Positions 1 to 64,000 of a DNA stretch of 64,000 nt are shown here, one piece after another. The stretch covers positions 1 to 64,000 of the forward strand of contig JACPVI010000075.1 of the NCBI GenBank assembly GCA_016191815.1, in the 5' to 3' direction. The translations under genes were made by a program, and so were the position numbers. The stretch's first letter is position 1, and each line of letters starts with the position of its first letter. Below the pieces are notes generated by a model. The model did not search any database. It was not told the origin of the DNA and was given only the letters and a program-made list of their open reading frames with translations. This DNA is from Myxococcales bacterium (GTDB lineage: Bacteria > Myxococcota > Myxococcia > Myxococcales > Myxococcaceae).

Positions 1-324
1 CCCGGGGCGGATAACTCGGCGAGCGGGACCGCGCACCCGCCACCGCGCCAGTTGGACACCAACCAGGTGCGCCTCTTGTGACGCGCGGCCGTTCCCGAAG
101 GCGTACCGAGCGAAACCGTCGCTGGAAGTCGGCACGGCACGTGCGGACGAGCGCCGGCGTGCTCACCAGCCCCCCTCGCCTCTCAAGGAAATGCCCCAAA
201 AGACCGAAACCCGAATCAGATGCAAGGGGGCGAGCCCGGCGCGGGGCGGCAAGCTTCGCACGGGGCCCTCGCCACAGAGGCGCCGCACCTCGCCGTGGTG
301 TCGACGCCGGACGCGCTCCCCGTC
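1..324. other. Left edge, no gene recognised
   Basis: I see no convincing coding region, RNA gene or repeat here. The open frames on both strands are Arg/Pro/Ala-rich and start without a ribosome binding site, as expected for shadow frames in GC-rich DNA. The stretch may hold the 3' flank of the minus-strand gene that ends at 325, or the edge of a gene lying outside the window. Confidence 0.5.
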
Positions 325-906
325 TCAGCGCCCCCGGGAGGATGTCCGCGGGGAGGTGCGACGGCGGAGGCGCTGGGCGAGGGCCTCGAGCGGCAGCTCT
401 CGCTCGCCGACTTCGGAAATCCATTCTCCTTCATGCGTCACGCGCACGTTGCCTCCCGCCACCTCGAGGTAGAACGTGCCGCACATGCCCAAGAGGACGA
501 AGTCGGGCACCGCGACACCGGCCTCTCGGTAGCGACGGCTCATTCTCGCGGAAACCGGGCTAAGCGCCATCACCCAGCTTGAGCCTTCGGTGAAATCGTG
601 GGCGTTAGCCTGGCAATTGGCTCCTCCCATCGCGCTGATGCGCAGCGTCGCTCGAGCTTCATGGCCCTTGAGCACGCGCAACAGCGCAACTTCCAGGCTG
701 TTGGGTTTTCCCCGCCTCTTGCCGTCGAGGTGGTGCTGGACGTTCGCGACCACCACCAGCGGAGTCCACGCCGCGCCAGCGAGGAAGCTCGGGTCGTACT
801 CTCCGCACTTGCACGCGGACGCCGGAGTCGGGGCCAGGAGAAGCGACCCGAAACAAGCGAAGGCGAGGAGCCGGCACACGGCCGGATTGTAGCCGCACCG
901 AGCCAT
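325..906 (-). CDS. Secreted TIMP/NTR-like Cys protein
   Basis: A 193-residue secreted protein of unproven function. Residues 1-31 form a signal peptide (hydrophobic core, then ASA), after which the mature chain would begin with Cys32-Lys-Cys34. A CxC start at the mature N terminus, followed by a small beta-rich domain with later cysteines (ANCQ and MCGTF), is the pattern of netrin/TIMP-like (NTR) domains. The C-terminal 15 residues are Arg/Ser-rich and probably unstructured. I chose the ATG at 906 because it directly precedes the signal peptide; longer in-frame starts add a poor Pro/Arg-rich leader. It is transcribed divergently from the Cys-rich lipoprotein at 1055, with about 150 bp between them for promoters. 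The family call rests on cysteine pattern alone, so a different Cys-rich secreted fold is possible. Confidence 0.6.
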   Translation of the reverse strand: MARCGYNPAVCRLLAFACFGSLLLAPTPASACKCGEYDPSFLAGAAWTPLVVVANVQHHLDGKRRGKPNSLEVALLRVLKGHEARATLRISAMGGANCQANAHDFTEGSSWVMALSPVSARMSRRYREAGVAVPDFVLLGMCGTFYLEVAGGNVRVTHEGEWISEVGERELPLEALAQRLRRRTSPRTSSRGR

Positions 907-1054
907 GAACCGACCATGGCGGCGGTGACACCGGCCTGGGCCGCTCCCTCGAAAACCTGACGCCTCGCGGCGGCCGGCCACCAGGCATCGGCCGAATTCC
1001 GGGCGGATCCGCCGCGGCACGGCCCGGCACGCCTCCTGCTCCCGTCCGCGCGCC

Positions 1055-2110
1055 ATGTCTCGCAAGTCTCTCATCCTCCTCGCCTCCCTCGCTCTCGCCG
1101 CCTGCCTTGGCCCGGTGGACCAGCAGCGCCTCGATGAAGACGGAGGGCCCGGGGCCGATGGCGGCGGCTCCGGAGCGGACGGAGGCCAGGACGCCGGCAG
1201 CGGCTGCACCTCTGATCAGCAATGCCCCCCCGGCCAGGTCTGCGACGGCTGCGGCGCCAGCGACCGCCGCTGCGTCATGGGCTGCCGCCGCGACGACCAG
1301 TGCGCCCCTGACTTCCTCTGCCGGGAGGTCTTCTGCGCCACCTGCCCGTGCCCCAGCCAGTGCACGGAGGACGGCTGCGTCGACAAGGACGGCGACGGCT
1401 TCGTCCGAAGCTGCGACCGCAAGCTCTGCCCAGGCAAGCTCAACTGCGACTGCGACGACTCCGACCCCGCGGTCAACGGCCGCGCGCTCGAGTCCTGCAA
1501 CAATGGCCGCGACGACGACTGCAACGGCCTCGCCGACAAGGCGGACCCCGCCTGCCAGATCTGCTCGATGCCCTCCCCCGCCTGCACCAGCAGCTGGGAC
1601 TGCCAGGTCGGCACCGAGAGCTGCATGGGCGGGTGCTGCCTGCACTGCCCGGTGCCGCTGCCGCCCCCTTGCGGCCAAGGGATGTGCCCGGTGCCCAATG
1701 GAATCGATCCCTCGAGCGGCTGCCCCAACGCGCCCAGTTGCGTCACCTGCTGCTATTGCCCGGGCACGTATGATCCGGTGTGCGGCCTCAACGGCTCCAC
1801 CTACTCCAGCCCCTGCGAGGCGGCCTGCGCCCAGACCGCGGTGCTGCACAAGGGCGCTTGCCTCCCCGGGGAAGGCATGTCCTGTACCGGCCAAGCCGGC
1901 TCCACCTCCTCCTGCGGCCCATCCGGGACGATGTACTGCCGCGACGCCTGCCCGATGTGCGACATGCTGATGCTCCGCTGCACCCAGGCGGGCGTGTGCG
2001 TGGGCGACTGGGACTGCCCGGCAGGCCTCAAGCCTCCCGCGTGCCCGGACGGCGGCGTTCCCTCTTCCAAGTGCGTGAGCCAGAAGTGCCAGTACCAGTG
2101 CACTCGCTAG
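1055..2110 (+). CDS. Cys-rich lipoprotein with MopE-like and Kazal segments
   Basis: A 351-residue surface lipoprotein. The signal peptide ends in a lipobox with acylated Cys17 (LAAC), then a Gly/Asp/Ala-rich linker (about 21-49) that tethers the domain to the membrane. Residues about 109-167 carry the Asp/Cys-rich metal-binding motif seen in MopE-like myxobacterial proteins (DKDGDGF, CDCDDSDP, CNNGRDDDCNG). Residues about 232-269 match a Kazal-type protease-inhibitor domain (YDPVCGLNGSTY with flanking cysteines), which in this family blocks serine proteases. Further Cys pairs near 55-105 and 270-350 suggest additional small disulphide or metal-bound modules. It stands alone, with the kinase gene starting about 90 bp downstream. 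What is seen: lipobox, Kazal signature, Asp/Cys motif. Inferred: cell-surface location and a role in resisting foreign or self proteases. Confidence 0.75.
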   Translation: MSRKSLILLASLALAACLGPVDQQRLDEDGGPGADGGGSGADGGQDAGSGCTSDQQCPPGQVCDGCGASDRRCVMGCRRDDQCAPDFLCREVFCATCPCPSQCTEDGCVDKDGDGFVRSCDRKLCPGKLNCDCDDSDPAVNGRALESCNNGRDDDCNGLADKADPACQICSMPSPACTSSWDCQVGTESCMGGCCLHCPVPLPPPCGQGMCPVPNGIDPSSGCPNAPSCVTCCYCPGTYDPVCGLNGSTYSSPCEAACAQTAVLHKGACLPGEGMSCTGQAGSTSSCGPSGTMYCRDACPMCDMLMLRCTQAGVCVGDWDCPAGLKPPACPDGGVPSSKCVSQKCQYQCTR

Positions 2111-2202
2111 CTCCCGGCCTCGGAATCCGAACAAGATTGGCGCTCCGCGCGGGGCCCGCTTAGGCTGTGCTGGCTTTTGGGTCCTTGGCGACACGGAAGC
2201 CA

Positions 2203-4239
2203 ATGTCCGCCGCTCCGACGCTCATTCTGCTCGCCGAGGACGAGCCCACCATCCGGATGGTCCTCACCGAGGCCTTGAGCCTCGAGGGCCACACCGTGGT
2301 GGCGGTGGAGGACGGCCTCAAGGCGCTCTCCGAGTTGGAGAGGTCCGAGTTCGACGCGGTGGTCTGCGACGTCCGGATGCCCGGCAGGGACGGAGTCGAG
2401 GTGCTCCGCGCGGTGAAGGAGGCCAGCCCGGACACCGAGGTGGTGATGACCACCGCGCACGCCAACCTTCAGGTGGCAATCGAATGCCTGAGGGCGGGGG
2501 CGTTCGACTTCGTCCCCAAGCCCATCAACATCATCGCGCTCTCCTCCACCGTGGCGCGGGCGGTGGAGCGCCGGAACCTCCGAGCCGCCAGCGCCCTGCT
2601 CAAGGCCAGCCATGCGGTGTTCTCGACCAAGGTGGAGCACCTGCCGGAGGTCGTCGTCGAGGTGGCGGGCAAGGTGATGTCCGCCGACCACGTCTCGCTG
2701 ATGCTCCCCGGGGTGGACGGCAAGCTGTACATCGCCCACTCCAGCGGCCTGCCGCCGGAGGTGGAAGAGAAGGTCACCCTGGCCCTGGGAGAGCGGGTGG
2801 CGGGGCGGATCGCGGTCGACCGCGCCCCGGTATTGCTCAACCACGGCCTGGGAGAGGATCCGCGCTTCGCCGGGCTGGAGAACTTCGGGCGAGTGGAGTC
2901 GAGCATCGTCTTCCCTCTCACCAGCGGCGACCGGCTGGTGGGGGTGCTCAACCTGGGCCGCCGCTTGGGCGTTCGCCCCTTCCGGAAGGCCGATCTGGAG
3001 CGGGCCGCCATCCTCGCCTCGCAGGTGCTGCTCGCCCTGGAGAACGCGCGGATGCTCCGGCAGATGGTCGCCTCCGAACGGCTGGCCTCGATCGGCCAGC
3101 TCGCCGCCGGAGTGGCGCACGAAATCAACAACCCGGTGAGCTACGTCTTGGCCAACCTCCAGCTCATCCGGACTTGCCTGGACCGGCTGGCCGCCATCTC
3201 CGCCCGCGACCGCGACTCCTTGTGGGAGCAGTGGCAAGCCAGCTCACCCGAGGGAGGGATGGCGGATCTCGCCCGGGCGGCGGCGGACGCCGAGGAGGGA
3301 GCGCTCCGGATCCGGGAGATCGTCCGCGACATGGGCGGGCTGGCCCGCGGCCAGGAGGAATCGGCGGAGCTGTTCGACCTGGGCGATGCCATTCGCTCCG
3401 CGCTCCGGGTGGCCGCGGCGGAGATGCGCACCCGAGCCAAGCTCACCATCGAGCTGCAAGGCGGCCTCGAGGTGAGGGCCAGCGCCGGCCCGATGTCCCA
3501 AGTGCTGGTGAACCTCCTGGTCAACGCCGCCCACGCCGTCCGCGAGGTAGAGGGCCGTCCGCGAGAGATCCGGGTCAAGGCCTTTCGAGAGGAGGGCCGG
3601 GTGCTGGCGGAAGTCTCCGACACCGGGATCGGCATCGCTCCGCAGAACCTCGGGCGCATCTTCCAGCCGTTCTTCACCACCAAGGACCCTTCCACGGGCA
3701 CCGGGCTGGGCCTGTACATCAGCCGGGAGATCGTCCGCCGCTACGGCGGCGAAATCCAGGTGCGCTCCGAGTTGGGCAAGGGGACCACCTTCACCGTCAG
3801 CCTACCCGCCGCGGCGATGGACCCGCCCGCAGCGGAGGTGACGCCCGCTCCGGCGGGCCAACTGGTGCGCCGTCCTCAGGTGCTCTTCGTCGACGACGAG
3901 GCGACCATCCTCCGGACCTACGAGCGCTTCTTTGGCCGCGAGTTCGACATCTCCCTCGCCCAGGGCGGCGCCCAGGCCCTGGAGGCGATCGCCAAGCACC
4001 AGTCCTACGACTTGGTGGTGTGCGACCTCTTGATGGGGAGCATCGACGGGATGGACGTCTACCGGAAGGCCTGCGGCCGGTTCCCCCGGCTGTGCGACGC
4101 GTTCGTCTTCGTCACCGGAAGCCGCGAGCACGCCCAGGTGCGAGAGTTCCTGAAGACGGTGAAGAACCGGGTCCTGGAGAAGCCGTTCGAGCTGGACCTC
4201 TTGCGCGGGCTGGTCCGGAAGAAAGTGGGCGCGGCGTAG
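2203..4239 (+). CDS. Hybrid histidine kinase REC-GAF-HisKA-HATPase-REC
   Basis: A 678-residue cytoplasmic hybrid kinase with no membrane segment. Order of domains: N-terminal receiver (about 3-118, acidic Glu12/Asp13, phospho-acceptor Asp56 in VVCDVRMP), GAF sensor (about 135-285), HisKA with His306 in GVAHEINNP, HATPase (N box around Asn437/Asn441, G1 at DTGIGIAP, F box and G2 at TGTGLGL), and a C-terminal receiver (Asp608 in VVCDLLMG, Lys660). Phosphoryl flow from His306 to either receiver is expected for the family; the input signal is unknown. I used the ATG at 2203 because the receiver domain starts immediately after it; an upstream in-frame start adds 12 residues of no domain value. It ends 2 bp before the convergent reverse transcriptase gene. 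No dedicated response regulator lies nearby, so it probably signals to distant partners. Confidence 0.9.
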   Translation: MSAAPTLILLAEDEPTIRMVLTEALSLEGHTVVAVEDGLKALSELERSEFDAVVCDVRMPGRDGVEVLRAVKEASPDTEVVMTTAHANLQVAIECLRAGAFDFVPKPINIIALSSTVARAVERRNLRAASALLKASHAVFSTKVEHLPEVVVEVAGKVMSADHVSLMLPGVDGKLYIAHSSGLPPEVEEKVTLALGERVAGRIAVDRAPVLLNHGLGEDPRFAGLENFGRVESSIVFPLTSGDRLVGVLNLGRRLGVRPFRKADLERAAILASQVLLALENARMLRQMVASERLASIGQLAAGVAHEINNPVSYVLANLQLIRTCLDRLAAISARDRDSLWEQWQASSPEGGMADLARAAADAEEGALRIREIVRDMGGLARGQEESAELFDLGDAIRSALRVAAAEMRTRAKLTIELQGGLEVRASAGPMSQVLVNLLVNAAHAVREVEGRPREIRVKAFREEGRVLAEVSDTGIGIAPQNLGRIFQPFFTTKDPSTGTGLGLYISREIVRRYGGEIQVRSELGKGTTFTVSLPAAAMDPPAAEVTPAPAGQLVRRPQVLFVDDEATILRTYERFFGREFDISLAQGGAQALEAIAKHQSYDLVVCDLLMGSIDGMDVYRKACGRFPRLCDAFVFVTGSREHAQVREFLKTVKNRVLEKPFELDLLRGLVRKKVGAA

Positions 4240-4241
4240 CC

Positions 4242-5846
4242 TCAGCCGGCTGCCCGCCTCCCGGCTACCACCAGCTCGGCCAGCTGCCGCGCGAGGTTCT
4301 GGCCCTTCTCCCGGTCCACCATCGAGACCCAGGCGATCATCCCCTGGAGGTAGGCCTCGAAGTTGGGCCGTCCCTCCCGGTTCTGCGCGGCGAGTCCGGT
4401 CTTCCTCGCCTGGTGGAGGATGGCCCGGAGCCGCCGCACCTGCTCCCGCGGCACCGACAGCTTGCGGTTCACCACGATGCCCGTCACCCGCTGCCTCCGC
4501 GAGGAGGAGAGCACGCTCCCCTTCTCCGGGTGCACGGTGAAGCCCTCTTCCTCCACCAGGTGGCGCACCGCCGCCTTGAGGAAACCAACCTTCTCTCGTT
4601 TCCCCGGCGGCGCGGAGAAGGTGAGGTCGTCCGCGTAGCGGGTGTACTCGAAGCCAAGCTTGGCCATCCTCCCGCGAAGCCTTCGGTCCAGCTTCCTCGC
4701 CACCTGGTTGGAGAGCGCCGGGCTGGTGCAGGCCCCTTGGGGCAAGGCGCGCGGCCCCACCGCCACGAAGTAGCGCCTTCCCTCGTACTCCACCTCGCGG
4801 CGCGGGGACTCGGTGCACAACAGCGCCAGCACGGTGGCCACCGCCGGCGAATAGCCCGCCTTCTTGAACACCCCGCGGATCCTGGGGAAGGTGACCGTGG
4901 GGAAGAAGTCCTTGAGGTCCAGGTTCACCACCACGTCTCGCCCCAGATGCGCCGCCGCGTTGGAGACGATGGAGCGGCCCTTCACGAAGCCGTGGGCGGG
5001 CTTCTCGGTGGGTAGCTTTTCCAGGATGCTCCGGAGCACCCACCCTTGCGCCTTGGCCAGCTTCTTCTTCGGCGCGGCCAAGAGCCTCACCCCGCCCGAG
5101 CGCTTGGGCACCTCGAAGGTGCGGTAGTGGGTCCGCTCCGCCGCCTCGGAGTGGAAGCACAGCCAGCGCAGCTCCGGGACCGTCACCTCGAGCGCCTTGG
5201 CCACGTCCGCCGGAGTGGAGAGCACCGGCAGCCCCGCCGCCGCCAGCGCCTCGATGTTCGAGCGCCGGTCGGACAGTCCGCTGGACACCCCAGGGCCTAG
5301 GAAGGCCACCTCCTCCTTCTTCCTCCGGGCGACCTCGGCGGCGCGGGCCTGGGCGCGCTCCTGGGCGAGCTTCTGCTTCTCCGCCTTGCGCTGGGCCTTC
5401 TCCTTCCGCCGCTGCTCTACCGCCTGGTCGGCGCTCTTCGCCGCCAGTGCCCCCGCCATCGACATCGCCTCGTGGTGCTTGAGCCACTGGTCGCCGACGG
5501 TGTGGATTTCCGCGAGCTGCTCCTTGGTGAGCAGCCCGCGGAGGACGAGCCCGCGGTCGACGATCGCCGTCCGCTCGTCGCTCTGCGGAGGAATGACGTC
5601 GGTGCGGCCGATCCAGGCGGTGCGCCAGGGGGTGATTTTCAGCGCGCGCTTGCGCAGCTCCTCCGCGGACAGCCCGAGCACCTCCTCGTTGGCGAGGTAG
5701 GGGTTCTTTGCGGGGGAGGCGGCCGAGGCGGGAGCAGCGGCCCTTGGAACAGGACTGGCACCCGGCGAAGGCGCGGAGGTCTCGAAGTCGCTGGGCGGCT
5801 GGCCGCCGCCGAAGAAACCTCGAACGCGCCCCCAGAAGCTGGCCAT
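4242..5846 (-). CDS. Retron reverse transcriptase
   Basis: A 534-residue retron RT that copies part of its own ncRNA into branched msDNA. RT motifs are clear: motif A with Asp310 (NLDLKDFF), PQGACTSPALSN around 369-380, and YADD at 404-407 with catalytic Asp406/Asp407. Both retron hallmarks are present: NAXXH as NAAAH (296-300) and VTG (454-456, inside QRVTGIVVN). The first 180 residues are not RT: a Pro/Ala-rich stretch to about 47, a conserved-looking helical segment (50-130), and a charged coiled coil (about 138-180). Myxobacterial retron RTs such as that of Mx162 are also unusually long at the N terminus. The ATG at 5846 has a good binding site (GGAAAGAGG) and lies 15 bp after the a2 repeat. 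The ncRNA sits upstream on the same strand, and SWIM and HEAT genes precede it in apparent operon. Confidence 0.95.
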   Translation of the reverse strand: MASFWGRVRGFFGGGQPPSDFETSAPSPGASPVPRAAAPASAASPAKNPYLANEEVLGLSAEELRKRALKITPWRTAWIGRTDVIPPQSDERTAIVDRGLVLRGLLTKEQLAEIHTVGDQWLKHHEAMSMAGALAAKSADQAVEQRRKEKAQRKAEKQKLAQERAQARAAEVARRKKEEVAFLGPGVSSGLSDRRSNIEALAAAGLPVLSTPADVAKALEVTVPELRWLCFHSEAAERTHYRTFEVPKRSGGVRLLAAPKKKLAKAQGWVLRSILEKLPTEKPAHGFVKGRSIVSNAAAHLGRDVVVNLDLKDFFPTVTFPRIRGVFKKAGYSPAVATVLALLCTESPRREVEYEGRRYFVAVGPRALPQGACTSPALSNQVARKLDRRLRGRMAKLGFEYTRYADDLTFSAPPGKREKVGFLKAAVRHLVEEEGFTVHPEKGSVLSSSRRQRVTGIVVNRKLSVPREQVRRLRAILHQARKTGLAAQNREGRPNFEAYLQGMIAWVSMVDREKGQNLARQLAELVVAGRRAAG

Positions 5847-5861
5847 GGCCTCTTTCCGCGC

Positions 5862-5897
5862 GACGTCCAGCCCTCCAGGGAGGCCCCAGCTCGCCCG
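5862..5897 (-). repeat. Retron a2 inverted repeat
   Basis: A 36-nt arm complementary to a1 (33 of 36 aligned positions). It lies 15 bp upstream of the RT start codon. In the folded transcript a1/a2 pairing brings the priming guanosine next to the template end. Confidence 0.9.
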
Positions 5898-5929
5898 ACT
5901 TCGAACCCCTGACCACGTCCGATCACCGA

Positions 5930-6002
5930 GGAATTCGCGGGGGTGTGCGGCCCAGACCCGAAGGGTCGGATTAGTTCAGGCCGTCACACCCCCGTGAATT
6001 CC
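5930..6002 (-). other. msd stem-loop
   Basis: A long stem: GGAATTC, then G-rich residues to 5979, pairs with 5930-5952, giving 22 pairs with one A-C mismatch and one bulged A. The apical loop contains a secondary hairpin (GACCC/GGGTC, 5955-5967). This is the expected hairpin of the DNA part of msDNA. Confidence 0.85.
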
Positions 6003-6045
6003 AAAAAGAGCATCGGGCGTGGGTACGAATGAGAGACGGACTTCC

Positions 6046-6066
6046 GCCGCGGCGGAACACCGCGGC
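6046..6066 (-). other. msr hairpin
   Basis: A perfect 7-bp stem (GCCGCGG/CCGCGGC) with a 7-nt loop, located just inside a1. Retron RTs recognise hairpins in the msr part of the RNA, so this is the likely recognition element. Confidence 0.75.
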
Positions 6067-6077
6067 ACTGAAGGGCT

Positions 6078-6112
6078 CGGGCGAGCGGGGCCTCCTTGCA
6101 GGGCTGGACGTC
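6078..6112 (-). repeat. Retron a1 inverted repeat
   Basis: A 35-nt arm starting GACGTCCAGCCC on the minus strand. It pairs with a2 at 5862-5897 with two mismatches and one unpaired base. It begins a single base after the SWIM gene stop codon (6116-6114), leaving no room for a promoter between that gene and the retron RNA. Confidence 0.9.
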
Positions 6113-6113
6113 A

Positions 6114-7820
6114 TCAGTGAATCCACTTCTTCGGCCCGGTCGGGCCGGGCGGCTCCATATCAGACTCGGTGGCGGGGGTGTCGGCCGCCTGGGCGCAAAG
6201 CCGCAGCGCGATGAGGTGCCGGCAGGGGCCGCCGCGAAGCCTGAGCTTGAAGAAGTGCGAGCAGCCGCAGCGGGCCTTGGAGAAGCCGCCGTCGCCGTCG
6301 AGGATGGCCTCGAAGTCCTGCTCCCCCACCTTTCCAACCAAGAGCCTCCGGGCGCCGGAGAGCAGCTCCTCGCGCACGATGGAGAGCTTCCCCTCGCGGA
6401 AGAGCTGCCGACCCGCCGCCACCTCGGGCGGCTCGGGCCCCAGGAGCGCCTCGGAGAGCGCCACTGGCATGAGCTGGCGCCAGCGGTAGCACTGGCCGGC
6501 GAAGTCGTAGAGCACCTGGCCCTGCTTCGCGAGCTGGTGCAGGGAGCCGAGCACCGCGTCGCGGGGGGCCTCGGCCGCGGCACAGAGGTAGGTGAGCCTG
6601 GCGAACTGCGCCTGCTGGAGGTGGCGGGAGAGCACCGCCAACGTACGCGGCTCGGCGCGGAGCTGGCCGCAGAGCAACTCGAGGCTGGTGCCGCCGCTCC
6701 ACTCGTTGGCGGTCCACCCGGAGAGCCCGAGCACCATCCGCATCTCGCCCATGTGCACCGTCCAGACGCTGGGCAGGCCCGAGCCGAGCAGCTGCACCTC
6801 CACCCGCTCGGCCAGCGGCAAGAGCCGGGCGAGCACCATCAGCCGGCGGCGGCCCCACACCTTTATCTCTTCGGCCTTCTCTCCTTCGTAGGGCGCGCCG
6901 TGGCTCTGCACCGCGACCCCGAAGGGCTCGAGCACCACCGAGGCGGGTCGCCCCGGGGCGAGTTGGAAACGGAGCGAGCGGGGCCCGGTCTTCTCCCGGT
7001 GGCGGCGCAGGAAGGCGAGCAGCGAGTAGACCGCGTCCAGGGACAGCTCCACTCGCCGGGTCTGGAGCGTCATCGCCGCCTGCACCTGGCCGAAGCCGCG
7101 GAGCCAGGAGGTGGGGAGGTCGATCTTCTCCTCCCGGTAGGCCTCCTGGCCCTGCACCTTCACCTCGAAGCCGGTGGGGTCCACCTGGAGGCGGGTCTGC
7201 CGGTAGCTGCGGAGCGTCTGGAAGTGCTCGTAGAGCTGAAAGGAGTAATCGACGTTGGTGGTGCCGAGCCCGGCCTCCTTGCCCTCGAAGGCCTCGCGGT
7301 CCACGAAGAGGCAGCCGTAGGAGGATTCGTCCTTGGCGAAGCACTCGAAGTAGACGACGTCCGGGGCCACCGTCACCACCGGGTCGCAGGGGACGAGGTG
7401 GCGGAACAGCTCGGGGTCGTTCCGGGAGAGCTCATCGGCCCAGCGGGTGCGGGCGTTCCAGTAGAGGCGGTGCATCCGCCGGAAGTCGACCTCCAGGTTG
7501 GGCGCAGGGGGCTCCTTGGTCAGCTTTGCCAGCTCGGCCTTCTTGGCCTGGTCGACCACCGCGCGGCGAAGCTCGGCCTCCACGCGGCGCTCCTCCTCGA
7601 GGTAGGCCTGGTAGGCGGCCCGGCCTCTGGGTTTGAAGCGCAAGTCGCCCACCACCACCTCGTGGAGCGCGCTGATCGCCTCCCGGAAGCGCACCGGGAA
7701 GCGGAGGGCTTGGTCGAAGAAGACTTTTGGCCGGGCGAGGTTGGGGCGGAAGGCGAGCGCCGCGCCGCCGGGGATCTCCACCACCGAGCTTCGGCCGAGG
7801 TACTGCAGCTCGAGGTTCAT
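6114..7820 (-). CDS. SWIM zinc-finger protein, upstream of retron
   Basis: A 568-residue protein. Its one recognisable domain is a C-terminal SWIM zinc finger with pattern CxC-x12-CxH: Cys518, Cys520, Cys533 and His535. SWIM fingers bind zinc and in known families mediate DNA or protein contacts. A segment near residues 410-440 has the spacing of a small winged helix. The rest, including a helical charged stretch around residues 70-105, is not assignable. The ATG at 7820 overlaps the stop of the HEAT-like gene as ATGA, so the two are probably translationally coupled. Its stop codon is followed after one base by the retron a1 repeat. Seen: the SWIM residues and gene packing. Inferred: that it works with the HEAT protein and perhaps with the retron. 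No nuclease or ATPase motif is visible, so an enzymatic role is not supported. Confidence 0.8.
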   Translation of the reverse strand: MNLELQYLGRSSVVEIPGGAALAFRPNLARPKVFFDQALRFPVRFREAISALHEVVVGDLRFKPRGRAAYQAYLEEERRVEAELRRAVVDQAKKAELAKLTKEPPAPNLEVDFRRMHRLYWNARTRWADELSRNDPELFRHLVPCDPVVTVAPDVVYFECFAKDESSYGCLFVDREAFEGKEAGLGTTNVDYSFQLYEHFQTLRSYRQTRLQVDPTGFEVKVQGQEAYREEKIDLPTSWLRGFGQVQAAMTLQTRRVELSLDAVYSLLAFLRRHREKTGPRSLRFQLAPGRPASVVLEPFGVAVQSHGAPYEGEKAEEIKVWGRRRLMVLARLLPLAERVEVQLLGSGLPSVWTVHMGEMRMVLGLSGWTANEWSGGTSLELLCGQLRAEPRTLAVLSRHLQQAQFARLTYLCAAAEAPRDAVLGSLHQLAKQGQVLYDFAGQCYRWRQLMPVALSEALLGPEPPEVAAGRQLFREGKLSIVREELLSGARRLLVGKVGEQDFEAILDGDGGFSKARCGCSHFFKLRLRGGPCRHLIALRLCAQAADTPATESDMEPPGPTGPKKWIH

Positions 7821-9565
7821 GCCGTCACCTGCTCGGAGACGAAGCGCAGCTCGGGGAGCGCCTTGCCGATGGCGGCTCTCAGCTCGGGCCTGTGGAAGGC
7901 CGCGCTGGAGAGGCAGGCGAGCGCAGAGCGACGGTCGGGAGGGCGGATGCTCCTCAGCGCGTGGCCGAGGAGCGGCAGGAGCTTCTCCGCCTCCTCGGGC
8001 TTTCGGGCGATGCGGCTCGCCACCTGCTGGGCCACCGCGCGCTTCACCTTGCCGCCGCGGTGCACCGAGAGGAGCGAGCTGACCCACACCTGCCTCAAGC
8101 TCCCCGGCTCGTAGGCGTGCTCCCGCGCGGAGAGGGAGGCGACCAGCCTCTGGCGGACGTCGTCGTGGGGGCTCTCCGCCATCGCGGTCCAAAGGAGGGT
8201 GCTCTCGCCGAAGCGGGTGTCCTTGTCCATCAGACCGAGGGCGCGGGCGCGGACGTCGGGGAAGCGCGAGTCCAAAAGCTCGCGGACCAGCTCCGGCCTG
8301 GCCTCGTCGTTCATGAGGAGGAGCTGGCACACCCAGTCCACCGCCTCCGCGCGCACCTTGGGGGCGGCGGCGGCGCCGAGCTTCACCATCTCGCGCAGGT
8401 GCTCGGTGCGGAGCTGCTTCCCCCTCGCCCACTTGAGCCCCAGCTCGGCCACCGGGGCGGTGCGGGCGCAGGCGAGGGCGATGCACTGCTCGAGCGAGAG
8501 CCGGTCGGGAGCGACGCTCTTCTCCACCAGCTCGCAGATGAGCGGGAGGGCCTGAGGATTCTCTATCTCCAGGAGTGCGAGCCACTCGTGGAGCGGCAGC
8601 CGCTCCAGCCCGCTCACGCCCTTTAGCAGCTCCGCGCCGAAGGTCTGCACCTCGGGGTGAGGGGACCGCAAGCAAGCACGGACCCGCTCGATGGGGACGC
8701 CCCTCAGGGAGCTTGGCTCGTCGCGCTTGAGCAGGGAGATGGCGAAGGAGCGGACGGTGCGGCTCTTCGCCGCGAGGCACAGCTCGAAGAGCGCGTCGGG
8801 GCAGCCCTTCCAGGCCTGGGGCGCGTACGGCGCGGGGGACAGCTCGGCGAGGGTGTGGCCTTCGGCGACGGTGATGCCCCGCGGCTTTCGGGAGAGCACC
8901 TTGGAGCCGTGGTAGAGCCCGTGCATCAAGCTCCAGGCGTCGATCAGCCGCTCCGGCTTGGAGAGGTGCTCGTCTTGGTAGAGGGCCAGCGCGGCGCGGA
9001 TGGACTTGCCGTAGCGGGCGGGGTCCTTCTTGGCCAGCTTCCGGAAGTAGCGGAAGGCGCGGCGCTGCAGATACTGGCGGGTGACCCGGGTGAAGGTCTC
9101 CAGCGGCTCGTAGAGCTGGTGGCCTTCGGGCGAGCGCCGGGGCTTGCCGTCGCGGCCCTTCTGGCGGCGGGCGCGGAGGGGAATCTTGAGATCGGGCCTC
9201 AGCTCGAAGGTCTCGGTCGGCTGCCGGGCGGCCCAGTCGAAGCCGGTGCGCTTCACCAGGTCCCTGCGCGAGAGGCGGTCGAAGGCGGCGAGGAAGTGTC
9301 CCATCGCCTCGTCGTCCTGGGCGGCTTCGGCGAGCTTGAAGAACGCCTTCACCAGCGGGCGGTGATGGGGCCGCTCGCAGCCGTCGTCGATGTAGCGCAG
9401 CAGCGCCTTGCGGGCGAAGGGACGCCCATCGCGGTACCACTTCTCGGCGAAGGACTTGAGCTTCTTCTCCGAGCGGCTCTGCAGCACCTCGTCGAGGAAG
9501 CGATCCTCGCCGGCCTCGAACAGCTCGTCGAGCATCAAGCTCGAGCTGGCATCAGCCTCCGCCAC
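7817..9565 (-). CDS. HEAT-repeat-like helical protein
   Basis: A 582-residue, mostly alpha-helical protein. From about residue 230 onward it shows degenerate repeated helix pairs typical of HEAT/ARM solenoids (for example around HPEVQTFGAELL, FPDVRARALGLMD and HDDVRQRLVASLS), each with the hydrophobic spacing and a conserved Asp/Val or Arg/Ala core. The N-terminal 220 residues are rich in Arg/Lys/aromatic residues (for example YLQRRAFRYFRKL) and could bind nucleic acid or a partner. No catalytic motif is seen. The start is GTG at 9565; an ATG ten codons later is an alternative, and neither has a strong binding site. It is the first gene of a minus-strand run HEAT-SWIM-retron RNA-RT, so any promoter should lie in 9566-9700. 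HEAT scaffolds usually hold together complexes, which fits a role as a sensor or adaptor, but this is inference. Confidence 0.75.
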   Translation of the reverse strand: MAEADASSSLMLDELFEAGEDRFLDEVLQSRSEKKLKSFAEKWYRDGRPFARKALLRYIDDGCERPHHRPLVKAFFKLAEAAQDDEAMGHFLAAFDRLSRRDLVKRTGFDWAARQPTETFELRPDLKIPLRARRQKGRDGKPRRSPEGHQLYEPLETFTRVTRQYLQRRAFRYFRKLAKKDPARYGKSIRAALALYQDEHLSKPERLIDAWSLMHGLYHGSKVLSRKPRGITVAEGHTLAELSPAPYAPQAWKGCPDALFELCLAAKSRTVRSFAISLLKRDEPSSLRGVPIERVRACLRSPHPEVQTFGAELLKGVSGLERLPLHEWLALLEIENPQALPLICELVEKSVAPDRLSLEQCIALACARTAPVAELGLKWARGKQLRTEHLREMVKLGAAAAPKVRAEAVDWVCQLLLMNDEARPELVRELLDSRFPDVRARALGLMDKDTRFGESTLLWTAMAESPHDDVRQRLVASLSAREHAYEPGSLRQVWVSSLLSVHRGGKVKRAVAQQVASRIARKPEEAEKLLPLLGHALRSIRPPDRRSALACLSSAAFHRPELRAAIGKALPELRFVSEQVTA

Positions 9566-9688
9566 GGCGGTCGGGCACAGTAGGAGAGGGGCCGTCCGGT
9601 CGCAAGGGCGCGGAGCGGCTCACCGGCCACAGGTGCGCCGGTTGAACGAGCGCGGTGCGGCCGAAGACTCCCAGCCTGTAAGCCGGCG

Positions 9689-9716
9689 TTGATCGATAGT
9701 ATATTGGTGTCATATA
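9689..9716 (+). promoter_or_regulatory. Candidate promoter of BrnT/CopG pair
   Basis: A -35-like TTGATC (9689-9694) and a -10-like CATATA (9711-9716) are separated by 16 bp in a locally AT-rich patch. The first codon of the toxin gene is 10 bp downstream. The boxes overlap the palindrome at 9699-9717, the usual layout for an autorepressed toxin-antitoxin operon. Assignment is by eye and could be shifted. Confidence 0.4.
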
Positions 9717-9717
9717 C
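9699..9717. promoter_or_regulatory. Palindromic operator GTATAT-N7-ATATAC
   Basis: A perfect 6-bp inverted repeat around a 7-bp spacer, sitting over the putative -10 region and 8 bp before the BrnT-like start codon. Ribbon-helix-helix antitoxins of the CopG type bind such palindromes, so this is the likely autoregulatory site. Confidence 0.6.
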
Positions 9718-9725
9718 GAGCCGAC

Positions 9726-10025
9726 ATGGGGGTCCTGGACGAGCTGGGGCGGTGCGTCGGCTTCGATTGGGATGATGGAAACGAAGGGAAGAACCGGGAG
9801 AAGCACGGGGTGTCCGACGCCGAGTGCGAGGAGGTTTTCTTCAACGATCCTCTCGTCGCAGGCACCGATGCGCATCACTCCGGGTCGGAGAAACGCTATT
9901 TCGCCTTGGGCCAGACGGACGCCGGCCGCGGGCTCTTCGTGGCCTTCGCCGTTCGCAGCGGCCGGATTCGGGTGATCTCGGCTCGGGGCATGACGCGGAA
10001 GGAGCTGGGGAGGTATTCGCCGTGA
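9726..10025 (+). CDS. brnT: BrnT-family toxin
   Basis: A 99-residue protein with the BrnT pattern: an early FDWDDGN followed by KNxxKHGVS, then ExxEVFFNDPL, an Arg/Tyr-containing strand (SEKRYFALG) and a final RVISARGMTRKELGRY. BrnT toxins are RelE-like ribonucleases that inhibit translation. Length matches the family (about 90-100 residues). The ATG at 9726 lies 8 bp after the palindrome. The gene overlaps the antitoxin by GTGA (10022-10025), so the pair is translationally coupled with the toxin first, the usual order for BrnTA. The region looks less GC-rich than its neighbours, suggesting acquisition. Confidence in family is high; activity is not shown. Confidence 0.88.
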   Translation: MGVLDELGRCVGFDWDDGNEGKNREKHGVSDAECEEVFFNDPLVAGTDAHHSGSEKRYFALGQTDAGRGLFVAFAVRSGRIRVISARGMTRKELGRYSP

Positions 10026-10312
10026 AGGCCCGAAAGAAGCTGCCGAAGTTCCGTTCGGAGGACCAGGAGCGCAAGTTCTGGGGGCAGGCCGATTCCACCG
10101 ACTATGTCGATTGGGCTCAGGCGAAGCGAGTAGTGCTTCCTGAGCTCAAGCCCTCACAGCGGACGATCTCCCTGCGGCTTCCCGCGATGATGTTGGCTGA
10201 ACTGAAGTGGCTCGCCCACAAACGTGACGTGCCCTACCAGTCTCTGATGAAGGTTTTCGTGGCCGAACGGCTTGCGAAGGAACTGCGCGGTCCGCGGCCG
10301 GCGAGGGACTAG
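10022..10312 (+). CDS. CopG-type antitoxin
   Basis: A 96-residue antitoxin partner. Its GTG start at 10022 overlaps the toxin stop codon. The N-terminal part (KLPKFRSEDQERKFW, then DSTDYVDW) matches the toxin-binding leader of CopG antitoxins of type II systems, and the C-terminal part (TISLRLPAMMLAELKWLA) is a ribbon-helix-helix DNA-binding segment. It should neutralise the toxin and repress the operon through the palindrome at 9699-9717. The symbol brnA could apply, but the sequence also fits the general CopG antitoxin family, so I leave it unnamed. Confidence 0.85.
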   Translation: MKARKKLPKFRSEDQERKFWGQADSTDYVDWAQAKRVVLPELKPSQRTISLRLPAMMLAELKWLAHKRDVPYQSLMKVFVAERLAKELRGPRPARD

Positions 10313-10406
10313 CGCACTCGGATCGCCTCGGGCGCGAACCGGCGCCTGGGGTCGGATCTCCCACCACGCGCCGCTACGGCTATCCTTGGGGCCCGGGAGG
10401 TCGTCC

Positions 10407-12617
10407 ATGCGCAACTTGCTGGCTGTGCTCTTGCTCGGCCTTGCGCCTCCTTCGCTGGCCCAGGTCTCCGCCCGCTCTCCGGCGATAGACGTCCACGTCC
10501 ACCTGGGAGGGGTGTGGAACTACCCGGGCGTGCCGCCGAGCTTCTCGGAAATCACCACCTCCATGGCCCAGCGCAACGTGCAGGCGGTGGTGGACTTCAA
10601 GGCCGGCGCCCTCGCGGACGGCGGCACCGCGATGGGCATCTACGGCTCGCGGGTCGACACCCGGCTCTCCCAGTACCCGGACCGCACGAAGTTCAAGCTG
10701 CTCGCCAACGTGCCGACCAGCAACGAGTGGCAGAAGTTTCTGGGCGAGAGCATGCCCGGCTATCCGCAGTGGGCGGCCTCTTTGGCGGAGGACGCCATCT
10801 CCCGAGGCGCCTCGGGAATCAAGTTCCGCTACAACGGCGGAGGCCCGGAAGGGCCCGCCCTCACCTTCGCCTCGAACGGCGACCTAAAGGCCATCGACGC
10901 CCCTGAGTTCGACTTGATGTGGAAGAAGCTCGAGGAGCTGCGCGCGCCGGTCCTGATGCACTTGGGCCCGGCCTACCTCGCGGACTACTCCCCCACCAAC
11001 TGGGCCAAGGACTGGTGGTTCGAGCTGCTGATGCACCAGCGGGAGCGGGTGCTCCGGCGCTACCCGAAGCTGCCGCACATCGGCGCGCACCTCGGCTCGG
11101 GCATCGGCGCCCTGGACTACCAGGCCGAAATGCTGAGCCGCTTCCCCAATTACTTCTGCGAGCTGGGCGCCCACGTGAGCAACGACATCTTCGGCACGGT
11201 GGACTCGATCGAGAAGGCCTTCCTCGAGAGGCACCAGGATCAGCTCGTCTTCGGCACCGACTACATGGAAGCCACCATGGGCTGGCTCACCTCGTACCTG
11301 CAGCGGCTGGACATGATGCTGCCCTTCATCGAGGCCTGGCCGATCTCCAACTCCGTGTTCCAGAAGTTCTACAACGGCAACGCCAGCCGGATTTTCCGGA
11401 TGGGCACCTCGAACACCGCGCCCCAGGCCCACCCCGGCTTCGCCCGCACCGCGGTGGTCGGCCAACCGGTGGTGCTCAGCGGCACCGGCAGCCTCGACTA
11501 CGAGGGCTCGGCGCTCAGCTATCAATGGAGCCAGGTGGAGGGACCTCCGGTGGCGCTCTCGAACGCCAGCTCCGGCGCGCCTTCGTTCGTCCCGGTCCTG
11601 GAGGCCGTCCACACCTTCGAGCTGACCGTCAGCGACGGGGCCCTCACCAGCGCCGCCCGGCAAGTCGCCGTCAACGCGGTGGCCGACGGCGAGGTGTTCG
11701 TCGAGGCGGACGGGAAGGTGGTGATCGAGGCCGAGCACGCCAGCCGGAACACCCCTCGCGGCACACACCAGTGGAAGCTGGAGACCGCGGCCGCGGGCTA
11801 TTCCGGCGACGGTTACCTCGAAGCCTCTCCCGACAACGGCTTCTCGGTCGCCGGGTCCTTCCGGGCGGTCTCCCCGCAGCTCGAGTACAAGGTCTTCTTC
11901 ACCTCTCCTGGCTCGTACGTGGTGCTCCTGCGCGGCTCGGGGCCGAACCTCGGCGGCGACAGCGTGCACCTGGGGCTGGATGGAGAGGAGGTCCGCTTCG
12001 CGGATCAAATCGGCCCCTTGACCTCCTCCTGGAGCTGGATCCGCCAGACCCAAGACTACGACGCGCAGCTCCAGCAGGCTCGGGTAGGCCTGGCGGTGGT
12101 GAACGTCGCCGAGCCCGGGCTGCACACCATCCAGGTGTGGATGCACGAGGACGGCTTCCGCCTGGACAAGCTGGTGCTGGCCCGGCACGCCGCGGTGTTG
12201 AAGAGTTTTCCCATCTTCGACCCCGGCACCGGCGCCGGCCCGCCGGAGAGCGTTCGGAAGTCGCTCGGCGACCTCGCCGATGCTGGGACGCCCCTCCTCG
12301 ACGGGGGCGCGGACCTCGACGGCGGCGGTGACATGGACGGCGGTGCGGGCAGTGACGGGGGTACCGAAGGAGATGGCGGCTTTCCCGACGCGGGCGGCGA
12401 CCCGAAAGCCGGTCGTCCCGGCTGCGGCTGCACCTCGGCCTGGTCGCTCGTGGGCTGGTTGGCGCTGATCGGGATCGCCCTCCCCCTTCGCAGGACGGGC
12501 GATGACGGACGGCCCCGGTCGGACCGGCCTCGTAACAGGCCATCAGCTCGCCCGGCATGCAACAGGCGGCCGAACGGAGTCGTCGCCGGGCGCGGGACTG
12601 TCAGGCCCGGCGCCTGA
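10407..12617 (+). CDS. Secreted amidohydrolase with Ig-like, CBM-like and MYXO-CTERM parts
   Basis: A 736-residue exported protein. After a signal peptide (1-19), residues about 25-330 form an amidohydrolase-2 type TIM barrel with the metal-binding DVHVHLGG, later MHLGP, GAHLGSGIG and FGTDYM signatures. An Ig/PKD-like beta domain follows (about 345-425: VVLSGTGSLDYEG), then a carbohydrate-binding-like domain opening with VVIEAEHASRN. A Gly/Asp-rich linker (about 630-665) leads to a MYXO-CTERM-type tag: GCGCTS, a hydrophobic helix and Arg-Arg. The ATG at 10407 has GGGAGG upstream. Oddly, about 40 Arg/Pro-rich residues continue past the tag, although such proteins normally end right after the arginines. 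The tag DNA is duplicated at 14729, so the original 3' end may have been displaced. Substrate is unknown. Confidence 0.82.
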   Translation: MRNLLAVLLLGLAPPSLAQVSARSPAIDVHVHLGGVWNYPGVPPSFSEITTSMAQRNVQAVVDFKAGALADGGTAMGIYGSRVDTRLSQYPDRTKFKLLANVPTSNEWQKFLGESMPGYPQWAASLAEDAISRGASGIKFRYNGGGPEGPALTFASNGDLKAIDAPEFDLMWKKLEELRAPVLMHLGPAYLADYSPTNWAKDWWFELLMHQRERVLRRYPKLPHIGAHLGSGIGALDYQAEMLSRFPNYFCELGAHVSNDIFGTVDSIEKAFLERHQDQLVFGTDYMEATMGWLTSYLQRLDMMLPFIEAWPISNSVFQKFYNGNASRIFRMGTSNTAPQAHPGFARTAVVGQPVVLSGTGSLDYEGSALSYQWSQVEGPPVALSNASSGAPSFVPVLEAVHTFELTVSDGALTSAARQVAVNAVADGEVFVEADGKVVIEAEHASRNTPRGTHQWKLETAAAGYSGDGYLEASPDNGFSVAGSFRAVSPQLEYKVFFTSPGSYVVLLRGSGPNLGGDSVHLGLDGEEVRFADQIGPLTSSWSWIRQTQDYDAQLQQARVGLAVVNVAEPGLHTIQVWMHEDGFRLDKLVLARHAAVLKSFPIFDPGTGAGPPESVRKSLGDLADAGTPLLDGGADLDGGGDMDGGAGSDGGTEGDGGFPDAGGDPKAGRPGCGCTSAWSLVGWLALIGIALPLRRTGDDGRPRSDRPRNRPSARPACNRRPNGVVAGRGTVRPGA
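12433..12482 (+). repeat. Direct repeat L, MYXO-CTERM coding
   Basis: This 50-bp segment matches 14729-14778 at 49 of 50 positions, in the same orientation. It encodes the hydrophobic part of the MYXO-CTERM tag of the upstream amidohydrolase. The two copies bracket the AbiE-like gene pair. Confidence 0.85.
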
Positions 12618-13428
12618 CACTGGTCGCCAGGAAGCGGCGGATCCCGGCCGCCAGCGTGCCGCCGATCTGCTCCGCGAGCGGAGCAGGGCTTCTCCCCGAC
12701 TCCCGTGCGATCTCGGCTGCGGCGCGAACAGTGTCGCTCGGAAGCTCCAGCGCGGCCGCCATCTCGATGAGCTTCTCGCGTGCCGACTTGCTCAGGCATG
12801 CACGGACCTTCGCGGCGCTCTCGCGGAGTTCCTCGTCCCGGCCCGCAAAGAGCACGAGTGTGTCGAAGGCGTACAGCACGTCCTTGGTGCGCTTTGCGCG
12901 ATCTGGTCGCTGGGTTGAGACAAGGAGCTTGTGAAGGGCGTAGGCGACCGGGTTGGGCAGCTGGACCTCGATGGTCGCTGCCACGGGATAGCCGGTTTCA
13001 CCCGTGAGCTCGACCTTCCAGGGGCTCACGAGGAGCACGTCGAGCCCCTTGATCGTCGAAGCCGAGACGCCCCCGATGTCCCTTGTCGGAGGCGGGGGCC
13101 TTCGGGAGCGCGGCTCTGGGGTCAGAAACTCAATGGGCGCGCCAGGGTACGCCGGGTGTACGTAGTCAGCGACAGCGGGGCGCTCGTCTCCTGGCTTGGG
13201 CCTCATCGAGAAACCGGCGGCGGACAGCCTGCTCGAGATATCGACCGAGGTTCGCGGCCCGCTGAACAACACGTCGACGTCCTTGGTGACGAGGGGTTGA
13301 AGTCCCGACCGCACGGCCAGCGGATGGAGGCAAAGCAACCGGTGAGCCCACCCGCCGATCACGAGGATTTCACTCGAGGCCGGGCCGAGCGCCTCGAGGA
13401 ACCGCACGAGAAGTTCGCGGTCAGTCAT
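12601..13428 (-). CDS. AbiEii-like nucleotidyltransferase
   Basis: A 275-residue protein with a nucleotidyltransferase fold. The active-site pattern is IGGWAHRL (40-47) followed by TKDVDVLF, supplying the paired Asp residues that bind metal in AbiEii/MenA-type toxins, with a later strand APIEFLTP as the likely third acidic position. The C-terminal helical half resembles the substrate-binding part of such enzymes. In known systems the toxin transfers nucleotides to tRNA or other targets and is silenced by the partner. Its ATG at 13428 overlaps the partner's stop by 8 bp, so translation is coupled with the regulator first, as in AbiE. The DNA of this pair looks less GC-rich than the flanks. It could instead be a GrbA-like or chromosomal nucleotidyltransferase; target unknown. 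Confidence 0.7.
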   Translation of the reverse strand: MTDRELLVRFLEALGPASSEILVIGGWAHRLLCLHPLAVRSGLQPLVTKDVDVLFSGPRTSVDISSRLSAAGFSMRPKPGDERPAVADYVHPAYPGAPIEFLTPEPRSRRPPPPTRDIGGVSASTIKGLDVLLVSPWKVELTGETGYPVAATIEVQLPNPVAYALHKLLVSTQRPDRAKRTKDVLYAFDTLVLFAGRDEELRESAAKVRACLSKSAREKLIEMAAALELPSDTVRAAAEIARESGRSPAPLAEQIGGTLAAGIRRFLATSVRRRA

Positions 13429-14647
13429 GCTCGCTCAGGCACGGGGCGATGAGATCGCGCCACAATCGCTCGCCGAGTTCAGCCCCTCGAGCCGCGTGAT
13501 GTGACACGTCCATCCAGGTCTGAAGCACATCGGTGAAGTGGTAGACAAGCTGATCTCCGAGGTCGGGATCGGGTTGGTGAAGCGCTCCGCGGAAAAGCGC
13601 CTCTGGGAAGCGCGGCACGCGAATGATGAGGTCGAAGGGCTCTTGAGCGCCAACAGGAATTGCGTCGATGTCGTGAAGGAGCTTCTGATCTACCGGCGGA
13701 CCGTCTCGGCGGCGGAGGTAGACGATGTGCGGTGCATTTGCCACGTGGCGCTGCCCCAGGTGCTCGGCCGCGTCGAAGAGCCCAAACACCAAGTCCAGGG
13801 ATGGATCACTGAATCGCTGCTCGAGCATCCAACGGGCGGACGTCAACGCCGAGTCCTTCAAACGAACTCGGTACTGGAGCCGGACGCCCCTAGCCAGCGC
13901 GGCTCTCCATCGACCGAGGAGCTCGCTGACGCGGACGAGCTCGATGGACGCCCGCCGGGGGTCGACGAAGCCCTCCGTCCTGAGCCGGTGCAAGAGGCGA
14001 GTCGCGACTGGCAGCGACACGTCGGCAGCCTCCGCCAGAACCGACGCGTTCCGATACGGCGCGCCTTCGGGCCGCCACAGCTGCGACCGCGGGAAGAGAT
14101 CAGACAGCAGAACCTTGAGCACCCACTGGTTCAGGTCCGTGAACAGCTCGCCAGACACCGAGGCTTGCGGCACCCGCGGCTTGAAGCCTGCTGGCTGGTC
14201 AATGGACAACCCACTGGACCTCACCACCACGCGGCCGGCGTCATCGGCGATGCCCCAACCCACGCCACCACCAGACTCCTGCATGAACTCCACGAGGCGT
14301 GCCTCGAGCCTTTGAGAGACTCGTGGTGCCGAGACGACTGCCAGCGGCTCCGGGTGAGTCGTCGAACCAGCGACCTCCGCCCGTGCCCTGAGCACTGCCA
14401 CGGCGAGCGCCCCCTCAAGGCGGTCACCGCGGACCTCCGGGCTGCGTTCTACCCAGCAGAGGAACGACCGCCGGCCGGAGCGCAATGTGAGACCTTCAAC
14501 CCTCCAGCCGCTCCGTTTCACTGCTGTTGCGAGCGCAGCAGGGAGGTCCGGGCTCGTTTTCGTGCTCAAGAGCAATTTCTTGCTCACGAGAGTATTCTTG
14601 CCCACGAAATGGGGCCGGGTCAAGGCCCCCTCCGCGCCGCACCTCAT
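13421..14647 (-). CDS. AbiEi-like winged-helix regulator
   Basis: A 408-residue protein with a central winged-helix segment (about 200-250: NASVLAEAADVSLPVATRLL, then LRTEGFVD) and a C-terminal domain ending in DVLQTWMDVSHHAARGAEL, the pattern of AbiEi-type antitoxins, which cap and repress the partner toxin. The N-terminal 190 residues form an unassigned domain. I chose the ATG at 14647 because AGAGGAG sits six bases upstream; a GTG at 14587 is an alternative without a binding site. An inverted repeat (GAGCAA-N4-TTGCTC, near 14570-14585) lies just inside the coding region and could be a regulatory site. It is the first gene of a two-gene unit with the nucleotidyltransferase. Inferred role: antitoxin and autorepressor. 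Confidence 0.65.
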   Translation of the reverse strand: MRCGAEGALTRPHFVGKNTLVSKKLLLSTKTSPDLPAALATAVKRSGWRVEGLTLRSGRRSFLCWVERSPEVRGDRLEGALAVAVLRARAEVAGSTTHPEPLAVVSAPRVSQRLEARLVEFMQESGGGVGWGIADDAGRVVVRSSGLSIDQPAGFKPRVPQASVSGELFTDLNQWVLKVLLSDLFPRSQLWRPEGAPYRNASVLAEAADVSLPVATRLLHRLRTEGFVDPRRASIELVRVSELLGRWRAALARGVRLQYRVRLKDSALTSARWMLEQRFSDPSLDLVFGLFDAAEHLGQRHVANAPHIVYLRRRDGPPVDQKLLHDIDAIPVGAQEPFDLIIRVPRFPEALFRGALHQPDPDLGDQLVYHFTDVLQTWMDVSHHAARGAELGERLWRDLIAPCLSEHD

Positions 14648-14728
14648 CGCAGCTCCTCTGGGCGACCTTCGCCCGGAGCTCGCGCTCCACCTTCGAGCGC
14701 AGTTCCTGCACCTTGCCGGCCTTCAGCG

Positions 14729-14802
14729 CCTCGGCCTGGTCGCTCGTGGGCTGGCTGGCGCTGATCGGGATCGCCCTCGGCTTCCGCCGGACCGCGCGCT
14801 AA
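14729..14802 (+). pseudogene. Displaced MYXO-CTERM tail (direct repeat R)
   Basis: The first 50 bp (14729-14778) repeat 12433-12482 with one mismatch. Translated in the same frame it gives the tag helix ending LGFRRTAR and a stop at 14800-14802, which is how a MYXO-CTERM protein should finish. No signal peptide, CGC motif or coding body precedes it, so it is an orphan 3' end. It may be the original end of the 10407-12617 gene, pushed downstream by insertion, or the remnant of a second tagged gene. Confidence 0.7.
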
Positions 14803-14884
14803 GGCCCCAATCCTCCGGGAAACTGGCTCCCCTGGCCGTTTGTGGCCGAATGGGGGCCCCAAGGGTCTACCGAGCGAGGTCGCG

Positions 14885-15451
14885 ATGGAGGAGCTTGCCC
14901 GTTGGCTCGAGCGGGCAAAGGAAGGCGAAGAAGCGGCGTACCGCGAGCTGTACCGCCGCTTCCGACCGCCAGTGGTGCGCCTGGCCTCCGCCTTCGCCTC
15001 CCTGGACCGAGACGAGGTGGAGGACGTGGTGCAAGAGAGCTTCGCTCGCGCCTTCCGGGCGCTCCCCAAGCTCCGCCAGGCGGCGGCGTTCGAGCCCTGG
15101 CTCTACTGCATCGCCCGAAACCGCGCCCGCACGCTCGTCACCCGCAAGTCCGCCACCGCCAAGGTGCGGGAGGAGTTGGCCCAGGAGCCCGGCGAGGCGC
15201 CCGGCCATCTGCCCGCCTTCGTGCAGCGAGAGCTGGACGCCGAAGAGGTGCGCCGGCTCATCGCCGAGCTGCCCCAGGGTTCCGAGCGGCGCACCGTGGA
15301 GCTGTTCTACCTGGAGGGCGAGCTGTCCGCGAGGGAGATCGCCAGCCAGCTCGGCGTGGGGAAGAGCGCGGTCACCATGCGGCTCGAGCGCTTCCGTGCC
15401 CGCATCAAGAAAGAGCTTCTGAGGCGGCTCCTCGCCTCTCGCTGGGAGTAG
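14885..15451 (+). CDS. ECF sigma factor
   Basis: A 188-residue sigma-70 family factor of the extracytoplasmic-function type. Region 2 occupies about 8-80 (AAYRELYRRFRPPVVRLA, DEVEDVVQESF, AAFEPWLYCIARNRA) and region 4 about 120-180 (AEEVRRLIAELP, LEGELSAREIASQLGVGKSAV, a helix-turn-helix that reads the -35 element). It directs RNA polymerase to its own regulon. I used the ATG at 14885 with GAGG just upstream; an earlier in-frame start adds 15 residues with no domain. It is the first gene of a five-gene lipoprotein operon, 4 bp ahead of its anti-sigma partner. The regulon and signal are unknown. Confidence 0.92.
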   Translation: MEELARWLERAKEGEEAAYRELYRRFRPPVVRLASAFASLDRDEVEDVVQESFARAFRALPKLRQAAAFEPWLYCIARNRARTLVTRKSATAKVREELAQEPGEAPGHLPAFVQRELDAEEVRRLIAELPQGSERRTVELFYLEGELSAREIASQLGVGKSAVTMRLERFRARIKKELLRRLLASRWE

Positions 15452-15455
15452 GCCG

Positions 15456-16205
15456 ATGCACCTCGATGAAAAGAGCTTCCGCGACATCCTCGAGGGAAAG
15501 CGCCCGTCCGAGGTGCTCCTCTCCCACCTCTCCGCGCAGTGCGAGCGGTGCGAGGGCTTCCTCGCCAGCGTCGAGGGCCCGGACCTGCTCGACGGCACCG
15601 CCGACCGAGCGCTGCTCGCTCTCTCCCTAAAGGACGCGCCGCTCGACGAGCTGGGCTTCGCCAGGCTCAAGCGCCGCCTGGCCCAGCCGGCCCGCCGGGG
15701 AATCCTCGCCGCCGCCGCCGGGATGGCCGCCGGCCTGGCGCTCGTGGTGGGGCTTGGACTCTCCACCCGCGGGGAGGAGCCGGACGGCCTCAAAGGCCCG
15801 CTCCGCATCTCGGTCGAGCTGAAGGCCGCCCTGCGCACCCCGGAGGGCGCGGTGCAGAGGGTGGAGCCTTTCGACATGCTTCCCTCCTCGGGCACGCTGC
15901 TCCTCCGCTACCACTCCACCGAGGCGGGGATGGCGGCGCTCCACCTCGGGCGCGAAGGAGCCGAGCCGGCGCACCTGGGCAATTTCCCCCTCCTCCCCGG
16001 GACGCATGACCTCGGGCTGGAAGGCGAGCTGGCCGGAGTGTCGCTCTCCGGAGAGTCGGGGCCGCTCACCTTGTGGCTGGTGGCGGTGCCGGGCCGGAGC
16101 GCCCCGGATCCGAAGCTCTCCAAAGAGGCGATAAGCTCTCGCGCCAGCGGCCGTGCGGCGGTGGGCCGGCTCGACGTCCGCGTGGCAGGCCAGCCGACTC
16201 CGTGA
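15456..16205 (+). CDS. Membrane anti-sigma factor, HxxxCxxC type
   Basis: A 249-residue single-pass inner-membrane protein. The short cytoplasmic part carries HLSAQCERC (24-32), the HxxxCxxC pattern of zinc-binding anti-sigma domains. A membrane helix lies at about 82-105, and a periplasmic domain of about 140 residues follows. It should hold the sigma factor at 14885 inactive until a periplasmic signal arrives. It starts 4 bp after the sigma stop, and its own stop overlaps the caspase-like gene's GTG (GTGA at 16202-16205), so the three proteins are made in fixed proportion. The zinc motif is short and the rest is unlike well-studied anti-sigmas, so the role is inferred from motif plus position. 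Confidence 0.75.
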   Translation: MHLDEKSFRDILEGKRPSEVLLSHLSAQCERCEGFLASVEGPDLLDGTADRALLALSLKDAPLDELGFARLKRRLAQPARRGILAAAAGMAAGLALVVGLGLSTRGEEPDGLKGPLRISVELKAALRTPEGAVQRVEPFDMLPSSGTLLLRYHSTEAGMAALHLGREGAEPAHLGNFPLLPGTHDLGLEGELAGVSLSGESGPLTLWLVAVPGRSAPDPKLSKEAISSRASGRAAVGRLDVRVAGQPTP

Positions 16206-17860
16206 GCCCTCGCGCGCACAAGGTCGCCCTAGCGGGGCTCTTGTCGGGCCTCTCCCTGTGCGCCTGCCGGACCAGCGGAGGCGAAAAGGGCGGCCTGGTG
16301 CGCGTGGAGGTGGACGAGCGGAGGCTCGCCTCCGCCTATGCCCCCAGGCGCTTCGCGCTGGTGATCGGCATCTCCTCGGTGCGCGACGGGACCTGGAGGC
16401 CGCTCCGCTTCGCCGCCAAGGACGCCGGGGACGTGGCCCGGGCGCTGGCGGACCCGTCCCGAGGCGCCTTCACCGAGGTTTCCCAAGTCACCGCCCCCGA
16501 GGCCACCTCCCGCGCCGGGGTGCTCGCCGCGGTGGCCGCGCTCAGGGAGAAGGCCACCCGGGCGGACGACGTGGTAGTGGTGTACCTCTCGGCGCACGGC
16601 ACCTTGGCCCGGAGCGAGCGCGGCGAGCTTCGCCGCTTCCTGGTCACCCACGATGCCGAGCTTCGGCGCATCGAGAAGACCGCGCTCCCCATCGACGAGC
16701 TGAAGGCGGAGTTCGACCGGCTCCCCTCCCGGCGGCGGCTGTTGGTGCTCGCCACCTGCCACAGCGGCAGCGGCAAGTCGCTCCTCCCCCGCGAGCTGGA
16801 GGAAGAGCTCTCCGGCATCAAGTCGGGCTTCTGGAGCCGGCCGCTGGAGGAGTCGAGCCGCGCGGCGATGGTCTTCTCCGCCTGCGACTGGGGAGAGACC
16901 GCCCGCGAGGACGAGAAGCTGGAGAACGACATCTACACCCACTTCTTGGTGGACGGGCTGGGCGGCGGCGCCGACCGGAACGGCGACGGCGCGGTCACCG
17001 CCACCGAGGCCCACGACTTCGCCCGCCGCCGCACCTTCGCCTTCACCGAAGGCCGCCAGCGCCCGTCGGCGGAAATCCTCGAGGTGGGCGCGGATCCGCT
17101 GGTGCTCTCCGGAGAGGTGGAGCGGCTGGGCCGCCCCGAGCTGTACTCCTACAGCCCGAGGCTGGACGGCTTCTCCCTGAAGGTGGACGGGGAGGAGCGC
17201 GCCGAGCTGCCCGGCGGCGCCTCGGTGCGCGAGGGGAAGAGGAGAATCGAGCTGACCAAGGGCGGGAGCACCCTCCTCTCCACCTACGTGGAGGTGGCGG
17301 CGGGCGAGCGGGTGGAGCTGGAGGAGCTGCTGACGCGGGCCACTCCCTGGCGCTCCCTCTCCCTCGTCGGGGGAGTGATGGGCTTCGTGGACTCGAAGAG
17401 CCGCGCCGAGCTGTTGCCGGAAGCGCCGAGCGGCGGGGTGGCGCTCAGGCTGGATGGGTTCCCCTCCGCGCGGCTTTCCCTCCAGCTGGATCTGGCGCTG
17501 AGCGCGGGGCGGCAGTCGCTCCGGCTGTCCGCCCTGGAGCCACTGCCCTTCGGCTACCGCATGGTGCAGCTCGGAGCGAGCGTTCCCTACAGCTGGCGCC
17601 TGGGGAGGCTGAGCTTCCTGGCCGGACCGCGGGTGGCCGGGCTGTGGCTGTCGAGGTCTTTCGAGCTGGAGGCCTACCACGCCGGGCAAAGCTACCTCAC
17701 GGTGAGTCCAGGGCTGATGGCGGGCGCGGCCTACGGGTTGAGCGAGCGGTGGGAGCTGTCGGCGCAGATGCAACTGATGCTCACCTACGTGGTGGTGGAC
17801 GGGGCGGGCCAGGGGCTTGGCTTCGCCGGCGGCTGGGCCGGAGCGGGGTACCGGTTTTGA
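16202..17860 (+). CDS. Caspase-like lipoprotein
   Basis: A 552-residue outer-surface or periplasmic lipoprotein. The GTG start overlaps the anti-sigma stop; the signal peptide ends in a lipobox (LCAC, lipidated Cys22). Residues about 48-310 are a peptidase C14 (caspase/metacaspase-like) domain with catalytic His132 in YLSAHGT and Cys186 in LATCHSGS, and an Asp-rich calcium-type loop (DRNGDGAVTATE, about 260-271). The C-terminal 200 residues are beta-strand-rich (repeating aromatic/Gly patterns, ending GAGYRF) and could form a membrane-bound barrel. Bacterial caspase homologues cut after basic or acidic residues and are linked to signalling or cell death. Here the gene sits in an ECF sigma operon, so cleavage might gate or respond to envelope stress; that is inference. 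Confidence 0.85.
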   Translation: MSPRAHKVALAGLLSGLSLCACRTSGGEKGGLVRVEVDERRLASAYAPRRFALVIGISSVRDGTWRPLRFAAKDAGDVARALADPSRGAFTEVSQVTAPEATSRAGVLAAVAALREKATRADDVVVVYLSAHGTLARSERGELRRFLVTHDAELRRIEKTALPIDELKAEFDRLPSRRRLLVLATCHSGSGKSLLPRELEEELSGIKSGFWSRPLEESSRAAMVFSACDWGETAREDEKLENDIYTHFLVDGLGGGADRNGDGAVTATEAHDFARRRTFAFTEGRQRPSAEILEVGADPLVLSGEVERLGRPELYSYSPRLDGFSLKVDGEERAELPGGASVREGKRRIELTKGGSTLLSTYVEVAAGERVELEELLTRATPWRSLSLVGGVMGFVDSKSRAELLPEAPSGGVALRLDGFPSARLSLQLDLALSAGRQSLRLSALEPLPFGYRMVQLGASVPYSWRLGRLSFLAGPRVAGLWLSRSFELEAYHAGQSYLTVSPGLMAGAAYGLSERWELSAQMQLMLTYVVVDGAGQGLGFAGGWAGAGYRF

Positions 17861-18921
17861 AACGCGCGATCGCCATCGCCGCCCTGCTGCTCTTTGGCTG
17901 TGGGCAAATCGAGAACGATCCCTTGAGGCACGGGACGGTGAGAGGCACGGTGCTGGCGGCGGATCCGAAGCTGGCGCTGGTGGCGGTCTTCGGAAAGCCG
18001 GAGCTGCGGAGCAGGGTGTCGGAGGACGGCTCCTTCGAGATCGAGGGCGTTCCCGCCGGTGGGAGAGAGCTGTTCGTGGTGGCCTCGGCTTCCTCGGCGG
18101 TGCTCTCTCCGGTGGCGGTACGTGGTGGAGGAGTGGCGAGGGCGGACTCGCTGGTGGCGGGGCGCGCGGCCTTCATCGACCTGGAGCTGGACGCGCCCTC
18201 GGGCCAGCGGGTGAACCAGGGAGAGGTGACGGTGGTGGGCACGCCCTACGCCGGCATCCGGCTGGACGACGACGCGGTGGTGCGGCTCGGGCCGCTTCCG
18301 GCGGGCTGCTACCAGCTCTCGGCCGCGGTGCGTGGGATGGGAGACGTGTCCGGCTCGGCCTGCGTGGCCGAGGGTGAGCTCAGGTCTCTCTCTGTCGGCC
18401 TCGCCGCGCCCGACGGCACCGAGGGCCGTGAGGGCTGCCTGGTGACCGGCTGCGAAGCGGGGCTTCGCTGCGCGCCGGATGGGAGCTGCGTTGCGTGCCT
18501 GGAGGACGGGCACTGCCCCTCGGGGCTTTCCTGCTCCGGCAACCTGTGCCTGGGGGACGTGGGCCTGTGCAGCGCCTGCACCGACAGCGGGCAATGCGGC
18601 AAGAGCGGGGTCTGCGAGTCCTTGAGCGGGAGCGAGGGGAAGGTGTGCCTGCCGAGGTACGAGAACGACTCCTGCGGGGTGCGCGGCTTCGAGCCCCGGT
18701 CCTCCCGCTGCGAGCCGATGCGCTCGCAGTTCGACGGCTGCTACGCCTTCCGCCACCTGGGCTCGCCCTGCAGCGGCGACGAGGTCTGCAGAGGCTACGG
18801 GCTGCTCAACGGCGTCTGCATGGGCGGAAGCTGCACCTACCGGTGCGGCAGCAACGACGAGTGCCCGGCGGGCTTCGATTGCCGGGAGGAGAGCGGCCAG
18901 AAGGTCTGTCGCCGCTCGTAG
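17857..18921 (+). CDS. Cys-rich lipoprotein of the caspase operon
   Basis: A 354-residue lipoprotein with a likely TTG start at 17857 overlapping the caspase-like gene's stop (TTGA). The first residues form a signal peptide ending LLFGC. Residues about 27-190 contain two carboxypeptidase-regulatory-like beta segments (EDGSFEIEGVPAG; RLGPLPAGCYQLS). The C-terminal half has many Cys pairs (CxxxxCPSG, CxxxxxCGKSG, CRxxSNDECPAGFDC), a pattern of disulphide-bonded surface modules in myxobacteria. The frame and lipobox support this start; no ATG or GTG fits as well, and TTG with the overlap implies low, coupled translation. It may be a binding partner or substrate of the caspase. The function is unknown. 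Confidence 0.78.
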   Translation: MKRAIAIAALLLFGCGQIENDPLRHGTVRGTVLAADPKLALVAVFGKPELRSRVSEDGSFEIEGVPAGGRELFVVASASSAVLSPVAVRGGGVARADSLVAGRAAFIDLELDAPSGQRVNQGEVTVVGTPYAGIRLDDDAVVRLGPLPAGCYQLSAAVRGMGDVSGSACVAEGELRSLSVGLAAPDGTEGREGCLVTGCEAGLRCAPDGSCVACLEDGHCPSGLSCSGNLCLGDVGLCSACTDSGQCGKSGVCESLSGSEGKVCLPRYENDSCGVRGFEPRSSRCEPMRSQFDGCYAFRHLGSPCSGDEVCRGYGLLNGVCMGGSCTYRCGSNDECPAGFDCREESGQKVCRRS

Positions 18922-18945
18922 CGCGGTCTGACTCGGAGGTGTGCC

Positions 18946-21699
18946 ATGTCCCGCTTCGGTGCCGTGCTCTTGGCGCTCGCGCTCACGTCCGGCTGCAACT
19001 GCGGAAAGCCCGCGGTGAGCCCCAACGAGCCGCCGGTGGCGACCATCTCCGCGCCGGCGGAGAGCTCGAGCTTCCGCGCCGGCACCCAGGTGTCGCTGGT
19101 GGCGGTGGCGAACGACCCGGAGGACGGCCCGCTCGATGGAGACGCGGTGGTGTGGACCTCCTCGCTCTCCGGGCAGCTCGCCACCGGCGCGTCGGCGAGC
19201 GCGGCGCTCTCCAAGGGCACTCAGTCGCTCACCGTCACCGCCACCGACAAGGGCGGCCTCACCGCCAGCGCCTCGGTCACGGTGAACGCCATCGACGCCA
19301 ACGCCCCTACGGTGGTGATCGTCAAGCCGGCTGCCGGCACCTCGGTGGACCTGAACCAGCAAGTCGACTTCTGGTGCGACGCCACCACGGTGCAAGGCCA
19401 GCCGGTCCCGGACACCAGCATCCAGTGGAGCTCCGCACTCTCAGGGCCACTGCCTTTCGGTTCGAAGATGAAGGCGGCGCTGTCGAAGTCCGGCGCGGAC
19501 ACCATCACCTGCTCGGCCACCGACCCTGCCTCGGGGGCATCCAACAGCGCCAGCGTCTCCATCACCGTCACCGGGGTGAAGGCGCCCTCGGTGCAGATCA
19601 CCCGGCCGTTGCGTGCGGAGGTCTGGGTCTCTCCGGCGGCGGCGCCTCCGTTCTCTTCCACCGTCTCCTTCGTCGCCACGGCGCAGGACTTCAACGCCGG
19701 GGGCGGGGCGGGAAACCTCGACTCCGCCATCCAGTGGGTGAGGGACCCGGGCGGGGTGGCCATCGGCAGCGGGCCCTCGGCGACGCACACTTTCCCCTCG
19801 CTCGGCGACTACACCGTCACCGCCCAGGCGATCGACTCGCGCGGGGTGGCGGCCTCGGACAGCGTGCGGGTGCACGTGGTGTCGAACTTGCCGCCCTACT
19901 GCGAGATCACCCGGCCCGGGCAGGACGGGCAGGTCATCCAGGTGAACGCGCCCTACAACGTGCGCGGGAGCTGCTTCGACCCGGAGAGCAACACTCCGAT
20001 TCCTCCGGAGTGGCGCACCAGCGTGCAGGCCACCCCCTTGGGGACGGGCGCCAACCTCAGCGTCACCTTCACCGCGCTGGGGAACCAGGTGCTCTCGGCC
20101 TGCGCGACGGATCCGCAGGACGCGCAGCTCCAGGGTTGCTTCTCGAGGCCGATCCGGGTCATCGCGAACACGCCGCCTTCTGCTTGCACCATCCTCGCTC
20201 CCGCGACGGGGGCCACGGTGAACGCCGGAGTGCCAGTGCCCCTCAAGGGCTCGGCGACCGACGCGGAGGACCCGGCGAGCTCGCTCGACTTCCGGTGGAG
20301 TTCCAACCTCGACGGGAACCTGGCGGCCGGGGCGGACACCACCACCGTGGACCTCACCACGCCCGGGCCCCACACCCTCACCCTCACGGTGTCGGACCCG
20401 TGGGGGGCGAGCTGCCGCGCCTCGATCGCCATCACGGTGAATGGTTCGCCGGCGGTGGCCATCGTGGCGGTCACCCAAGGAGCGACCAACTGCCTGGCAG
20501 GCCCGTGCGCGGCAGGACAACCCACCAACGCGACCGCGACCGCCACGGATCCACAAGGCATCGCCAGCCAGCAGTGGACCGACAGCTTCGAGGGCTCGCT
20601 AGGGACAGCGGTGACCGCCACCTTGAGCGCGCCGGCGGCGGGGAAGCACGCGCTGCTCTTCGCTGCCACCGACACCCTCGGAGCGGTGGGCCGGGCGCAG
20701 GCGCAAATCACCCTCTTGCCTTCGGGGCGGACGCAGCTCGCCGACACCTTGCTCGACAACGGACAGCCGGTGGAGGACCTGGTCCAAGGGCTCGCGACGG
20801 GCGAGCTGCTCTATGTCGACGGCAACACCAAGTCGGTGCTCCTGCTGCGGGACCCAGGAGGGCCGGGCACCCCGCAGGCGATCAGCGAGGCGGGGCTTGG
20901 GCTGTTCATGCTCGGCGGGACCGTCTTCGTGGGCACCGACGGCAACGGGCTGGAAAAGTGCGTGGGCGCAGTCTGCGTCAACTACAAGAACGGTCCGCTG
21001 GCGCCCGCCGGGAGCGTGGTGAACGACGTCGTCGCCTCACAGTCGCCGGACCTGCTCCTCCTCTGCACCGACGACGGGCTGGTCATCACCAAGGCGAGCG
21101 ATCCGGCGCTGAGCGGCTCTCTCGGGACCGTGCAGGGCAAGCGGCTGCTCGATGGAAGGAAGGTGCGCGAAGCTGTGCTCTCTCCCACCTCGACGGCGAC
21201 GGCGGTGAAGGCGTTCGCCGCCACCGACGACGGGCTGGCCGAGCTGGACATCGCGGTGGGGACTCCGTTCGACCCGCTGACGTCCCAGGTGACGGTGACC
21301 ACTCACCAGCCGCCGAGAATTCGCGACTCCGACGTCTTCTCGGTCGCGGTGTCTCCGGAGGGCAAGGCGTTTGCCGGCACCCGGCGAGGCTTCTCGGACC
21401 TCACCGGTGACGGGCCCAGGCTGAGAGAGCCGCCCTACAGCTTCCCGGACGAGGAGATTCGGGCGCTGCTCTTCGAGCGGAGGACCATTGCCGGCTCGGC
21501 GCGGGACCTCCTCTGGGCGGGGACGCGGAACGGGCTGGTGCGGTACGACCTCGGCACCAAGGTGCCGTCCCGGCTAACCCATACCGATGGGCTTCCGCCC
21601 ACCGGAGGCCCGGCGGAAATCCGCTCGCTGGCGCTCGGCCCCGGTGGGGTGAAATACATCGGCACCGCTGTGGGCATCGCCAAGTACGACGGAAACTGA
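18946..21699 (+). CDS. Lipoprotein with Ig-like repeats and C-terminal propeller
   Basis: A 917-residue lipoprotein (lipobox TSGC, Cys17) starting 24 bp after the previous gene; AGGTG before the ATG is a fair binding site. About six Ig/PKD-like beta domains of 85-110 residues follow one another from residue 25 to about 590, each with the repeating features of a Pro-rich entry (PPVATISAP and similar), a Trp/Cys core, and a DTITCSATDP- or HTLTLTVSD-like terminal strand. Residues about 600-917 change to a propeller-like region with short repeats (GLAELDIAVG, AGTRRGF, WAGTRNGLVRYDLG, KYIGTAVGIAKYDG). Such proteins display adhesive or scaffold domains on the outside. The last gene of the sigma-led lipoprotein cluster, it probably belongs to the same operon. 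Confidence 0.82.
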   Translation: MSRFGAVLLALALTSGCNCGKPAVSPNEPPVATISAPAESSSFRAGTQVSLVAVANDPEDGPLDGDAVVWTSSLSGQLATGASASAALSKGTQSLTVTATDKGGLTASASVTVNAIDANAPTVVIVKPAAGTSVDLNQQVDFWCDATTVQGQPVPDTSIQWSSALSGPLPFGSKMKAALSKSGADTITCSATDPASGASNSASVSITVTGVKAPSVQITRPLRAEVWVSPAAAPPFSSTVSFVATAQDFNAGGGAGNLDSAIQWVRDPGGVAIGSGPSATHTFPSLGDYTVTAQAIDSRGVAASDSVRVHVVSNLPPYCEITRPGQDGQVIQVNAPYNVRGSCFDPESNTPIPPEWRTSVQATPLGTGANLSVTFTALGNQVLSACATDPQDAQLQGCFSRPIRVIANTPPSACTILAPATGATVNAGVPVPLKGSATDAEDPASSLDFRWSSNLDGNLAAGADTTTVDLTTPGPHTLTLTVSDPWGASCRASIAITVNGSPAVAIVAVTQGATNCLAGPCAAGQPTNATATATDPQGIASQQWTDSFEGSLGTAVTATLSAPAAGKHALLFAATDTLGAVGRAQAQITLLPSGRTQLADTLLDNGQPVEDLVQGLATGELLYVDGNTKSVLLLRDPGGPGTPQAISEAGLGLFMLGGTVFVGTDGNGLEKCVGAVCVNYKNGPLAPAGSVVNDVVASQSPDLLLLCTDDGLVITKASDPALSGSLGTVQGKRLLDGRKVREAVLSPTSTATAVKAFAATDDGLAELDIAVGTPFDPLTSQVTVTTHQPPRIRDSDVFSVAVSPEGKAFAGTRRGFSDLTGDGPRLREPPYSFPDEEIRALLFERRTIAGSARDLLWAGTRNGLVRYDLGTKVPSRLTHTDGLPPTGGPAEIRSLALGPGGVKYIGTAVGIAKYDGN

Positions 21700-21759
21700 G
21701 GCCGCCTGTTCGTCTCGAGGGCTGCATCCTTCTCCCAGCGGGGCTAAACAGTCCCGCCG

Positions 21760-24700
21760 ATGGCCAAGCTCGTCGCCGGGATGAAGGTCCGCTACCTCCC
21801 CCAAAAGGAGTGGGGCGTGGGCCACCTGCTCTCCCTCGAGGACGAGGGGACCCGCGCCAAGGTGCTCTTCCCTGCTCGCGAGGGCGGCCCCGTCCTCGTC
21901 TCCACCAAGCAGGGCCAGCTCGTCCCCCACCCGCTGTTGGTGGGAGACCGCGTCCGCCTGCCCAAGGGCCAGACCGGCAGCATCTTCGGCGAGGTGGAGG
22001 GCGCGCGCGGGCTCCGCCGCTACACCGTGCGCCAGGACGGCGGAGAAGAATCCGAGTGGCCGGAGAGCGAGCTGCGCGCCCTCCCCCCGAAACCCGACCT
22101 CGTCACCACCCTCAAGGAGGCGCGGGTGGGCGATGCGCGGGGATTCCTCCTCCGCAGGAAGGCGCTGGTCCTCGACGACGAGCGGAGGTGCGACGCCCTG
22201 GGAGCGCTGCTCGCCTCCCGGGTGATGGTGAAGCCCCATCAGGTGGGAGTGGTGCAACGGGTGCTCTCCGCCCGCCGGCCCCGCTTCGTGCTCGCGGACG
22301 AAGTGGGCCTGGGAAAGACCATCGAGGCGGGGATGATCTTCTCCGCGCTCCGCCTCTCCGGGCTCGCCAACCGGGTGCTGGTGATCGCCCCCAGCCACCT
22401 CACCGTCCAGTGGCTGGCCGAGCTGTTCCACAAGTTCAACCAGCTCTTCACCCTGATGGACGGCGACCGCTACGCCGCCTCGCGCAAGGAGCAGCCCGCC
22501 ACCTCTCCCTGGGCACGCTTCGACAAGGTGGTGACGAGCCTCGAGCAGCTCTCCCGCTCGGAAGAGCACCTCTCCGAGGCCTCCCGCCCGACCGCCTTCT
22601 GGGACCTGGTCATCATCGACGAGGCGCACCACCTCAAAGCCGAGAAGGCCTTCGAGGCCGCCCGGGCGCTGGCGGGGAACTCCTGGGGCTTGCTCCTGCT
22701 CACCGCCACCCCGATGCAGCTCGACCCCGAGGAGTACCACTCGCTGCTCACCCTCATCGAGCCGTCCACCGCGCCTACCCTGGAGGATTTCCGCCGCCGC
22801 CAAGAGCGCCAGGAGGAGCTATCCACCGCGGTGCGGACGCTCCTCGCGGCGAAGGACGCCCGCGCCGCCAAGCCGGCGGTGTCCTCGCTCGCCTCGCGCT
22901 TTCCCAAGGACCGGAAGCTGCGGCGGCTCAAGGGAGAGGAACTGCTCTCACACCTCTCCGAGACCTACAGCCTCTCCGACCGGCTGGTCCGCAACCGGCG
23001 CGCGGTGGTGGGAGGCTTCGCCGAGCGGCGGCTGCACCGCCACCTGGTGGAGCTTCCCGACTCGGAGCTCCGCGCCCGGGCGGAAGCGGTGGCGGCGCTC
23101 CGGGAGGGGAGGAGCCTCTCCGGCGCAGCGCTCTCCAACTTGCTCCGGCGGCTCGAGTCCTCCCCCGCGGCCTTCCTGGAGGCGGTCCGCGGCACCAGGG
23201 CGCTGGTGGGCAAGGAGCTGCGCCTTCCGGGGAGAGACGCCAAGTTCCTCGCCTTCGCGGAGCTGTTGCGCGGCATCTGGCGCGCCGAGCCCAAGGCCAA
23301 GGTGCTGGCGTTCACCGAGTCGCGGGAAACCCTGGAGAGCCTCAAGGAGAAGCTCCGGGAGGAGAACGTGCACGCCCTCGCCTACCACGGCGAGCTTCCG
23401 CTCCTCGATCGCGACCGGCAGGTGGCGCGCTTCCGGGATCCGGAAGGGCCCAAGGTGCTCTTGTGCACGGAGATCGGCGGCGAGGGCCGCAACTTCCAGT
23501 TCGCCCATCACCTGGTCAACTACGACCTCCCCTGGAGCCCGGCGATGATGGAGCAGCGCGTCGGCCGGCTGGACCGCATCGGGCAGACGCGGCCGGTGGA
23601 CATCCACGTCTTCGAGGTGCCAGGCATGCTCTCTGCGGACGTGCTCTCGGTCCTCGCCGACGCGGCGGGAGTCTTCGGCGAGACGGTGGGCGGCCTGGAC
23701 GCGGTGCTGGAGGAGGTGGAGCCCCGACTGACCGAGCTGGCCCTCTCTCCGCCACCCGAGCGGGCTGCCTACGTGGCCTCCTTGAAAGAAAAGGTGCAGG
23801 CCGCCCGGGAGGCGGTGCGGCGGGCCTACGACCCGCTTTTGGACCTGCGCAGCTTCGACCGCGAGGCCGTGGAGGCCCTGGTGAAGAAGGCGCTGGGCCG
23901 CTTCGGGCTCGCCGGCGAGGGGGGCGAGCTGGAGGGCATCGAGGACGGGCTTTGGGCCATCGCCCGCGACCTGGACGAGCGGCTGGAGGAGACCGTCGCC
24001 GAGCTGGCGCGCAAGGTGGGCATCGGGGTGGACACCGAGGAGCACGTGGAGGCCTTCCAGGTGGCCTTCCACTTCGGCCACGCGCTGAACGTAGAGGCGC
24101 TGCCCGGCCTCTCGCTGACGGAGGAGAAGGTGGTGCTGGGCACCTTCTGGCGCGACACCGCGGTGGAGCTGGAGGAGATCGACTACTTCGCCACCGGGCA
24201 CCCGCTGGTGGAGGCCTTGTTCGGCTTCTTGCGCGACGGGCCCTACGGCCGGAACGGGGTCCGCTACCTCGAGCGGCGCGGCGGGCGCGCCCGCGGGCTG
24301 GAGCTCATCTTCCACATCACTCCTCCGGAGCCGGCGGACACCTCCGCCGGGGCGAAGGTGCCCTCGCGGCAGCTCTCGCGCTTTCTGGACCGGCTGCTCA
24401 TCCACCTGGCGGTGGCGGAGGCTCCTGGCGGAGTGCCGCGCGTCGACGACGGGCTGCTCCCCGCGCTGGACGCGGAGGGCCAGCCGCTGATGGGCGAGCA
24501 GGCGCTGGCGGCCTTCCCCTCTCTGGCCGCCTTCGTGGAGCCGGCGGTGGCGGCGGGGACTCAGGCGGCGGAGGCGGAGATGCGCAAGCGCGCGGTGGCG
24601 GCGCGGGCGGCCGTCGAGGCCGAGCGTGACTCCGCCCTCGAGAGGATGCGCCTCTCGCTCTCCCACCAGGGCGTACCGGCCGAGGCCGCCGAGGCGCAGC

Positions 24701-24798
24701 TCGCCGAGGAGCGCGCGCACTACCAGCGGCTGCTCGAGGCCTTGGCGGGGCTCAAGGTGGAGCTGGACTCCGCCTGCGCGTTCGCCATCAACCGCTGA
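21760..24798 (+). CDS. RapA/HepA-like SNF2 helicase
   Basis: A 1012-residue SWI2/SNF2-type ATPase of the RapA family. A small N-terminal Tudor/KOW-like beta region (about 1-115) precedes the motor: Walker A in ADEVGLGKTIEAG (about 180-192), DEAH at about 287, a TATPMQL motif III, and the second RecA lobe with YHGELPLLDRDRQ and RVGRLDRIGQT (about 600). RapA rides on RNA polymerase and helps recycle it after termination. The C-terminal 350 residues are helical and Glu-rich. The gene stands alone, converging with a glycosyltransferase 6 bp away. Some phage-defence systems also use SNF2 proteins, but nothing nearby fits one, and the N-terminal region favours RapA. The ATG at 21760 has no strong binding site; an ATG at 21781 is an alternative. 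Confidence 0.85.
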   Translation: MAKLVAGMKVRYLPQKEWGVGHLLSLEDEGTRAKVLFPAREGGPVLVSTKQGQLVPHPLLVGDRVRLPKGQTGSIFGEVEGARGLRRYTVRQDGGEESEWPESELRALPPKPDLVTTLKEARVGDARGFLLRRKALVLDDERRCDALGALLASRVMVKPHQVGVVQRVLSARRPRFVLADEVGLGKTIEAGMIFSALRLSGLANRVLVIAPSHLTVQWLAELFHKFNQLFTLMDGDRYAASRKEQPATSPWARFDKVVTSLEQLSRSEEHLSEASRPTAFWDLVIIDEAHHLKAEKAFEAARALAGNSWGLLLLTATPMQLDPEEYHSLLTLIEPSTAPTLEDFRRRQERQEELSTAVRTLLAAKDARAAKPAVSSLASRFPKDRKLRRLKGEELLSHLSETYSLSDRLVRNRRAVVGGFAERRLHRHLVELPDSELRARAEAVAALREGRSLSGAALSNLLRRLESSPAAFLEAVRGTRALVGKELRLPGRDAKFLAFAELLRGIWRAEPKAKVLAFTESRETLESLKEKLREENVHALAYHGELPLLDRDRQVARFRDPEGPKVLLCTEIGGEGRNFQFAHHLVNYDLPWSPAMMEQRVGRLDRIGQTRPVDIHVFEVPGMLSADVLSVLADAAGVFGETVGGLDAVLEEVEPRLTELALSPPPERAAYVASLKEKVQAAREAVRRAYDPLLDLRSFDREAVEALVKKALGRFGLAGEGGELEGIEDGLWAIARDLDERLEETVAELARKVGIGVDTEEHVEAFQVAFHFGHALNVEALPGLSLTEEKVVLGTFWRDTAVELEEIDYFATGHPLVEALFGFLRDGPYGRNGVRYLERRGGRARGLELIFHITPPEPADTSAGAKVPSRQLSRFLDRLLIHLAVAEAPGGVPRVDDGLLPALDAEGQPLMGEQALAAFPSLAAFVEPAVAAGTQAAEAEMRKRAVAARAAVEAERDSALERMRLSLSHQGVPAEAAEAQLAEERAHYQRLLEALAGLKVELDSACAFAINR

Positions 24799-24804
24799 CT
24801 CACG

Positions 24805-25797
24805 TCAACCCCCAACCCCCCGCTGGACAGTCTCGAGCACCCGCCCGGGCTCGATCTCGCCCATGCAGCGGTGGTGGCCCTCCGGGCAGCGCGCACGGCC
24901 GGCTCGGTTGCAGGGACGGCAGCGGAGCGTCGCCGTCAGGAGCTTCTGCTCCGGGCCGAGCAGGATGGACCGCTCGTCATTCGGTCCGAAGAGAAAGACG
25001 GTGGGCACCCCCGCCGCCGCCGCCGCGTGGGAGAGGCCGGAGTCGAGGCCCACCGCCGCCCTGCACAAGGAGGCCTGCGCCACCGCTTCGGCAATCGAGT
25101 TGCCAACGCAGACCATCGCCCCGCTCTCCTTGGCCACCGCCTCCGCTCGCGCCCGGTCGTCTGCGCCACCTTGCAAGAGCGCGGTGGCTCCCCGCTCACG
25201 CAGAACGCGGCAGAGCTCCAAGAGGTGCCGGAGCGGCCATTGCTTCGTCGGCCAACCGCCTCCCACGTGGACCGCCACCAGCGGCCCTCCGCGCCAGCCC
25301 ATCGACTGGAGTTGCCGCCGTGCATCTTCCAGGAGCCCGGACGGAACCATCAGACGAGGCATCGCGTCGTCCGTGGGCACACCAAGCGCCCTGGCCAGCC
25401 TCTGGAAGCGGCGAGAAAAGACCACCTCGAAGGGGGAGGCAGGCGCCCGATGGGTGTAGAGCAACGACTCGGGACCGCCTCCGAAGCCGACTCGGACTTT
25501 GGCCCCGGTCCGCCAGAGGAGGTAGGCCGCCCTCGGCGAGCGGGCAGTGGTCAGAGCGAGGTCGAATCGCTCCGTGCCGATCGCCCGCCGCGCTGAGCCG
25601 AGCGACCAGCCGCCGGCCAGCGGCCCGTAGGAAACCGTCTGGTCCACCTGCGGAGAGAGCGCGAGCAGCTCGGCGCCTTGGCGGTGGGTGAGCACGGTGA
25701 GCGAGGCGCCCGGGTGCGCGGCCTTGAGGTCGCGGATCAGCGGCAGGCCGAAGACGACGTCCCCGATGCCTCCCTTGTGGAAGAGAAGGATCCGCAC
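24805..25797 (-). CDS. Glycosyltransferase family 9 (heptosyltransferase-like)
   Basis: A 330-residue enzyme with two Rossmann-like halves of the GT-B fold. The N terminus (ILLFHKGGIGDVVFGLPLI) is the acceptor half; the donor half shows VAVHVGGGWPTKQWP, VGLDSGLSHAAAAAGVPTV and FGPND, the signature blocks of ADP-heptose:LPS heptosyltransferases. It would add a sugar to lipopolysaccharide core on the inner face of the membrane. Two Cys pairs near the end (RCRPCN, RCPEGHHRCMG) form a short motif found in a subset of the family and may bind metal. GTG start at 25797. No other LPS gene is adjacent, so the donor sugar cannot be assigned. Confidence 0.85.
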   Translation of the reverse strand: MRILLFHKGGIGDVVFGLPLIRDLKAAHPGASLTVLTHRQGAELLALSPQVDQTVSYGPLAGGWSLGSARRAIGTERFDLALTTARSPRAAYLLWRTGAKVRVGFGGGPESLLYTHRAPASPFEVVFSRRFQRLARALGVPTDDAMPRLMVPSGLLEDARRQLQSMGWRGGPLVAVHVGGGWPTKQWPLRHLLELCRVLRERGATALLQGGADDRARAEAVAKESGAMVCVGNSIAEAVAQASLCRAAVGLDSGLSHAAAAAGVPTVFLFGPNDERSILLGPEQKLLTATLRCRPCNRAGRARCPEGHHRCMGEIEPGRVLETVQRGVGG

Positions 25798-25858
25798 CGG
25801 CGCCGACTACCAGCGGCCAGCGGCGGCCGCAACCGTCGTTGCAACCACGGGCGGCCTG

Positions 25859-26440
25859 TCAGGGGGCGTCGAGGTCGATGCCCTCATAGAGGCGATCGAC
25901 ATCGATCTCACAGCCGATCGATTCGAGGGCGATGCACGACTTCGATCTCGCCTCTGAACGCTGCCACTCGTCCCCTGCTCCTCGTCGGAAAACCTCGACG
26001 AGCGCCTCCCGGTGCGAGACCAGAACGTACTCCTCGAGCGATGGGAGCCGTTTGTAGTTGTCGAGCTTCGCGCCGCGGTCGTACGCCTCGGTCGAATCAC
26101 TGAGCACTTCGACCAGAACCGAGGGATTCACGGCGGAGATCTGCTTGCGAAGCGGCTCGGGGTCGTACCGGAGCTCGCCGCAGACCACGCTGGCATCGGG
26201 ATAGGTTCCGAGGCCGGTCGCCATGACGCGAATGCGAAGGTCCGAGTCGTACACGCGGCAGGCTTTTCCGCGAAGCTGGGTGCGCAGCTCGCTGACCACC
26301 GCGACTTTCAGCGCCGAGTGCGGAGAGCTGCCACCCGCCATCGCGTAGATTTCCCCATCGAAAAACTCGTGCTTGACGGTGCTCATCTCCTCGAGCGCGA
26401 GGTATTCGATCCAGGTGTGGCGGTGGATGGGGGCACGCAT
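25859..26440 (-). CDS. Uma2-family (DUF820) protein
   Basis: A 193-residue protein of the Uma2 family, which adopts a PD-(D/E)XK nuclease fold. Visible hallmarks: an early EFFDGEIYAMAGG, DSDLRIRV, YPDASVVCG with the metal-binding Asp, and SVLVEVLSDSTEAYDRG plus KLDNYKRLPSLEEYVLV. Uma2 genes are plentiful in cyanobacteria and myxobacteria and often lie alone; their target is not known. Codon choice and base composition look less GC-rich than the flanking genes, suggesting a late arrival. Neighbours are unrelated. Confidence 0.85.
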   Translation of the reverse strand: MRAPIHRHTWIEYLALEEMSTVKHEFFDGEIYAMAGGSSPHSALKVAVVSELRTQLRGKACRVYDSDLRIRVMATGLGTYPDASVVCGELRYDPEPLRKQISAVNPSVLVEVLSDSTEAYDRGAKLDNYKRLPSLEEYVLVSHREALVEVFRRGAGDEWQRSEARSKSCIALESIGCEIDVDRLYEGIDLDAP

Positions 26441-26526
26441 CCCAAGTCGAAGTTAGTCCCTCGCCTGCCCAGGTGCTACTCGGCTCGACACGCGCCGCCA
26501 GCGCCACCTTCGCGGGGCCGCGACCG

Positions 26527-27570
26527 CTAGTCCTCGACCCGCACCTCGGCCCGCATGTACGGGTGGACCGCGCAGAAGTAGGGGAAGCTACCCGGAGCGT
26601 CGAAGCGGTGGCTCCAGGACTCCCCCTGGCGGAACAGCCCCGAGTCGAACGAGCCATCGTCCGCGGTGGCGGTGTGCGGCACCGGGTCCTCGTTGAGGAA
26701 GCGCACCGTGGTCCCCTTCCGGACGGTGAGCTGCGCAGGGAAGAACTTGTAGTCGCGGATCCGCACCTCCACCGCTCCCCCCACGGGCTCCGCGGGTGGC
26801 TTGGCCTCCGCCCGCTTGGGAGGTGCGAAGATGGACAGCCATCTCCCCAGGCTGGTGAGGGGAATGTCGAACTCGAAGCCGATGCGCAGAGTCTCGGTGC
26901 CGCGGCTCGAGCCCTGGAGAGTGTGGGTGTTGATGTTGGTGGCGTAGAGCGACATGGTGTGCGGCGAATAGGGAATCCCAAAGGCGATGCCGCCGGTCCA
27001 GCCGATTCGGTCCAAAGTCCCCAGCTGCTCCCGGCTCCTCGCGGCGAGGATTCCATTCACGTCCCCCACCGCGAAGAGGAACCCGGTCAGCCGCAACCGC
27101 ACCCCCGCTCCGCCGGCCAAGGTGGCGCCAGTGCTGCCGTAGCCGGAGGAAAAGCCGCGGAGGTTGGCGGCCAGCGAGATGGGCCCGAAGCTCCGCCCCG
27201 CCACCAGCGCCAGGTCCCCGGAGCTGGCTCCCAGGTTGAAGGCGGCCACCGCGCCCACATCCAGCAGGCGGCCCTCCTCCTGGCGCAAGAAGGTGAGGAT
27301 GGCGTGTGGCTCCAGCTCGTTCACCCGGTTGGCCACGTCCGAGCTGGTGGCGTAGCGAAGCCCGAAAGAGAGCCATCTCGCCGCGCCAATCTCCAGCGTG
27401 AACGTGGGGGAGTTCAGCACCTTCGAGCCAGCGAGCGAGAAGTGGTGGGAGAAGAGGAAGTTCACCGTGCCCGGGCTCGCGGCGCGGGCGGCCTGGGTGG
27501 CGGGAGTCTTCTCGGTGACCGGCGCGGCCAGCGCCGATGAGGCCAACAGAGCCAGCGCCGCCGCCCGCAT
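26527..27570 (-). CDS. Beta-barrel protein with C-terminal cupredoxin
   Basis: A 347-residue exported protein. After a short signal peptide (about 1-15), residues 30-235 are beta-rich with repeated aromatic/Gly strands, the pattern of a DUF5777-like outer-membrane-barrel fold. A Lys/Pro/Glu-rich linker leads to a plastocyanin/azurin-like domain (about 263-347) with the full set of type-1 copper ligands: His in PVPHTAT, then Cys, His and Met in YFCAVHPYM. Such domains carry electrons or bind copper. The gene starts 3 bp after the stop of the His-rich lipoprotein at 27574, so both are probably co-transcribed. The combination of barrel and cupredoxin in one chain is unusual; a role in surface redox chemistry or copper handling is inference. 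Confidence 0.8.
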   Translation of the reverse strand: MRAAALALLASSALAAPVTEKTPATQAARAASPGTVNFLFSHHFSLAGSKVLNSPTFTLEIGAARWLSFGLRYATSSDVANRVNELEPHAILTFLRQEEGRLLDVGAVAAFNLGASSGDLALVAGRSFGPISLAANLRGFSSGYGSTGATLAGGAGVRLRLTGFLFAVGDVNGILAARSREQLGTLDRIGWTGGIAFGIPYSPHTMSLYATNINTHTLQGSSRGTETLRIGFEFDIPLTSLGRWLSIFAPPKRAEAKPPAEPVGGAVEVRIRDYKFFPAQLTVRKGTTVRFLNEDPVPHTATADDGSFDSGLFRQGESWSHRFDAPGSFPYFCAVHPYMRAEVRVED

Positions 27571-27573
27571 CGT

Positions 27574-27945
27574 TCACCAGGTAGCAAAGGAGAAGGCGTG
27601 CGAGTGGCTTCCATGGTTGCTCGTCTGGGCGTGCACCACGCCGCCGGAGTGGATTCGCCGCAACTCCTCCGCGGTGAGCGCGAGGAGGTGGCGGTGTCCG
27701 GCCTCCTCCGACGTCTCGTGCTGCACCCCGCCCTCCGGCGGAGCCGAGAGCTCCCTGGTGTCCAGCGTCACCTTGTGGGCGTGGGAGGAGGCAAGCGAGG
27801 AGGTGAAGGTGAGCGTCGCGTACCCTCCTTCTTCGGGGAAGGGCGGCAGCTCCTCCTCTTCCTTCCCGCACCCGGTCAACAGCCGGGCCGCCGGCGCCAC
27901 GAGCAACAGCTCTGCCAGGCACACCACCAATTGCCGGCGCTCCAT
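27574..27945 (-). CDS. His-rich lipoprotein, partner of cupredoxin-barrel
   Basis: A 123-residue small lipoprotein. The leader ends in TGCGK, with a twin-Arg-like MERRQ at the start and the predicted lipidated Cys at 26. The mature part contains about nine His residues in clusters (SHAHK, HETSEEAGHRHLL, IHSGGVVHAQ, NHGSHSH), typical of periplasmic metal-binding proteins. It precedes the cupredoxin-barrel gene by 3 bp on the same strand. It may supply or scavenge copper or another metal for it. No domain family is recognised; the His clusters and coupling are the evidence. Confidence 0.72.
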   Translation of the reverse strand: MERRQLVVCLAELLLVAPAARLLTGCGKEEEELPPFPEEGGYATLTFTSSLASSHAHKVTLDTRELSAPPEGGVQHETSEEAGHRHLLALTAEELRRIHSGGVVHAQTSNHGSHSHAFSFATW

Positions 27946-28021
27946 GCGTGCACTCCCGCGCCCACCGAGCGGCGCCGCGCACAGTTAGGGACGAAGCGGC
28001 GGGTTGTGAACCCCCGGCGGC

Positions 28022-29206
28022 TCAGTCCCGCCGGCCACTGAACTGCTTGCGAGCGAGCAACCCGAGCAACGTCAATAGCAGCAGGGTTCTGGTCTCTGTG
28101 CTCGAGCAGCCACAGCCGCCGACTGCCTCCCCGAGCTGAGAAGCGGGCGTAGCCGCAGGAATCGGCGCGCCGGCGCTCCCTGCGTCGGCCGTGGCCCCCG
28201 CATCCGGAGGGGCGGAGCCACCGGCATCCGAGCCTGCTTGCCCGGCGTCCGGCTGGCCTGCATCGGCGTTGCTGCCGGCGTCGGCCGAGCTTCCCGCGTC
28301 GGGCTTGCCCGCGTCCGGAGATCCCGCGTCAACCCCGAAGCAGCTCGAGACGTGGGTGGAGCGGCTGGTGGCGCAGTTGGTGGGGCCGGCGCAGGTGGGC
28401 TCGGGGAGATCCGGCGGGGAGCTTCCGGTGCCGATGTCGGCGAGGTCCGGGTAGGCCAGCGCCACCGAGCTCCAGTGTGCGGCGCTCGGCGGGTACTCCA
28501 CCCGGCCGAACACCTTCTCCTGGTAGGGCGCCGCCCCGCCCACGCTCGGGCGGTAGACGCCGCGGCTCGTGCTGTAGATGGGGTTGTTGGGGTTGTTGCT
28601 GTAGGCAAGCCCGTTGTAGGCCCAAGTCGCGCTGTACCAATGCTCCACGATGCGCGGCTGGTTGTCGCCCACGCAGTTGGTGTAGCTCCACTTCGAGGCC
28701 AGGATGCGCGTCCCGGTGGCCAGGTTGTAGGTGGCGTCGGAGGCCACTCGGCTCCGATCGAAGCCGGGCGACTCCCCGATGTGCATCCCGGACGTCACCT
28801 GCCCCACCCCGTAGCCGCAGTCGAAAGAGATGATGGTCCGCGAGGCCCCTCCCACCTGGTCCGCCGGAGTGTCGGGGACGCAGAACTGCCGCCAGCCGGA
28901 CTCCTGCATCGCGATGGCCTTCAAGAGCTCGCAGGGGAAGCGCGCCGGCACCTTGTGCGGGGGCTGGGGCTTGTTGCAGCCCTCGCCCAGGTCCGCCACC
29001 GAAGGGCCGGCGGTGCCCCACACGCTCGGGCCCTGGGCCACCAGCGAGAAGATGGACTGCCATGTGGTGAGGTTGGGGTTGGTGCCCGGCGCCGCTTCCA
29101 CTCCGCAGTTGTAGGAGTTGTAGGAGCTGGAGAGCGTGTAGCAGGGGCAGTAGGCCGCTGCCGCCGCGGGAGCGAGGGCGAGCAAGGACGCCCAAAGGTG
29201 CCTCAT
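28022..29206 (-). CDS. Lysozyme-like secreted protein with MYXO-CTERM tag
   Basis: A 394-residue exported protein. The signal peptide (1-18) ends AAAA, followed by a Cys-rich start. Residues about 80-230 look like a soluble lytic transglycosylase domain: the catalytic Glu lies in AIAMQESGW, and FDCGYGVGQVTSGM supplies the GxGQ-type motif. A 100-residue Asp-Ala-Gly repeat linker (about 285-360) leads to GGCGCSSTETRT, a hydrophobic helix and RRD, a MYXO-CTERM-type sorting tag. It would cut peptidoglycan of the cell itself or of prey. Its start overlaps the stop of the upstream gene as ATGA (29203-29206), so the two are coupled. The catalytic call is moderate because the rest of the domain is divergent. 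Confidence 0.75.
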   Translation of the reverse strand: MRHLWASLLALAPAAAAAYCPCYTLSSSYNSYNCGVEAAPGTNPNLTTWQSIFSLVAQGPSVWGTAGPSVADLGEGCNKPQPPHKVPARFPCELLKAIAMQESGWRQFCVPDTPADQVGGASRTIISFDCGYGVGQVTSGMHIGESPGFDRSRVASDATYNLATGTRILASKWSYTNCVGDNQPRIVEHWYSATWAYNGLAYSNNPNNPIYSTSRGVYRPSVGGAAPYQEKVFGRVEYPPSAAHWSSVALAYPDLADIGTGSSPPDLPEPTCAGPTNCATSRSTHVSSCFGVDAGSPDAGKPDAGSSADAGSNADAGQPDAGQAGSDAGGSAPPDAGATADAGSAGAPIPAATPASQLGEAVGGCGCSSTETRTLLLLTLLGLLARKQFSGRRD

Positions 29207-30297
29207 CGCGCCGCCTCCACGAAACCGGCGACGTCGATCCGCTTGCCTTCGGGGACCGCCAGCCGCAGCGCCGCTCCGTCCGCGGTCCTCAAGGCGAACG
29301 GCACCACAAGCTCGCCCTCCACGGCGTGAACCGCCGCCGCAAAGGAGCCGTCGCGGCTGAATCCGCGGAGCTGGTCCACTCCCGGCCCCATCGGCGCGCG
29401 GAACAGCCCGCCCACGAAGAGGCCCCAGCTTGCCTCGGGGTTGTAGGCCAGTCGCCCTCCCGGCCAGGGATGGGGAAAGAGCGCCGGCCTCGGACTTTGG
29501 GCGAGGCGGCGCCGCTCGAGCGAGATCAGGCCCAGCCGCTCCACCACCCAGGCGCGGGAGGAGGGCTCGAGCACCGTGTAGAGAAGCGAGAGTGACTCCT
29601 GGTCCACCGCGAAGTCGCGCGCGAAGGGCGGAAGCGAGGGAACGAGCACCCGCAGCCCGCCGGTGTCGGCGTGCACCGCCACCAGGTCGGCGTGGCCGTG
29701 GCGCACCCGGTAGACCAAGAGCTCCTCCCCCAACGCTCCGGCGAGGAAGGTGAGGTAGCCGGCGAAGGAGTGGACCGTCCGGCTCTTTCCCGAGGCGAGG
29801 TCCACCTCGTCTACGGTGAGTGCGTCAACGCGAAGCTGCCCGGCCTGCGCCTGCTCCAAAGTCGGCTCCTGGCCCGGGCTCCCCCGCGAGACGAAGACGC
29901 GGCCCCGGGAAGTCACCAGCGGACGGGTGGCGTGGTAGACGCGATCGGCGAGGAAGAGGGGCGGCCGCCCGGGCTCGAGCCACACCAGCGCCGAGGCGAA
30001 AGATGGCTCGCGGGCCGGGTAGAGCTGCGCCACTGCCACCACCGAACGGGCGCCGGGCAGCACTGCGCCGAGTGCCACTGCTCCGGGCTCGTGCCGGAAG
30101 CTGGCCACCGCAGGCGAGAGTGCCGCCTGGCCGGGACGCTGGAAAAAAAGCTCGGTGACCTCGCCGTCGGGAGCGGTCGCCAAGAGCGCTACTTCCGGCG
30201 GCTTCGAGAGGGCGGGCCCCGCCCACAGCAAGGGGAGCAGCCACGGAAGCCAGCGCCCGCGGAGAGCGGCGCCTGAGAACGGAACAACCCAGGTCAT
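29203..30297 (-). CDS. Exported propeller-like protein
   Basis: A 364-residue exported protein of unknown function. The N terminus has a hydrophobic signal segment (WLPWLLPLLWAGPALS). The rest is beta-rich, with repeating blocks such as PPLFLADRVYHATRPLV, RTVHSFAGYLTFLAG and LSLLYTVLE, as in a beta-propeller of dipeptidyl-peptidase or TolB type, but no catalytic triad is evident. The ATG at 30297 is the one directly before the signal peptide. It shares a 4-bp overlap with the lysozyme-like gene, so it may form a complex with it or help export it. Confidence 0.6.
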   Translation of the reverse strand: MTWVVPFSGAALRGRWLPWLLPLLWAGPALSKPPEVALLATAPDGEVTELFFQRPGQAALSPAVASFRHEPGAVALGAVLPGARSVVAVAQLYPAREPSFASALVWLEPGRPPLFLADRVYHATRPLVTSRGRVFVSRGSPGQEPTLEQAQAGQLRVDALTVDEVDLASGKSRTVHSFAGYLTFLAGALGEELLVYRVRHGHADLVAVHADTGGLRVLVPSLPPFARDFAVDQESLSLLYTVLEPSSRAWVVERLGLISLERRRLAQSPRPALFPHPWPGGRLAYNPEASWGLFVGGLFRAPMGPGVDQLRGFSRDGSFAAAVHAVEGELVVPFALRTADGAALRLAVPEGKRIDVAGFVEAAR

Positions 30298-30417
30298 CGG
30301 TGCAGGTTGCGTCGGCTGCTTGGGCGATTTCCAGCCGCGGGCAGAACAGGCGTCACGGCGGAGTGACACTCCCGGCTGGGCCGGCTCGGACGGTCGCGAA
30401 TGAAACACACCGCCCCA

Positions 30418-31062
30418 CTAGCTCGGAGGCGGGGCCTCGGGTTGCGCGAGAAGCCAGCTCACCGCCTTCTTCGCCACCGCGAGGAACTCCTCCTGGCGTC
30501 CGGTGGCCAGGTGATCGCAATCGGCCACCACGAAGAGCCGCTTGGAGCCGGCGAGCGATGCCACCAGCGCCTCCACCTTCGGGAGCGCCCCGTACTCGTC
30601 GCGGTCGCCCTGGATGAAGGCGACGGGCTTGTCCAGCCTGCGGAGAAAGCCGAAGTCGAACAGGTCCACCGCCAGCCCCGCCGCCAGCAACCGCTCGATG
30701 CGGGCCTCGCGCAAGGCGAGCTCGAGCGCCACCCTCGCCCCGAAGGAGAAGCCGGCCGCGAAGAGCGGCACCCCGGGCACCTCGCGGGAGAGCCATTCCA
30801 GCGCCGAGGCGGCGTCGTCCACCTCTCCCATGCCGTGGTCGTGCACGCCGCTCGAGCGGCCCACTCCCCGGAAATTGAATCGGAGCGCGCTCACCCCCGC
30901 CTGCCGCAAGGCCTGGGCGAGGCGGTAGGTGACGTGGTTGTGCATCGTCCCGCCGTAGAGAGGATGCGGGTGGCACACCACTGCGGCGGCACGGGGACTC
31001 TCCACCTTCCAGAGCAGCCCCTCTAGCCGCCCGTGCGGCGCCGGCAGGTCGACGAAGGACAT
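30418..31062 (-). CDS. Alpha/beta hydrolase (dienelactone hydrolase-like)
   Basis: A 214-residue cytoplasmic serine hydrolase. An HPHPLYGG loop and the RFNFRGVGRS segment lead to the nucleophile motif GFSFGAR (Ser of GxSxG), then QGDRDEYG with the Asp and ADCDHLATG with the His of the triad. This layout matches a family of short alpha/beta hydrolases often annotated as dienelactone-hydrolase-like; substrate is unknown. Its start lies 6 bp downstream of the unknown gene at 31069-31632, so they are probably co-transcribed. Confidence 0.85.
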   Translation of the reverse strand: MSFVDLPAPHGRLEGLLWKVESPRAAAVVCHPHPLYGGTMHNHVTYRLAQALRQAGVSALRFNFRGVGRSSGVHDHGMGEVDDAASALEWLSREVPGVPLFAAGFSFGARVALELALREARIERLLAAGLAVDLFDFGFLRRLDKPVAFIQGDRDEYGALPKVEALVASLAGSKRLFVVADCDHLATGRQEEFLAVAKKAVSWLLAQPEAPPPS

Positions 31063-31068
31063 CGCGCG

Positions 31069-31632
31069 TCAGGCGTACGCGCGGATCTTCTCCCTCAGCT
31101 CCTTCGCGCGCTGCTGCACCTCGGGATCCACCGAGGTCAGCTCGAGGGACTTGAGCCTCTGCTCCAGGCTCTTGGGCAACTTGGCCTTGAGCCGGCCGCT
31201 TTCGTGGAGCTGCTCCAGCGCCCCGAGCGACTTGTCCACGATGCGGTCGCGGGGGTGATCCAACAGCGAGTCGAGGAAGTACGGATCGTCCGGCAGCTCG
31301 GGGTACTTCTCCAGGTACTCGATGACGCCCTGGACCCAGGCCTTGCGGTCGGGCAGCTCGCGCAGCTTGAGCATCGCCTCCTTCTGGGCCTTGCGCTTTC
31401 CTTCCGGGTCGAAGGCCTTGGCCAGGCCCTCGGGCAGATCGCCCCCGGTGAAGAGCGAGTCGGCGGCGGCCTTGTAGCGCGAATAGGTGGCGCTGCGCTC
31501 GATGCGCTGCTGCTCGCGATCGTCGTGCCGCGAGTGGTACTTGGTCTTGCCCCGCTGGGCGTCGATCTCCCGCCAGGACTTGTTGCGCTTGCCGGTGAAA
31601 CCGCTGCCGTCGTCGTCTTTGTCACGCGCCAT
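31069..31632 (-). CDS. Helical charged protein of unknown function
   Basis: A 187-residue protein I cannot assign. It begins with a Lys/Asp-rich tail (DKDDDGSGFTGKRNKSW), followed by basic stretches (YHSRHDDREQQRIER) and a long amphipathic helical part (YKAAADSL to the end) with no Cys, no membrane segment and no catalytic motif. The basic, helical make-up is consistent with RNA or protein binding. The ATG at 31632 is the only one that avoids an upstream out-of-character Pro/Arg stretch. It lies 6 bp upstream of the alpha/beta hydrolase gene. Confidence 0.75.
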   Translation of the reverse strand: MARDKDDDGSGFTGKRNKSWREIDAQRGKTKYHSRHDDREQQRIERSATYSRYKAAADSLFTGGDLPEGLAKAFDPEGKRKAQKEAMLKLRELPDRKAWVQGVIEYLEKYPELPDDPYFLDSLLDHPRDRIVDKSLGALEQLHESGRLKAKLPKSLEQRLKSLELTSVDPEVQQRAKELREKIRAYA

Positions 31633-31814
31633 CGTATCGCTCCAGCTCAACCCGGACTTGCGCGCGGTGCAAAGGCGCGGCAAACCCGGCCGCCAGGGAA
31701 GCCGGCCCGGCTCCATCTTCGAGAACAGCTCGAGGAGGAAGTTGCCAGGCCTGGGCATAACCTTCGTCGGTTGGGCCCCGCTCGTCAAGCCGGCATCGCG
31801 CCCGCGGCGAGGGC

Positions 31815-32012
31815 TCAGTTTCCCTTGTCGACGGGCAGCCGGTCGTGCCGGGGGTTGCTCTTCCACTGGTAGTCCGGGGGCATGCGGCCTCCGCCCTGGT
31901 TGGCGTGGCCAATCCAGTCCACGTCCTGGTGTCGGAAGTCGTGCCGGGTGCCGGCGGGCTCGGGCTCTTCGGTGACCAGCTCTCGGCGCCCTTGCATCGG
32001 AAAGTCGCTCAT
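31815..32012 (-). CDS. Small unknown protein, 65 residues
   Basis: A 65-residue polar protein (start MSDFPMQGRRELV, end RLPVDKGN) with several Asp, His and Asn residues, one Trp pair and no signal peptide. It is probably a real short gene because its composition is balanced, unlike the Arg/Pro-rich shadow frames nearby. It is followed downstream on the same strand after about 180 bp by the helical unknown gene. The 182 bp between the two contain nothing I recognise. Confidence 0.5.
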   Translation of the reverse strand: MSDFPMQGRRELVTEEPEPAGTRHDFRHQDVDWIGHANQGGGRMPPDYQWKSNPRHDRLPVDKGN

Positions 32013-32042
32013 GCCCCAAGCTAGGCATCGAGCGCGGGGGCG

Positions 32043-32780
32043 TCAGCCCCTGCCAAGCCAGCCCCGCTTGTAGGCCTTGAGGACAGCGAAGGCCGCGAGC
32101 ACCAGGGCCTGGGCGGAGGCGAGGAGCCACAGGCGCAGCGCGGTGAGCCCGCCGCGGGAGTGCAGCTCCCAGCCGAGCAGGAGGAGGAACCCGGAGGCCC
32201 AGGCGGCGAAAGGGTTGTGCTCCTTCTTGAGCGCCCTTGGGACGTCGAAGCCGAGGCGCAGCGGAGCGGAGTCGGAGGGTGACAGCCTGGGAAGCCACCT
32301 CGCCACCTTGCGGGCGTAGTCCTCGAAGGCGGGGCCGAATTTCTGGCGAAGGAAGTCCTCCTCGGCGCGGACGATGAAGAAGTACTCGCCGAAGAAGAAG
32401 CCAAGGCCCACCGCGTAGACCCATTCCGCGTGGGCCACCAGCATCAGGCCCAGGCAGATGCCGAGGTTTCCCAGGTAGAGGGGATTTCGCACGTGGGCGT
32501 AGGGGCCGCGGGTGTTGAGGGCGGCCGCCTCGAGGGAGCTTCCCTGGCCGCTGGTGCCTTCGGGCACCAGGCCCAAGGTGTAGAAGCGGAGCGCCTGCCC
32601 GAGCAGAGCCACGCCCAAGCCAAGCAGGTTCAGCGCAGAGTCCAACTCCGGGCCGCCCGGGCCCACCTCGCCGCGAGACCTAAAGAGGAGCCACCCGAGG
32701 AGGGCCAGCACCGGGACCGGGGTGAAGCTGCGGAAGCGGAAAAGGGCTCTCCCCAGTCCGATGGAAGAGGTTCCGGGCAC
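32043..32780 (-). CDS. Isoprenylcysteine-methyltransferase-like membrane protein
   Basis: A membrane protein of about 245 residues with at least five hydrophobic helices. The key motif YAHVRNPLYLGN, followed by a hydrophobic helix and later FFFGEYFFIVRAEEDFLRQKFG, is shared by isoprenylcysteine carboxyl methyltransferases and phospholipid N-methyltransferases; the motif binds S-adenosylmethionine and the downstream helix carries the acceptor site. In bacteria members modify lipids or unknown small molecules. The start is uncertain: I use GTG at 32780, as no ATG in that frame precedes the first membrane helix. A VapBC-type pair lies upstream on the same strand. Confidence 0.75.
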   Translation of the reverse strand: MPGTSSIGLGRALFRFRSFTPVPVLALLGWLLFRSRGEVGPGGPELDSALNLLGLGVALLGQALRFYTLGLVPEGTSGQGSSLEAAALNTRGPYAHVRNPLYLGNLGICLGLMLVAHAEWVYAVGLGFFFGEYFFIVRAEEDFLRQKFGPAFEDYARKVARWLPRLSPSDSAPLRLGFDVPRALKKEHNPFAAWASGFLLLLGWELHSRGGLTALRLWLLASAQALVLAAFAVLKAYKRGWLGRG

Positions 32781-32844
32781 CGGCGGGCAGCTAGCAGAAA
32801 ACCGTCCCGCGGTGAATGCGGCTTTACCCCGCCGCAACGACGGC

Positions 32845-33237
32845 TCAGATGGCTTCGACCGCCACTGCCGCATCCAGCCGCCGGATGTCCTGGGCATCCG
32901 AGGTGACGATGACTGCCCGGTGGCGAAGCGCGGAGACCACGACCGAGGCGTCAATGGCGTCGGAGGTTCCAGCGCGCCCGCAGAGCACTCCACAGGCCCG
33001 CGCCGCTTCCGCGTCCAGCGCATCGACCGCGGTCGCCGGCGAGCAAAGGAACCTGGCCAGCCGCGCCTGGCGCGCTCCGCCCCGCCAAACCTGGGCAATC
33101 ACGCCCGCCGGCACCACGACCCGCGCCCGGGTACGCAAGGCGAGCTCCAGCAGCGCGCGGACCTTTCCCTCCCCCCGCTCCAGGGCGATCAGCGCGCCCG
33201 AGTCCAACACTAGACTCCGAGGACGCGACGCGCCCAC
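32845..33237 (-). CDS. vapC: PIN-domain toxin (VapC-like)
   Basis: A 130-residue PIN-domain ribonuclease. The acidic pocket is visible: Asp12 and Glu20 (VLDSGALIALERGE), Asp93/Asp96 (GTSDAIDAS) and Asp114/Asp117 (VTSDAQDI). VapC toxins cut tRNA or rRNA with magnesium. The start is not settled: ATG at 33237 overlaps the antitoxin by 28 bp, while GTG at 33210 overlaps it by one base but removes residues before the first strand. Order antitoxin-toxin with overlap is standard. The next gene on this strand is the membrane methyltransferase. Confidence 0.83.
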   Translation of the reverse strand: MGASRPRSLVLDSGALIALERGEGKVRALLELALRTRARVVVPAGVIAQVWRGGARQARLARFLCSPATAVDALDAEAARACGVLCGRAGTSDAIDASVVVSALRHRAVIVTSDAQDIRRLDAAVAVEAI

Positions 33238-33437
33238 TCGTAGTCCTCCGCGGACGGACGGCCGTGCTCGGCTTCCAGCTCGGCGAGCAGGCGCCCTAGC
33301 TCGTCGGTGCGGCCGCGGGCCCGGGCCGCTTCCGCAAAATAGGCGCTCACCGAGCTAGCCCGCTTGGCGCGCACCGCCCGCTTCGCTTCCTCGAGGACCT
33401 CTTCGGGGACGGTGATGGCGATTCGGGCCTTGCTCAT
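33210..33437 (-). CDS. VapB-like antitoxin
   Basis: A 75-residue protein with an N-terminal ribbon-helix-helix-like segment (KARIAITVPEEVLEEAKRAV) and a C-terminal charged tail that would wrap the PIN toxin. The ATG at 33437 lies at the start of the DNA-binding strand; an upstream in-frame ATG adds 18 unlikely residues. It overlaps the PIN gene and should both neutralise it and repress the operon. Confidence 0.78.
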   Translation of the reverse strand: MSKARIAITVPEEVLEEAKRAVRAKRASSVSAYFAEAARARGRTDELGRLLAELEAEHGRPSAEDYEWARRVLGV

Positions 33438-33546
33438 ACTTTCATCATACGGAGATGCGCCGCCGGCAGCAATGCCGCGGCAGTTCGCCATGAATGCGGC
33501 CGGCCTCGGGCGGCACCAAGGGGGACGAGAAAGGAAGGGGAGGGAG

Positions 33547-33654
33547 ATGTCCTACCCGAGAATCCTCGCCAAGTCGGCGGCCCTGGTGACGGCCTCCTCG
33601 CTGTTCATCGCGCTCGCCTGGATGCTGCTGATCAGCGTCTTCGTGGTGGCGTGA
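33547..33654 (+). CDS. 35-residue membrane peptide
   Basis: A very short gene: ATG at 33547 preceded by an excellent purine-rich binding site (GGAAGGGGAGGGAG). The peptide has a basic start (MSYPRILAK), then one long hydrophobic helix (about 12-34) and ends VFVVA. It would sit across the inner membrane. Its TGA overlaps a GTG (33651) that opens the reading frame of the ECF sigma factor, so the two are probably on one transcript. Small membrane peptides can act as regulators or anti-sigma-like leaders; this is inference. The strong binding site and the overlap are the main evidence that it is real. Confidence 0.6.
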   Translation: MSYPRILAKSAALVTASSLFIALAWMLLISVFVVA

Positions 33655-33758
33655 GGGAGTCGCCTTTGGCCCCTCTCGCTCTCAGCGCCGCGCTCAGGCT
33701 GGACTTCGCCGCTGGCCCGGCGGTAGACGGGAGCGGCCGCCTCCGGGCGGTCTCCAAG

Positions 33759-34334
33759 ATGGGCGACCAGGCCCTGGTAGAGCGCGCCCAGCGAGGCGAA
33801 GAGGCAGCCTTCCGCGAGCTGTACGCCGCCCACCGCAAGCAGGTGGTCTCCCAGCTCTCCTACCTGGTGCCGCGGGCCGACCTGGAGGATGCGCTCCAGG
33901 AGGTGTTCATCGAGGTGTTCCGCTCCGTCAGGAAGTTCGAGGGGCGGTCGGCCTTCACCACCTGGTTGTATCGGCTGGTGGTGCACGTGGCGATGAAGTC
34001 CCGGAGGAAGGCGGCGCGAAGGGGAGCCGACCTGCACCTGGCAGAAGTCCCGGAGGCGGCGGATCCATCTCCCGGCCCGGGCGAGGTGGCCCTCACCGCG
34101 GAGAGGCTCGCGCGGGCGGAGGCGCTGCTCGAACGGCTCTCGCCAAAGAAGCGCACCGTGTTGGTGCTGCACGACCTCCGGGGAATGGAAGCAGCCCGCA
34201 TCGCGGAGATGACCGGCACCAACATCCTCACGGTGCGGACCCGGCTGTTCTACGCCCGGCGGGAATTCGAGCAGCTCGCCCAGGCGGATCCGGCGCTCTC
34301 GGAGTTGTTCGCGCCCCCAAAGGAGTCGCCGTGA
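33759..34334 (+). CDS. ECF sigma factor, second
   Basis: A 191-residue ECF sigma factor. Region 2 is visible at about 12-75 (AFRELYAAHRKQVVSQL, DLEDALQEVFIEVFRSV, AFTTWLYRLVVHVAM), and region 4 at about 125-180 (LERLSPKKRTVLVLHDLRG, ARIAEMTGTNILTVRTRL). I prefer ATG 33759 because ECF factors normally start a few residues before the first helix; a GTG at 33651 (GTGA overlap with the membrane peptide) would add 36 residues of Leu/Ala/Gly-rich sequence. Its stop overlaps the next gene's GTG (34331-34334), tying it to its probable partner regulator. Signal unknown. Confidence 0.88.
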   Translation: MGDQALVERAQRGEEAAFRELYAAHRKQVVSQLSYLVPRADLEDALQEVFIEVFRSVRKFEGRSAFTTWLYRLVVHVAMKSRRKAARRGADLHLAEVPEAADPSPGPGEVALTAERLARAEALLERLSPKKRTVLVLHDLRGMEAARIAEMTGTNILTVRTRLFYARREFEQLAQADPALSELFAPPKESP

Positions 34335-35740
34335 TCTTCGCGCACCTGCGAGCCAAAGAGGTGGAGTCCATTGCCCAAGGCCAACCGCCTCCTCCGCACC
34401 TCTCGAGCTGCCCGAAGTGCGCCGCCCGGGTGGCGCGCGCCAGGGCTCGGAGGAGGCTGCTCGATTCCCTCCCGCCCGTCTCGCTGGGGGACGAAGCCTT
34501 GGACCGAGTCGGAAGGAAGCTGTGGGCCGCCCAGGCGGCGCGGAAGCCTTCCCGCTCGATGACGGGCTGGGGGCTCGGACTGGCGCTGGCCACGGCGACC
34601 GTGGCGGTGTTCGTTCTCTACTGGCCGAGGCCCGAGAGCGGGCCCGCGGGGGCGGGGGCGCCTGCGCTCTCGCCTTCCTTCGCCACCGCCATCCTGCTCC
34701 AGGGAGAGGTGGAGTGGCGAGGCGGCCCCACCTCGGCCTGGCAGCCGCTTCTTGCCGGCGATCGGCTCTCGGAGGGAGCCTTTCTTCGCGCGCTCGGGAA
34801 GGCGGCGCTCTCGATGGAGGATGGACAGCGGCTCCTCCTGGAGGACGGAACGCTGGCGCTCTTGCGCGCGCGGCAGGGCGCTTCCGAAGTGCGGCTCGAC
34901 TCCGGGCGGGTGACTTGCTCTTTGGGCCCGCCCTCTGTGCCCGAATCCTTCGCGGTGGCGGCCGGCCCGAGGAGGGTGACTGCCTCGGACGCCTCGTTCG
35001 CGGTGAGCCGTTTCGCCTCGGAGGTGGTGGTGGAGGCCATCCGTGGAGTGGTGTCGGTGAGCGGCGGTCCCCGCGGGCGGGAGTGGGTGACGCTCTCCGC
35101 GCCGGGCCGCCTGAGGCTTCCGGACTCCGCTTCGCTGGGCGGCGCGGTGGGCGATCGGCTCTCCGAGGAAGAGGTGCGAGAGCTTTCCTCGCGCGAGCGG
35201 CGGGTGCCGGCGGCGGAGGTGGCTTCGGCAGTGCGGCTGGAGCTGGATGGATTCGCGGACGGAGCGCTCCTCCAGGTGGATGACTTGGAGTGGGGGCCTG
35301 TCCCGCTGTCGGGGCTGTTTTCCCCTGGGCCGCATCGGGTGCGAACGCAGTCGGTGGGCCAGCCGGTGCAGGAGACTTGGCTCGCGCTCGCCGCCGGCGG
35401 CAGCGTGCGGAGGATGTGGAGCGAGCTCGAGTCGAAACCGAAGCCGGAGTCTCCCAACCCGGCCGCGGTGGCCGCGCTGGACTCGGCGCTGCGCCGGCAC
35501 CTCCCGCAGCTGCGCGGCTGTTACGAGCGGTGGCTGAAGAAGGACCTGCGCGCGGCGGGGAAGGTGCTCCTCACCCTGGAGCTTTCCGAGGGAGGCCAGG
35601 TGCTGTCGGCGCGGGCGGACGGCGCCCTGGTGCCCAAGGCGGCGGCGGCCTGCTTCGCCGAGGCGGCGCGCTCGTGGAAGCTGCCCGCCCTGGGCGCCAG
35701 GTGGGAAGTGGAAGTTCCGCTGGTCCTCACCGCCGAGTAG
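34331..35740 (+). CDS. Zinc-type anti-sigma/FecR-like protein with AgmX-type C terminus
   Basis: A 469-residue membrane protein starting with a GTG that overlaps the sigma stop. Residues 1-60 hold HLSSCPKC, the same HxxxCxxC pattern as the other ECF operon's anti-sigma (15456-16205). A membrane helix follows (about 78-97), then a FecR-like periplasmic segment (about 110-260), and a C-terminal domain (about 377-469: LRRHLPQLRGCYERWL, GKVLLTLELSEGG, VEVPLVL) of the AgmX/PglI type seen in gliding and adventurous-motility proteins of myxobacteria. The inference is a sigma regulator that senses the envelope or a motility complex. Its last 14 bp overlap the convergent symporter gene. Confidence 0.78.
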   Translation: MIFAHLRAKEVESIAQGQPPPPHLSSCPKCAARVARARARRRLLDSLPPVSLGDEALDRVGRKLWAAQAARKPSRSMTGWGLGLALATATVAVFVLYWPRPESGPAGAGAPALSPSFATAILLQGEVEWRGGPTSAWQPLLAGDRLSEGAFLRALGKAALSMEDGQRLLLEDGTLALLRARQGASEVRLDSGRVTCSLGPPSVPESFAVAAGPRRVTASDASFAVSRFASEVVVEAIRGVVSVSGGPRGREWVTLSAPGRLRLPDSASLGGAVGDRLSEEEVRELSSRERRVPAAEVASAVRLELDGFADGALLQVDDLEWGPVPLSGLFSPGPHRVRTQSVGQPVQETWLALAAGGSVRRMWSELESKPKPESPNPAAVAALDSALRRHLPQLRGCYERWLKKDLRAAGKVLLTLELSEGGQVLSARADGALVPKAAAACFAEAARSWKLPALGARWEVEVPLVLTAE

Positions 35741-37460
35741 CGAGGCTCTTCGCCACCACCGCGAAGGCCACCGCGGAGGCGGCGAGGTATCCGGCTCCCT
35801 CGAGCCTCGGGCCGAGGAGCAGCTTCCCCACTCCGAAGAGCGCGCCGTAGACGCACACCACTCCGGCAGCCCAGCCCAAGATCGCCCGCGAAAGACCACC
35901 CTCCGGGGGAAGGCCGGCCCTCTCGGCCACCTTCCTCCAGCCTGGACCGGGTGGGCGCACTCGCCGGTAGAAGGAAAGAAGCGTCTCCTCATCGGCAGGC
36001 CTGGTGAGCAGCGTCACCACAACCCAGGCGACGGTGGTGAGGCCCGCGGTGGCCAGCATGAGCTGGGCGCTCTCGAGGGGATCGGCCGGATTCAGCCCGA
36101 GCAAGGTGAGCGCCACGAAGGAGACGAGCGAGGCGGCCATCGCGGAAACCTCGGACCAGGCGTTGATCCGCCACCAGTACCAGCGCAAGAGGTACACCGC
36201 TCCGGTGCCCGCTCCCAGCGCGATGAGGAGCCTCCAGGCGCCCTCGATGGAGCCGAGCCTTTCGAGGAGCCAGGTGGAGCCGGCGGATAGCAAGAAGAGC
36301 GCGGCGGTGAGCAGGCGGGAGATTCGCACCAGCTCTTTCGGCTCGGCCTTCTGGCGCACGAAGCGGGCGTAGACGTCATTCACCAGGTAGGAGGCGCCCC
36401 AGTTGAGTTGGGTGGAGAGCGTGGACATGTAGGCCGCGGCGAAGGCGGCGAGGAAGAGCCCCTTGAGCCCGGAAGGGAGCAGCTCCACCGCCGCCCTGAT
36501 GTAGCCCGAGGACTTGTCCTGCAGCTCCGGGTAGAGGAGCACCGAGGCCAGGGCGGTGAGAATCCACGGCCAGGGCCGCACCGCGTAGTGGGCGAGGGTG
36601 AACCAGAGAGTGGCGAGCACGCCGTCGCGCTCGCTGCGCGAAGAGAGGATGCGCTGGGCCACGTAGCCGCCGCCTCCCGGCTCCGCGCCCGGGTACCAGG
36701 TGGCCCACCACTGGACGGCGAGGTAGGCCAAAAGCGCGGTGAGGGGCATCCAGGCGCCGCTGGTGGGGAAGAAGCTGAGCGCCGCTTCCGCCGAGCCGTA
36801 CCGCTTTGGGAGCCGGGCGGAAAGCTGCTCGAGCCCGCCCACCGCATCCACCGCGAAGTAGGCGAGCGCGATGCAGCCCAGCATCGCCACGGTGAATTGC
36901 AGGGCGTCGGTCACCACCACGCCCCACAACCCGGAGGCCGAGGAGTAGACCACGGTGAGCGCGAGCAACAGCAGCATCGCGGCGAAGGGCCTCACCCCGA
37001 GGGTCAGCTCCAGGACCTTCACCATGGCGAGGTTGACCCAGCCCATCACGATGAGGTTGATGGGGAGGGCCAGGTAGAGCGCCCGGAAAGCGCGGAGGAA
37101 GGCGGCCGGGCGGCCGCTGTAGCGAAGCTCGGCGAATTCCACGTCGGTGGTCACCTCGGCGCGCCGCCAGAGCCGGGCGTAGAGGAAGACGGTGAGCACG
37201 CTGCCCATCACCATGCTCCACCACACCCAGTTGCCGGCGATGCCATGCTCGGCGACCAGCCCGGTCACCGCGAGCGGGGTGTCGGCGGCGAAGGTGGTGG
37301 CCACCATCGAGGTGCCGGCGAGCCACCAGGGCAGGGAGCGCCCGGCGGTGAAGAATTCTCCGGCGCTCTTCCCGGCCCTGCGCGCGAAGCGGAGGCCGAG
37401 CGCCGCGGAGAGCAGGAAGTAGGCGGCGAGGACGGCGAAGTCGAGCGCGGAGAGGCGCAC
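35727..37460 (-). CDS. Sodium:solute symporter (SSS family)
   Basis: A 577-residue inner-membrane transporter with about 13-14 hydrophobic helices. The SSS fold shows in the early RFARRAGKSAGEFFTAGRSL loop, the following WWLAGTSMVATTFAADTPLA with unwound helix and sodium-site residues, and the later AYMSTLSTQLNWGASYLVND, a hallmark of the family. Substrate cannot be read from sequence. GTG start at 37460. A short palindrome (CCTGG-N6-CCAGG, about 37473-37488) lies upstream and could be a regulatory site. Convergent with the FecR-like gene. Confidence 0.88.
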   Translation of the reverse strand: MRLSALDFAVLAAYFLLSAALGLRFARRAGKSAGEFFTAGRSLPWWLAGTSMVATTFAADTPLAVTGLVAEHGIAGNWVWWSMVMGSVLTVFLYARLWRRAEVTTDVEFAELRYSGRPAAFLRAFRALYLALPINLIVMGWVNLAMVKVLELTLGVRPFAAMLLLLALTVVYSSASGLWGVVVTDALQFTVAMLGCIALAYFAVDAVGGLEQLSARLPKRYGSAEAALSFFPTSGAWMPLTALLAYLAVQWWATWYPGAEPGGGGYVAQRILSSRSERDGVLATLWFTLAHYAVRPWPWILTALASVLLYPELQDKSSGYIRAAVELLPSGLKGLFLAAFAAAYMSTLSTQLNWGASYLVNDVYARFVRQKAEPKELVRISRLLTAALFLLSAGSTWLLERLGSIEGAWRLLIALGAGTGAVYLLRWYWWRINAWSEVSAMAASLVSFVALTLLGLNPADPLESAQLMLATAGLTTVAWVVVTLLTRPADEETLLSFYRRVRPPGPGWRKVAERAGLPPEGGLSRAILGWAAGVVCVYGALFGVGKLLLGPRLEGAGYLAASAVAFAVVAKSLATRR

Positions 37461-37537
37461 GGCCGAAACCTACCTGGACCGTGCCAGGTTCTCACCCGTC
37501 GCGCGGTCGCCAGCGCGAAGCGGCCTCGGGCAGAGGC

Positions 37538-38707
37538 CTAGAGCCAGTGGCGGAGCTGGAAGGCGAGCCAGGAGAGGATGCGCTCTCCGAGCGGCCGTAT
37601 CCTCCAGGCCTCCAGCGACACCGGCGCGCAGTCGTAGAGGTCGCGGTTGTACATGGCCTCCGCGGCGGTGCCCAGCCGCTCGTCCTCGAACACCGCGTTC
37701 ACCTCGAGGTTCTCCCGCAAGGAGAGCGCGTCCAGGTTGGCCGAGCCCACCGTGGTCCAGCAGCCGTCCACCACCGCCGTCTTGGCGTGCAGCACCCGGC
37801 CGGTCCACTCGAAGACGCGGACGCCCGAGCGCAACAGCTTCCCGTACAGCGCCCGGGCGGCGTAGAGCACCAGCTTCACGTCGGTGGTCGCCGCCAGGAT
37901 GACCGACACCTCCACTCCGCGCCGGGCTGCCTTCTGCAGCGCCCGCACCACCCGCGCCGGAGGCAGGAAGTAGGCGTGCGTGAGGTGGATGCGCCGCTTC
38001 GCGCCGGCGATGGCCGTGGCGTAGGCCCTTCGGATGTCCTTTCGGTCTGCGCGGAAGTCGTTGCCGAGGATGCGCACCCACTTTCCGCGGCTGGTCGGCC
38101 GCCGGGCGTACCTCGATTCGCTGAGCGGGGCGCCGCGGAACTTCCGCCAGGTGGCAAGGAAGAGCCACTCCAACTCCGCCGCCGCCGGGCCGCGAATTCG
38201 GACGTGGGTGTCCCTCCAGCCCTGCCCGCCGTCTTCCTCCGCGGCGTAGTCGTCGCTGATGTTCAGCCCGCCGGTGAAGCCCACCTCGCCGTCCACCACC
38301 AAGGCCTTGCGGTGGTTGCGCCTGCGCAAGTGGGCGAGGATGGCGCCGAGCTTCCCGCTGAAGCGGACCGGGCAGAAGGCCAGCGTGCGCACTCCGGCCC
38401 CGCGCAGGCGAGAGAGGAACTCCTCCGAAACCGAGGAGCCCCAGTCGTCGTACATCACGCTCACTTCCACCCCGGCCCGCGCCCGCTCGCAGAGCGCTTG
38501 GGCGAATCGGTTGCCGGTGGCGTCCTCGCGGAGGATGTACGTCTCCAGGCAGATGGTGGAGCGCGCGCCAACGATGGCCTCCAGCATCGCCGGGTAGGCC
38601 TGCGCCCCGTCGCGCAACAGGGACACCTCGTCCGCGCCGATGCTGATCACCGCGAAGGGCGCCCGGCTTGCCGCTAGCGCCGCAATGGAGTCGACCTTCG
38701 GCTCCAT
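37538..38707 (-). CDS. Phospholipase D-family (cardiolipin synthase-like)
   Basis: A 389-residue enzyme with two HKD motifs: HRKALVVDGEVGFTGGLN in the N-terminal half and HAKTAVVDGCWTTVGSANLD in the C-terminal half. Together they form the phosphatidyltransferase active site used by cardiolipin synthases of the ClsB type and by related phospholipases. No N-terminal membrane helices are present, which favours the ClsB-like soluble form. It starts 2 bp after the stop of the repeat lipoprotein, so they probably share a transcript. Function as cardiolipin synthase is family-based; a nuclease of the same superfamily is less likely. Confidence 0.85.
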   Translation of the reverse strand: MEPKVDSIAALAASRAPFAVISIGADEVSLLRDGAQAYPAMLEAIVGARSTICLETYILREDATGNRFAQALCERARAGVEVSVMYDDWGSSVSEEFLSRLRGAGVRTLAFCPVRFSGKLGAILAHLRRRNHRKALVVDGEVGFTGGLNISDDYAAEEDGGQGWRDTHVRIRGPAAAELEWLFLATWRKFRGAPLSESRYARRPTSRGKWVRILGNDFRADRKDIRRAYATAIAGAKRRIHLTHAYFLPPARVVRALQKAARRGVEVSVILAATTDVKLVLYAARALYGKLLRSGVRVFEWTGRVLHAKTAVVDGCWTTVGSANLDALSLRENLEVNAVFEDERLGTAAEAMYNRDLYDCAPVSLEAWRIRPLGERILSWLAFQLRHWL

Positions 38708-38709
38708 CG

Positions 38710-40248
38710 TCAGGGCGTCAGCCGCACCGTTACGTCGATGACGCCGGAGCCCGAGGCCCCGAATCCTTCCACGTAGAGGTGGTAGTCGCCGGGAGAGAGG
38801 AAGGCGGAAATGCTCTCCGGGTCGATGAGCTGATCGTCGCAGCCCAGCTCCACCCCGCCATCGCAAGGCGACTCCTTGAGATAGATGACTGGGTCCGCGA
38901 TTCCTGCGTCTGCCGCGCGTGAGGTGATTTCGACCACCTTCGAGGAGGCAAGCGACAGCAGATAGACCACCTCGAAGCTATCGGTCTCTGAGTTGCAGCT
39001 GCCTTGGTGGTCGTCCAGGGCCGATGCCAGGTCGACTCGGAAGCTGACGGTATTGCTGCCGGGTGGGAAGGAGATGAGCCGCGCTCCCTGGCAGGTGTCG
39101 TTGGGCGGAGGTGGAGTGGGTCCGCTGAGGGCGACCGTGACTTCCGTGGGGCCGCCTCCGTCCGGGCCGAAGCCCTCCACGAAGAGGAAGTAGTCCCCCG
39201 CCTGGAGGTTGAGTTTGCGAATGACCTCCGGTCGGGTGAGCTGGTCGTCGCAGGCCAGCTCGCTCGAGCCGCCGCCGCAGGGCGTCCGGTGCAGATAGAG
39301 GACCGGGTCCACTCCGCCATCGCCGAGCCCCCTCGCGGTGGCGCGCAGGTCCTTCGGCGCTGCGAGGGGGATGCGATAGACGACCTCCCGGCTGTCAGTG
39401 GTGTTGTTGCAGCTCCCTGCGTGGTCGTCGGTCGCCAGCGAGGTGTCCACCACGAAGCTGGCCGTCGAGCCCCCATCGAACGGGACTTCGATGGCGGTGG
39501 CGCAGGTCTCGTTCGGCGGGGGCGTGGGCGGGGCCAGCTCGACCGTTACCCGAACCTGGCCGGCGCTCGGAGCATCGAAGCTGTCCACTACGAGGAAATA
39601 ATCGCCCTGGGGGAGGCTCTTGAGCCTCAGCGACTCGGGTTGCCCGAGGTCGTCCCGGCAAGACAGCTCGGCGCCGCTGGCGCAGGGCCCTCGCCGAAGA
39701 TAGACGACCGCGTCCCCGCCGCCCAGGGGCTCGGCGGTGACCAGGACGTCTTGGGTGGCCGCCAATGCCAGCCGGTAGACCGCGTCCTTGCCGTCCGATC
39801 CCGAGGTGGAGCAGCTGCCCGACTCGTCGTTCTTCAAGGCGGAGGTGTCCACGATGAAGGTGACCTTCGTCTCGCAGGGGGCGAATGGCACCGGCTGCGC
39901 ATCGGCGCAGCTCTCGCCCACACCGGCGTCCGATCCCCCGTCGGGTGGAGGCTGGCAGGTCAGGAGTTGCGGATCGCAGCTTGGATTCGGGCAGGCGCAG
40001 TGTGAGTCCTCGAGGCAGGCCACGCAGCTTCCGGTGCGGGTGTCACAGACCCCGCCGTCGCAAGCGGGCTCGCAGCGGATTCCAGCGTCGGTGCCCGCAT
40101 CGCCCGCGAATTGCTTGAGTCGGCAGATGCCGGTGCTGGGCTCGCACTCCCGATCGGGCTCGCACTTCACCCGCGCGCAGAGGTCCTTCCCACCGGGACA
40201 ACCCAGAGCACCGAGCACGAGCAGAAAGAGGAGCAGAGGACGCCACAT
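38710..40248 (-). CDS. Lipoprotein with three PPC-like repeats
   Basis: A 512-residue lipoprotein with signal peptide and lipobox GALGC (Cys17). After a Cys-rich stretch (20-100) and an Asp/Gly linker, three tandem modules of about 120 residues follow, each opening with an NxTC or SCADAQ start, then a Val/Phe-rich strand, DDxxGSCN, a Val-Tyr-Arg-Leu (VVYRI, AVYRL or VVYLL) strand, and ending GDYFLxVxGFGxxG. The three copies align well (for example GDYFLVVDSFDAPSAG, GDYFLFVEGFGPDGGG and GDYHLYVEGFGASGSG) and resemble prepeptidase C-terminal (PPC) domains. It probably sits on the cell surface and binds something extracellular. The phospholipase-D gene follows after 2 bp. Confidence 0.78.
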   Translation of the reverse strand: MWRPLLLFLLVLGALGCPGGKDLCARVKCEPDRECEPSTGICRLKQFAGDAGTDAGIRCEPACDGGVCDTRTGSCVACLEDSHCACPNPSCDPQLLTCQPPPDGGSDAGVGESCADAQPVPFAPCETKVTFIVDTSALKNDESGSCSTSGSDGKDAVYRLALAATQDVLVTAEPLGGGDAVVYLRRGPCASGAELSCRDDLGQPESLRLKSLPQGDYFLVVDSFDAPSAGQVRVTVELAPPTPPPNETCATAIEVPFDGGSTASFVVDTSLATDDHAGSCNNTTDSREVVYRIPLAAPKDLRATARGLGDGGVDPVLYLHRTPCGGGSSELACDDQLTRPEVIRKLNLQAGDYFLFVEGFGPDGGGPTEVTVALSGPTPPPPNDTCQGARLISFPPGSNTVSFRVDLASALDDHQGSCNSETDSFEVVYLLSLASSKVVEITSRAADAGIADPVIYLKESPCDGGVELGCDDQLIDPESISAFLSPGDYHLYVEGFGASGSGVIDVTVRLTP

Positions 40249-40384
40249 GGGGCGGAACTTACCTCGACCCGCGGCGAGTAGGCCTCCGGGAGCGCCGATT
40301 CCACGCTGGCCCGGCCCGTCCCCCTAGCTGTCGAGCCGTGCTTCGACGATTCGCAGCCCGGCCCCCCCACTCCACGGCCGGAAG

Positions 40385-42175
40385 TCAGGCGCCCGCCTGC
40401 CGCTCCCCGAGCACCTCGGCCAGCAGCAGCGCCGCGTAGCGGCCTCCGCGGGCGGAAAGCTCCTCGTGAGTCCCTGACTCCACCACCACCCCTCCGTCCA
40501 GCACGTAGATGACATCCGCCTCCCTCACCGTGGAAAGCCGGTGGGCGATGATCAGCGCGGTCCTCCCCCGCATCAGCTCCGCAAGCCCCGCCCTCACTTC
40601 CTGCTCCGCCGCCGCATCCAGCGCGCTGGTGGGCTCGTCCAGCAAGAGCAGCGACGGCTCCCTGAGAAACGCCCTCGCGATGGCCAGCCGCTGCCGCTGG
40701 CCTCCGGAGAAATTGGAGCCGCGCTCGGCCACCGGCGCCTCCAGCCCGCCCGGCAGCGCCCGCACGAGCTCCTCCGCGTGGGCCCTCCGCAGGGCCTCCC
40801 AAAGCTCCGCCTCGCTCGCCTCCGGACGCCCGAAGAGCAGGTTGTGCCGCACGCTCCCCGAGAAGAGCACCGGCCCCTGCGGCACCCACGCCACCTGCGC
40901 CCGCACCGACGACGGCCGCAGCCCGCCGAGCGGCGCGCCGTCCCAGAGCACCTCGCCCTCTGTGGCGCCCACGAAGCCCAAGAGCAAGGAGAAGAGAGTC
41001 GACTTCCCCGCGCCCGAGGGCCCCACCAGCGCCACCGTCCTCCCCGCCGGCACGGCAAGGCTCAGCCCCGCCAAGGCCTCTTGCTCACCCCCGTAGGAAA
41101 CCTTCACCCCGCGCAGCTCCAGCGCCCCTCCGAGCGGCCCCGCCTCCGCGCCCTCCTCCGGCGAGAGGGGCTCGTCCGCCAGCTCGAAGAGCCTCTGGGC
41201 AGCCCCCACTCCCTGCGCCGCCGAGGAGAAGCTGCCGGAGAGCGCCTTGAGCGGCTGGTACATGAGCAGCGCCGCGGCCAGGAAGGAAACCAGCTTCCCG
41301 GAGAGCGCCGGCTCGGCGCTCACCGCCCTCGCCCCCACCGCCACCACCGCCGCCACTCCGATGATTCCCAGAAGCTCCAGCGCCGGAGTGAAGCTGCCGC
41401 GGATGAAGAGCGAGCGCCGGGTGGCCCCCAGGTAGCGCGACTGCTCCTCGTCGAAACGCCCCATCGCCAACGCCTCCGCGCGGTAAGCCTGGACCACCGG
41501 GAGGTTGTGCAACTGCTCCGCGGCCAGCTCGGTGAGGCGGCCCAGGCTGCCCTGCGTCCGCGCGGCCACCTTCTTGAGCGAGCGGGCGAAGCGGGATACC
41601 GGCAGCGCCGCCGCCGGCAGCACCACGAAGGCCAGGCCGAACAGCCTGAGGTCGATCGCCGCGCAGACTCCGAGCAGGGCGAGAAGCTGCAGGCTGTCCT
41701 TCACGTAGGAGGAGAGCGCCTGGGAAACCGCGAACTCCACCTGGGCGATGTCGGCGGTGAAGCGCGACAACAGCTCCCCCGAGTGGCGGCGCTCGAAGGT
41801 GCGCGGCGGCAGGGAGAGCAGCTTGTCGTAAAGCTCCCTCCGGAGCGCCGCCATCACCCGCTGCCCCACCGAGGACATCAGCCCGCCCTGGAGGTACTGC
41901 GAGAGCGCCTTCACCGCCGCCACCGCCACCACCGAGAGGGGAAGCCAGACCGCGAGGTCCTCCCCCCCGAGCCGCAAGGGGCCAAGCTCGACTTCCGAGC
42001 CTGCGAGCAGGGCCTTGAGCAGCGGCCCGATGAGGTAAGCGTAGGCCGCCGCGGCCGCCGCCGACACCGCCGAGCAACCGAGCGCCAGGACTACCGCCGC
42101 GCGGTGAGGCCGGAGGTAACGCAACAGCCGCGCATGGCTCGAGGCGGGAGCGCCCACGGACGCGAACTGTGTCAC
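40385..42175 (-). CDS. ABC exporter, MsbA-like
   Basis: A 596-residue half-transporter with an N-terminal six-helix membrane domain (about 15-320) and a C-terminal nucleotide-binding domain. The ATPase motifs are GPSGAGKST (Walker A, about 385), FSGGQRQR (signature, about 490) and LLLLDEPTSALD (Walker B, about 507), followed by an H-loop in IIAHRLS. It would dimerise and export lipids, peptides or drugs. MsbA itself flips lipid A, and this gene is a plausible member, but family members are hard to tell apart. The gene stands alone with a divergent small gene upstream. Confidence 0.9.
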   Translation of the reverse strand: MTQFASVGAPASSHARLLRYLRPHRAAVVLALGCSAVSAAAAAAYAYLIGPLLKALLAGSEVELGPLRLGGEDLAVWLPLSVVAVAAVKALSQYLQGGLMSSVGQRVMAALRRELYDKLLSLPPRTFERRHSGELLSRFTADIAQVEFAVSQALSSYVKDSLQLLALLGVCAAIDLRLFGLAFVVLPAAALPVSRFARSLKKVAARTQGSLGRLTELAAEQLHNLPVVQAYRAEALAMGRFDEEQSRYLGATRRSLFIRGSFTPALELLGIIGVAAVVAVGARAVSAEPALSGKLVSFLAAALLMYQPLKALSGSFSSAAQGVGAAQRLFELADEPLSPEEGAEAGPLGGALELRGVKVSYGGEQEALAGLSLAVPAGRTVALVGPSGAGKSTLFSLLLGFVGATEGEVLWDGAPLGGLRPSSVRAQVAWVPQGPVLFSGSVRHNLLFGRPEASEAELWEALRRAHAEELVRALPGGLEAPVAERGSNFSGGQRQRLAIARAFLREPSLLLLDEPTSALDAAAEQEVRAGLAELMRGRTALIIAHRLSTVREADVIYVLDGGVVVESGTHEELSARGGRYAALLLAEVLGERQAGA

Positions 42176-42282
42176 CCGCCCGAAGGAGCGCGCAATCGCC
42201 GCTCGCCTGCCCGAGCCCCGGCCGGCCAGCGCGGAGCCTGCTGATTGCCGCCGTTGGGACCCGCAGTCACCTTTCCTTCGCG

Positions 42283-42720
42283 ATGCACGCTGGACACACC
42301 GAGGGGGTCTTCAATCCCGGCTGCGAGCCAGTGGTGGAGGACGACGAGCGCAGGCGCCTCCTCTGGCTGATGGCGGAGTACTTCCGCACCCTGGGCTACA
42401 CCGACATCAAGGCCCGGCTGCCCGGCTTCGTCCCGCCCCCGGTCCTCTCCGGAACCATAGAGGACCACCGCCCCGACTTCACCTGCCGGCAGGCCGACGC
42501 CGCCAAGACGCCCATCATCCTCGAGGTGGTCACCTCCCGCGCCGTGGAGGACCCCGCCTCCGACAACCGCTGGTCGCTGCTCTCCTCCGCCGCCAAGCTC
42601 TACAGCGCCGAGCTGCACTTCGTGGTCCCCAAGTGGCATCCCAACGGTGCGGTCGACCCCCTCCTCCGGCGCCGCCTGGCGAGGATGGAGCTGGTCCCAA
42701 GCAGGGTGTGGAACGTCTGA
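42283..42720 (+). CDS. Small protein, possible PD-(D/E)XK fold
   Basis: A 145-residue cytoplasmic protein of unknown function. A helical N-terminal half (RRRLLWLMAEYFRTLGY) leads to DHRPDFTC, then IILEVVTSRAV, an alternating strand with Asp and Glu spaced as in PD-(D/E)XK nuclease folds, and a final strand ELHFVVPKWH. The start at 42283 follows a long leader frame lacking a binding site, and the frame is in good coding style. Its neighbours (ABC exporter upstream, dnaJ downstream) give no clue. It might act on DNA or bind a partner; that is inference from fold-like spacing only. Confidence 0.6.
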   Translation: MHAGHTEGVFNPGCEPVVEDDERRRLLWLMAEYFRTLGYTDIKARLPGFVPPPVLSGTIEDHRPDFTCRQADAAKTPIILEVVTSRAVEDPASDNRWSLLSSAAKLYSAELHFVVPKWHPNGAVDPLLRRRLARMELVPSRVWNV

Positions 42721-42799
42721 TCTGACGCCGACCTGATTGCCGCTCGGAGTCGCTGCGTTATCATCCGTCCGCGCTCTGCGCAGTCCCAAGGGCCAGCGA

Positions 42800-43912
42800 A
42801 TGCCGGTGGCAGGAACCAAGCGGGATTACTACGAAGTTTTGGGGGTGGAGAAGAACGCCGACCCCCAGATGCTCAAGAGCGCCTACCGCAAGGCCGCCCT
42901 CAAGTACCACCCGGACCGAAACCCAGGCGACAAGGAGGCGGAGGAGAGGTTCAAGGAAGCCTCGGAGGCCTACGCGGTGCTCTCCGACCCGGACCAGCGG
43001 GCCCGCTACGACCGGTTCGGCCACGCCGGCAACGGCTTCGAGGGCTTCGGGCAGGGCTTCGCCGGAGTGAACCTGAACGACATCTTCGGGGACATCTTCG
43101 GGGAGATTTTCGGCGGCGGCCGCCGCTCTCGCACTCGCACCAGCCGCGGCTCCGACCTCAGGTACAACCTGGAAATCTCCTTCGAGGAGGCCGCCTTCGG
43201 CTGCGAGGTGCAGGTGAAGGTGCCCAGGCCCAAGCGCTGCGAGGCCTGCGGAGGCACCGGCTCCAGGAGCAAGGAGGGTAGGACCTGCCCCACCTGCGGC
43301 GGGGCGGGGGAGGTGCGCTTCACCCAGGGCTTCTTCTCCATCTCGAGGACCTGCAACCACTGCGGCGGGACCGGGGCGGTAATCACCGACCCGTGCGGGA
43401 GCTGCCGCGGAGCAGGGAAGGTGGAGAGCGAGACGGCGCTCACGGTGAAGATTCCCCCCGGGGTGGACACCGGCACCAGGGTGCGGCTGGCCGGCGAGGG
43501 CGAGCCGGGCGAGCTGGGCGGGCCACCGGGAGACCTCTACGTGGTAGTGCACATGCGCGAGCACCCCATCTTCGTGCGCGAGGACGACGAGGTGCTCTGC
43601 GAGGTGCCCATCTCCTTCACCCAGGCCGCCCTGGGCGCGCAGCTCGACGTGCCCACCCTGGATGGCAAGCTGAAGATGAAGGTTCCTCCCGGGACCCAGA
43701 CAGGGAAGGTGTTCCGGCTCAAGGGCAAGGGCGTCCCCCACCTGCACGGCGGCGGGCGCGGCGACCAGCACGTGCGGGTGGTGATCGAAACGCCCACCCA
43801 CCTCACCGGGAGGCAGCGGGAGCTGCTCGAGCAGTTCGCCCAGGCCGCCGGCGAAGAGGCCCATCCCCAGTCGAAGAGCTTCTTCGCCAAGGTGCGGGAG
43901 CTGTTCGGCTGA
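42800..43912 (+). CDS. dnaJ: Chaperone DnaJ
   Basis: A 370-residue type I J-protein. The J domain (about 8-72) contains the HPD tripeptide (KYHPDRNPG) that stimulates DnaK. A Gly/Phe-rich linker follows (GFEGFGQGF), then four CxxCxGxG zinc repeats ([32 protein letters not shown]), and a C-terminal peptide-binding region ending with [10 protein letters not shown]. It works in the cytoplasm with DnaK and GrpE. I used ATG 42800, where the J domain opens ([15 protein letters not shown]), over an upstream start that adds unlikely sequence. A terminator follows the stop. No dnaK or grpE lies alongside, and some myxobacteria have several J-proteins, so this may not be the main DnaJ. Confidence 0.92.
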
Positions 43913-43925
43913 CCCCCTTGCCCTG

Positions 43926-43955
43926 CCCTCTCCCTGCGGGAGGGGAGAGGGTTTT
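43926..43955 (+). terminator. Rho-independent terminator after dnaJ
   Basis: A perfect 9-bp stem (CCCTCTCCC at 43926-43934 with GGGAGAGGG at 43943-43951), an 8-nt loop and a TTTT tail. It lies 14 bp after the dnaJ stop and ends 39 bp before the next gene. Confidence 0.8.
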
Positions 43956-43994
43956 GCCGCTTTGGGTGGGCCGATTGGGCTATGAGGAGCGGAC

Positions 43995-45647
43995 GTGGGA
44001 CGTCTGGCTGCCCTCCTCCTCGCTTCGCTCGCCCTTGGCTGCCCCGGGCGGAAGGCGGGCACCTGCGAGCAAGACGCCCATTGCCCAAAGGGACAGCGCT
44101 GCTGCGGCGGCGCCTGCAAGGACCTGATGGCTGACCCGGAGAACTGCGGCAACTGCGGGGCCGCCTGCAGCGCGGTAAACGCCTCGCCCGCCTGTGTGGC
44201 CGGCGCCTGCCAGCTCACCTGCAACTCCTCCTCCGGCAACTGCAACAACGACCCGCGAGACGGCTGCGAGACATCGCTCCTGTACGGCCTCGAGCACTGC
44301 GGTGCCTGCGGGAAGGCCTGCTACGCCTCCAACGCCTCGGGGGTGTGCTCCCAGGGAAGCTGCGGGATGGGCGCCTGCAACTTGGGCTACGCCGACTGCG
44401 ACAAAAAGCCGCAGAACGGCTGCGAGGTGGACACGCGAAGCTCCCCGGTCCACTGCGGAGAGTGCAGCCGGGCCTGCGCGCCGGCCAACGCCACCGGAAT
44501 GTGCCGCTCGGGCTCCTGCCTGGTGGCGCAGTGCAACACCGGCTTCGGAGACTGCAACCAGACCGCCTCCGACGGCTGCGAGACCGACCTCTCCAGCTCG
44601 GCCGCCCACTGCGGCGCCTGCGCGGCCGCCTGCGGCCAGGGACAAAGCTGCGTGGCAACGAAGTGCGTCTCCAGGGACCTGCTCCTCTTCGGAGGCACCG
44701 CTGACCTCCAGACCGGAGCGCCGGTGGCGGACGTCTTCCGCTTCAGCCTGGACTCCAAGGCCTTCTCCCAGCTCAACCCCTCCGGGATCGCGCCCGAGGC
44801 GAGGATGGGCCACCTGGCGGCGTGGGACACCGCAGGCAACCGGATGCTGGTCTGGGGAGGCTCCACCTCCGCCGCGAGCTGGGACACCCGCGCCTGGGCG
44901 CTGGAGTTCTCCGGCGAGGCGGCCACCTGGAAGGAGCTGCCCGTGCTGGACACCCCTCCTGCCGCGCGGGCCGGCGCAGCCTCCGCCTGGGACGGCGCGG
45001 GACGAAAGCTGTACGTCTTCGGCGGCTTCGACTCGGGCAACTCCGCGCTGGGAGACTTGTGGGCCTTCGATGCCGCCTCGCTCAAGTGGGCTCAGCTCCA
45101 CGGCTCCGGCGCGCCTGGGGCGCCCTCTCCGCGCGGGGTGGCCGCCGCCGCCTACGACGCGGTGGAGAAGAAGCTGGCGCTCTTCGGCGGCTTCACCGGG
45201 GCCTCCGAGCTGGGCGACCTCTGGGTGCTGGACCCTGCTGCGGCTACCCCAACCTGGACCCAGCTCTCGCTCGCGGGAGGCCCCGGGGGCAGGCTGGGGC
45301 ACCAGTTCTTCGACGGCGCCCGTCCGCTGCAGCTCTTCGGAGGGCTGTCCGGGCTCGCCAACCCCACTCCGCTCGGCGACCTCTTCACCTTGAACCTCGG
45401 CCCCAGCCCGAGCTGGAAGGCGGAGAGCGCGGTGGGCCCCTCGCCCCGCTTCTATTTCTCCGCCGCCGCGGTCGGCCCAAGGCGCATCGTCTTCGGCGGC
45501 GCCACCTTGAACGGCTTCTCCATGGACGTAAGCGACGACCTCTGGGCCTACGACGCCTCCAACGGCTCCTGGACCGAGCTGTCGGCGGACGGGGCCGCCT
45601 CGGCTCCTTCCGGCAAGGCCCTCGGCACCGTCGTGGCCAGGCAGTAG
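43995..45647 (+). CDS. Kelch-propeller lipoprotein with Cys-rich repeats
   Basis: A 550-residue surface lipoprotein. GTG start at 43995 with GAGGAG upstream. The signal peptide ends LALGC. Residues about 25-230 contain four or so repeats with CGxCGxxC spacing and flanking Asp/Gly-Cys pairs (NCGNCGAAC, HCGACGKAC, HCGECSRAC, HCGACAAAC), each followed by Asn/Ala-rich hairpins, as in other myxobacterial surface proteins. Residues 230-550 form a kelch-type beta-propeller with five or six blades, shown by repeated GG pairs and Trp (LLLFGGTAD, LYVFGGFDSG, LALFGGFTG, LQLFGGLSG, RIVFGGATL). The two modules together suggest a ligand-binding surface receptor; ligand unknown. Confidence 0.85.
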   Translation: MGRLAALLLASLALGCPGRKAGTCEQDAHCPKGQRCCGGACKDLMADPENCGNCGAACSAVNASPACVAGACQLTCNSSSGNCNNDPRDGCETSLLYGLEHCGACGKACYASNASGVCSQGSCGMGACNLGYADCDKKPQNGCEVDTRSSPVHCGECSRACAPANATGMCRSGSCLVAQCNTGFGDCNQTASDGCETDLSSSAAHCGACAAACGQGQSCVATKCVSRDLLLFGGTADLQTGAPVADVFRFSLDSKAFSQLNPSGIAPEARMGHLAAWDTAGNRMLVWGGSTSAASWDTRAWALEFSGEAATWKELPVLDTPPAARAGAASAWDGAGRKLYVFGGFDSGNSALGDLWAFDAASLKWAQLHGSGAPGAPSPRGVAAAAYDAVEKKLALFGGFTGASELGDLWVLDPAAATPTWTQLSLAGGPGGRLGHQFFDGARPLQLFGGLSGLANPTPLGDLFTLNLGPSPSWKAESAVGPSPRFYFSAAAVGPRRIVFGGATLNGFSMDVSDDLWAYDASNGSWTELSADGAASAPSGKALGTVVARQ

Positions 45648-45731
45648 TCGTGGTGCCGCCCAGCAGCCGGGCGGTGGGGCGTCGGGCCGGCCAGCCGTTC
45701 GCGGCGCAGCCATGGCGGCCGTTCCTTTGCT

Positions 45732-47825
45732 ATGCAGCCTAAGAGCATGCGCCTCCTCGCCACAGCCCTGTTCGCGCTGGCCCTGTGCGGCTGCCCCAAG
45801 CGCGACGGAGCCACGCGGCCGGACGGCGACGCGGCCGACCAGCCTCGCTACGTGGCGAAGAAGGATCCGCAGGCGGACATCGCGCTGGAGCAAGCGGTCC
45901 AGGTGGAGGACACCCAGCCCAAGGAAAAGGCGGTGGAGGCTTACCTCGCGGTGCGCAAGGCCTACCCGGAGACCACCGCCGCCCAGGAGTCGCTCTTCCG
46001 CGCCGGCGTCATCTATTATCAGTCGGGCCAGTTCGCGAACGCGCGCAAGTCGCTCCAGGAGCTGCTCTTCGAGAACCCGCTCTTCGAGAAGGCTCAGGCG
46101 GCGAAGCTGCTGGTGGGCCTCTCCGCGCTGGAGGTGGGCGCCCACCGCGACGCCTACCAGACGCTCTTTTCCCTCGCCGAGCGCGCGGTGGGGCCGGAGC
46201 GCCGCCGGGCGCTGGAGGGAGCCGCCCGGGCCGCGGAGGGCGCCCAGCTCTTCGAAGAGGCCTTGCGCATCGCCATCCACCTGGTCGACGAGGCCCCACC
46301 CGACGACCGGCCGGCCGCGCTCGAGCGGATCACCGAGCTGGTGGAGGGCCGGATCGGCTTTCTGGACGTGGCCAAGGTGAAGCAGGACCTACCCCTCACC
46401 CATCCGGCCTGGCCGATCCTCACCTTCAAGCTCTGCCGCATCTACTACCACCTGCGCGACTGGCAGCGGCTGGACGAGAGCCTGAAGGCGTTCCTCCGCG
46501 AGGCGCCTACCCACCCGTTCGCGGAGCAGGCCAAGGAGCTGTTGACCCGCTCAGGCCGCCGGAGCGAAACCAAGCCCAACGTGCTCGGCGTCATCCTGCC
46601 GATGAGCGGCAAGTACAAGCAGCTCGGCGAGGCGGTGATGCGCGGGGTGGGCCTGGCGCTAGGGGGCTCGGGCCTGGAAGTGGTGGTGAAGGACTCGCAG
46701 GGAGACGTCAACCTCGCCGGCAAGCAGGTGGAGGAGCTGGTCTTCGACGAGGGCGCCATCGCCATCATCGGGCCCTTGCTCGGCGACGAGGCGCGCCGCG
46801 CCGCGCTGGTGGCGGAGGAACTTCAAATCCCGGTGCTCACCTTGGCGAAGTCCGAGGACATCACCGCCATCGGCCCCCACGTCTTCCGCAACATGCTCAC
46901 CAACTCCCAGCAGGCGCAGGCTTTGGCCGACTACGCGATGGAAACCCTGGGCTACAAGCGCTTCGCCCTGCTCTACCCCGACATCCCCTTCGGCGACGAG
47001 CTGGCCAACCAATTCTGGGACGAGGTGCTCAAGCGGGGGGGTGAAGTCCGCGGGGCGGAGAAGTACGCGCACGACCAGACCACCTACACCACCCAGGTGC
47101 AGAGCCTGGTGGGCCGCGGGGAGCACCGGCTGGAACGGGCCGACTACCGGGAGAGGCTGCAGGAGATCCAGCAGGCTCGCTACGACGCCTACCGCAAGCG
47201 AAAGGCGATCGAGAAGCTGAACTCGCAGCTCGAGCCGGTCGTGGACTTCGAGGCGCTGCTCATCCCGGACAGCTGGCAGCGGGTGGGCCTGGTGACGCCG
47301 GCTCTGGCGGTGGAGGACATCATCACCAACGCCTGCGACCCCAAGGACCTCGAGCGCATCAAGAAGACCACCGGGAGGAGGAATCTGAAGACGGTGACCC
47401 TGCTCGGCACCAGCACCTGGAGCTCGCCCAAGGGCCGGAGCGGCCTGCCGGAGCTGATCGAGCGCGGCGGGAAATTCGTCACCTGCTCGGTGTACGTGGA
47501 CGGCTTCTTCGCCGACTCGGACCGGCCGGCCACCAAGAAGTTCGTCCACGCCTTCCAGGAGGCCTACAAGGACACCCAGCCGACCCTGCTCGACGCCACC
47601 GGCTACGACTCGGCGATGATGATTCGCCGGCTGGTCGAGAAGTCTTCGCCCCGTACCCGCGAGGAGCTGATGCTGGGGCTCGCCACCCTGAGGGACTTCG
47701 ACGGCGCCACCGGCCGGACGCACTTCAACGACCGCCGCGAGGCGATGAAACCCCTCTTCTTCCTCTCCATCGAGTCCAACGGCGTCCACGAGCTGGAACC
47801 CAAGCCGAAGGCGTCTGGCACGTGA
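45732..47825 (+). CDS. LpoA-like lipoprotein: TPR region plus periplasmic-binding domain
   Basis: A 697-residue lipoprotein; lipobox LCGC at 18-21 (an ATG at 45747 is an equally good start). Residues about 45-260 are helical TPR-like repeats (AYLAVRKAYPETTAAQESLFRAG, LFEEALRIAIHLVDEAPP). Residues about 275-690 form a type I periplasmic binding fold (VLGVILPMSGKYKQLGEAVMRG, FALLYPDIPFGDELANQFW, AIAIIGPLLGDEARR). This architecture is that of LpoA-type penicillin-binding protein activators, here without the E. coli leucine/isoleucine-binding context. It would stand on the inner face of the outer membrane and stimulate peptidoglycan synthesis; alternatively it may sense an amino-acid ligand. The next gene, a WD40 lipoprotein, starts 117 bp downstream. 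Confidence 0.8.
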   Translation: MQPKSMRLLATALFALALCGCPKRDGATRPDGDAADQPRYVAKKDPQADIALEQAVQVEDTQPKEKAVEAYLAVRKAYPETTAAQESLFRAGVIYYQSGQFANARKSLQELLFENPLFEKAQAAKLLVGLSALEVGAHRDAYQTLFSLAERAVGPERRRALEGAARAAEGAQLFEEALRIAIHLVDEAPPDDRPAALERITELVEGRIGFLDVAKVKQDLPLTHPAWPILTFKLCRIYYHLRDWQRLDESLKAFLREAPTHPFAEQAKELLTRSGRRSETKPNVLGVILPMSGKYKQLGEAVMRGVGLALGGSGLEVVVKDSQGDVNLAGKQVEELVFDEGAIAIIGPLLGDEARRAALVAEELQIPVLTLAKSEDITAIGPHVFRNMLTNSQQAQALADYAMETLGYKRFALLYPDIPFGDELANQFWDEVLKRGGEVRGAEKYAHDQTTYTTQVQSLVGRGEHRLERADYRERLQEIQQARYDAYRKRKAIEKLNSQLEPVVDFEALLIPDSWQRVGLVTPALAVEDIITNACDPKDLERIKKTTGRRNLKTVTLLGTSTWSSPKGRSGLPELIERGGKFVTCSVYVDGFFADSDRPATKKFVHAFQEAYKDTQPTLLDATGYDSAMMIRRLVEKSSPRTREELMLGLATLRDFDGATGRTHFNDRREAMKPLFFLSIESNGVHELEPKPKASGT

Positions 47826-47941
47826 CCAAGCCCGCTCGTCCCGCGGGAGGGGCACCACGGGCGTCCCCCTGGCGCGGGGCTGGCCGACTTGCGCGAGGGC
47901 CCACTCGTCCCTATCAGCACCAGGTCGCCCCAAGGTGCCTG

Positions 47942-49543
47942 ATGAGGACCGTGAGCCTACTCCTCGCCGCCCTGGCCCTCGGAGGGTGCCGGACTCCCTC
48001 CGGCCTCTCCGCGGGAATGCTCGCCAGGCTGCGCCAGACACCCGAGGGCTACCTCTCGGGCGAGGTGAGCGAGCTGTCCGAGAGCGCACTGATGAACAAC
48101 ATGGATTTCGTCTACTCCATCGCCATCAGCCGCGGCGGAGAGAAAGTGGCCTTCACCCACCTGGGACCGAAGACGTTCCAGCTCGGCATGTGGGACGTCT
48201 CCCACCGTCCGCGTCAGGTGGCCGACCAGCCGGTCAACCACTACCAGTACGACGTGGAGTCGCTGGCCTTCTCGCCCGACGGCAAGGCGGTGGCGACCGC
48301 CAGCCGCGACGGAGCGGTCCGCATCTACTCGGCGGAGACCGGCAGCCCCACCGGCGCCTGCTCCACCGAGGAGCCGCTGGTGTCGGTGGCCTTCCATCCC
48401 ACCGGGCGCTACCTGGCGGTGGGGAGCTCCCGGGGGCTCGTCACCGTGCTCTCCTTCCCATCGCTGGAGTTCTCCTTCGAGCTTCGGGCCCACGAGGGCG
48501 AGGTGCGCGGGCTCTCCTTCGCCGACGACGGGACGCTCTACTCCGGCGGCTGGGACAAGAGCATCGTGGCCTTCGCCTCCGCGGAAGAGGAAGCCCCCAC
48601 CGACTCCGCCCGCCTTCGCTTCGAGCGCCGCGGCGGCTACAGCGTGGTGCGCGGGACGGTGAACGGGCGGGTGTCGGCCGCCTTCGCCTTCGACGCCAGG
48701 GTGCCCTTCGCGGTCGTCACCTCCGAGGTGGCCAGGGCGGCCGGCATCGACGTGCCGTTCCTCAAGGACACCGCCACCGTCGCCACTCCGATGGGGAACA
48801 CGGTGGTGAGAGTCGCCCGCGGGCAGGCCCTCTCCTTCAAGGCGCTCCAAGTCGTGGGGTTGGACCTGGCGGTGTGCGACGCCTGCGTGCCGCCCGACAC
48901 TCAGGGCGTCCTCGGCGAGGCGTTCATCCAGCGGTACGAGGTGGCTTTCGACGAGGTGGGCGGCGAGGCGCTGCTCTCCGCCAAGCAGAAGGCCGAGCCG
49001 CCGCGGACCATGCGCGCCCTGGCGCTCTCGCCGCGCAAGCGGATGGGCTTCGAGTGGTACGTGAACGACTTCTCGCTGGACCGCAGCGGCCGCTTCCTCG
49101 GGGTGGCGTTCTCGGAGGTGAAGGCGGAGCGCACCCGGGAAATCTACGAGCGGGAGAAGAAGGGCGTCCCCGAGCCGCTCCGCGAGGGGAACGCCGGGGC
49201 GATCGTCGACGCCCACACCGGGCTCCTCGTGCACAAGTGGACCCGGCACGAGGGAGTGGTGGCGACCGCGGCGATCAGCCCCGACGGGCAAACGCTCGCC
49301 ACCGGGGGTTGGGACAAGCGCGTCTATCTCCACCACCCACTGGAGCGAAGTCCCATCAGGCGGGAGTTCGGCTGGTCGGTTCGGCGGGTGCGCTTCTCGG
49401 AGGACGGGCGCTACCTGGCGGTGGCGGCCTGGACTCCGCAGAACCCACTCGGGGACCAGCAGAGCAATCCCTCGGCGATGCTCTACGAGCTGCTCTACCA
49501 CTCGCCCGAGGTGCAGGGCGGGCCCGCCGCGCTGGCGCGCTAG
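47942..49543 (+). CDS. WD40 lipoprotein with inserted retropepsin-like domain
   Basis: A 533-residue lipoprotein with lipobox LGGC (Cys16), ATG at 47942 preceded by AAGGTG. Two runs of WD40-type repeats (about 55-215 and 355-510; LAFSPDGKAVATASRDG, GLSFADDGTLYSGGWDK, TAAISPDGQTLATGGWDK) flank a domain (about 226-350) that reads like a retropepsin: VRGTVNGRVSAAFAFDARVP, then TSEVARAAGIDV, a strand AAGGQ-like segment, and GVLGEAFIQRYEVAF. In active aspartic proteases of this type the first Asp is followed by Thr/Ser-Gly; here it is Asp251-Ala-Arg, so catalysis is unlikely. The insertion between propeller blades is unusual. A role in cell-envelope sensing or scaffolding is inferred from lipidation and repeat type. 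Confidence 0.75.
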   Translation: MRTVSLLLAALALGGCRTPSGLSAGMLARLRQTPEGYLSGEVSELSESALMNNMDFVYSIAISRGGEKVAFTHLGPKTFQLGMWDVSHRPRQVADQPVNHYQYDVESLAFSPDGKAVATASRDGAVRIYSAETGSPTGACSTEEPLVSVAFHPTGRYLAVGSSRGLVTVLSFPSLEFSFELRAHEGEVRGLSFADDGTLYSGGWDKSIVAFASAEEEAPTDSARLRFERRGGYSVVRGTVNGRVSAAFAFDARVPFAVVTSEVARAAGIDVPFLKDTATVATPMGNTVVRVARGQALSFKALQVVGLDLAVCDACVPPDTQGVLGEAFIQRYEVAFDEVGGEALLSAKQKAEPPRTMRALALSPRKRMGFEWYVNDFSLDRSGRFLGVAFSEVKAERTREIYEREKKGVPEPLREGNAGAIVDAHTGLLVHKWTRHEGVVATAAISPDGQTLATGGWDKRVYLHHPLERSPIRREFGWSVRRVRFSEDGRYLAVAAWTPQNPLGDQQSNPSAMLYELLYHSPEVQGGPAALAR

Positions 49544-49580
49544 GCAGTGTCAGATTGGCCGAGAGCCAAGACGTCGTCGC

Positions 49581-49621
49581 CGACGTGAACGTGGTCGTGG
49601 TCGGCGACGTGAACGTGGTCG
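49581..49621. repeat. Short tandem repeat, 24-bp spacing
   Basis: CGACGTGAACGTGGTCG occurs at 49581-49597 and again at 49605-49621, exactly 24 bp apart, in the otherwise gene-free 49544-49719. Further downstream GTCAACGC occurs more than once. No protein, promoter or terminator is evident here; it resembles the low-complexity intergenic repeats common in myxobacterial genomes. Confidence 0.6.
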
Positions 49622-49719
49622 GCAGCCACGTCGCCCGTCGCCGTCAACGCACCGTCAACGCCGACGTCAACGCTCGCGTCGTCGAAATGACCCTCGATCG
49701 AGGCGAGGGTGTTTGGCGC

Positions 49720-50295
49720 CTACTTCTTCGGCGGCGGCGCCAGCCCACCCGGACGGCCGAGCGCAGCCATCGCCCTCTGCGCCGGAGTGGTGCCGCCCCG
49801 CAAGGGCGAGAGCACCTTCTCCCGGCGCTCGTCGCGGACGTCCTTCACCGCCGGGGCGGAGACCACGATGCGTTCCTCGGGCACCCTCCCGACCACCTCG
49901 CGCACCGCCTGCTCGAAGTCGTTGAGCGACCAGTCGAAGCCCACCCCCAGCCGCCGCCCCTGTCCCTCCGGCCCCCAGAGCACCACCTCGCTCACCACCA
50001 GCTCCCCGCGCCGGAGGGTGGTGCGCAGCTCCAGCTCCGCCGAGTCGAATTGAACGGCGCGCCCCGAGCGCAGGAGCGCGGTGTCGGTGACGACGAGCTG
50101 CCTGGTGCCCCCGAGCATGAACTCGGCGATGCGGAGCAACATGAAGGCGATGACCGCGAGCAGGAGCCACAGCTTCCAGGACTCCAGCGGCGGCTGCCTC
50201 CAGGCGAGCAGGCCGCCCAGCGCCACGGAAATGACGATGGGGTAGCGGACCCCTCCCAGGCGCTTGGCAAAGGTGAAGGTGTAGACCTGTCGCAC
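49720..50295 (-). CDS. Two-helix membrane protein with PH-like tail
   Basis: A 191-residue inner-membrane protein of unknown function. Two hydrophobic helices lie at about 16-32 and 41-61 (YPIVISVALGGLLAW; LWLLLAVIAFMLLRI), then a beta-rich cytoplasmic domain (about 65-160) with strands (RQLVVTDTALLRSG, VQFDSAELELRTTLRRG, LVVSEVVLWGPEG) recalling PH-like domains often linked to short membrane anchors. The last 30 residues are Gly/Pro-rich. The oxidoreductase gene ends 40 bp upstream on the same strand. Confidence 0.65.
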   Translation of the reverse strand: MRQVYTFTFAKRLGGVRYPIVISVALGGLLAWRQPPLESWKLWLLLAVIAFMLLRIAEFMLGGTRQLVVTDTALLRSGRAVQFDSAELELRTTLRRGELVVSEVVLWGPEGQGRRLGVGFDWSLNDFEQAVREVVGRVPEERIVVSAPAVKDVRDERREKVLSPLRGGTTPAQRAMAALGRPGGLAPPPKK

Positions 50296-50334
50296 GCTGC
50301 CTCCGTCTCGCCGGCGGATGGGCTCATCCTGGCA

Positions 50335-51012
50335 TCAGTAGTTGAGGAAAACCTCTTCCTTCGAGAGGCCGCGCTGCTCCAGGGCCGCGGTCACTTCCCG
50401 CACCATCTCCTTCTGGCCCACCAAGAAGGCGACCGCCCCGGATAACTCCAGCCCGAGCAGGTGGGCCTGCACGTACCCTCGCAGCCCCCGGTAGTCGAAC
50501 TCCGGTCGGCTCACCGTGCACAGAAGGCGGATGCCGTCTTTCTCCCAGCCGCCCATCTCGTCCCGGTAGGCGAAGGAGGATGGCGTGCGCGCGCCGAGGA
50601 GCAGGGTGACGCGGCCGTAGGCGTTTCGCTCGCGCCGGATGACTTCGACGGCCGAGCGGATGGCGCCCGCGCCGGAGCCGGTGGCGATGAGGAGCGCGTC
50701 CCTCCCCCGGGCGCGCTCGAGGGGAAAACCCTTGCCGGACACCCCGGACACCTGCACCGCGGAGCCCGCCGCGCAGGCGCACAGCGCCGAGCCGACCGCC
50801 GAGCCTTGCTTCACCAGGAACTCGAAGCGCGCGGCCCCGGGAGGGGAGGCGATGGCGAAGGTGCCCTCCGCCCCGCGAGAGGCGAGCTTCACGTATTGCC
50901 CGGGCGCCTTGTGGGAGCCATCGAGCGGGGTGCGCTCCACTTCCAGCGCGAGGTGGAACAGCCCATCTGCCGCCGGCCGATTCTCGGCCACCGCTGCCTG
51001 GTGCCAAGGCAT
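50335..51012 (-). CDS. Ferredoxin-reductase-like oxidoreductase
   Basis: A 225-residue protein of the ferredoxin-NADP reductase superfamily. GQYVKLASRGAEGTFAIASPP occupies the FAD-contact region (about 43-63), and ALLIATGSGAGAIRSAVEVI is the nucleotide-binding half, with LLGARTPSSFAYRDE and GYVQAHLL later. The FAD-contact Arg-x-Tyr-Ser motif is not clear (TFAIASPP instead), so flavin binding may be altered. The ATG at 51012 starts in a good position; an upstream in-frame ATG adds 11 residues. The protein is short and ends VFLNY rather than in a long C-terminal domain. Reductase partner unknown. Confidence 0.75.
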   Translation of the reverse strand: MPWHQAAVAENRPAADGLFHLALEVERTPLDGSHKAPGQYVKLASRGAEGTFAIASPPGAARFEFLVKQGSAVGSALCACAAGSAVQVSGVSGKGFPLERARGRDALLIATGSGAGAIRSAVEVIRRERNAYGRVTLLLGARTPSSFAYRDEMGGWEKDGIRLLCTVSRPEFDYRGLRGYVQAHLLGLELSGAVAFLVGQKEMVREVTAALEQRGLSKEEVFLNY

Positions 51013-51055
51013 CGGCCACGCTTTTACACCAGACGCTGCTAGCATCCACGCCGCC

Positions 51056-51820
51056 GTGAAGGGCCTGTTGTGGTTCGTCCTGTTCGCGCTCGGACTGACC
51101 GGAGTGGTGACGCCGCTCGTCTACCTCTACGTGGGGAGCAAGCTGCCGGCCCTGGAGAGCGAGTTCGACCTCGAGAAGCTGCTGCGCTTCAGCATCGAAG
51201 GCGAGCGGATGAGCGTGGCCCTGGGGAAATACAACAAGTCCGCCGTCGACTGGGAGCGCCCCGACTTCGCCAAGCTGCCGAAGGACCTGGTGGCCCTCTA
51301 CATCTCCCAGCGCGGCTGCCCCACCTTCTTCCAGACCGAGCGGGAGCGCGGCCTAGGGTGGGCCTGGCGGCTCTTCGTGGGCCTCGCCGGAGGCGAGCCG
51401 GGAGGAGACGGCTGGTGTGAGCGGCTCCTCGCCTGGCGGCTCGCGGACCGGGTGGGCGCCAAGGGCGACCTCCAGCACACCATCGGGGCGAACAAGATTC
51501 ACTCCTTCCTGCAGAAGGACCAGTTGGTCGCCTACGACCTTGCCTCCCTCTGGCTCGAGGACGGGGTGATCGGCGTGGAGGCAGCCGCGCAGCGACTGTT
51601 CAAGAAACGCCTGGAGCAGCTCTCTCTCACCGAGCTGGCGGAGCTGGAGCTGGCGCTCCCGCCGCACAACTACTACCAGCAGGTGCGCGACTGCCAGAAC
51701 CCCTCTCTGCTCCGGCAACATAGGGACGTGGTGCTGGCAGAGCTCTCCCGCGACGCGCTGGTGCCCGAGGACCGCGCCAAGAACGCCCAGGCCCAGCCGA
51801 TGGCATGCACCCTCGAATAG
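51056..51820 (+). CDS. GT51-like glycosyltransferase, degenerate
   Basis: A 254-residue membrane-anchored protein (GTG start, helix about 3-24). The order of segments follows the peptidoglycan glycosyltransferase (GT51) domain: LVALYISQRGCPTFFQ in place of the Ala-Leu...Glu-Asp-x-x-Phe motif, then GANKIHSFLQK for the Gln-Gln-Leu/Lys-Asn motif, and LEDGVIGVEAAAQRLFKKRLEQLSLTELAELELALPP for the late Gly-x-Glu-Ala-Ala-x-x-Tyr-Phe-Gly-Lys block. The catalytic Glu of the first motif appears to be replaced by Gln, and other key residues differ, so glycan polymerisation is doubtful. It may be a regulator or a pseudo-enzyme of cell-wall synthesis. Length is close to monofunctional GT51 proteins. An inverted repeat follows the stop. 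Confidence 0.7.
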   Translation: MKGLLWFVLFALGLTGVVTPLVYLYVGSKLPALESEFDLEKLLRFSIEGERMSVALGKYNKSAVDWERPDFAKLPKDLVALYISQRGCPTFFQTERERGLGWAWRLFVGLAGGEPGGDGWCERLLAWRLADRVGAKGDLQHTIGANKIHSFLQKDQLVAYDLASLWLEDGVIGVEAAAQRLFKKRLEQLSLTELAELELALPPHNYYQQVRDCQNPSLLRQHRDVVLAELSRDALVPEDRAKNAQAQPMACTLE

Positions 51821-51824
51821 CCGG

Positions 51825-51858
51825 CTAGTGCTCTGCCAGGGGGTGTGCAGAGCACTAG
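51825..51858. terminator. 12-bp inverted repeat between convergent genes
   Basis: CTAGTGCTCTGC (51825-51836) and its exact complement GCAGAGCACTAG (51847-51858) around a 10-nt loop. It lies 4 bp after the glycosyltransferase-like gene and contains the stop codon of the CpaF-like gene on the other strand (51855-51857). No U-tract follows on either strand, so it may act as a bidirectional terminator of stem-only type or stabilise the transcripts. Confidence 0.6.
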
Positions 51859-53591
51859 CGGCGGAACCGCTCGGGGATGGGCTTGATGTGCGTCTTCTCT
51901 CCTTCGGGGGCTGCCGCAGGCTCCTCCTCCCGCGCCACCTTCCGCGGGGCGGGGCCGACTTTCGAGCCGGTCGACACCCGCTGCCCGGGATTGGTGCCCT
52001 GCCGCTGCCGCGCCGCCGGGCGGACGTCGGTGCTCTGCAACATCGCCTCGGAGAGCAGCTCCTCGGACACCTCCACCTTCGGCTCTTCGGGCATGGGGCG
52101 GCGGCGCTGCTCTTCGCCTGGCTCGGGCTCGGCCGAGTCGCTGTCCATGGTGCTGCCCAGCTCGAGCGGGTTTCTGGTGGGAGCCGGAGTGATGTCGTCG
52201 TCTCCCGTGCTCCGCGGGCGCCGGAGCGCACTGTCGGGCCTCGACGCCTCGGCCGGCCGGGCAGGCGGGCGCGGCGAGGGACGGAGCGCTCTTGGCTCTT
52301 CAGCGGGCTTGGCCCTCGCGGGGGCGGCGGCCTGCCGCTCGGGCGGCGAGTGCGACTTGAGTTTGTGCTCGAAGGCGCGCCGCTGCTCCTTCACGCTCTC
52401 CGGATCCGGAACGCCTTGCTCCCGGTGCTTGAGCGAGCCCGCCCACCGGACGCTGTAATCCTCTCCCACGTTGTACAGCGGCGGAGGGGGCACCCCGTAG
52501 GTGGCGGGGTCGAAGAATTTTTCGTCGAGGTCGGTGAAGCCGGAGGCCCTCGCCCTCCCCAAGAAGCAGGGAAGGATGCCGGTCGGCGCGTGGTAGCCGA
52601 GCACGTTGCCTTGCTCGTCCCTGGTCACCGGGGTGAAGACGAAGATGTCCTGGGTCCGGTACTCGCCCTTGTCGTTGAGCGGCAGCACCTCGGAGACGTG
52701 GGTCACCTTCCGGCTTCCGTCCAAGAGCCGCTCGCAGCAGATGATGACGTTGATCGCGCTCGCCACCTGGGCGCGCACCGCCACCATCGGAAGCTCCACC
52801 GCGCTCATCAGGCAGAGGCTCTCCAACCTCCGCAGGGTGTCGGTGGGGGTGTTGGCGTGGCAGGTGGAGAGCGAGCCTCCGTGCCCGGTGTTCATCGCCT
52901 GGAGCAGGTGGAAACACTCTCCCCCGCGCACCTCTCCCACCACGATGCGGTCCGGCCGAAGCCGCAGCGCCGAGTGGAGCAGGTCGCCCATGTTCACCTC
53001 GCCCTTGCCGTACTTGTCCGCCGGGCGGCTCTCGAAGGTGACCAGGTGGTCCTGGTTGAGCTGCAGCTCGGCGGAGTCCTCGATGGTGAGGATCCGCTCC
53101 TCGTTGGGGATGATCGAGGAGAGGATGTTCAAGAGGGTGGTCTTCCCCGAGCCGGTGCCTCCCGAGACCATGCAGTTCAGCTTGGTGTGGATCACCGCCT
53201 CGATGAGGCGGCCCATCTCCTGGTTGAGCGACTTGAACTTGAGCAGGGCCTCCACGCCCAGCTTGTCCTTGAAGAACTTGCGGATGCTGATGGTGGTGCC
53301 CCGCTTGGCGATGGGCGGCAACACCACGTGGATGCGGCTGCCGTCCGGTAGCCGAGCGTCCAGCCTCGGCCGCTCGTCCGAGAGCGGCCGCCCCACGAAC
53401 TGCGCCATGTTCCGCGCCGCCCCGAGCAGGCCCTCCTCGGTGAAGCGGGCCTCGGTCTTGAACAGCTTCCCCTTCCGCTCGATCCAGATGTCCTCTGGAC
53501 CGTTGATCATGATCTCGCTGACCGTCTCGTCGTCCAGGTAGGAGAGCACCGGCTTGAGGAAGGCCCGGAGCGACTCGGTGTACATCGTCAT
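51855..53591 (-). CDS. CpaF/TadA-type secretion ATPase
   Basis: A 578-residue cytoplasmic ATPase of the type II/IV secretion family. The N-terminal domain (about 1-115) leads to Walker A SGGTGSGKTT (143-152), Walker B-type LTIEDSAELQ (168-177), LRLRPDRIVVGEVRG with the conserved Arg/Glu pair, and GGSLSTCHANTP, the His-box. These features match CpaF-like ATPases that power Flp/Tad pilus assembly. After about residue 400, 170 residues are Pro/Arg/Ala/Glu-rich and probably disordered. No tad or cpa genes lie next to it, which is unusual. It is transcribed divergently from the TPR gene at 53667, leaving 75 bp for promoters. Confidence 0.85.
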   Translation of the reverse strand: MTMYTESLRAFLKPVLSYLDDETVSEIMINGPEDIWIERKGKLFKTEARFTEEGLLGAARNMAQFVGRPLSDERPRLDARLPDGSRIHVVLPPIAKRGTTISIRKFFKDKLGVEALLKFKSLNQEMGRLIEAVIHTKLNCMVSGGTGSGKTTLLNILSSIIPNEERILTIEDSAELQLNQDHLVTFESRPADKYGKGEVNMGDLLHSALRLRPDRIVVGEVRGGECFHLLQAMNTGHGGSLSTCHANTPTDTLRRLESLCLMSAVELPMVAVRAQVASAINVIICCERLLDGSRKVTHVSEVLPLNDKGEYRTQDIFVFTPVTRDEQGNVLGYHAPTGILPCFLGRARASGFTDLDEKFFDPATYGVPPPPLYNVGEDYSVRWAGSLKHREQGVPDPESVKEQRRAFEHKLKSHSPPERQAAAPARAKPAEEPRALRPSPRPPARPAEASRPDSALRRPRSTGDDDITPAPTRNPLELGSTMDSDSAEPEPGEEQRRRPMPEEPKVEVSEELLSEAMLQSTDVRPAARQRQGTNPGQRVSTGSKVGPAPRKVAREEEPAAAPEGEKTHIKPIPERFRR

Positions 53592-53666
53592 GGCGAGCGC
53601 GATGCTAGCCCGGCCTGACCGCGCTCTCCACCTGTGCGCTGGCGCGGGGGACGGTAAGCTGGGCCC

Positions 53667-54332
53667 ATGCTCAAGACCTCCCCCAAGCGCACCCGACGGA
53701 CCTCCCAGGCCCGCCCCAAGCGGCCGAGCAGCCTCAAGCCCGCGCCGCGCGAGCAGCGAGGCCTCGACAAGGCCTTGCCGCTGGAGATCGACCCTCGGCG
53801 AGTGGAGGAGACCCTCGCCCGGGTGAAGGACCAGCTCGTCCTCTGGGCCAACAAGGGGCGCTACACCAAGGTCCGCTTCAAGTTCCGCGGCCGAAAGCTA
53901 TTGCCCGACATCCCGCTCGCGGCGGTGATCGCCGCCGAGGGCCTGACCTTCTACTGGGCGGGAATCCTGAGGGCCCTCCTCTTCAACTTCGCCGGCCAGA
54001 CCGTGCTCGACGTGGAGCTGGTGAACGACTCGGAAAAGCGCATCCAGCGGGGCAAGGAGGAGCTCCTCTCCGGCGAGCTGGACCGGGCGCTCGAGTGCTT
54101 CCGCGAAGCTTTGGCGATGGACCGCGACAACCCCAACGTCCACTTGAATCTCGGCATCGCCCACAAGCTCAAGGGCGAGCATATGGCCGCCCGCGAAGCC
54201 CTCGAGCGCGCCCGCGCTCTTGACAGAGAGGGTCCCGTGGGTGCCGAGGCGGAGAGGCTGTTGTCCAGCCTGCCCGCCGCCCCCGCAGGGGGGTCCGCCA
54301 TCGCCACGACGCGTCAGCCCATTTCGGGTTGA
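53667..54332 (+). CDS. Basic TPR protein
   Basis: A 221-residue cytoplasmic protein. The first 35 residues are Lys/Arg/Pro-rich. Residues about 40-120 form a mixed alpha-beta region (VRFKFRGRKLLPDIPLAAVI) of unknown fold. Residues about 125-190 contain two TPR motifs (GKEELLSGELDRALECFREA, NPNVHLNLGIAHKLKGEHMAAREAL). TPRs scaffold protein complexes. GyrA starts 49 bp downstream; there is no sign of a shared function. Confidence 0.72.
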   Translation: MLKTSPKRTRRTSQARPKRPSSLKPAPREQRGLDKALPLEIDPRRVEETLARVKDQLVLWANKGRYTKVRFKFRGRKLLPDIPLAAVIAAEGLTFYWAGILRALLFNFAGQTVLDVELVNDSEKRIQRGKEELLSGELDRALECFREALAMDRDNPNVHLNLGIAHKLKGEHMAAREALERARALDREGPVGAEAERLLSSLPAAPAGGSAIATTRQPISG

Positions 54333-54380
54333 CCGGGGCGGCTCGCCCTACTACGAGGCTTTGCTTCCCCTCGTATTCCT

Positions 54381-57128
54381 ATGCCCGAAGAGAGCGCTCA
54401 GCCCCCTGCTCCCCCTCCTTCGGGGAGCATCGGGAACCTGGTCCCGGTCGCCATCGAAGACGAGATGCGCAAGTCGTATCTCGACTACTCGATGAGCGTG
54501 ATCGTCGGGCGCGCCCTGCCCGATGTGCGTGACGGCCTCAAGCCGGTGCACCGCCGAGTGCTCTTCGCGATGCACGAGCTGGGCAACATCCACAGCCGGC
54601 CGTTCAAGAAGTCGGCGCGCGTGGTGGGGGACGTGATCGGCAAGTACCACCCCCACGGCGACGCCGCGGTCTACGACGCCCTGGTCCGCCTGGCCCAGCC
54701 CTGGTCCATGCGGTACCCGTTGGTGGAGGGCCAGGGGAATTTCGGCTCCATCGACGGCGACGCCCCCGCCGCCATGCGCTACACCGAGGTGCGCATGGAG
54801 CGGCTCACCGAGGAGCTGCTCGCCGATATCGACCGGGACACCGTCGACTTCGGGCCCAACTACGACGGGCAGCAGCTCGAACCGCTGGTCCTCCCCTCCC
54901 GCTTCCCCAACCTCTTGATCAACGGCTCCTCGGGAATCGCGGTGGGCATGGCCACCAACATCCCTCCCCACAACATGCGGGAGGTGATCAGCGCCACCAT
55001 CCACCTCATCGACGACCCCAAGTGCACCATCGCCGACCTGATGCGCTTCGTCCCCGGGCCGGACTTCCCCACCAGCGGCTTCATCTCCGGGACGGAGGGG
55101 ATCCGCCGTGCCTACGAGACCGGCCGCGGGCAAGTCGTGATGCGCGCCCGAACCGAGATCGAGGTCAATGGCAAGACCGAGCGGGAGAGCATCATCGTCA
55201 CCGAGATTCCTTACCAGCTCAACAAGGCCAGGCTGATCGAGCGCATCGCCGAGCTGGTCCGGGAAAAGCGCATCGATGGCATCAGCGACATCCGCGACGA
55301 GTCCGACCGGCACGGACTGAGGATCGTGGTCGAGCTCAAGCGCGACGCCATCTCCGGGGTGGTGCTGAACAACCTCTTCGCCCAGACTCCGATGCACTCC
55401 TCCTTCGGGGTGGTGATGCTGGCCATCGACCAGGGCCAGCCGCGCACCCTGAACCTCAAGGCGATGCTGGAGCGCTTCGTCCTCCACCGCCGCGAGGTGG
55501 TCACCCGGCGCAGCCGCTTCGAGCTTCGCAAGGCGGAATCCCGCCTCCACATCGTCGAGGGCTTGCTCTTCGCCCAGGACATCATCGACCACGTCATCTC
55601 CATCATTCGGAAGTCGGCTGACGTCGAGGAGGCACGCTGGGGCCTGATGAACGTGCTCTCCCCCGCGCTCTGGGAGCACCCGAAGTTCCGGGAGCTGCCA
55701 CGCATCGACCCCGCCAAGGTGAAGGCCCAGCTCGACGCCCTCGCCGCCCGCACAATGAAGGAGATGGCCGACGGAAAACCCGCCGTCTCCTTCGCCGGGC
55801 TCTCCCGCTCCTACGAAGGCGCCGGCTTCTCCGAGGAACAGGCGAAGAACATCCTCGACATGCGTCTGCAGCGGCTCACCGGGATGCAGCGAGAGGAGTT
55901 GTTCGCGGAGATGATCTCCTTGCTACGGGAGATCTCTCGCCTCAAGGACATCCTCGGCCACGAGGCCACCCTGCTCAACGTCATCAAGGGCGAGCTTCGG
56001 GAGATCGCCGAGAAGTACGGCGACGAGCGCCGCACCGAGATCACCGGAGATGTGGGAGAGATCAGCACCGAGGACCTGATCGCCGACGAGCCGATGGTGG
56101 TCACCCTCTCGCACGCGGGTTACGTCAAGCGCAGCCCGCTCACCGAGTACCGGGCCCAGCGGCGCGGCGGGCGGGGGAAGACCGGTGCGGCGACCAAGGA
56201 AGACGATTTCGTCTCCGACGTCTTCGTCGCCTCCACCCATGCCTACCTGATGCCGATCACCAGCCGAGGCAAGCTGTACTGGCTCAAGGTGCACGAGATT
56301 CCTGCCGCCAGCCGCGCGGCCCGCGGCAAGGCGATCGTCAACCTGGTGCACTTCGCTCCCGACGAAAAGCTGGCCCAGGTGCTGGTGACGCGCGACTTCC
56401 CTGAGAATCGCTACGTCTTCTTCGTCACTCGGCGGGGGCTGGTGAAGAAGACCGACCTCACCGCGTTCTCCAACGTCCGCGCCAGCGGGATCATCGCCCT
56501 GAACATCGAGGACGGCGACTCGCTGGTGGCGGTGAAGATCACCGACGGAACCAAGGACGTCTTGCTCTCCACCGCCCAGGGGATGAGCATTCGCTTCTCC
56601 GAGGAGGAGGTCCGCTCCATGGGCCGTGCGGCCTACGGGGTGAAAGGCGTCACCCTCGAGGAAGACGACGAGGTGGTCGGCGCCGAGGTGGTGGAGAAGG
56701 GCACTACCGTGCTCACCGTCACCGAGAACGGCTACGGCAAGCGCACCGAGGAGGCCGAGTACCGCGTCCAGGGCCGCGGCGGAAAGGGCATCATCGACAT
56801 CAAGACCATCGAGCGGAACGGGCGCGTGGTGGGCCTGGTCCAGGTCCGCGACGACGACGAGGTGATGATCGTCACTAACGGGGGGATGCTGATCCGCCTC
56901 CGCGCCAAGGAGATCTCGGTCATCGGCCGCAACACCCAGGGCGTGAGGCTCATCACCCTCGAGAGCACCACCGAGAAGGTGGTCGCGGTCTCCCGCCTGC
57001 CCGAAAAGGAAGAGGAGGAGCCGGGCATGCCCGAGGGTGGCGATGGCGTCAGCGAACCCCCAGTCACTCCGGCCGCGCCCGAAGGCTCGGAGCCGGGGTC
57101 GAGTGCTCCCAACGGCGAGCAGGCCTAG
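54381..57128 (+). CDS. gyrA: DNA gyrase subunit A
   Basis: A 915-residue type IIA topoisomerase subunit that breaks and rejoins DNA with GyrB. The catalytic Tyr is Tyr134 (AMRYTEVRM). The quinolone-resistance region [14 protein letters not shown] (90-103) has Ala95 at the position of E. coli Ser83 and Asp99 at Asp87. The C-terminal beta-pinwheel begins after about residue 540 and contains the GyrA box QRRGGRG (about 592-598), which separates GyrA from ParC. An acidic/Pro tail ends the protein (about 875-915). The ATG at 54381 starts a short Pro-rich leader before [17 protein letters not shown]. gyrB is not in the window. Confidence 0.96.
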
Positions 57129-57249
57129 CTGGACCGATTTGCCAGCCGTGCATTGACTTCGCCTACTCCGAGCAGCGGGTGGAAAGGGCGCTCGCGAGTC
57201 GCCCGGGCCCGCCACGCAATCGGAGACAACCCCGTGCGTACGAGGCGGC

Positions 57250-57525
57250 ATGAACGTGACGCAAGCGCGAAGCGTGAGCTCGCGGGTGGTCGACTACCTT
57301 CGGGATCCGCTGGTGCCGCTCTGGCGGAAGCTGACCGCGCTCGCGGCCGCCGCCTACCTCGTGCTCCCGGTCGACGCGGTGCCGGACGTGCTGCCGGTGC
57401 TTGGCTGGCTCGACGACCTCGGGGTGCTCTCGGCCGCCACCTGGTTCATGGTGCGGGAGATAAGACGCCATGTGCCCAGTCAGATGCGGACCATGCCGCC
57501 TGGCCGGCTGCCGCTGGCGCGGTGA
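57250..57525 (+). CDS. YkvA-like (DUF1232) membrane protein
   Basis: A 91-residue protein with the DUF1232 pattern: LVPLWRKLTALAAAAYLVLPVDAVPDVLPVLGWLDD, one to two hydrophobic helices with conserved Asp-Pro. Family members are small membrane proteins of unknown function. It stands between gyrA and the amidohydrolase, both on the same strand but with more than 80 bp on each side. Confidence 0.85.
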   Translation: MNVTQARSVSSRVVDYLRDPLVPLWRKLTALAAAAYLVLPVDAVPDVLPVLGWLDDLGVLSAATWFMVREIRRHVPSQMRTMPPGRLPLAR

Positions 57526-57613
57526 GCAGCCTCGCATCCGATTCGGCGTGGCCACCTGCGTGCGCGAGTCTATATAGCGGACCTTGGCGCCGGTGCGCCG
57601 ATCGAGGGGTCCC

Positions 57614-59275
57614 ATGCCTCGCAACTACTGGATTGGGGTGCTCCTGCTCGCGTCGTGCGCGCGGCGGCTCCCGGGAGAGGTGGAGATGGCGGGCGCAGTG
57701 GTGTACGTGGCGGAAAAAGTGCGCACGCTCGACCCGGGCCGGCCGCTGGCAAGGGCCATCGCGGTGCACGGGGGGAAGATCGTCGCCGTGGGCACCCGCG
57801 AGGAGGCCTTGGAGGCCGCGCCCGGAGCCGAGGTGGCCGAGCTCGCGGGCGCGGTGATCGTCCCCGGCCTCGCTGACTCGCACGCGCACCTCCTAGGCCT
57901 AGGCCAGGCGCGCGGAGTCGTGGCGCTCGGAGAAGCGCGCTCCCTCGAAGAGGTCCTGGAGTTGGTCCGCCGGGCGCCTGCGGAGAGCTACCAGGGAGAT
58001 TGGCTCATCGGTCGCGGTTGGGACCAGAACGACTGGCGAGAGGAGCAGCGAACCTTCCCCACCCGCTTGGAGTTGGACCGGCTCTTCCCAAAAACTCCAG
58101 TCCTCCTCACCCGGATCGACGGCCACGCGGTGTGGGCCAACACCGGAGCGCTGAGGCGGGCCAAGCTCACGCGCGAGACCAAGGACCCGCCGGGCGGACG
58201 CATTCTGCGCGACGAGGCGGGCGAGCCCACCGGGGTGTTGGTGGACAGCGCGATTGACCTGGTCGAGTCGTCGGTTCCTCCACTCACCTCCGAGCAGCGG
58301 CAGAAGCTGCTCAAGGCCGCAATTGAGCACTGCCTGAGGGTGGGCTTGACCTCGGTGCACGACGCCGGAGTGGACCTGCCCACCTTCACCTTGCTTGAGC
58401 AATGGGACGCAGCCGGCCTCCTGCCCCTGCGCGTGTATGCGATGGCCGAAGGACGTGGCGAGAGTGCCCAGGCCTTCCTCGAGCGAGGCCCTTTCCACGG
58501 CAGGAACCTCGAGCTGAGGGCGGTGAAGTTCCTCGCCGACGGCGCGATGGGCTCGCGGGGCGCGGCGCTCGAGGAGCCCTACAGCGACGAACCTTCCCAT
58601 CGCGGGCTGCTGCTCTTCACCCCCGAGGAGCTCGCCGCACACGCCAGGGACTTCTCCGCTCGCGGCTTCCAGGTGGCGGTGCACGCCATCGGGGACCGGG
58701 CGAACCGCATCGCCCTCGACGTCCTCGGCAGCCTCGAGCGCGAGCGACCTGGCAGCCGCCCGCGGATCGAGCACGCGCAGCTTCTTAGGCTCTCCGACGT
58801 GCCAAGGTTCGCCAAGGAGAAGGTCATCGCCAGCATGCAGCCGACCCACGCCACCAGCGACATGCCGTGGGCGGAGGCCCGGGTCGGCAAGGAGCGCGTC
58901 CTTGGCGCCTACGCCTGGAAGAGCCTGCTCGAGGCCGGCGCTCACCTGGCATTCGGCAGCGACTTCCCGGTCGAGGAGGCCAACCCGCTGCTCGGGATCT
59001 ACGCCGCCCGCACTCGGCAGAACCTCGCAGGCGAGCCGACCGGCGGGTGGATGCCGCTCGAGCGCATCTCGGGCGAGCAAGCGCTGGCCGCGTTCACCGT
59101 CGGCGCGGCCTACGCCTCCTTTGCCGAGGAGCGGCGCGGGAAGCTCGCTCCTGGCTTTGACGCGGACTTCGTGGCCCTGACCGTTGACCCGGTGGAGGGA
59201 GAGCCGGGCGAGCTTGCCCGAGCCAGGGTGCTGCGCACCGTGGTGGCAGGCGAAGTGGTCTACCGAGGCCCCTGA
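57614..59275 (+). CDS. YtcJ-like amidohydrolase lipoprotein
   Basis: A 553-residue periplasmic amidohydrolase. ATG 57614 with GAGGGG upstream; a short signal peptide ends LLLASC with a lipidation Cys. The metal-dependent hydrolase core shows ADSHAHLLGLG (two His), then IGRGWDQNDW, LTSVHDAG, VKFLADGAMGSRGAAL with a Lys/Asp pair, VHAIGDRANR (His), IEHAQLL and FGSDFPVEEANPL (Asp). These steps match the YtcJ-like branch, which acts on amide bonds of unknown substrates. The neighbouring DUF1232 gene is unrelated. NusA starts about 180 bp downstream. Confidence 0.85.
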   Translation: MPRNYWIGVLLLASCARRLPGEVEMAGAVVYVAEKVRTLDPGRPLARAIAVHGGKIVAVGTREEALEAAPGAEVAELAGAVIVPGLADSHAHLLGLGQARGVVALGEARSLEEVLELVRRAPAESYQGDWLIGRGWDQNDWREEQRTFPTRLELDRLFPKTPVLLTRIDGHAVWANTGALRRAKLTRETKDPPGGRILRDEAGEPTGVLVDSAIDLVESSVPPLTSEQRQKLLKAAIEHCLRVGLTSVHDAGVDLPTFTLLEQWDAAGLLPLRVYAMAEGRGESAQAFLERGPFHGRNLELRAVKFLADGAMGSRGAALEEPYSDEPSHRGLLLFTPEELAAHARDFSARGFQVAVHAIGDRANRIALDVLGSLERERPGSRPRIEHAQLLRLSDVPRFAKEKVIASMQPTHATSDMPWAEARVGKERVLGAYAWKSLLEAGAHLAFGSDFPVEEANPLLGIYAARTRQNLAGEPTGGWMPLERISGEQALAAFTVGAAYASFAEERRGKLAPGFDADFVALTVDPVEGEPGELARARVLRTVVAGEVVYRGP

Positions 59276-59452
59276 GGGCTCCTCGTACATCCGCGTAGGC
59301 ACCTGGCGGAGATGGGCGGGCCTCCCCTCGGGCCCCAAGTCGCTGTGCCGGCCAGCGCGGCGGAAGAGCTTCCAGGGCGCAGCGGGCTGGTGTCCTCTCG
59401 AGCCAGAGTCCATGTTGCTCGCGGTGGCGAGCCCGCGGGCTGGAACGGCAAC

Positions 59453-60850
59453 ATGCAACAGGAGTCGAGCAACGGCTTGAACCTGGACAAGGTGCTCGGC
59501 CGGGTCGCGCGCGAGACGGGCACCGAGTACGGCCAGTTGGTGAAGGCGGCCGAGCAGGCGGTGCTCCAGGCCGCCAAGCGCCACTTCGGGCCGGAGCGGT
59601 CGCTCGAGGCTCGGTACAACTCGGAGGATGGACTTGTGGAGCTGTTCGAGAGGGTCTCGGTGGTGGACCGTCTCTCCGGCCCCAAGACAGCTGGCCAGAT
59701 CGCCGTCCGAGAGGCCCGGCGGAGGGGCTTGCAGGTCCGCCCCGGTGAGCAGCTGGTCTTCCAGCTCTTCTATCGGCCCGAGGACGAAGCCCAGGCCAAG
59801 GCGCAGGAGCAGCAGGTCGGCGATGTGCTGGGGGTCAAGGCCTCGCGCCGGGGGTTCGACCAGATCGCGGCCCAAACGCTCAAGCAGCTCATCCTCCACC
59901 ACACCCGCGAGGCGGAGCGCCGGCGCATCTGCGAGGAGTACCAAAGCTGCGAGGGGTGCATCGTCTCGGGGGTGGTCCGACGCCTCGAGCGTGGCGACAT
60001 CATCGTCGATCTGGGCCGGGCGGAGGCCATCCTCCCCGCGCGGGCCCAGGTCCGCCGGGAGACCTTCCGGCCTGGCGATCGAATCCACGCCTCCGTGTTG
60101 GGAGTGCTCCCCGAAGCGCGTGGGCCGCAGGTGGTCCTCTCGCGAGCTTCGGTCGGCTTCGTCACCAAACTGCTGGCGCGCGAGGTTCCCGAGGTCGCCA
60201 ACGGCTCGGTGCTGATCGAGGCGGCGGCGCGGGAGCCGGGCGCACGGACCAAGATCGCGGTCCATTCACGTGATCCGGCGGTGGACTCGGTCGCCGCCTG
60301 TCTCGGCCCGCGGGGGAGTCGCATGCGGGCGGTGGTCCGCGAGCTGCGCGGAGAGCGGGTCGATCTGGTCCGCTTCGAGGAGGATCCAGCTCGGTTCGTG
60401 GGCGGAGCGCTCGCTCCCGCTACCGCGTCGCGGATCATCGTGGACGAAGCCAGTCACTCAATGGAGGTGGTCGTCCCCGATGATCAGGTGTCCCTCGCCA
60501 TCGGGAAAAGAGGACTGAACGTGCGGCTGTCCGCACGCCTCACCGGCTGGAGGCTGGACATCAACAGCGAGAGCCGGATCCACGCGATGCGCGAATTCGC
60601 CCGGCGCTCGCTCAGCGGACTGCACGGCATCGATCCGGTGCTTGCGGAAACCCTCTACAGCTACGGCTTTCGCCAGGCGAGGGACGTGGCGCTCGCCTCG
60701 CCGCGGCTTCTGGCACAGATCCCCGGGGTGGATCCCCAGCTCGTCCCCGAGATGCAGGCCTCCGCCCGCGCCCGGATGGAGCAGGACTCGAGCGAGCTGG
60801 CGCGCATCGAGCGGGAGCGCACCGTCCCGATCATCGAGGCGAGCCCGTGA
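59453..60850 (+). CDS. nusA: Transcription factor NusA, outside the usual operon
   Basis: A 465-residue NusA. The N-terminal polymerase-binding domain spans about 10-130 (LDKVLGRVARETG, LVELFERVSVVD). The S1 domain lies at about 160-235 (GVVRRLERGDIIVDLGRAEAIL), two KH modules at about 245-395 (CLGPRGSRMRAVVRELRGER; VSLAIGKRGLNVRLSARL), and a helix-hairpin-helix at the end (LHGIDPVLAETLYSYGF, LAQIPGVDP). The first KH has DSVAACLG where most NusA have Asp-Pro-Val-Gly-Ala-Cys. I used the ATG at 59453 because the domain begins there. Normally nusA sits between rimP and infB; here it is next to an amidohydrolase and a methyltransferase, so this is either a rearranged nusA or a second copy. Confidence 0.88.
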   Translation: MQQESSNGLNLDKVLGRVARETGTEYGQLVKAAEQAVLQAAKRHFGPERSLEARYNSEDGLVELFERVSVVDRLSGPKTAGQIAVREARRRGLQVRPGEQLVFQLFYRPEDEAQAKAQEQQVGDVLGVKASRRGFDQIAAQTLKQLILHHTREAERRRICEEYQSCEGCIVSGVVRRLERGDIIVDLGRAEAILPARAQVRRETFRPGDRIHASVLGVLPEARGPQVVLSRASVGFVTKLLAREVPEVANGSVLIEAAAREPGARTKIAVHSRDPAVDSVAACLGPRGSRMRAVVRELRGERVDLVRFEEDPARFVGGALAPATASRIIVDEASHSMEVVVPDDQVSLAIGKRGLNVRLSARLTGWRLDINSESRIHAMREFARRSLSGLHGIDPVLAETLYSYGFRQARDVALASPRLLAQIPGVDPQLVPEMQASARARMEQDSSELARIERERTVPIIEASP

Positions 60851-60936
60851 GCGGCAGCTGAATCAGTGGGCCAAGGTGCCAGGCGGCGGGGGTGCCTGCG
60901 CAGCGGCGGATGCGGGCCTAGCTTGTTCTTCGCGCC

Positions 60937-61599
60937 ATGCAACTGGACCGCGAAATCGTGGAGATCGAGGGCTCGCCCGAGCAGTTGGTGGGCATCCTGA
61001 GGAGAGAAGGGATACGCGACGAGCGGATATTGAAAGCCTTTGGCGCCGTGCGGCGAGACCTGTTTCTGCCCCCCGAGTCGCGGCCAGCGGCCTACCTGGA
61101 CTCGCCGGCCCCCATCGGCCACGGACAAGTGACCACCCAGCCCTCGCTGATCGCGCGGATGCTGGAGGGGCTCCAACTGCTTGGCGACGAGCGCGTACTG
61201 GAGGTGGGCACCGGCTCCGGCTACCAGACCGCCCTCCTTGGGCTTCTCTGCCGGGAGGTGTATTCCATCGAACGGTTCCGCGACCTCGCCGAACGTGCGC
61301 GCGCTGGCCTGGCGCCGGCCGGAGTCCGCAACGCCCGGCTCTTCGTGGGAGATGGGACCCTGGGTCTGCCGGAGCACGCTCCGTTCGACGCGATCATCGT
61401 CTCCGCTGCTTCTCCGCTGGTGCCGCAGCCGCTCTCCGAGCAGCTGGCCGAGGGCGGCCGGCTGGTCCAGCCCATCGGCCCGGGCGGGGAAGAAGTGGTG
61501 GTGGTTTTTCGAAAGCGCCGAACCAAGCTGGTCCGCGAGACTCCCCTTACCCGGGCGGTCTTCGTACCGCTGGTGGGCGAGCATGGCGCTCCTTCATGA
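60937..61599 (+). CDS. pcm: Protein-L-isoaspartate O-methyltransferase
   Basis: A 220-residue repair enzyme that methylates isoaspartyl residues with S-adenosylmethionine. The SAM motif is VLEVGTGSGYQTALLGLL; other family features are GHGQVTTQPSLIARMLE upstream and DGTLGLPEHAPFDAIIVSAA with the acidic pair, ending FVPLVGEHG. Length matches the family. ATG 60937. Its last 6 bp overlap the convergent dehydrogenase gene. Confidence 0.9.
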   Translation: MQLDREIVEIEGSPEQLVGILRREGIRDERILKAFGAVRRDLFLPPESRPAAYLDSPAPIGHGQVTTQPSLIARMLEGLQLLGDERVLEVGTGSGYQTALLGLLCREVYSIERFRDLAERARAGLAPAGVRNARLFVGDGTLGLPEHAPFDAIIVSAASPLVPQPLSEQLAEGGRLVQPIGPGGEEVVVVFRKRRTKLVRETPLTRAVFVPLVGEHGAPS

Positions 61600-62460
61600 T
61601 GCCGGCTTGCCGCGGATGTGGGCGATGACCGCCGAGTAGTCCAGCTCCCCCAAGCCCCGCGCTCTCGCAGCGGCGAAGTGCTCCTGGATCGCCCGCGCCA
61701 TCTCCAGCGGCCTGCCCACCCTCGCCGCCGCCCGGCAGACGAGCCCCATGTCCTTCGCCGCCAGGGCGAGGCTGAAGTTGGCCGGGTACTGGCCGCCCTC
61801 GATGTTGGCCCGCTTGCGCTTCACCGTGGGCGCGATCGGCGAGTCGGCCAGGGCGTCCAGCGCCACCCGCTCCTCCACACCCAGCGCGTCGGCGAGGGAG
61901 AGCGCCTCTCCCAGCCCGACCATCAGCGCGCCCAGGGTGGAGTTCACCACCAGCTTGAGCGCCGCCCCTGCGCCCGGGCCTCCCACGTACCTTGGAGCTC
62001 CCATGGCCGAGAGCACGCCCTTCCATCGCTCGAAGCTCGAAGGAGATCCGCCGAAGTAGATGTGCAGCGAGCCCTCCTGGGCCTGCGGGACAGTCCCCAG
62101 GACCGGGGCGTCGATCACCTCCGCGCGGCCGCTCAGCCGCGAGGCGAGCTGGCGGACGACCTCCGGCCCGACAGTGGACATGTCGATGAGCGAGGCGCCG
62201 GCCGGCAGCCCTTCAGCCAGCCCTTCGGGGCCGAAGACCACCTGCTCCAGCGCCTCCGGGGTGGAGACCATGGTGATGGCCGCTTCCACTCCGCGCGACG
62301 CGTCGGCGGGAGTGGAGGCCCGGTGGGCTCTTTTCGCCACCAGGGCGTCGGCACGCTCAGGGGTCCGGTTCCACACGTTGAGCCGGTGCCCCGCCGCCAA
62401 GAGCCGCGCGGCCATCGGAGCGCCCATTCGACCCGTACCGCAGAAGGCGAGCTTGGCCAT
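61594..62460 (-). CDS. Hydroxyisobutyrate dehydrogenase-family reductase
   Basis: A 288-residue NAD(P)-dependent enzyme of the beta-hydroxyacid dehydrogenase family. The Rossmann motif is FCGTGRMGAPMAARLL, followed by WNRTPERADAL, IDMSTVGPEV with the substrate-binding Ser/Thr, and the catalytic Lys in GAGAALKLVVNS. It resembles glyoxylate/succinic-semialdehyde reductases. ATG at 62460. It ends in a 6-bp overlap with the convergent methyltransferase gene. The AAA ATPase gene ends 24 bp upstream on the same strand. Confidence 0.87.
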   Translation of the reverse strand: MAKLAFCGTGRMGAPMAARLLAAGHRLNVWNRTPERADALVAKRAHRASTPADASRGVEAAITMVSTPEALEQVVFGPEGLAEGLPAGASLIDMSTVGPEVVRQLASRLSGRAEVIDAPVLGTVPQAQEGSLHIYFGGSPSSFERWKGVLSAMGAPRYVGGPGAGAALKLVVNSTLGALMVGLGEALSLADALGVEERVALDALADSPIAPTVKRKRANIEGGQYPANFSLALAAKDMGLVCRAAARVGRPLEMARAIQEHFAAARARGLGELDYSAVIAHIRGKPAS

Positions 62461-62484
62461 GCGCTTCCTCCCCGGGGAGACCGG

Positions 62485-64000
62485 TTACCACTGCTGGGGC
62501 TCCTCAGGGAAGGCCTCCTCGGCGGCGGCCTCGGGCGGGTGGATGACGAGGTGGCGCATCGGCTCGCTCCCGATGCTGGTGCTGTCGAGGTGGTATCGGG
62601 TGATGAGGCGGTGCTGGAGCCTCCGGAGCCAGGGCGGGCGGGGCGCCAGCGGCACCGAGACTCCTTCGGTCACCACCCTCTGGATGGCGTGCTCGACCTC
62701 CGCCACCGCCTCGCGCACCCGGGCATCCTCCGCTTCCTCGGTGAGGTGCAAGGCGCCTCTCAGTACCCTTTGCAGCTCGGCGGAAGTGCCGCGCTTGACC
62801 GGGTACACCTGCACCTCTCCGGTCTCCGCGGCGTGGCGGATCCGCGGATCCTCGGCGCGCGAGCGGTGGACCACCACCACGTCCGCCCGCTCTAGCCTGT
62901 CGACCACCCTCGCCTCCAGCCCGAGCGCGCGGACCGCCTTCTCCAGTTGCTCCCGGCTGAGGCCGTGGGCGTAGAGGCGAGCTGGCTCCTGCGCCTTGGG
63001 CGGAGGAGCCGGGAGGGGAATCGGAGCCGCCGCGGCCACCGACTCGGCGACGATTCGACCCCCGCGGTCTCGCCGGCGCCGTTCGGCGCGGGCGGGCCGA
63101 CCGGTGAGGACGTGGTCCACCGCGCCGGCGGTGTCCCGATGGACCATCACCTCGTCTCGCCCGACCAGCTCCACCACGATGTCGAAGGTGGGCGGGGCTC
63201 TCCGCTCGGTGATGGTCTTCTGGGTTCCCCGCCGCCGGGCTTCCTCGTCGCTCAGGGTGACGGTGTGCACGCCCCCCACCAGGTCGGAGAGGGTGGGGTT
63301 GAGGATCAGGTTCTCCAGGGTGTTTCCGTGGGCGGTGGCGATGAGCTGGACGCCCCGCTCGGCGATGGTGCGAGCGGCGGCGGCCTCGGCCTCGGTGCCG
63401 ATCTCGTCGATGACGATCGCCTCCGGCATGTGGTTCTCCACCGCCTCGATCATCACCGCGTGCTGGCGGTCGGGCCTGGGCACTTGCATCCTCCGGGCGC
63501 GGCCGATCGCCGGGTGGGGCACGTCGCCATCGCCGCCGATCTCGTTGGAGGTGTCGATCACCACCACTCGCTTGCCGAAATCGTCGGCGAGCACCCGCGC
63601 CACCTCGCGCAGCTTGGTGGTCTTGCCGATGCCCGGGCGCCCGAGCAGGAGCAGGTTGAGCCCGCTCTCCACCAGGTCGCGCAGCATGTCGATGGTGCCG
63701 TACACCGCCCGGCCGGCCCGCAAGGTGAGGCCCACCACGGTGCCGCGGCGGTTGCGAATGGCGGAGATGCGGTGCAGCGTCCGCTCGATCCCGGCCCGGT
63801 TGTCCTCCCCGAACTCGCCCACCCGCTCCACCACGAAGTCCAGCTGCTCGGCCCGCACCGCCCCTTCGGTGAGCCTCACCGTCTCGGAGGCCATCCGCGC
63901 GGTGGGGGGACGCCCGAGGTCCAGCACCACCTCCAGCAACTCCTCGAGCGGGTGCTCGATCACCGCCGCCCGGATGGGCTCGGGCAAAACGTCCACCAAC
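62485..64000 (-). CDS. SpoIIIAA/Ycf45-like AAA ATPase, cut at window edge
   Basis: At least 504 residues; the 5' end is probably outside the window because the frame is open to the edge. The visible ATPase part has Walker A LLLGRPGIGKTT, Walker B-type AIVIDEIGTEAEA, QLIATAHGNTLENL with the sensor residue, and RRMQVPRPDRQHAVMIEAVE. The C-terminal half after a Pro/Ala linker (about 320-360) includes an R3H-like module late in the chain (EVEHAIQRV, SVPLAPRPPWLRRLQHRL), a single-stranded nucleic-acid binding fold. This matches R3H-containing proteins with a Ycf45/SpoIIIAA-type ATPase of unknown role, also found in cyanobacteria and plastids. Confidence 0.8.
   Translation of the reverse strand, partial: LVDVLPEPIRAAVIEHPLEELLEVVLDLGRPPTARMASETVRLTEGAVRAEQLDFVVERVGEFGEDNRAGIERTLHRISAIRNRRGTVVGLTLRAGRAVYGTIDMLRDLVESGLNLLLLGRPGIGKTTKLREVARVLADDFGKRVVVIDTSNEIGGDGDVPHPAIGRARRMQVPRPDRQHAVMIEAVENHMPEAIVIDEIGTEAEAAAARTIAERGVQLIATAHGNTLENLILNPTLSDLVGGVHTVTLSDEEARRRGTQKTITERRAPPTFDIVVELVGRDEVMVHRDTAGAVDHVLTGRPARAERRRRDRGGRIVAESVAAAAPIPLPAPPPKAQEPARLYAHGLSREQLEKAVRALGLEARVVDRLERADVVVVHRSRAEDPRIRHAAETGEVQVYPVKRGTSAELQRVLRGALHLTEEAEDARVREAVAEVEHAIQRVVTEGVSVPLAPRPPWLRRLQHRLITRYHLDSTSIGSEPMRHLVIHPPEAAAEEAFPEEPQQW

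Follow-up and report, generated by a model that had tools for sequence, protein, structure and literature searches.

The minus-strand locus at positions 9565 to 4242 of the window, i.e., of the whole 64,000-nucleotide stretch of a Myxococcales bacterium contig analysed here, is, judging by its protein sequences, a complete retron of the already catalogued type XIII. A HEAT-repeat gene, a SWIM zinc-finger gene, the retron msr-msd RNA and the gene for the retron reverse transcriptase (RT) follow one another in this order, and the same four-element layout is also present in the loci of relatives. The original prediction gave the right coordinates for this unit and took it for an undescribed retron type. 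The latter claim fell, because the three proteins match the PADLOC models HEAT-ARM_XIII, SWIM_XIII and RT_XIII over almost their full length, and these near end-to-end matches assign the locus to type XIII: the RT belongs to the clade of that type and is linked to its SWIM and HEAT/ARM families, and neither the accessory genes nor the RT lie outside the types described in PADLOC. Between the compact HEAT protein and those of Mx162-type loci there is just a distant similarity (phmmer, ~31 bits), and neither Pfam nor NCBIfam has a family name covering the HEAT-SWIM pair, which would suit a new type, but PADLOC-DB (2023) holds type XIII models for exactly these three proteins. A previously undescribed type is thus highly improbable, refuted by the PADLOC matches, and all that is left of the idea is a subtype within type XIII. 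This type covers the lineage of the first-found retrons, that of myxobacterial msDNA, and its name is reportedly taken from the classification by Mestre et al. 2020.

Locus architecture and proteins

The first gene (7817-9565, minus strand, as are all elements of the locus) encodes an alpha-solenoid HEAT-repeat protein of 582 aa, which matches HEAT-ARM_XIII (PDLC02922) with 618.8 bits over profile positions 2-563 of 564, while the Pfam HEAT_2 score of 25.9 bits is slightly below the cut-off. Its AlphaFold model is an almost entirely helical solenoid (pLDDT 70), with which Foldseek retrieved generic HEAT/ARM solenoids only, at low TM-scores, and the search of solved structures with the HEAT profile gave no significant match. 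The second gene (6114-7820) encodes the SWIM zinc-finger protein of 568 aa, which matches SWIM_XIII (PDLC02972) with 573 bits over positions 1-504 of 509. Its finger, CxCx12CxH (6216-6269), scores 16.7 bits against Pfam SWIM and does not reach the cut-off of 19.6, and its ligands C518, C520, C533 and H535 are unchanged in 18 homologues, retron-linked and retron-free alike. The AlphaFold model of the SWIM protein, computed with three sequences, has a pLDDT of 37 and is too poor to judge any hidden fold or domain. Nothing significant was retrieved from solved structures with the SWIM profile, the weak winged-helix matches around profile positions 333-422 having E-values of 0.05 or worse, and no match to the SWIM protein was found in the phage records searched.

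The RT (4242-5846; 534 aa) carries an N-terminal extension of ~195 residues, and its best match among 47 PADLOC models is RT_XIII (PDLC02956) with 538.3 bits, followed by a model with 370.4 bits. It is matched by Pfam RVT_1, and the closest solved chain is the Ec86 RT (E = 4e-44, residues 200-480). The motifs expected of a retron RT are all present, i.e., NAxxH as NAAAH (residues 296-300), YxDD as YADD (404-407) and VTG (454-456), and the catalytic YADD (4626-4637) does not vary among the 12 type XIII RTs that were aligned. The RTs of two other genomes, G150 and G184 (L036:1591-3660 and L037:1550-3631), have an extra N-terminal region of ~150-200 residues, with two similar segments past a conserved start, SFWxxVxxxF, which is also present in the window RT.

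The elements are packed as the original prediction described them. The HEAT stop and the SWIM start are contained in a single ATGA at 7820-7817, read directly from the sequence, and the identical 4-nt overlap occurs in Pyxidicoccus fallax, Myxococcus sp. RHSTA-1-4 and genome G088, which suggests translational coupling of the two genes. The a1 arm of the retron RNA begins at base 1 past the SWIM stop if a T-G wobble is counted or at base 2 with the first Watson-Crick pair, and the RT reading frame (5846-4242) lies downstream of the RNA. With all four elements on one strand in the order HEAT, SWIM, msr-msd and RT, overlapping or abutting, the locus is probably read as a single transcript. The claim that there is no room for a separate promoter before the RNA holds in that a1 abuts the SWIM stop, but a promoter could lie within the SWIM coding sequence, where a sigma-70 scan, uninformative for such a genome, found none.

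Two further gene pairs are located upstream of the locus. A BrnT toxin/CopG-type antitoxin (BrnTA) pair (9726-10312, plus strand; PF04365, PF12441) is divergent from the HEAT gene; it was rejected as a part of the system, as neither protein has a homologue flanking other type XIII loci. At 12601-14647 on the minus strand, a nucleotidyltransferase gene (NTP_transf_8, PF12281) overlaps an upstream gene of no known family whose product resembles a winged-helix protein, a layout similar to AbiEi/AbiEii-type toxin-antitoxin pairs, to which no PADLOC model matches.

The msr-msd RNA

The retron RNA occupies positions 6113-5861 (minus strand) within the 267-nt gap between the SWIM and RT genes, and the sequence from the SWIM stop onward reads TGA followed by TGACGTCCAGCCCTGCAAGGAGGCCCC. 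Because an Rfam scan of the whole window at gathering thresholds gave no match, the RNA was assessed by covariation in an alignment of the window gap with its counterparts in five relatives, including P. fallax and Myxococcus sp. RHSTA-1-4. The gap folds far better than expected (z = -9.78; 0 of 200 shuffles equally good), standard pairs fill 88.6% of the pair cells of the six-sequence alignment, and compensatory changes on both sides are seen in 36 of 78 pairs, against 18 in the shuffled control and 6-20 with slid partners. The msr-msd RNA is therefore real and its structure is supported by covariation.

The a1 arm (6077-6113), starting 1-2 nt past the SWIM stop, pairs with the a2 arm (5861-5898, read as 5898-5861), and 13 of the 25 pairs of this main helix carry compensatory changes. 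Next to the a1/a2 stem lies the GAGC motif, whose G at 6076 is, by position and motif (PMC6868368), the candidate branching G and probable primer site of the msDNA; this G is unchanged in all six aligned relatives. The adjacent msr hairpin (6046-6066) has 98% of its cells paired, its core GGTGTTCCGCC is invariant among the six sequences, and a looser form of the core, GGYGTTNCGYC, recurs in the majority of the other type XIII loci inspected, 47-128 nt past the SWIM stop. The approximate msd template (5899-6030), with a putative far msDNA boundary, contains a long hairpin (arms 6002-5985 and 5947-5930), in which 18 of 21 pairs are compensatory and the sequence varies almost freely while the pairing is kept. 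The gap thus contains what a retron RNA consists of: an a1/a2 inverted repeat, a presumptive priming G past a1 and an msd hairpin adjoining the RT.

Relatives, linkage and distribution

Type XIII loci share with the window locus the gene order and the RNA between SWIM and RT, and no type-defining difference was found; they differ in the form of the HEAT-type partner, which is a compact HEAT, a 909-aa HEAT with a 2177-aa WD40-HEAT protein (Mx162-type) or a WGR-HEAT. The window has the compact 582-aa HEAT (PDLC02922); for the WGR form, PADLOC lists a WGR_XIII model under the same type. Two of the loci compared, L039 and L040, appear to be retrons of the Mxa1/Mx162 kind by their CAGC motif and N-terminally extended RT. 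They resemble the window in the SWIM-RNA-RT order, in the sequences of SWIM (33%) and RT (40-44%) and in a related msr hairpin, but they carry the 909-aa HEAT and 2177-aa WD40-HEAT in place of the compact HEAT, their a1 is offset by 71 nt from the SWIM stop as against 1 nt in the window, and their priming motif is CAGC instead of GAGC. According to a published description, GAGC is the Mx65 motif and CAGC that of Mx162 (PMC6868368); "Mx162-like", as the retron was called in the original prediction, is therefore a loose label; the window RT and the Mx162-type RT of L040 share ~40-44% identity. In L040 (2481-15457) the Mx162-type retron lies downstream of the 909-aa HEAT and 2177-aa WD40-HEAT genes, an unusually large partner set for a retron, and such a locus takes ~13 kb, compared with ~5.3 kb for the compact three-gene locus. 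The WGR-type loci (L041 and its relatives) are similarly close to the window (SWIM 38-40%, RT 40-43%) and place the RNA likewise, and in L041 and L042 a1 starts 5-6 nt past the SWIM stop; L041 encodes a 1034-aa WGR-HEAT instead of the compact HEAT and, upstream, an extra WGR and beta-propeller protein.

The conserved linkage of SWIM and retron, proposed as a check of the original prediction, was found in a survey of 193 Myxococcota genomes, in which SWIM_XIII places were counted at E below 1e-50: at 106 of the 121 places a same-strand RT_XIII lies downstream, no more than 10 kb away. The remaining 15 comprise seven in retron-free operons of SWIM and DUF6493 genes and eight of the retron type; the genomes of the latter all contain an additional RT_XIII or a piece of an RT, which is ~60 kb away in G177 and on a different contig in all other cases. 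The HEAT-SWIM pair of G192 is only a possible orphan, as an RT fragment, 64% identical, lies on a separate contig. SWIM and RT have co-diverged, as their distances correlate across 16 retron loci (r = 0.97, Mantel p = 0.0002), and this, together with the tight linkage across a phylum, supports the view of the locus as one functional unit. In genus g17, several kb separate SWIM and RT (L047:14099-17508 and L048:12942-18011; ~60 kb in G177:C1), and the spacer of one genome encodes a LysM protein, that of another a Tox-REase-5 protein with an AAA_21 ATPase; such spacers may be insertions or captured cargo.

The compact subtype, counted with a full-length or contig-split HEAT, occurs in 7 of the 193 genomes, in five genera of two families, and is thus patchy across genera; a single-protein scan of genome contigs retrieved just two named relatives. 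Mx162-type loci, on the other hand, were found in almost every genome sampled from the genus groups g5 and g7. Outside myxobacteria, we found type XIII on a megaplasmid of Methylobacterium bullatum (L050), with the SWIM-RT layout of the WGR-type loci, and it has been described in a Variovorax strain (PMC11953036).

Possible function and origin of the HEAT-SWIM pair

Searches of Pfam, NCBIfam and solved-structure profiles detected no catalytic effector domain in HEAT or SWIM, in agreement with the original remark that no classic effector is visible. It is plausible that SWIM serves as a nucleic-acid binder and HEAT as a sensor or scaffold, and because no enzyme domain was detected in either protein, binding of nucleic acid by SWIM on the HEAT scaffold is the best guess for the output of the system. 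In the retrons Ec86, Ec83 and Eco8, msDNA latches the effector in an inactive state, from which it is freed through binding, modification or degradation of the msDNA by phage proteins (PMC13158370). By analogy, we consider it fairly probable that in this type XIII retron the RT-msDNA restrains HEAT-SWIM as long as no phage interferes with the msDNA. According to established retron biochemistry, the RT would recognise the RNA closed by a1/a2 and prime at the G of GAGC past a1, yielding msDNA with a long hairpin. The RT-msDNA particle would then bind the HEAT-SWIM pair and hold it inactive, as the three analogues suggest; a phage protein that binds, modifies or degrades the msDNA would free the pair, which could halt growth or phage replication, most likely by way of a scaffolding HEAT and a SWIM that contacts nucleic acid, and not through a known enzyme domain. 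Complex formation, inhibition, trigger, toxicity and phage defence are all modelled on the better-known retrons, and the literature searched yielded no paper with a phage test of any type XIII retron or a test of its partner proteins.

The main functional rival is a housekeeping or stress role in myxobacteria, in which msDNA and the HEAT-SWIM pair would act in DNA repair or regulation and not against phages, given that almost all genomes of some genera, such as g5 and g7, carry the larger subtypes, and that vertical inheritance has been stated for myxobacterial retrons (PMC6868368). The SWIM, WGR and HEAT/WD40 proteins of these loci, none with a toxin domain, would fit such a role as well. We consider it unlikely, however, as the compact subtype is patchy, type XIII extends beyond myxobacteria to the M. 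bullatum megaplasmid and the Variovorax strain, and the other retron types of tested function are defence systems.

A different question is raised by the retron-free operons. In seven Myxococcota genomes a divergent SWIM_XIII homologue is directly followed by DUF6493, and the places of the two families, seven each, coincide. Similar pairs extend to other phyla: Diaphorobacter and Asticcacaulis have the same two- or three-gene order on plasmids, and in Streptomyces SWIM is paired with a DUF7824 protein. Operons of SWIM with one or two DUF6493/DUF7824 proteins (L049:4338-8512, L051:6752-13085, L052:6782-10727 and L053:6776-11064) span Myxococcota, Comamonadaceae, Streptomyces and Asticcacaulis, no RT was found near them, and no paper on the SWIM-DUF6493 pair or its function was found in the literature searched. 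Like the window locus, they couple a SWIM protein tightly to a partner gene, and all the SWIM proteins compared, retron-linked and retron-free, share the four zinc ligands and ~25 further invariant residues; the operons differ in that no adjoining RT was found and in having a SWIM without the first ~100 residues and a partner with no detectable homology to HEAT. The original prediction named a HEAT-SWIM pair commonly found without a retron and never tightly linked to one as a finding that would speak against it, and this applies in part and only at a distance: the remoter SWIM family pairs with DUF6493 retron-free, but the HEAT and SWIM of type XIII stay with the retron.

These operons, together with their shared invariant residues and a neighbourhood of mobile or conflict-related genes (integrase, VapBC, transposases, a HEPN protein), make it a serious possibility, though one we hold at less than even, that SWIM and its solenoid partner form an effector module in their own right, captured by the retron, which would be only its sensor or antitoxin, while elsewhere SWIM with DUF6493 works without RT. 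As the profile comparison of type XIII HEAT with DUF6493 did not detect homology (probability 0.4%), the pairing may be parallel and not inherited. Still more tentatively, and with some doubt, we speculate that the ancestral state is a conflict module made of SWIM and an alpha-helical solenoid and independent of retrons, that SWIM-DUF6493 operons are a defence or toxin system of their own, and that type XIII could have arisen when an RT/msDNA sensor gained control of the module, with SWIM as the shared effector.

The compact three-gene locus offers a convenient form of the type for expression and testing. The retron-free SWIM-DUF6493 operons, in turn, provide a way to ask which part of the system is the effector and which the sensor.
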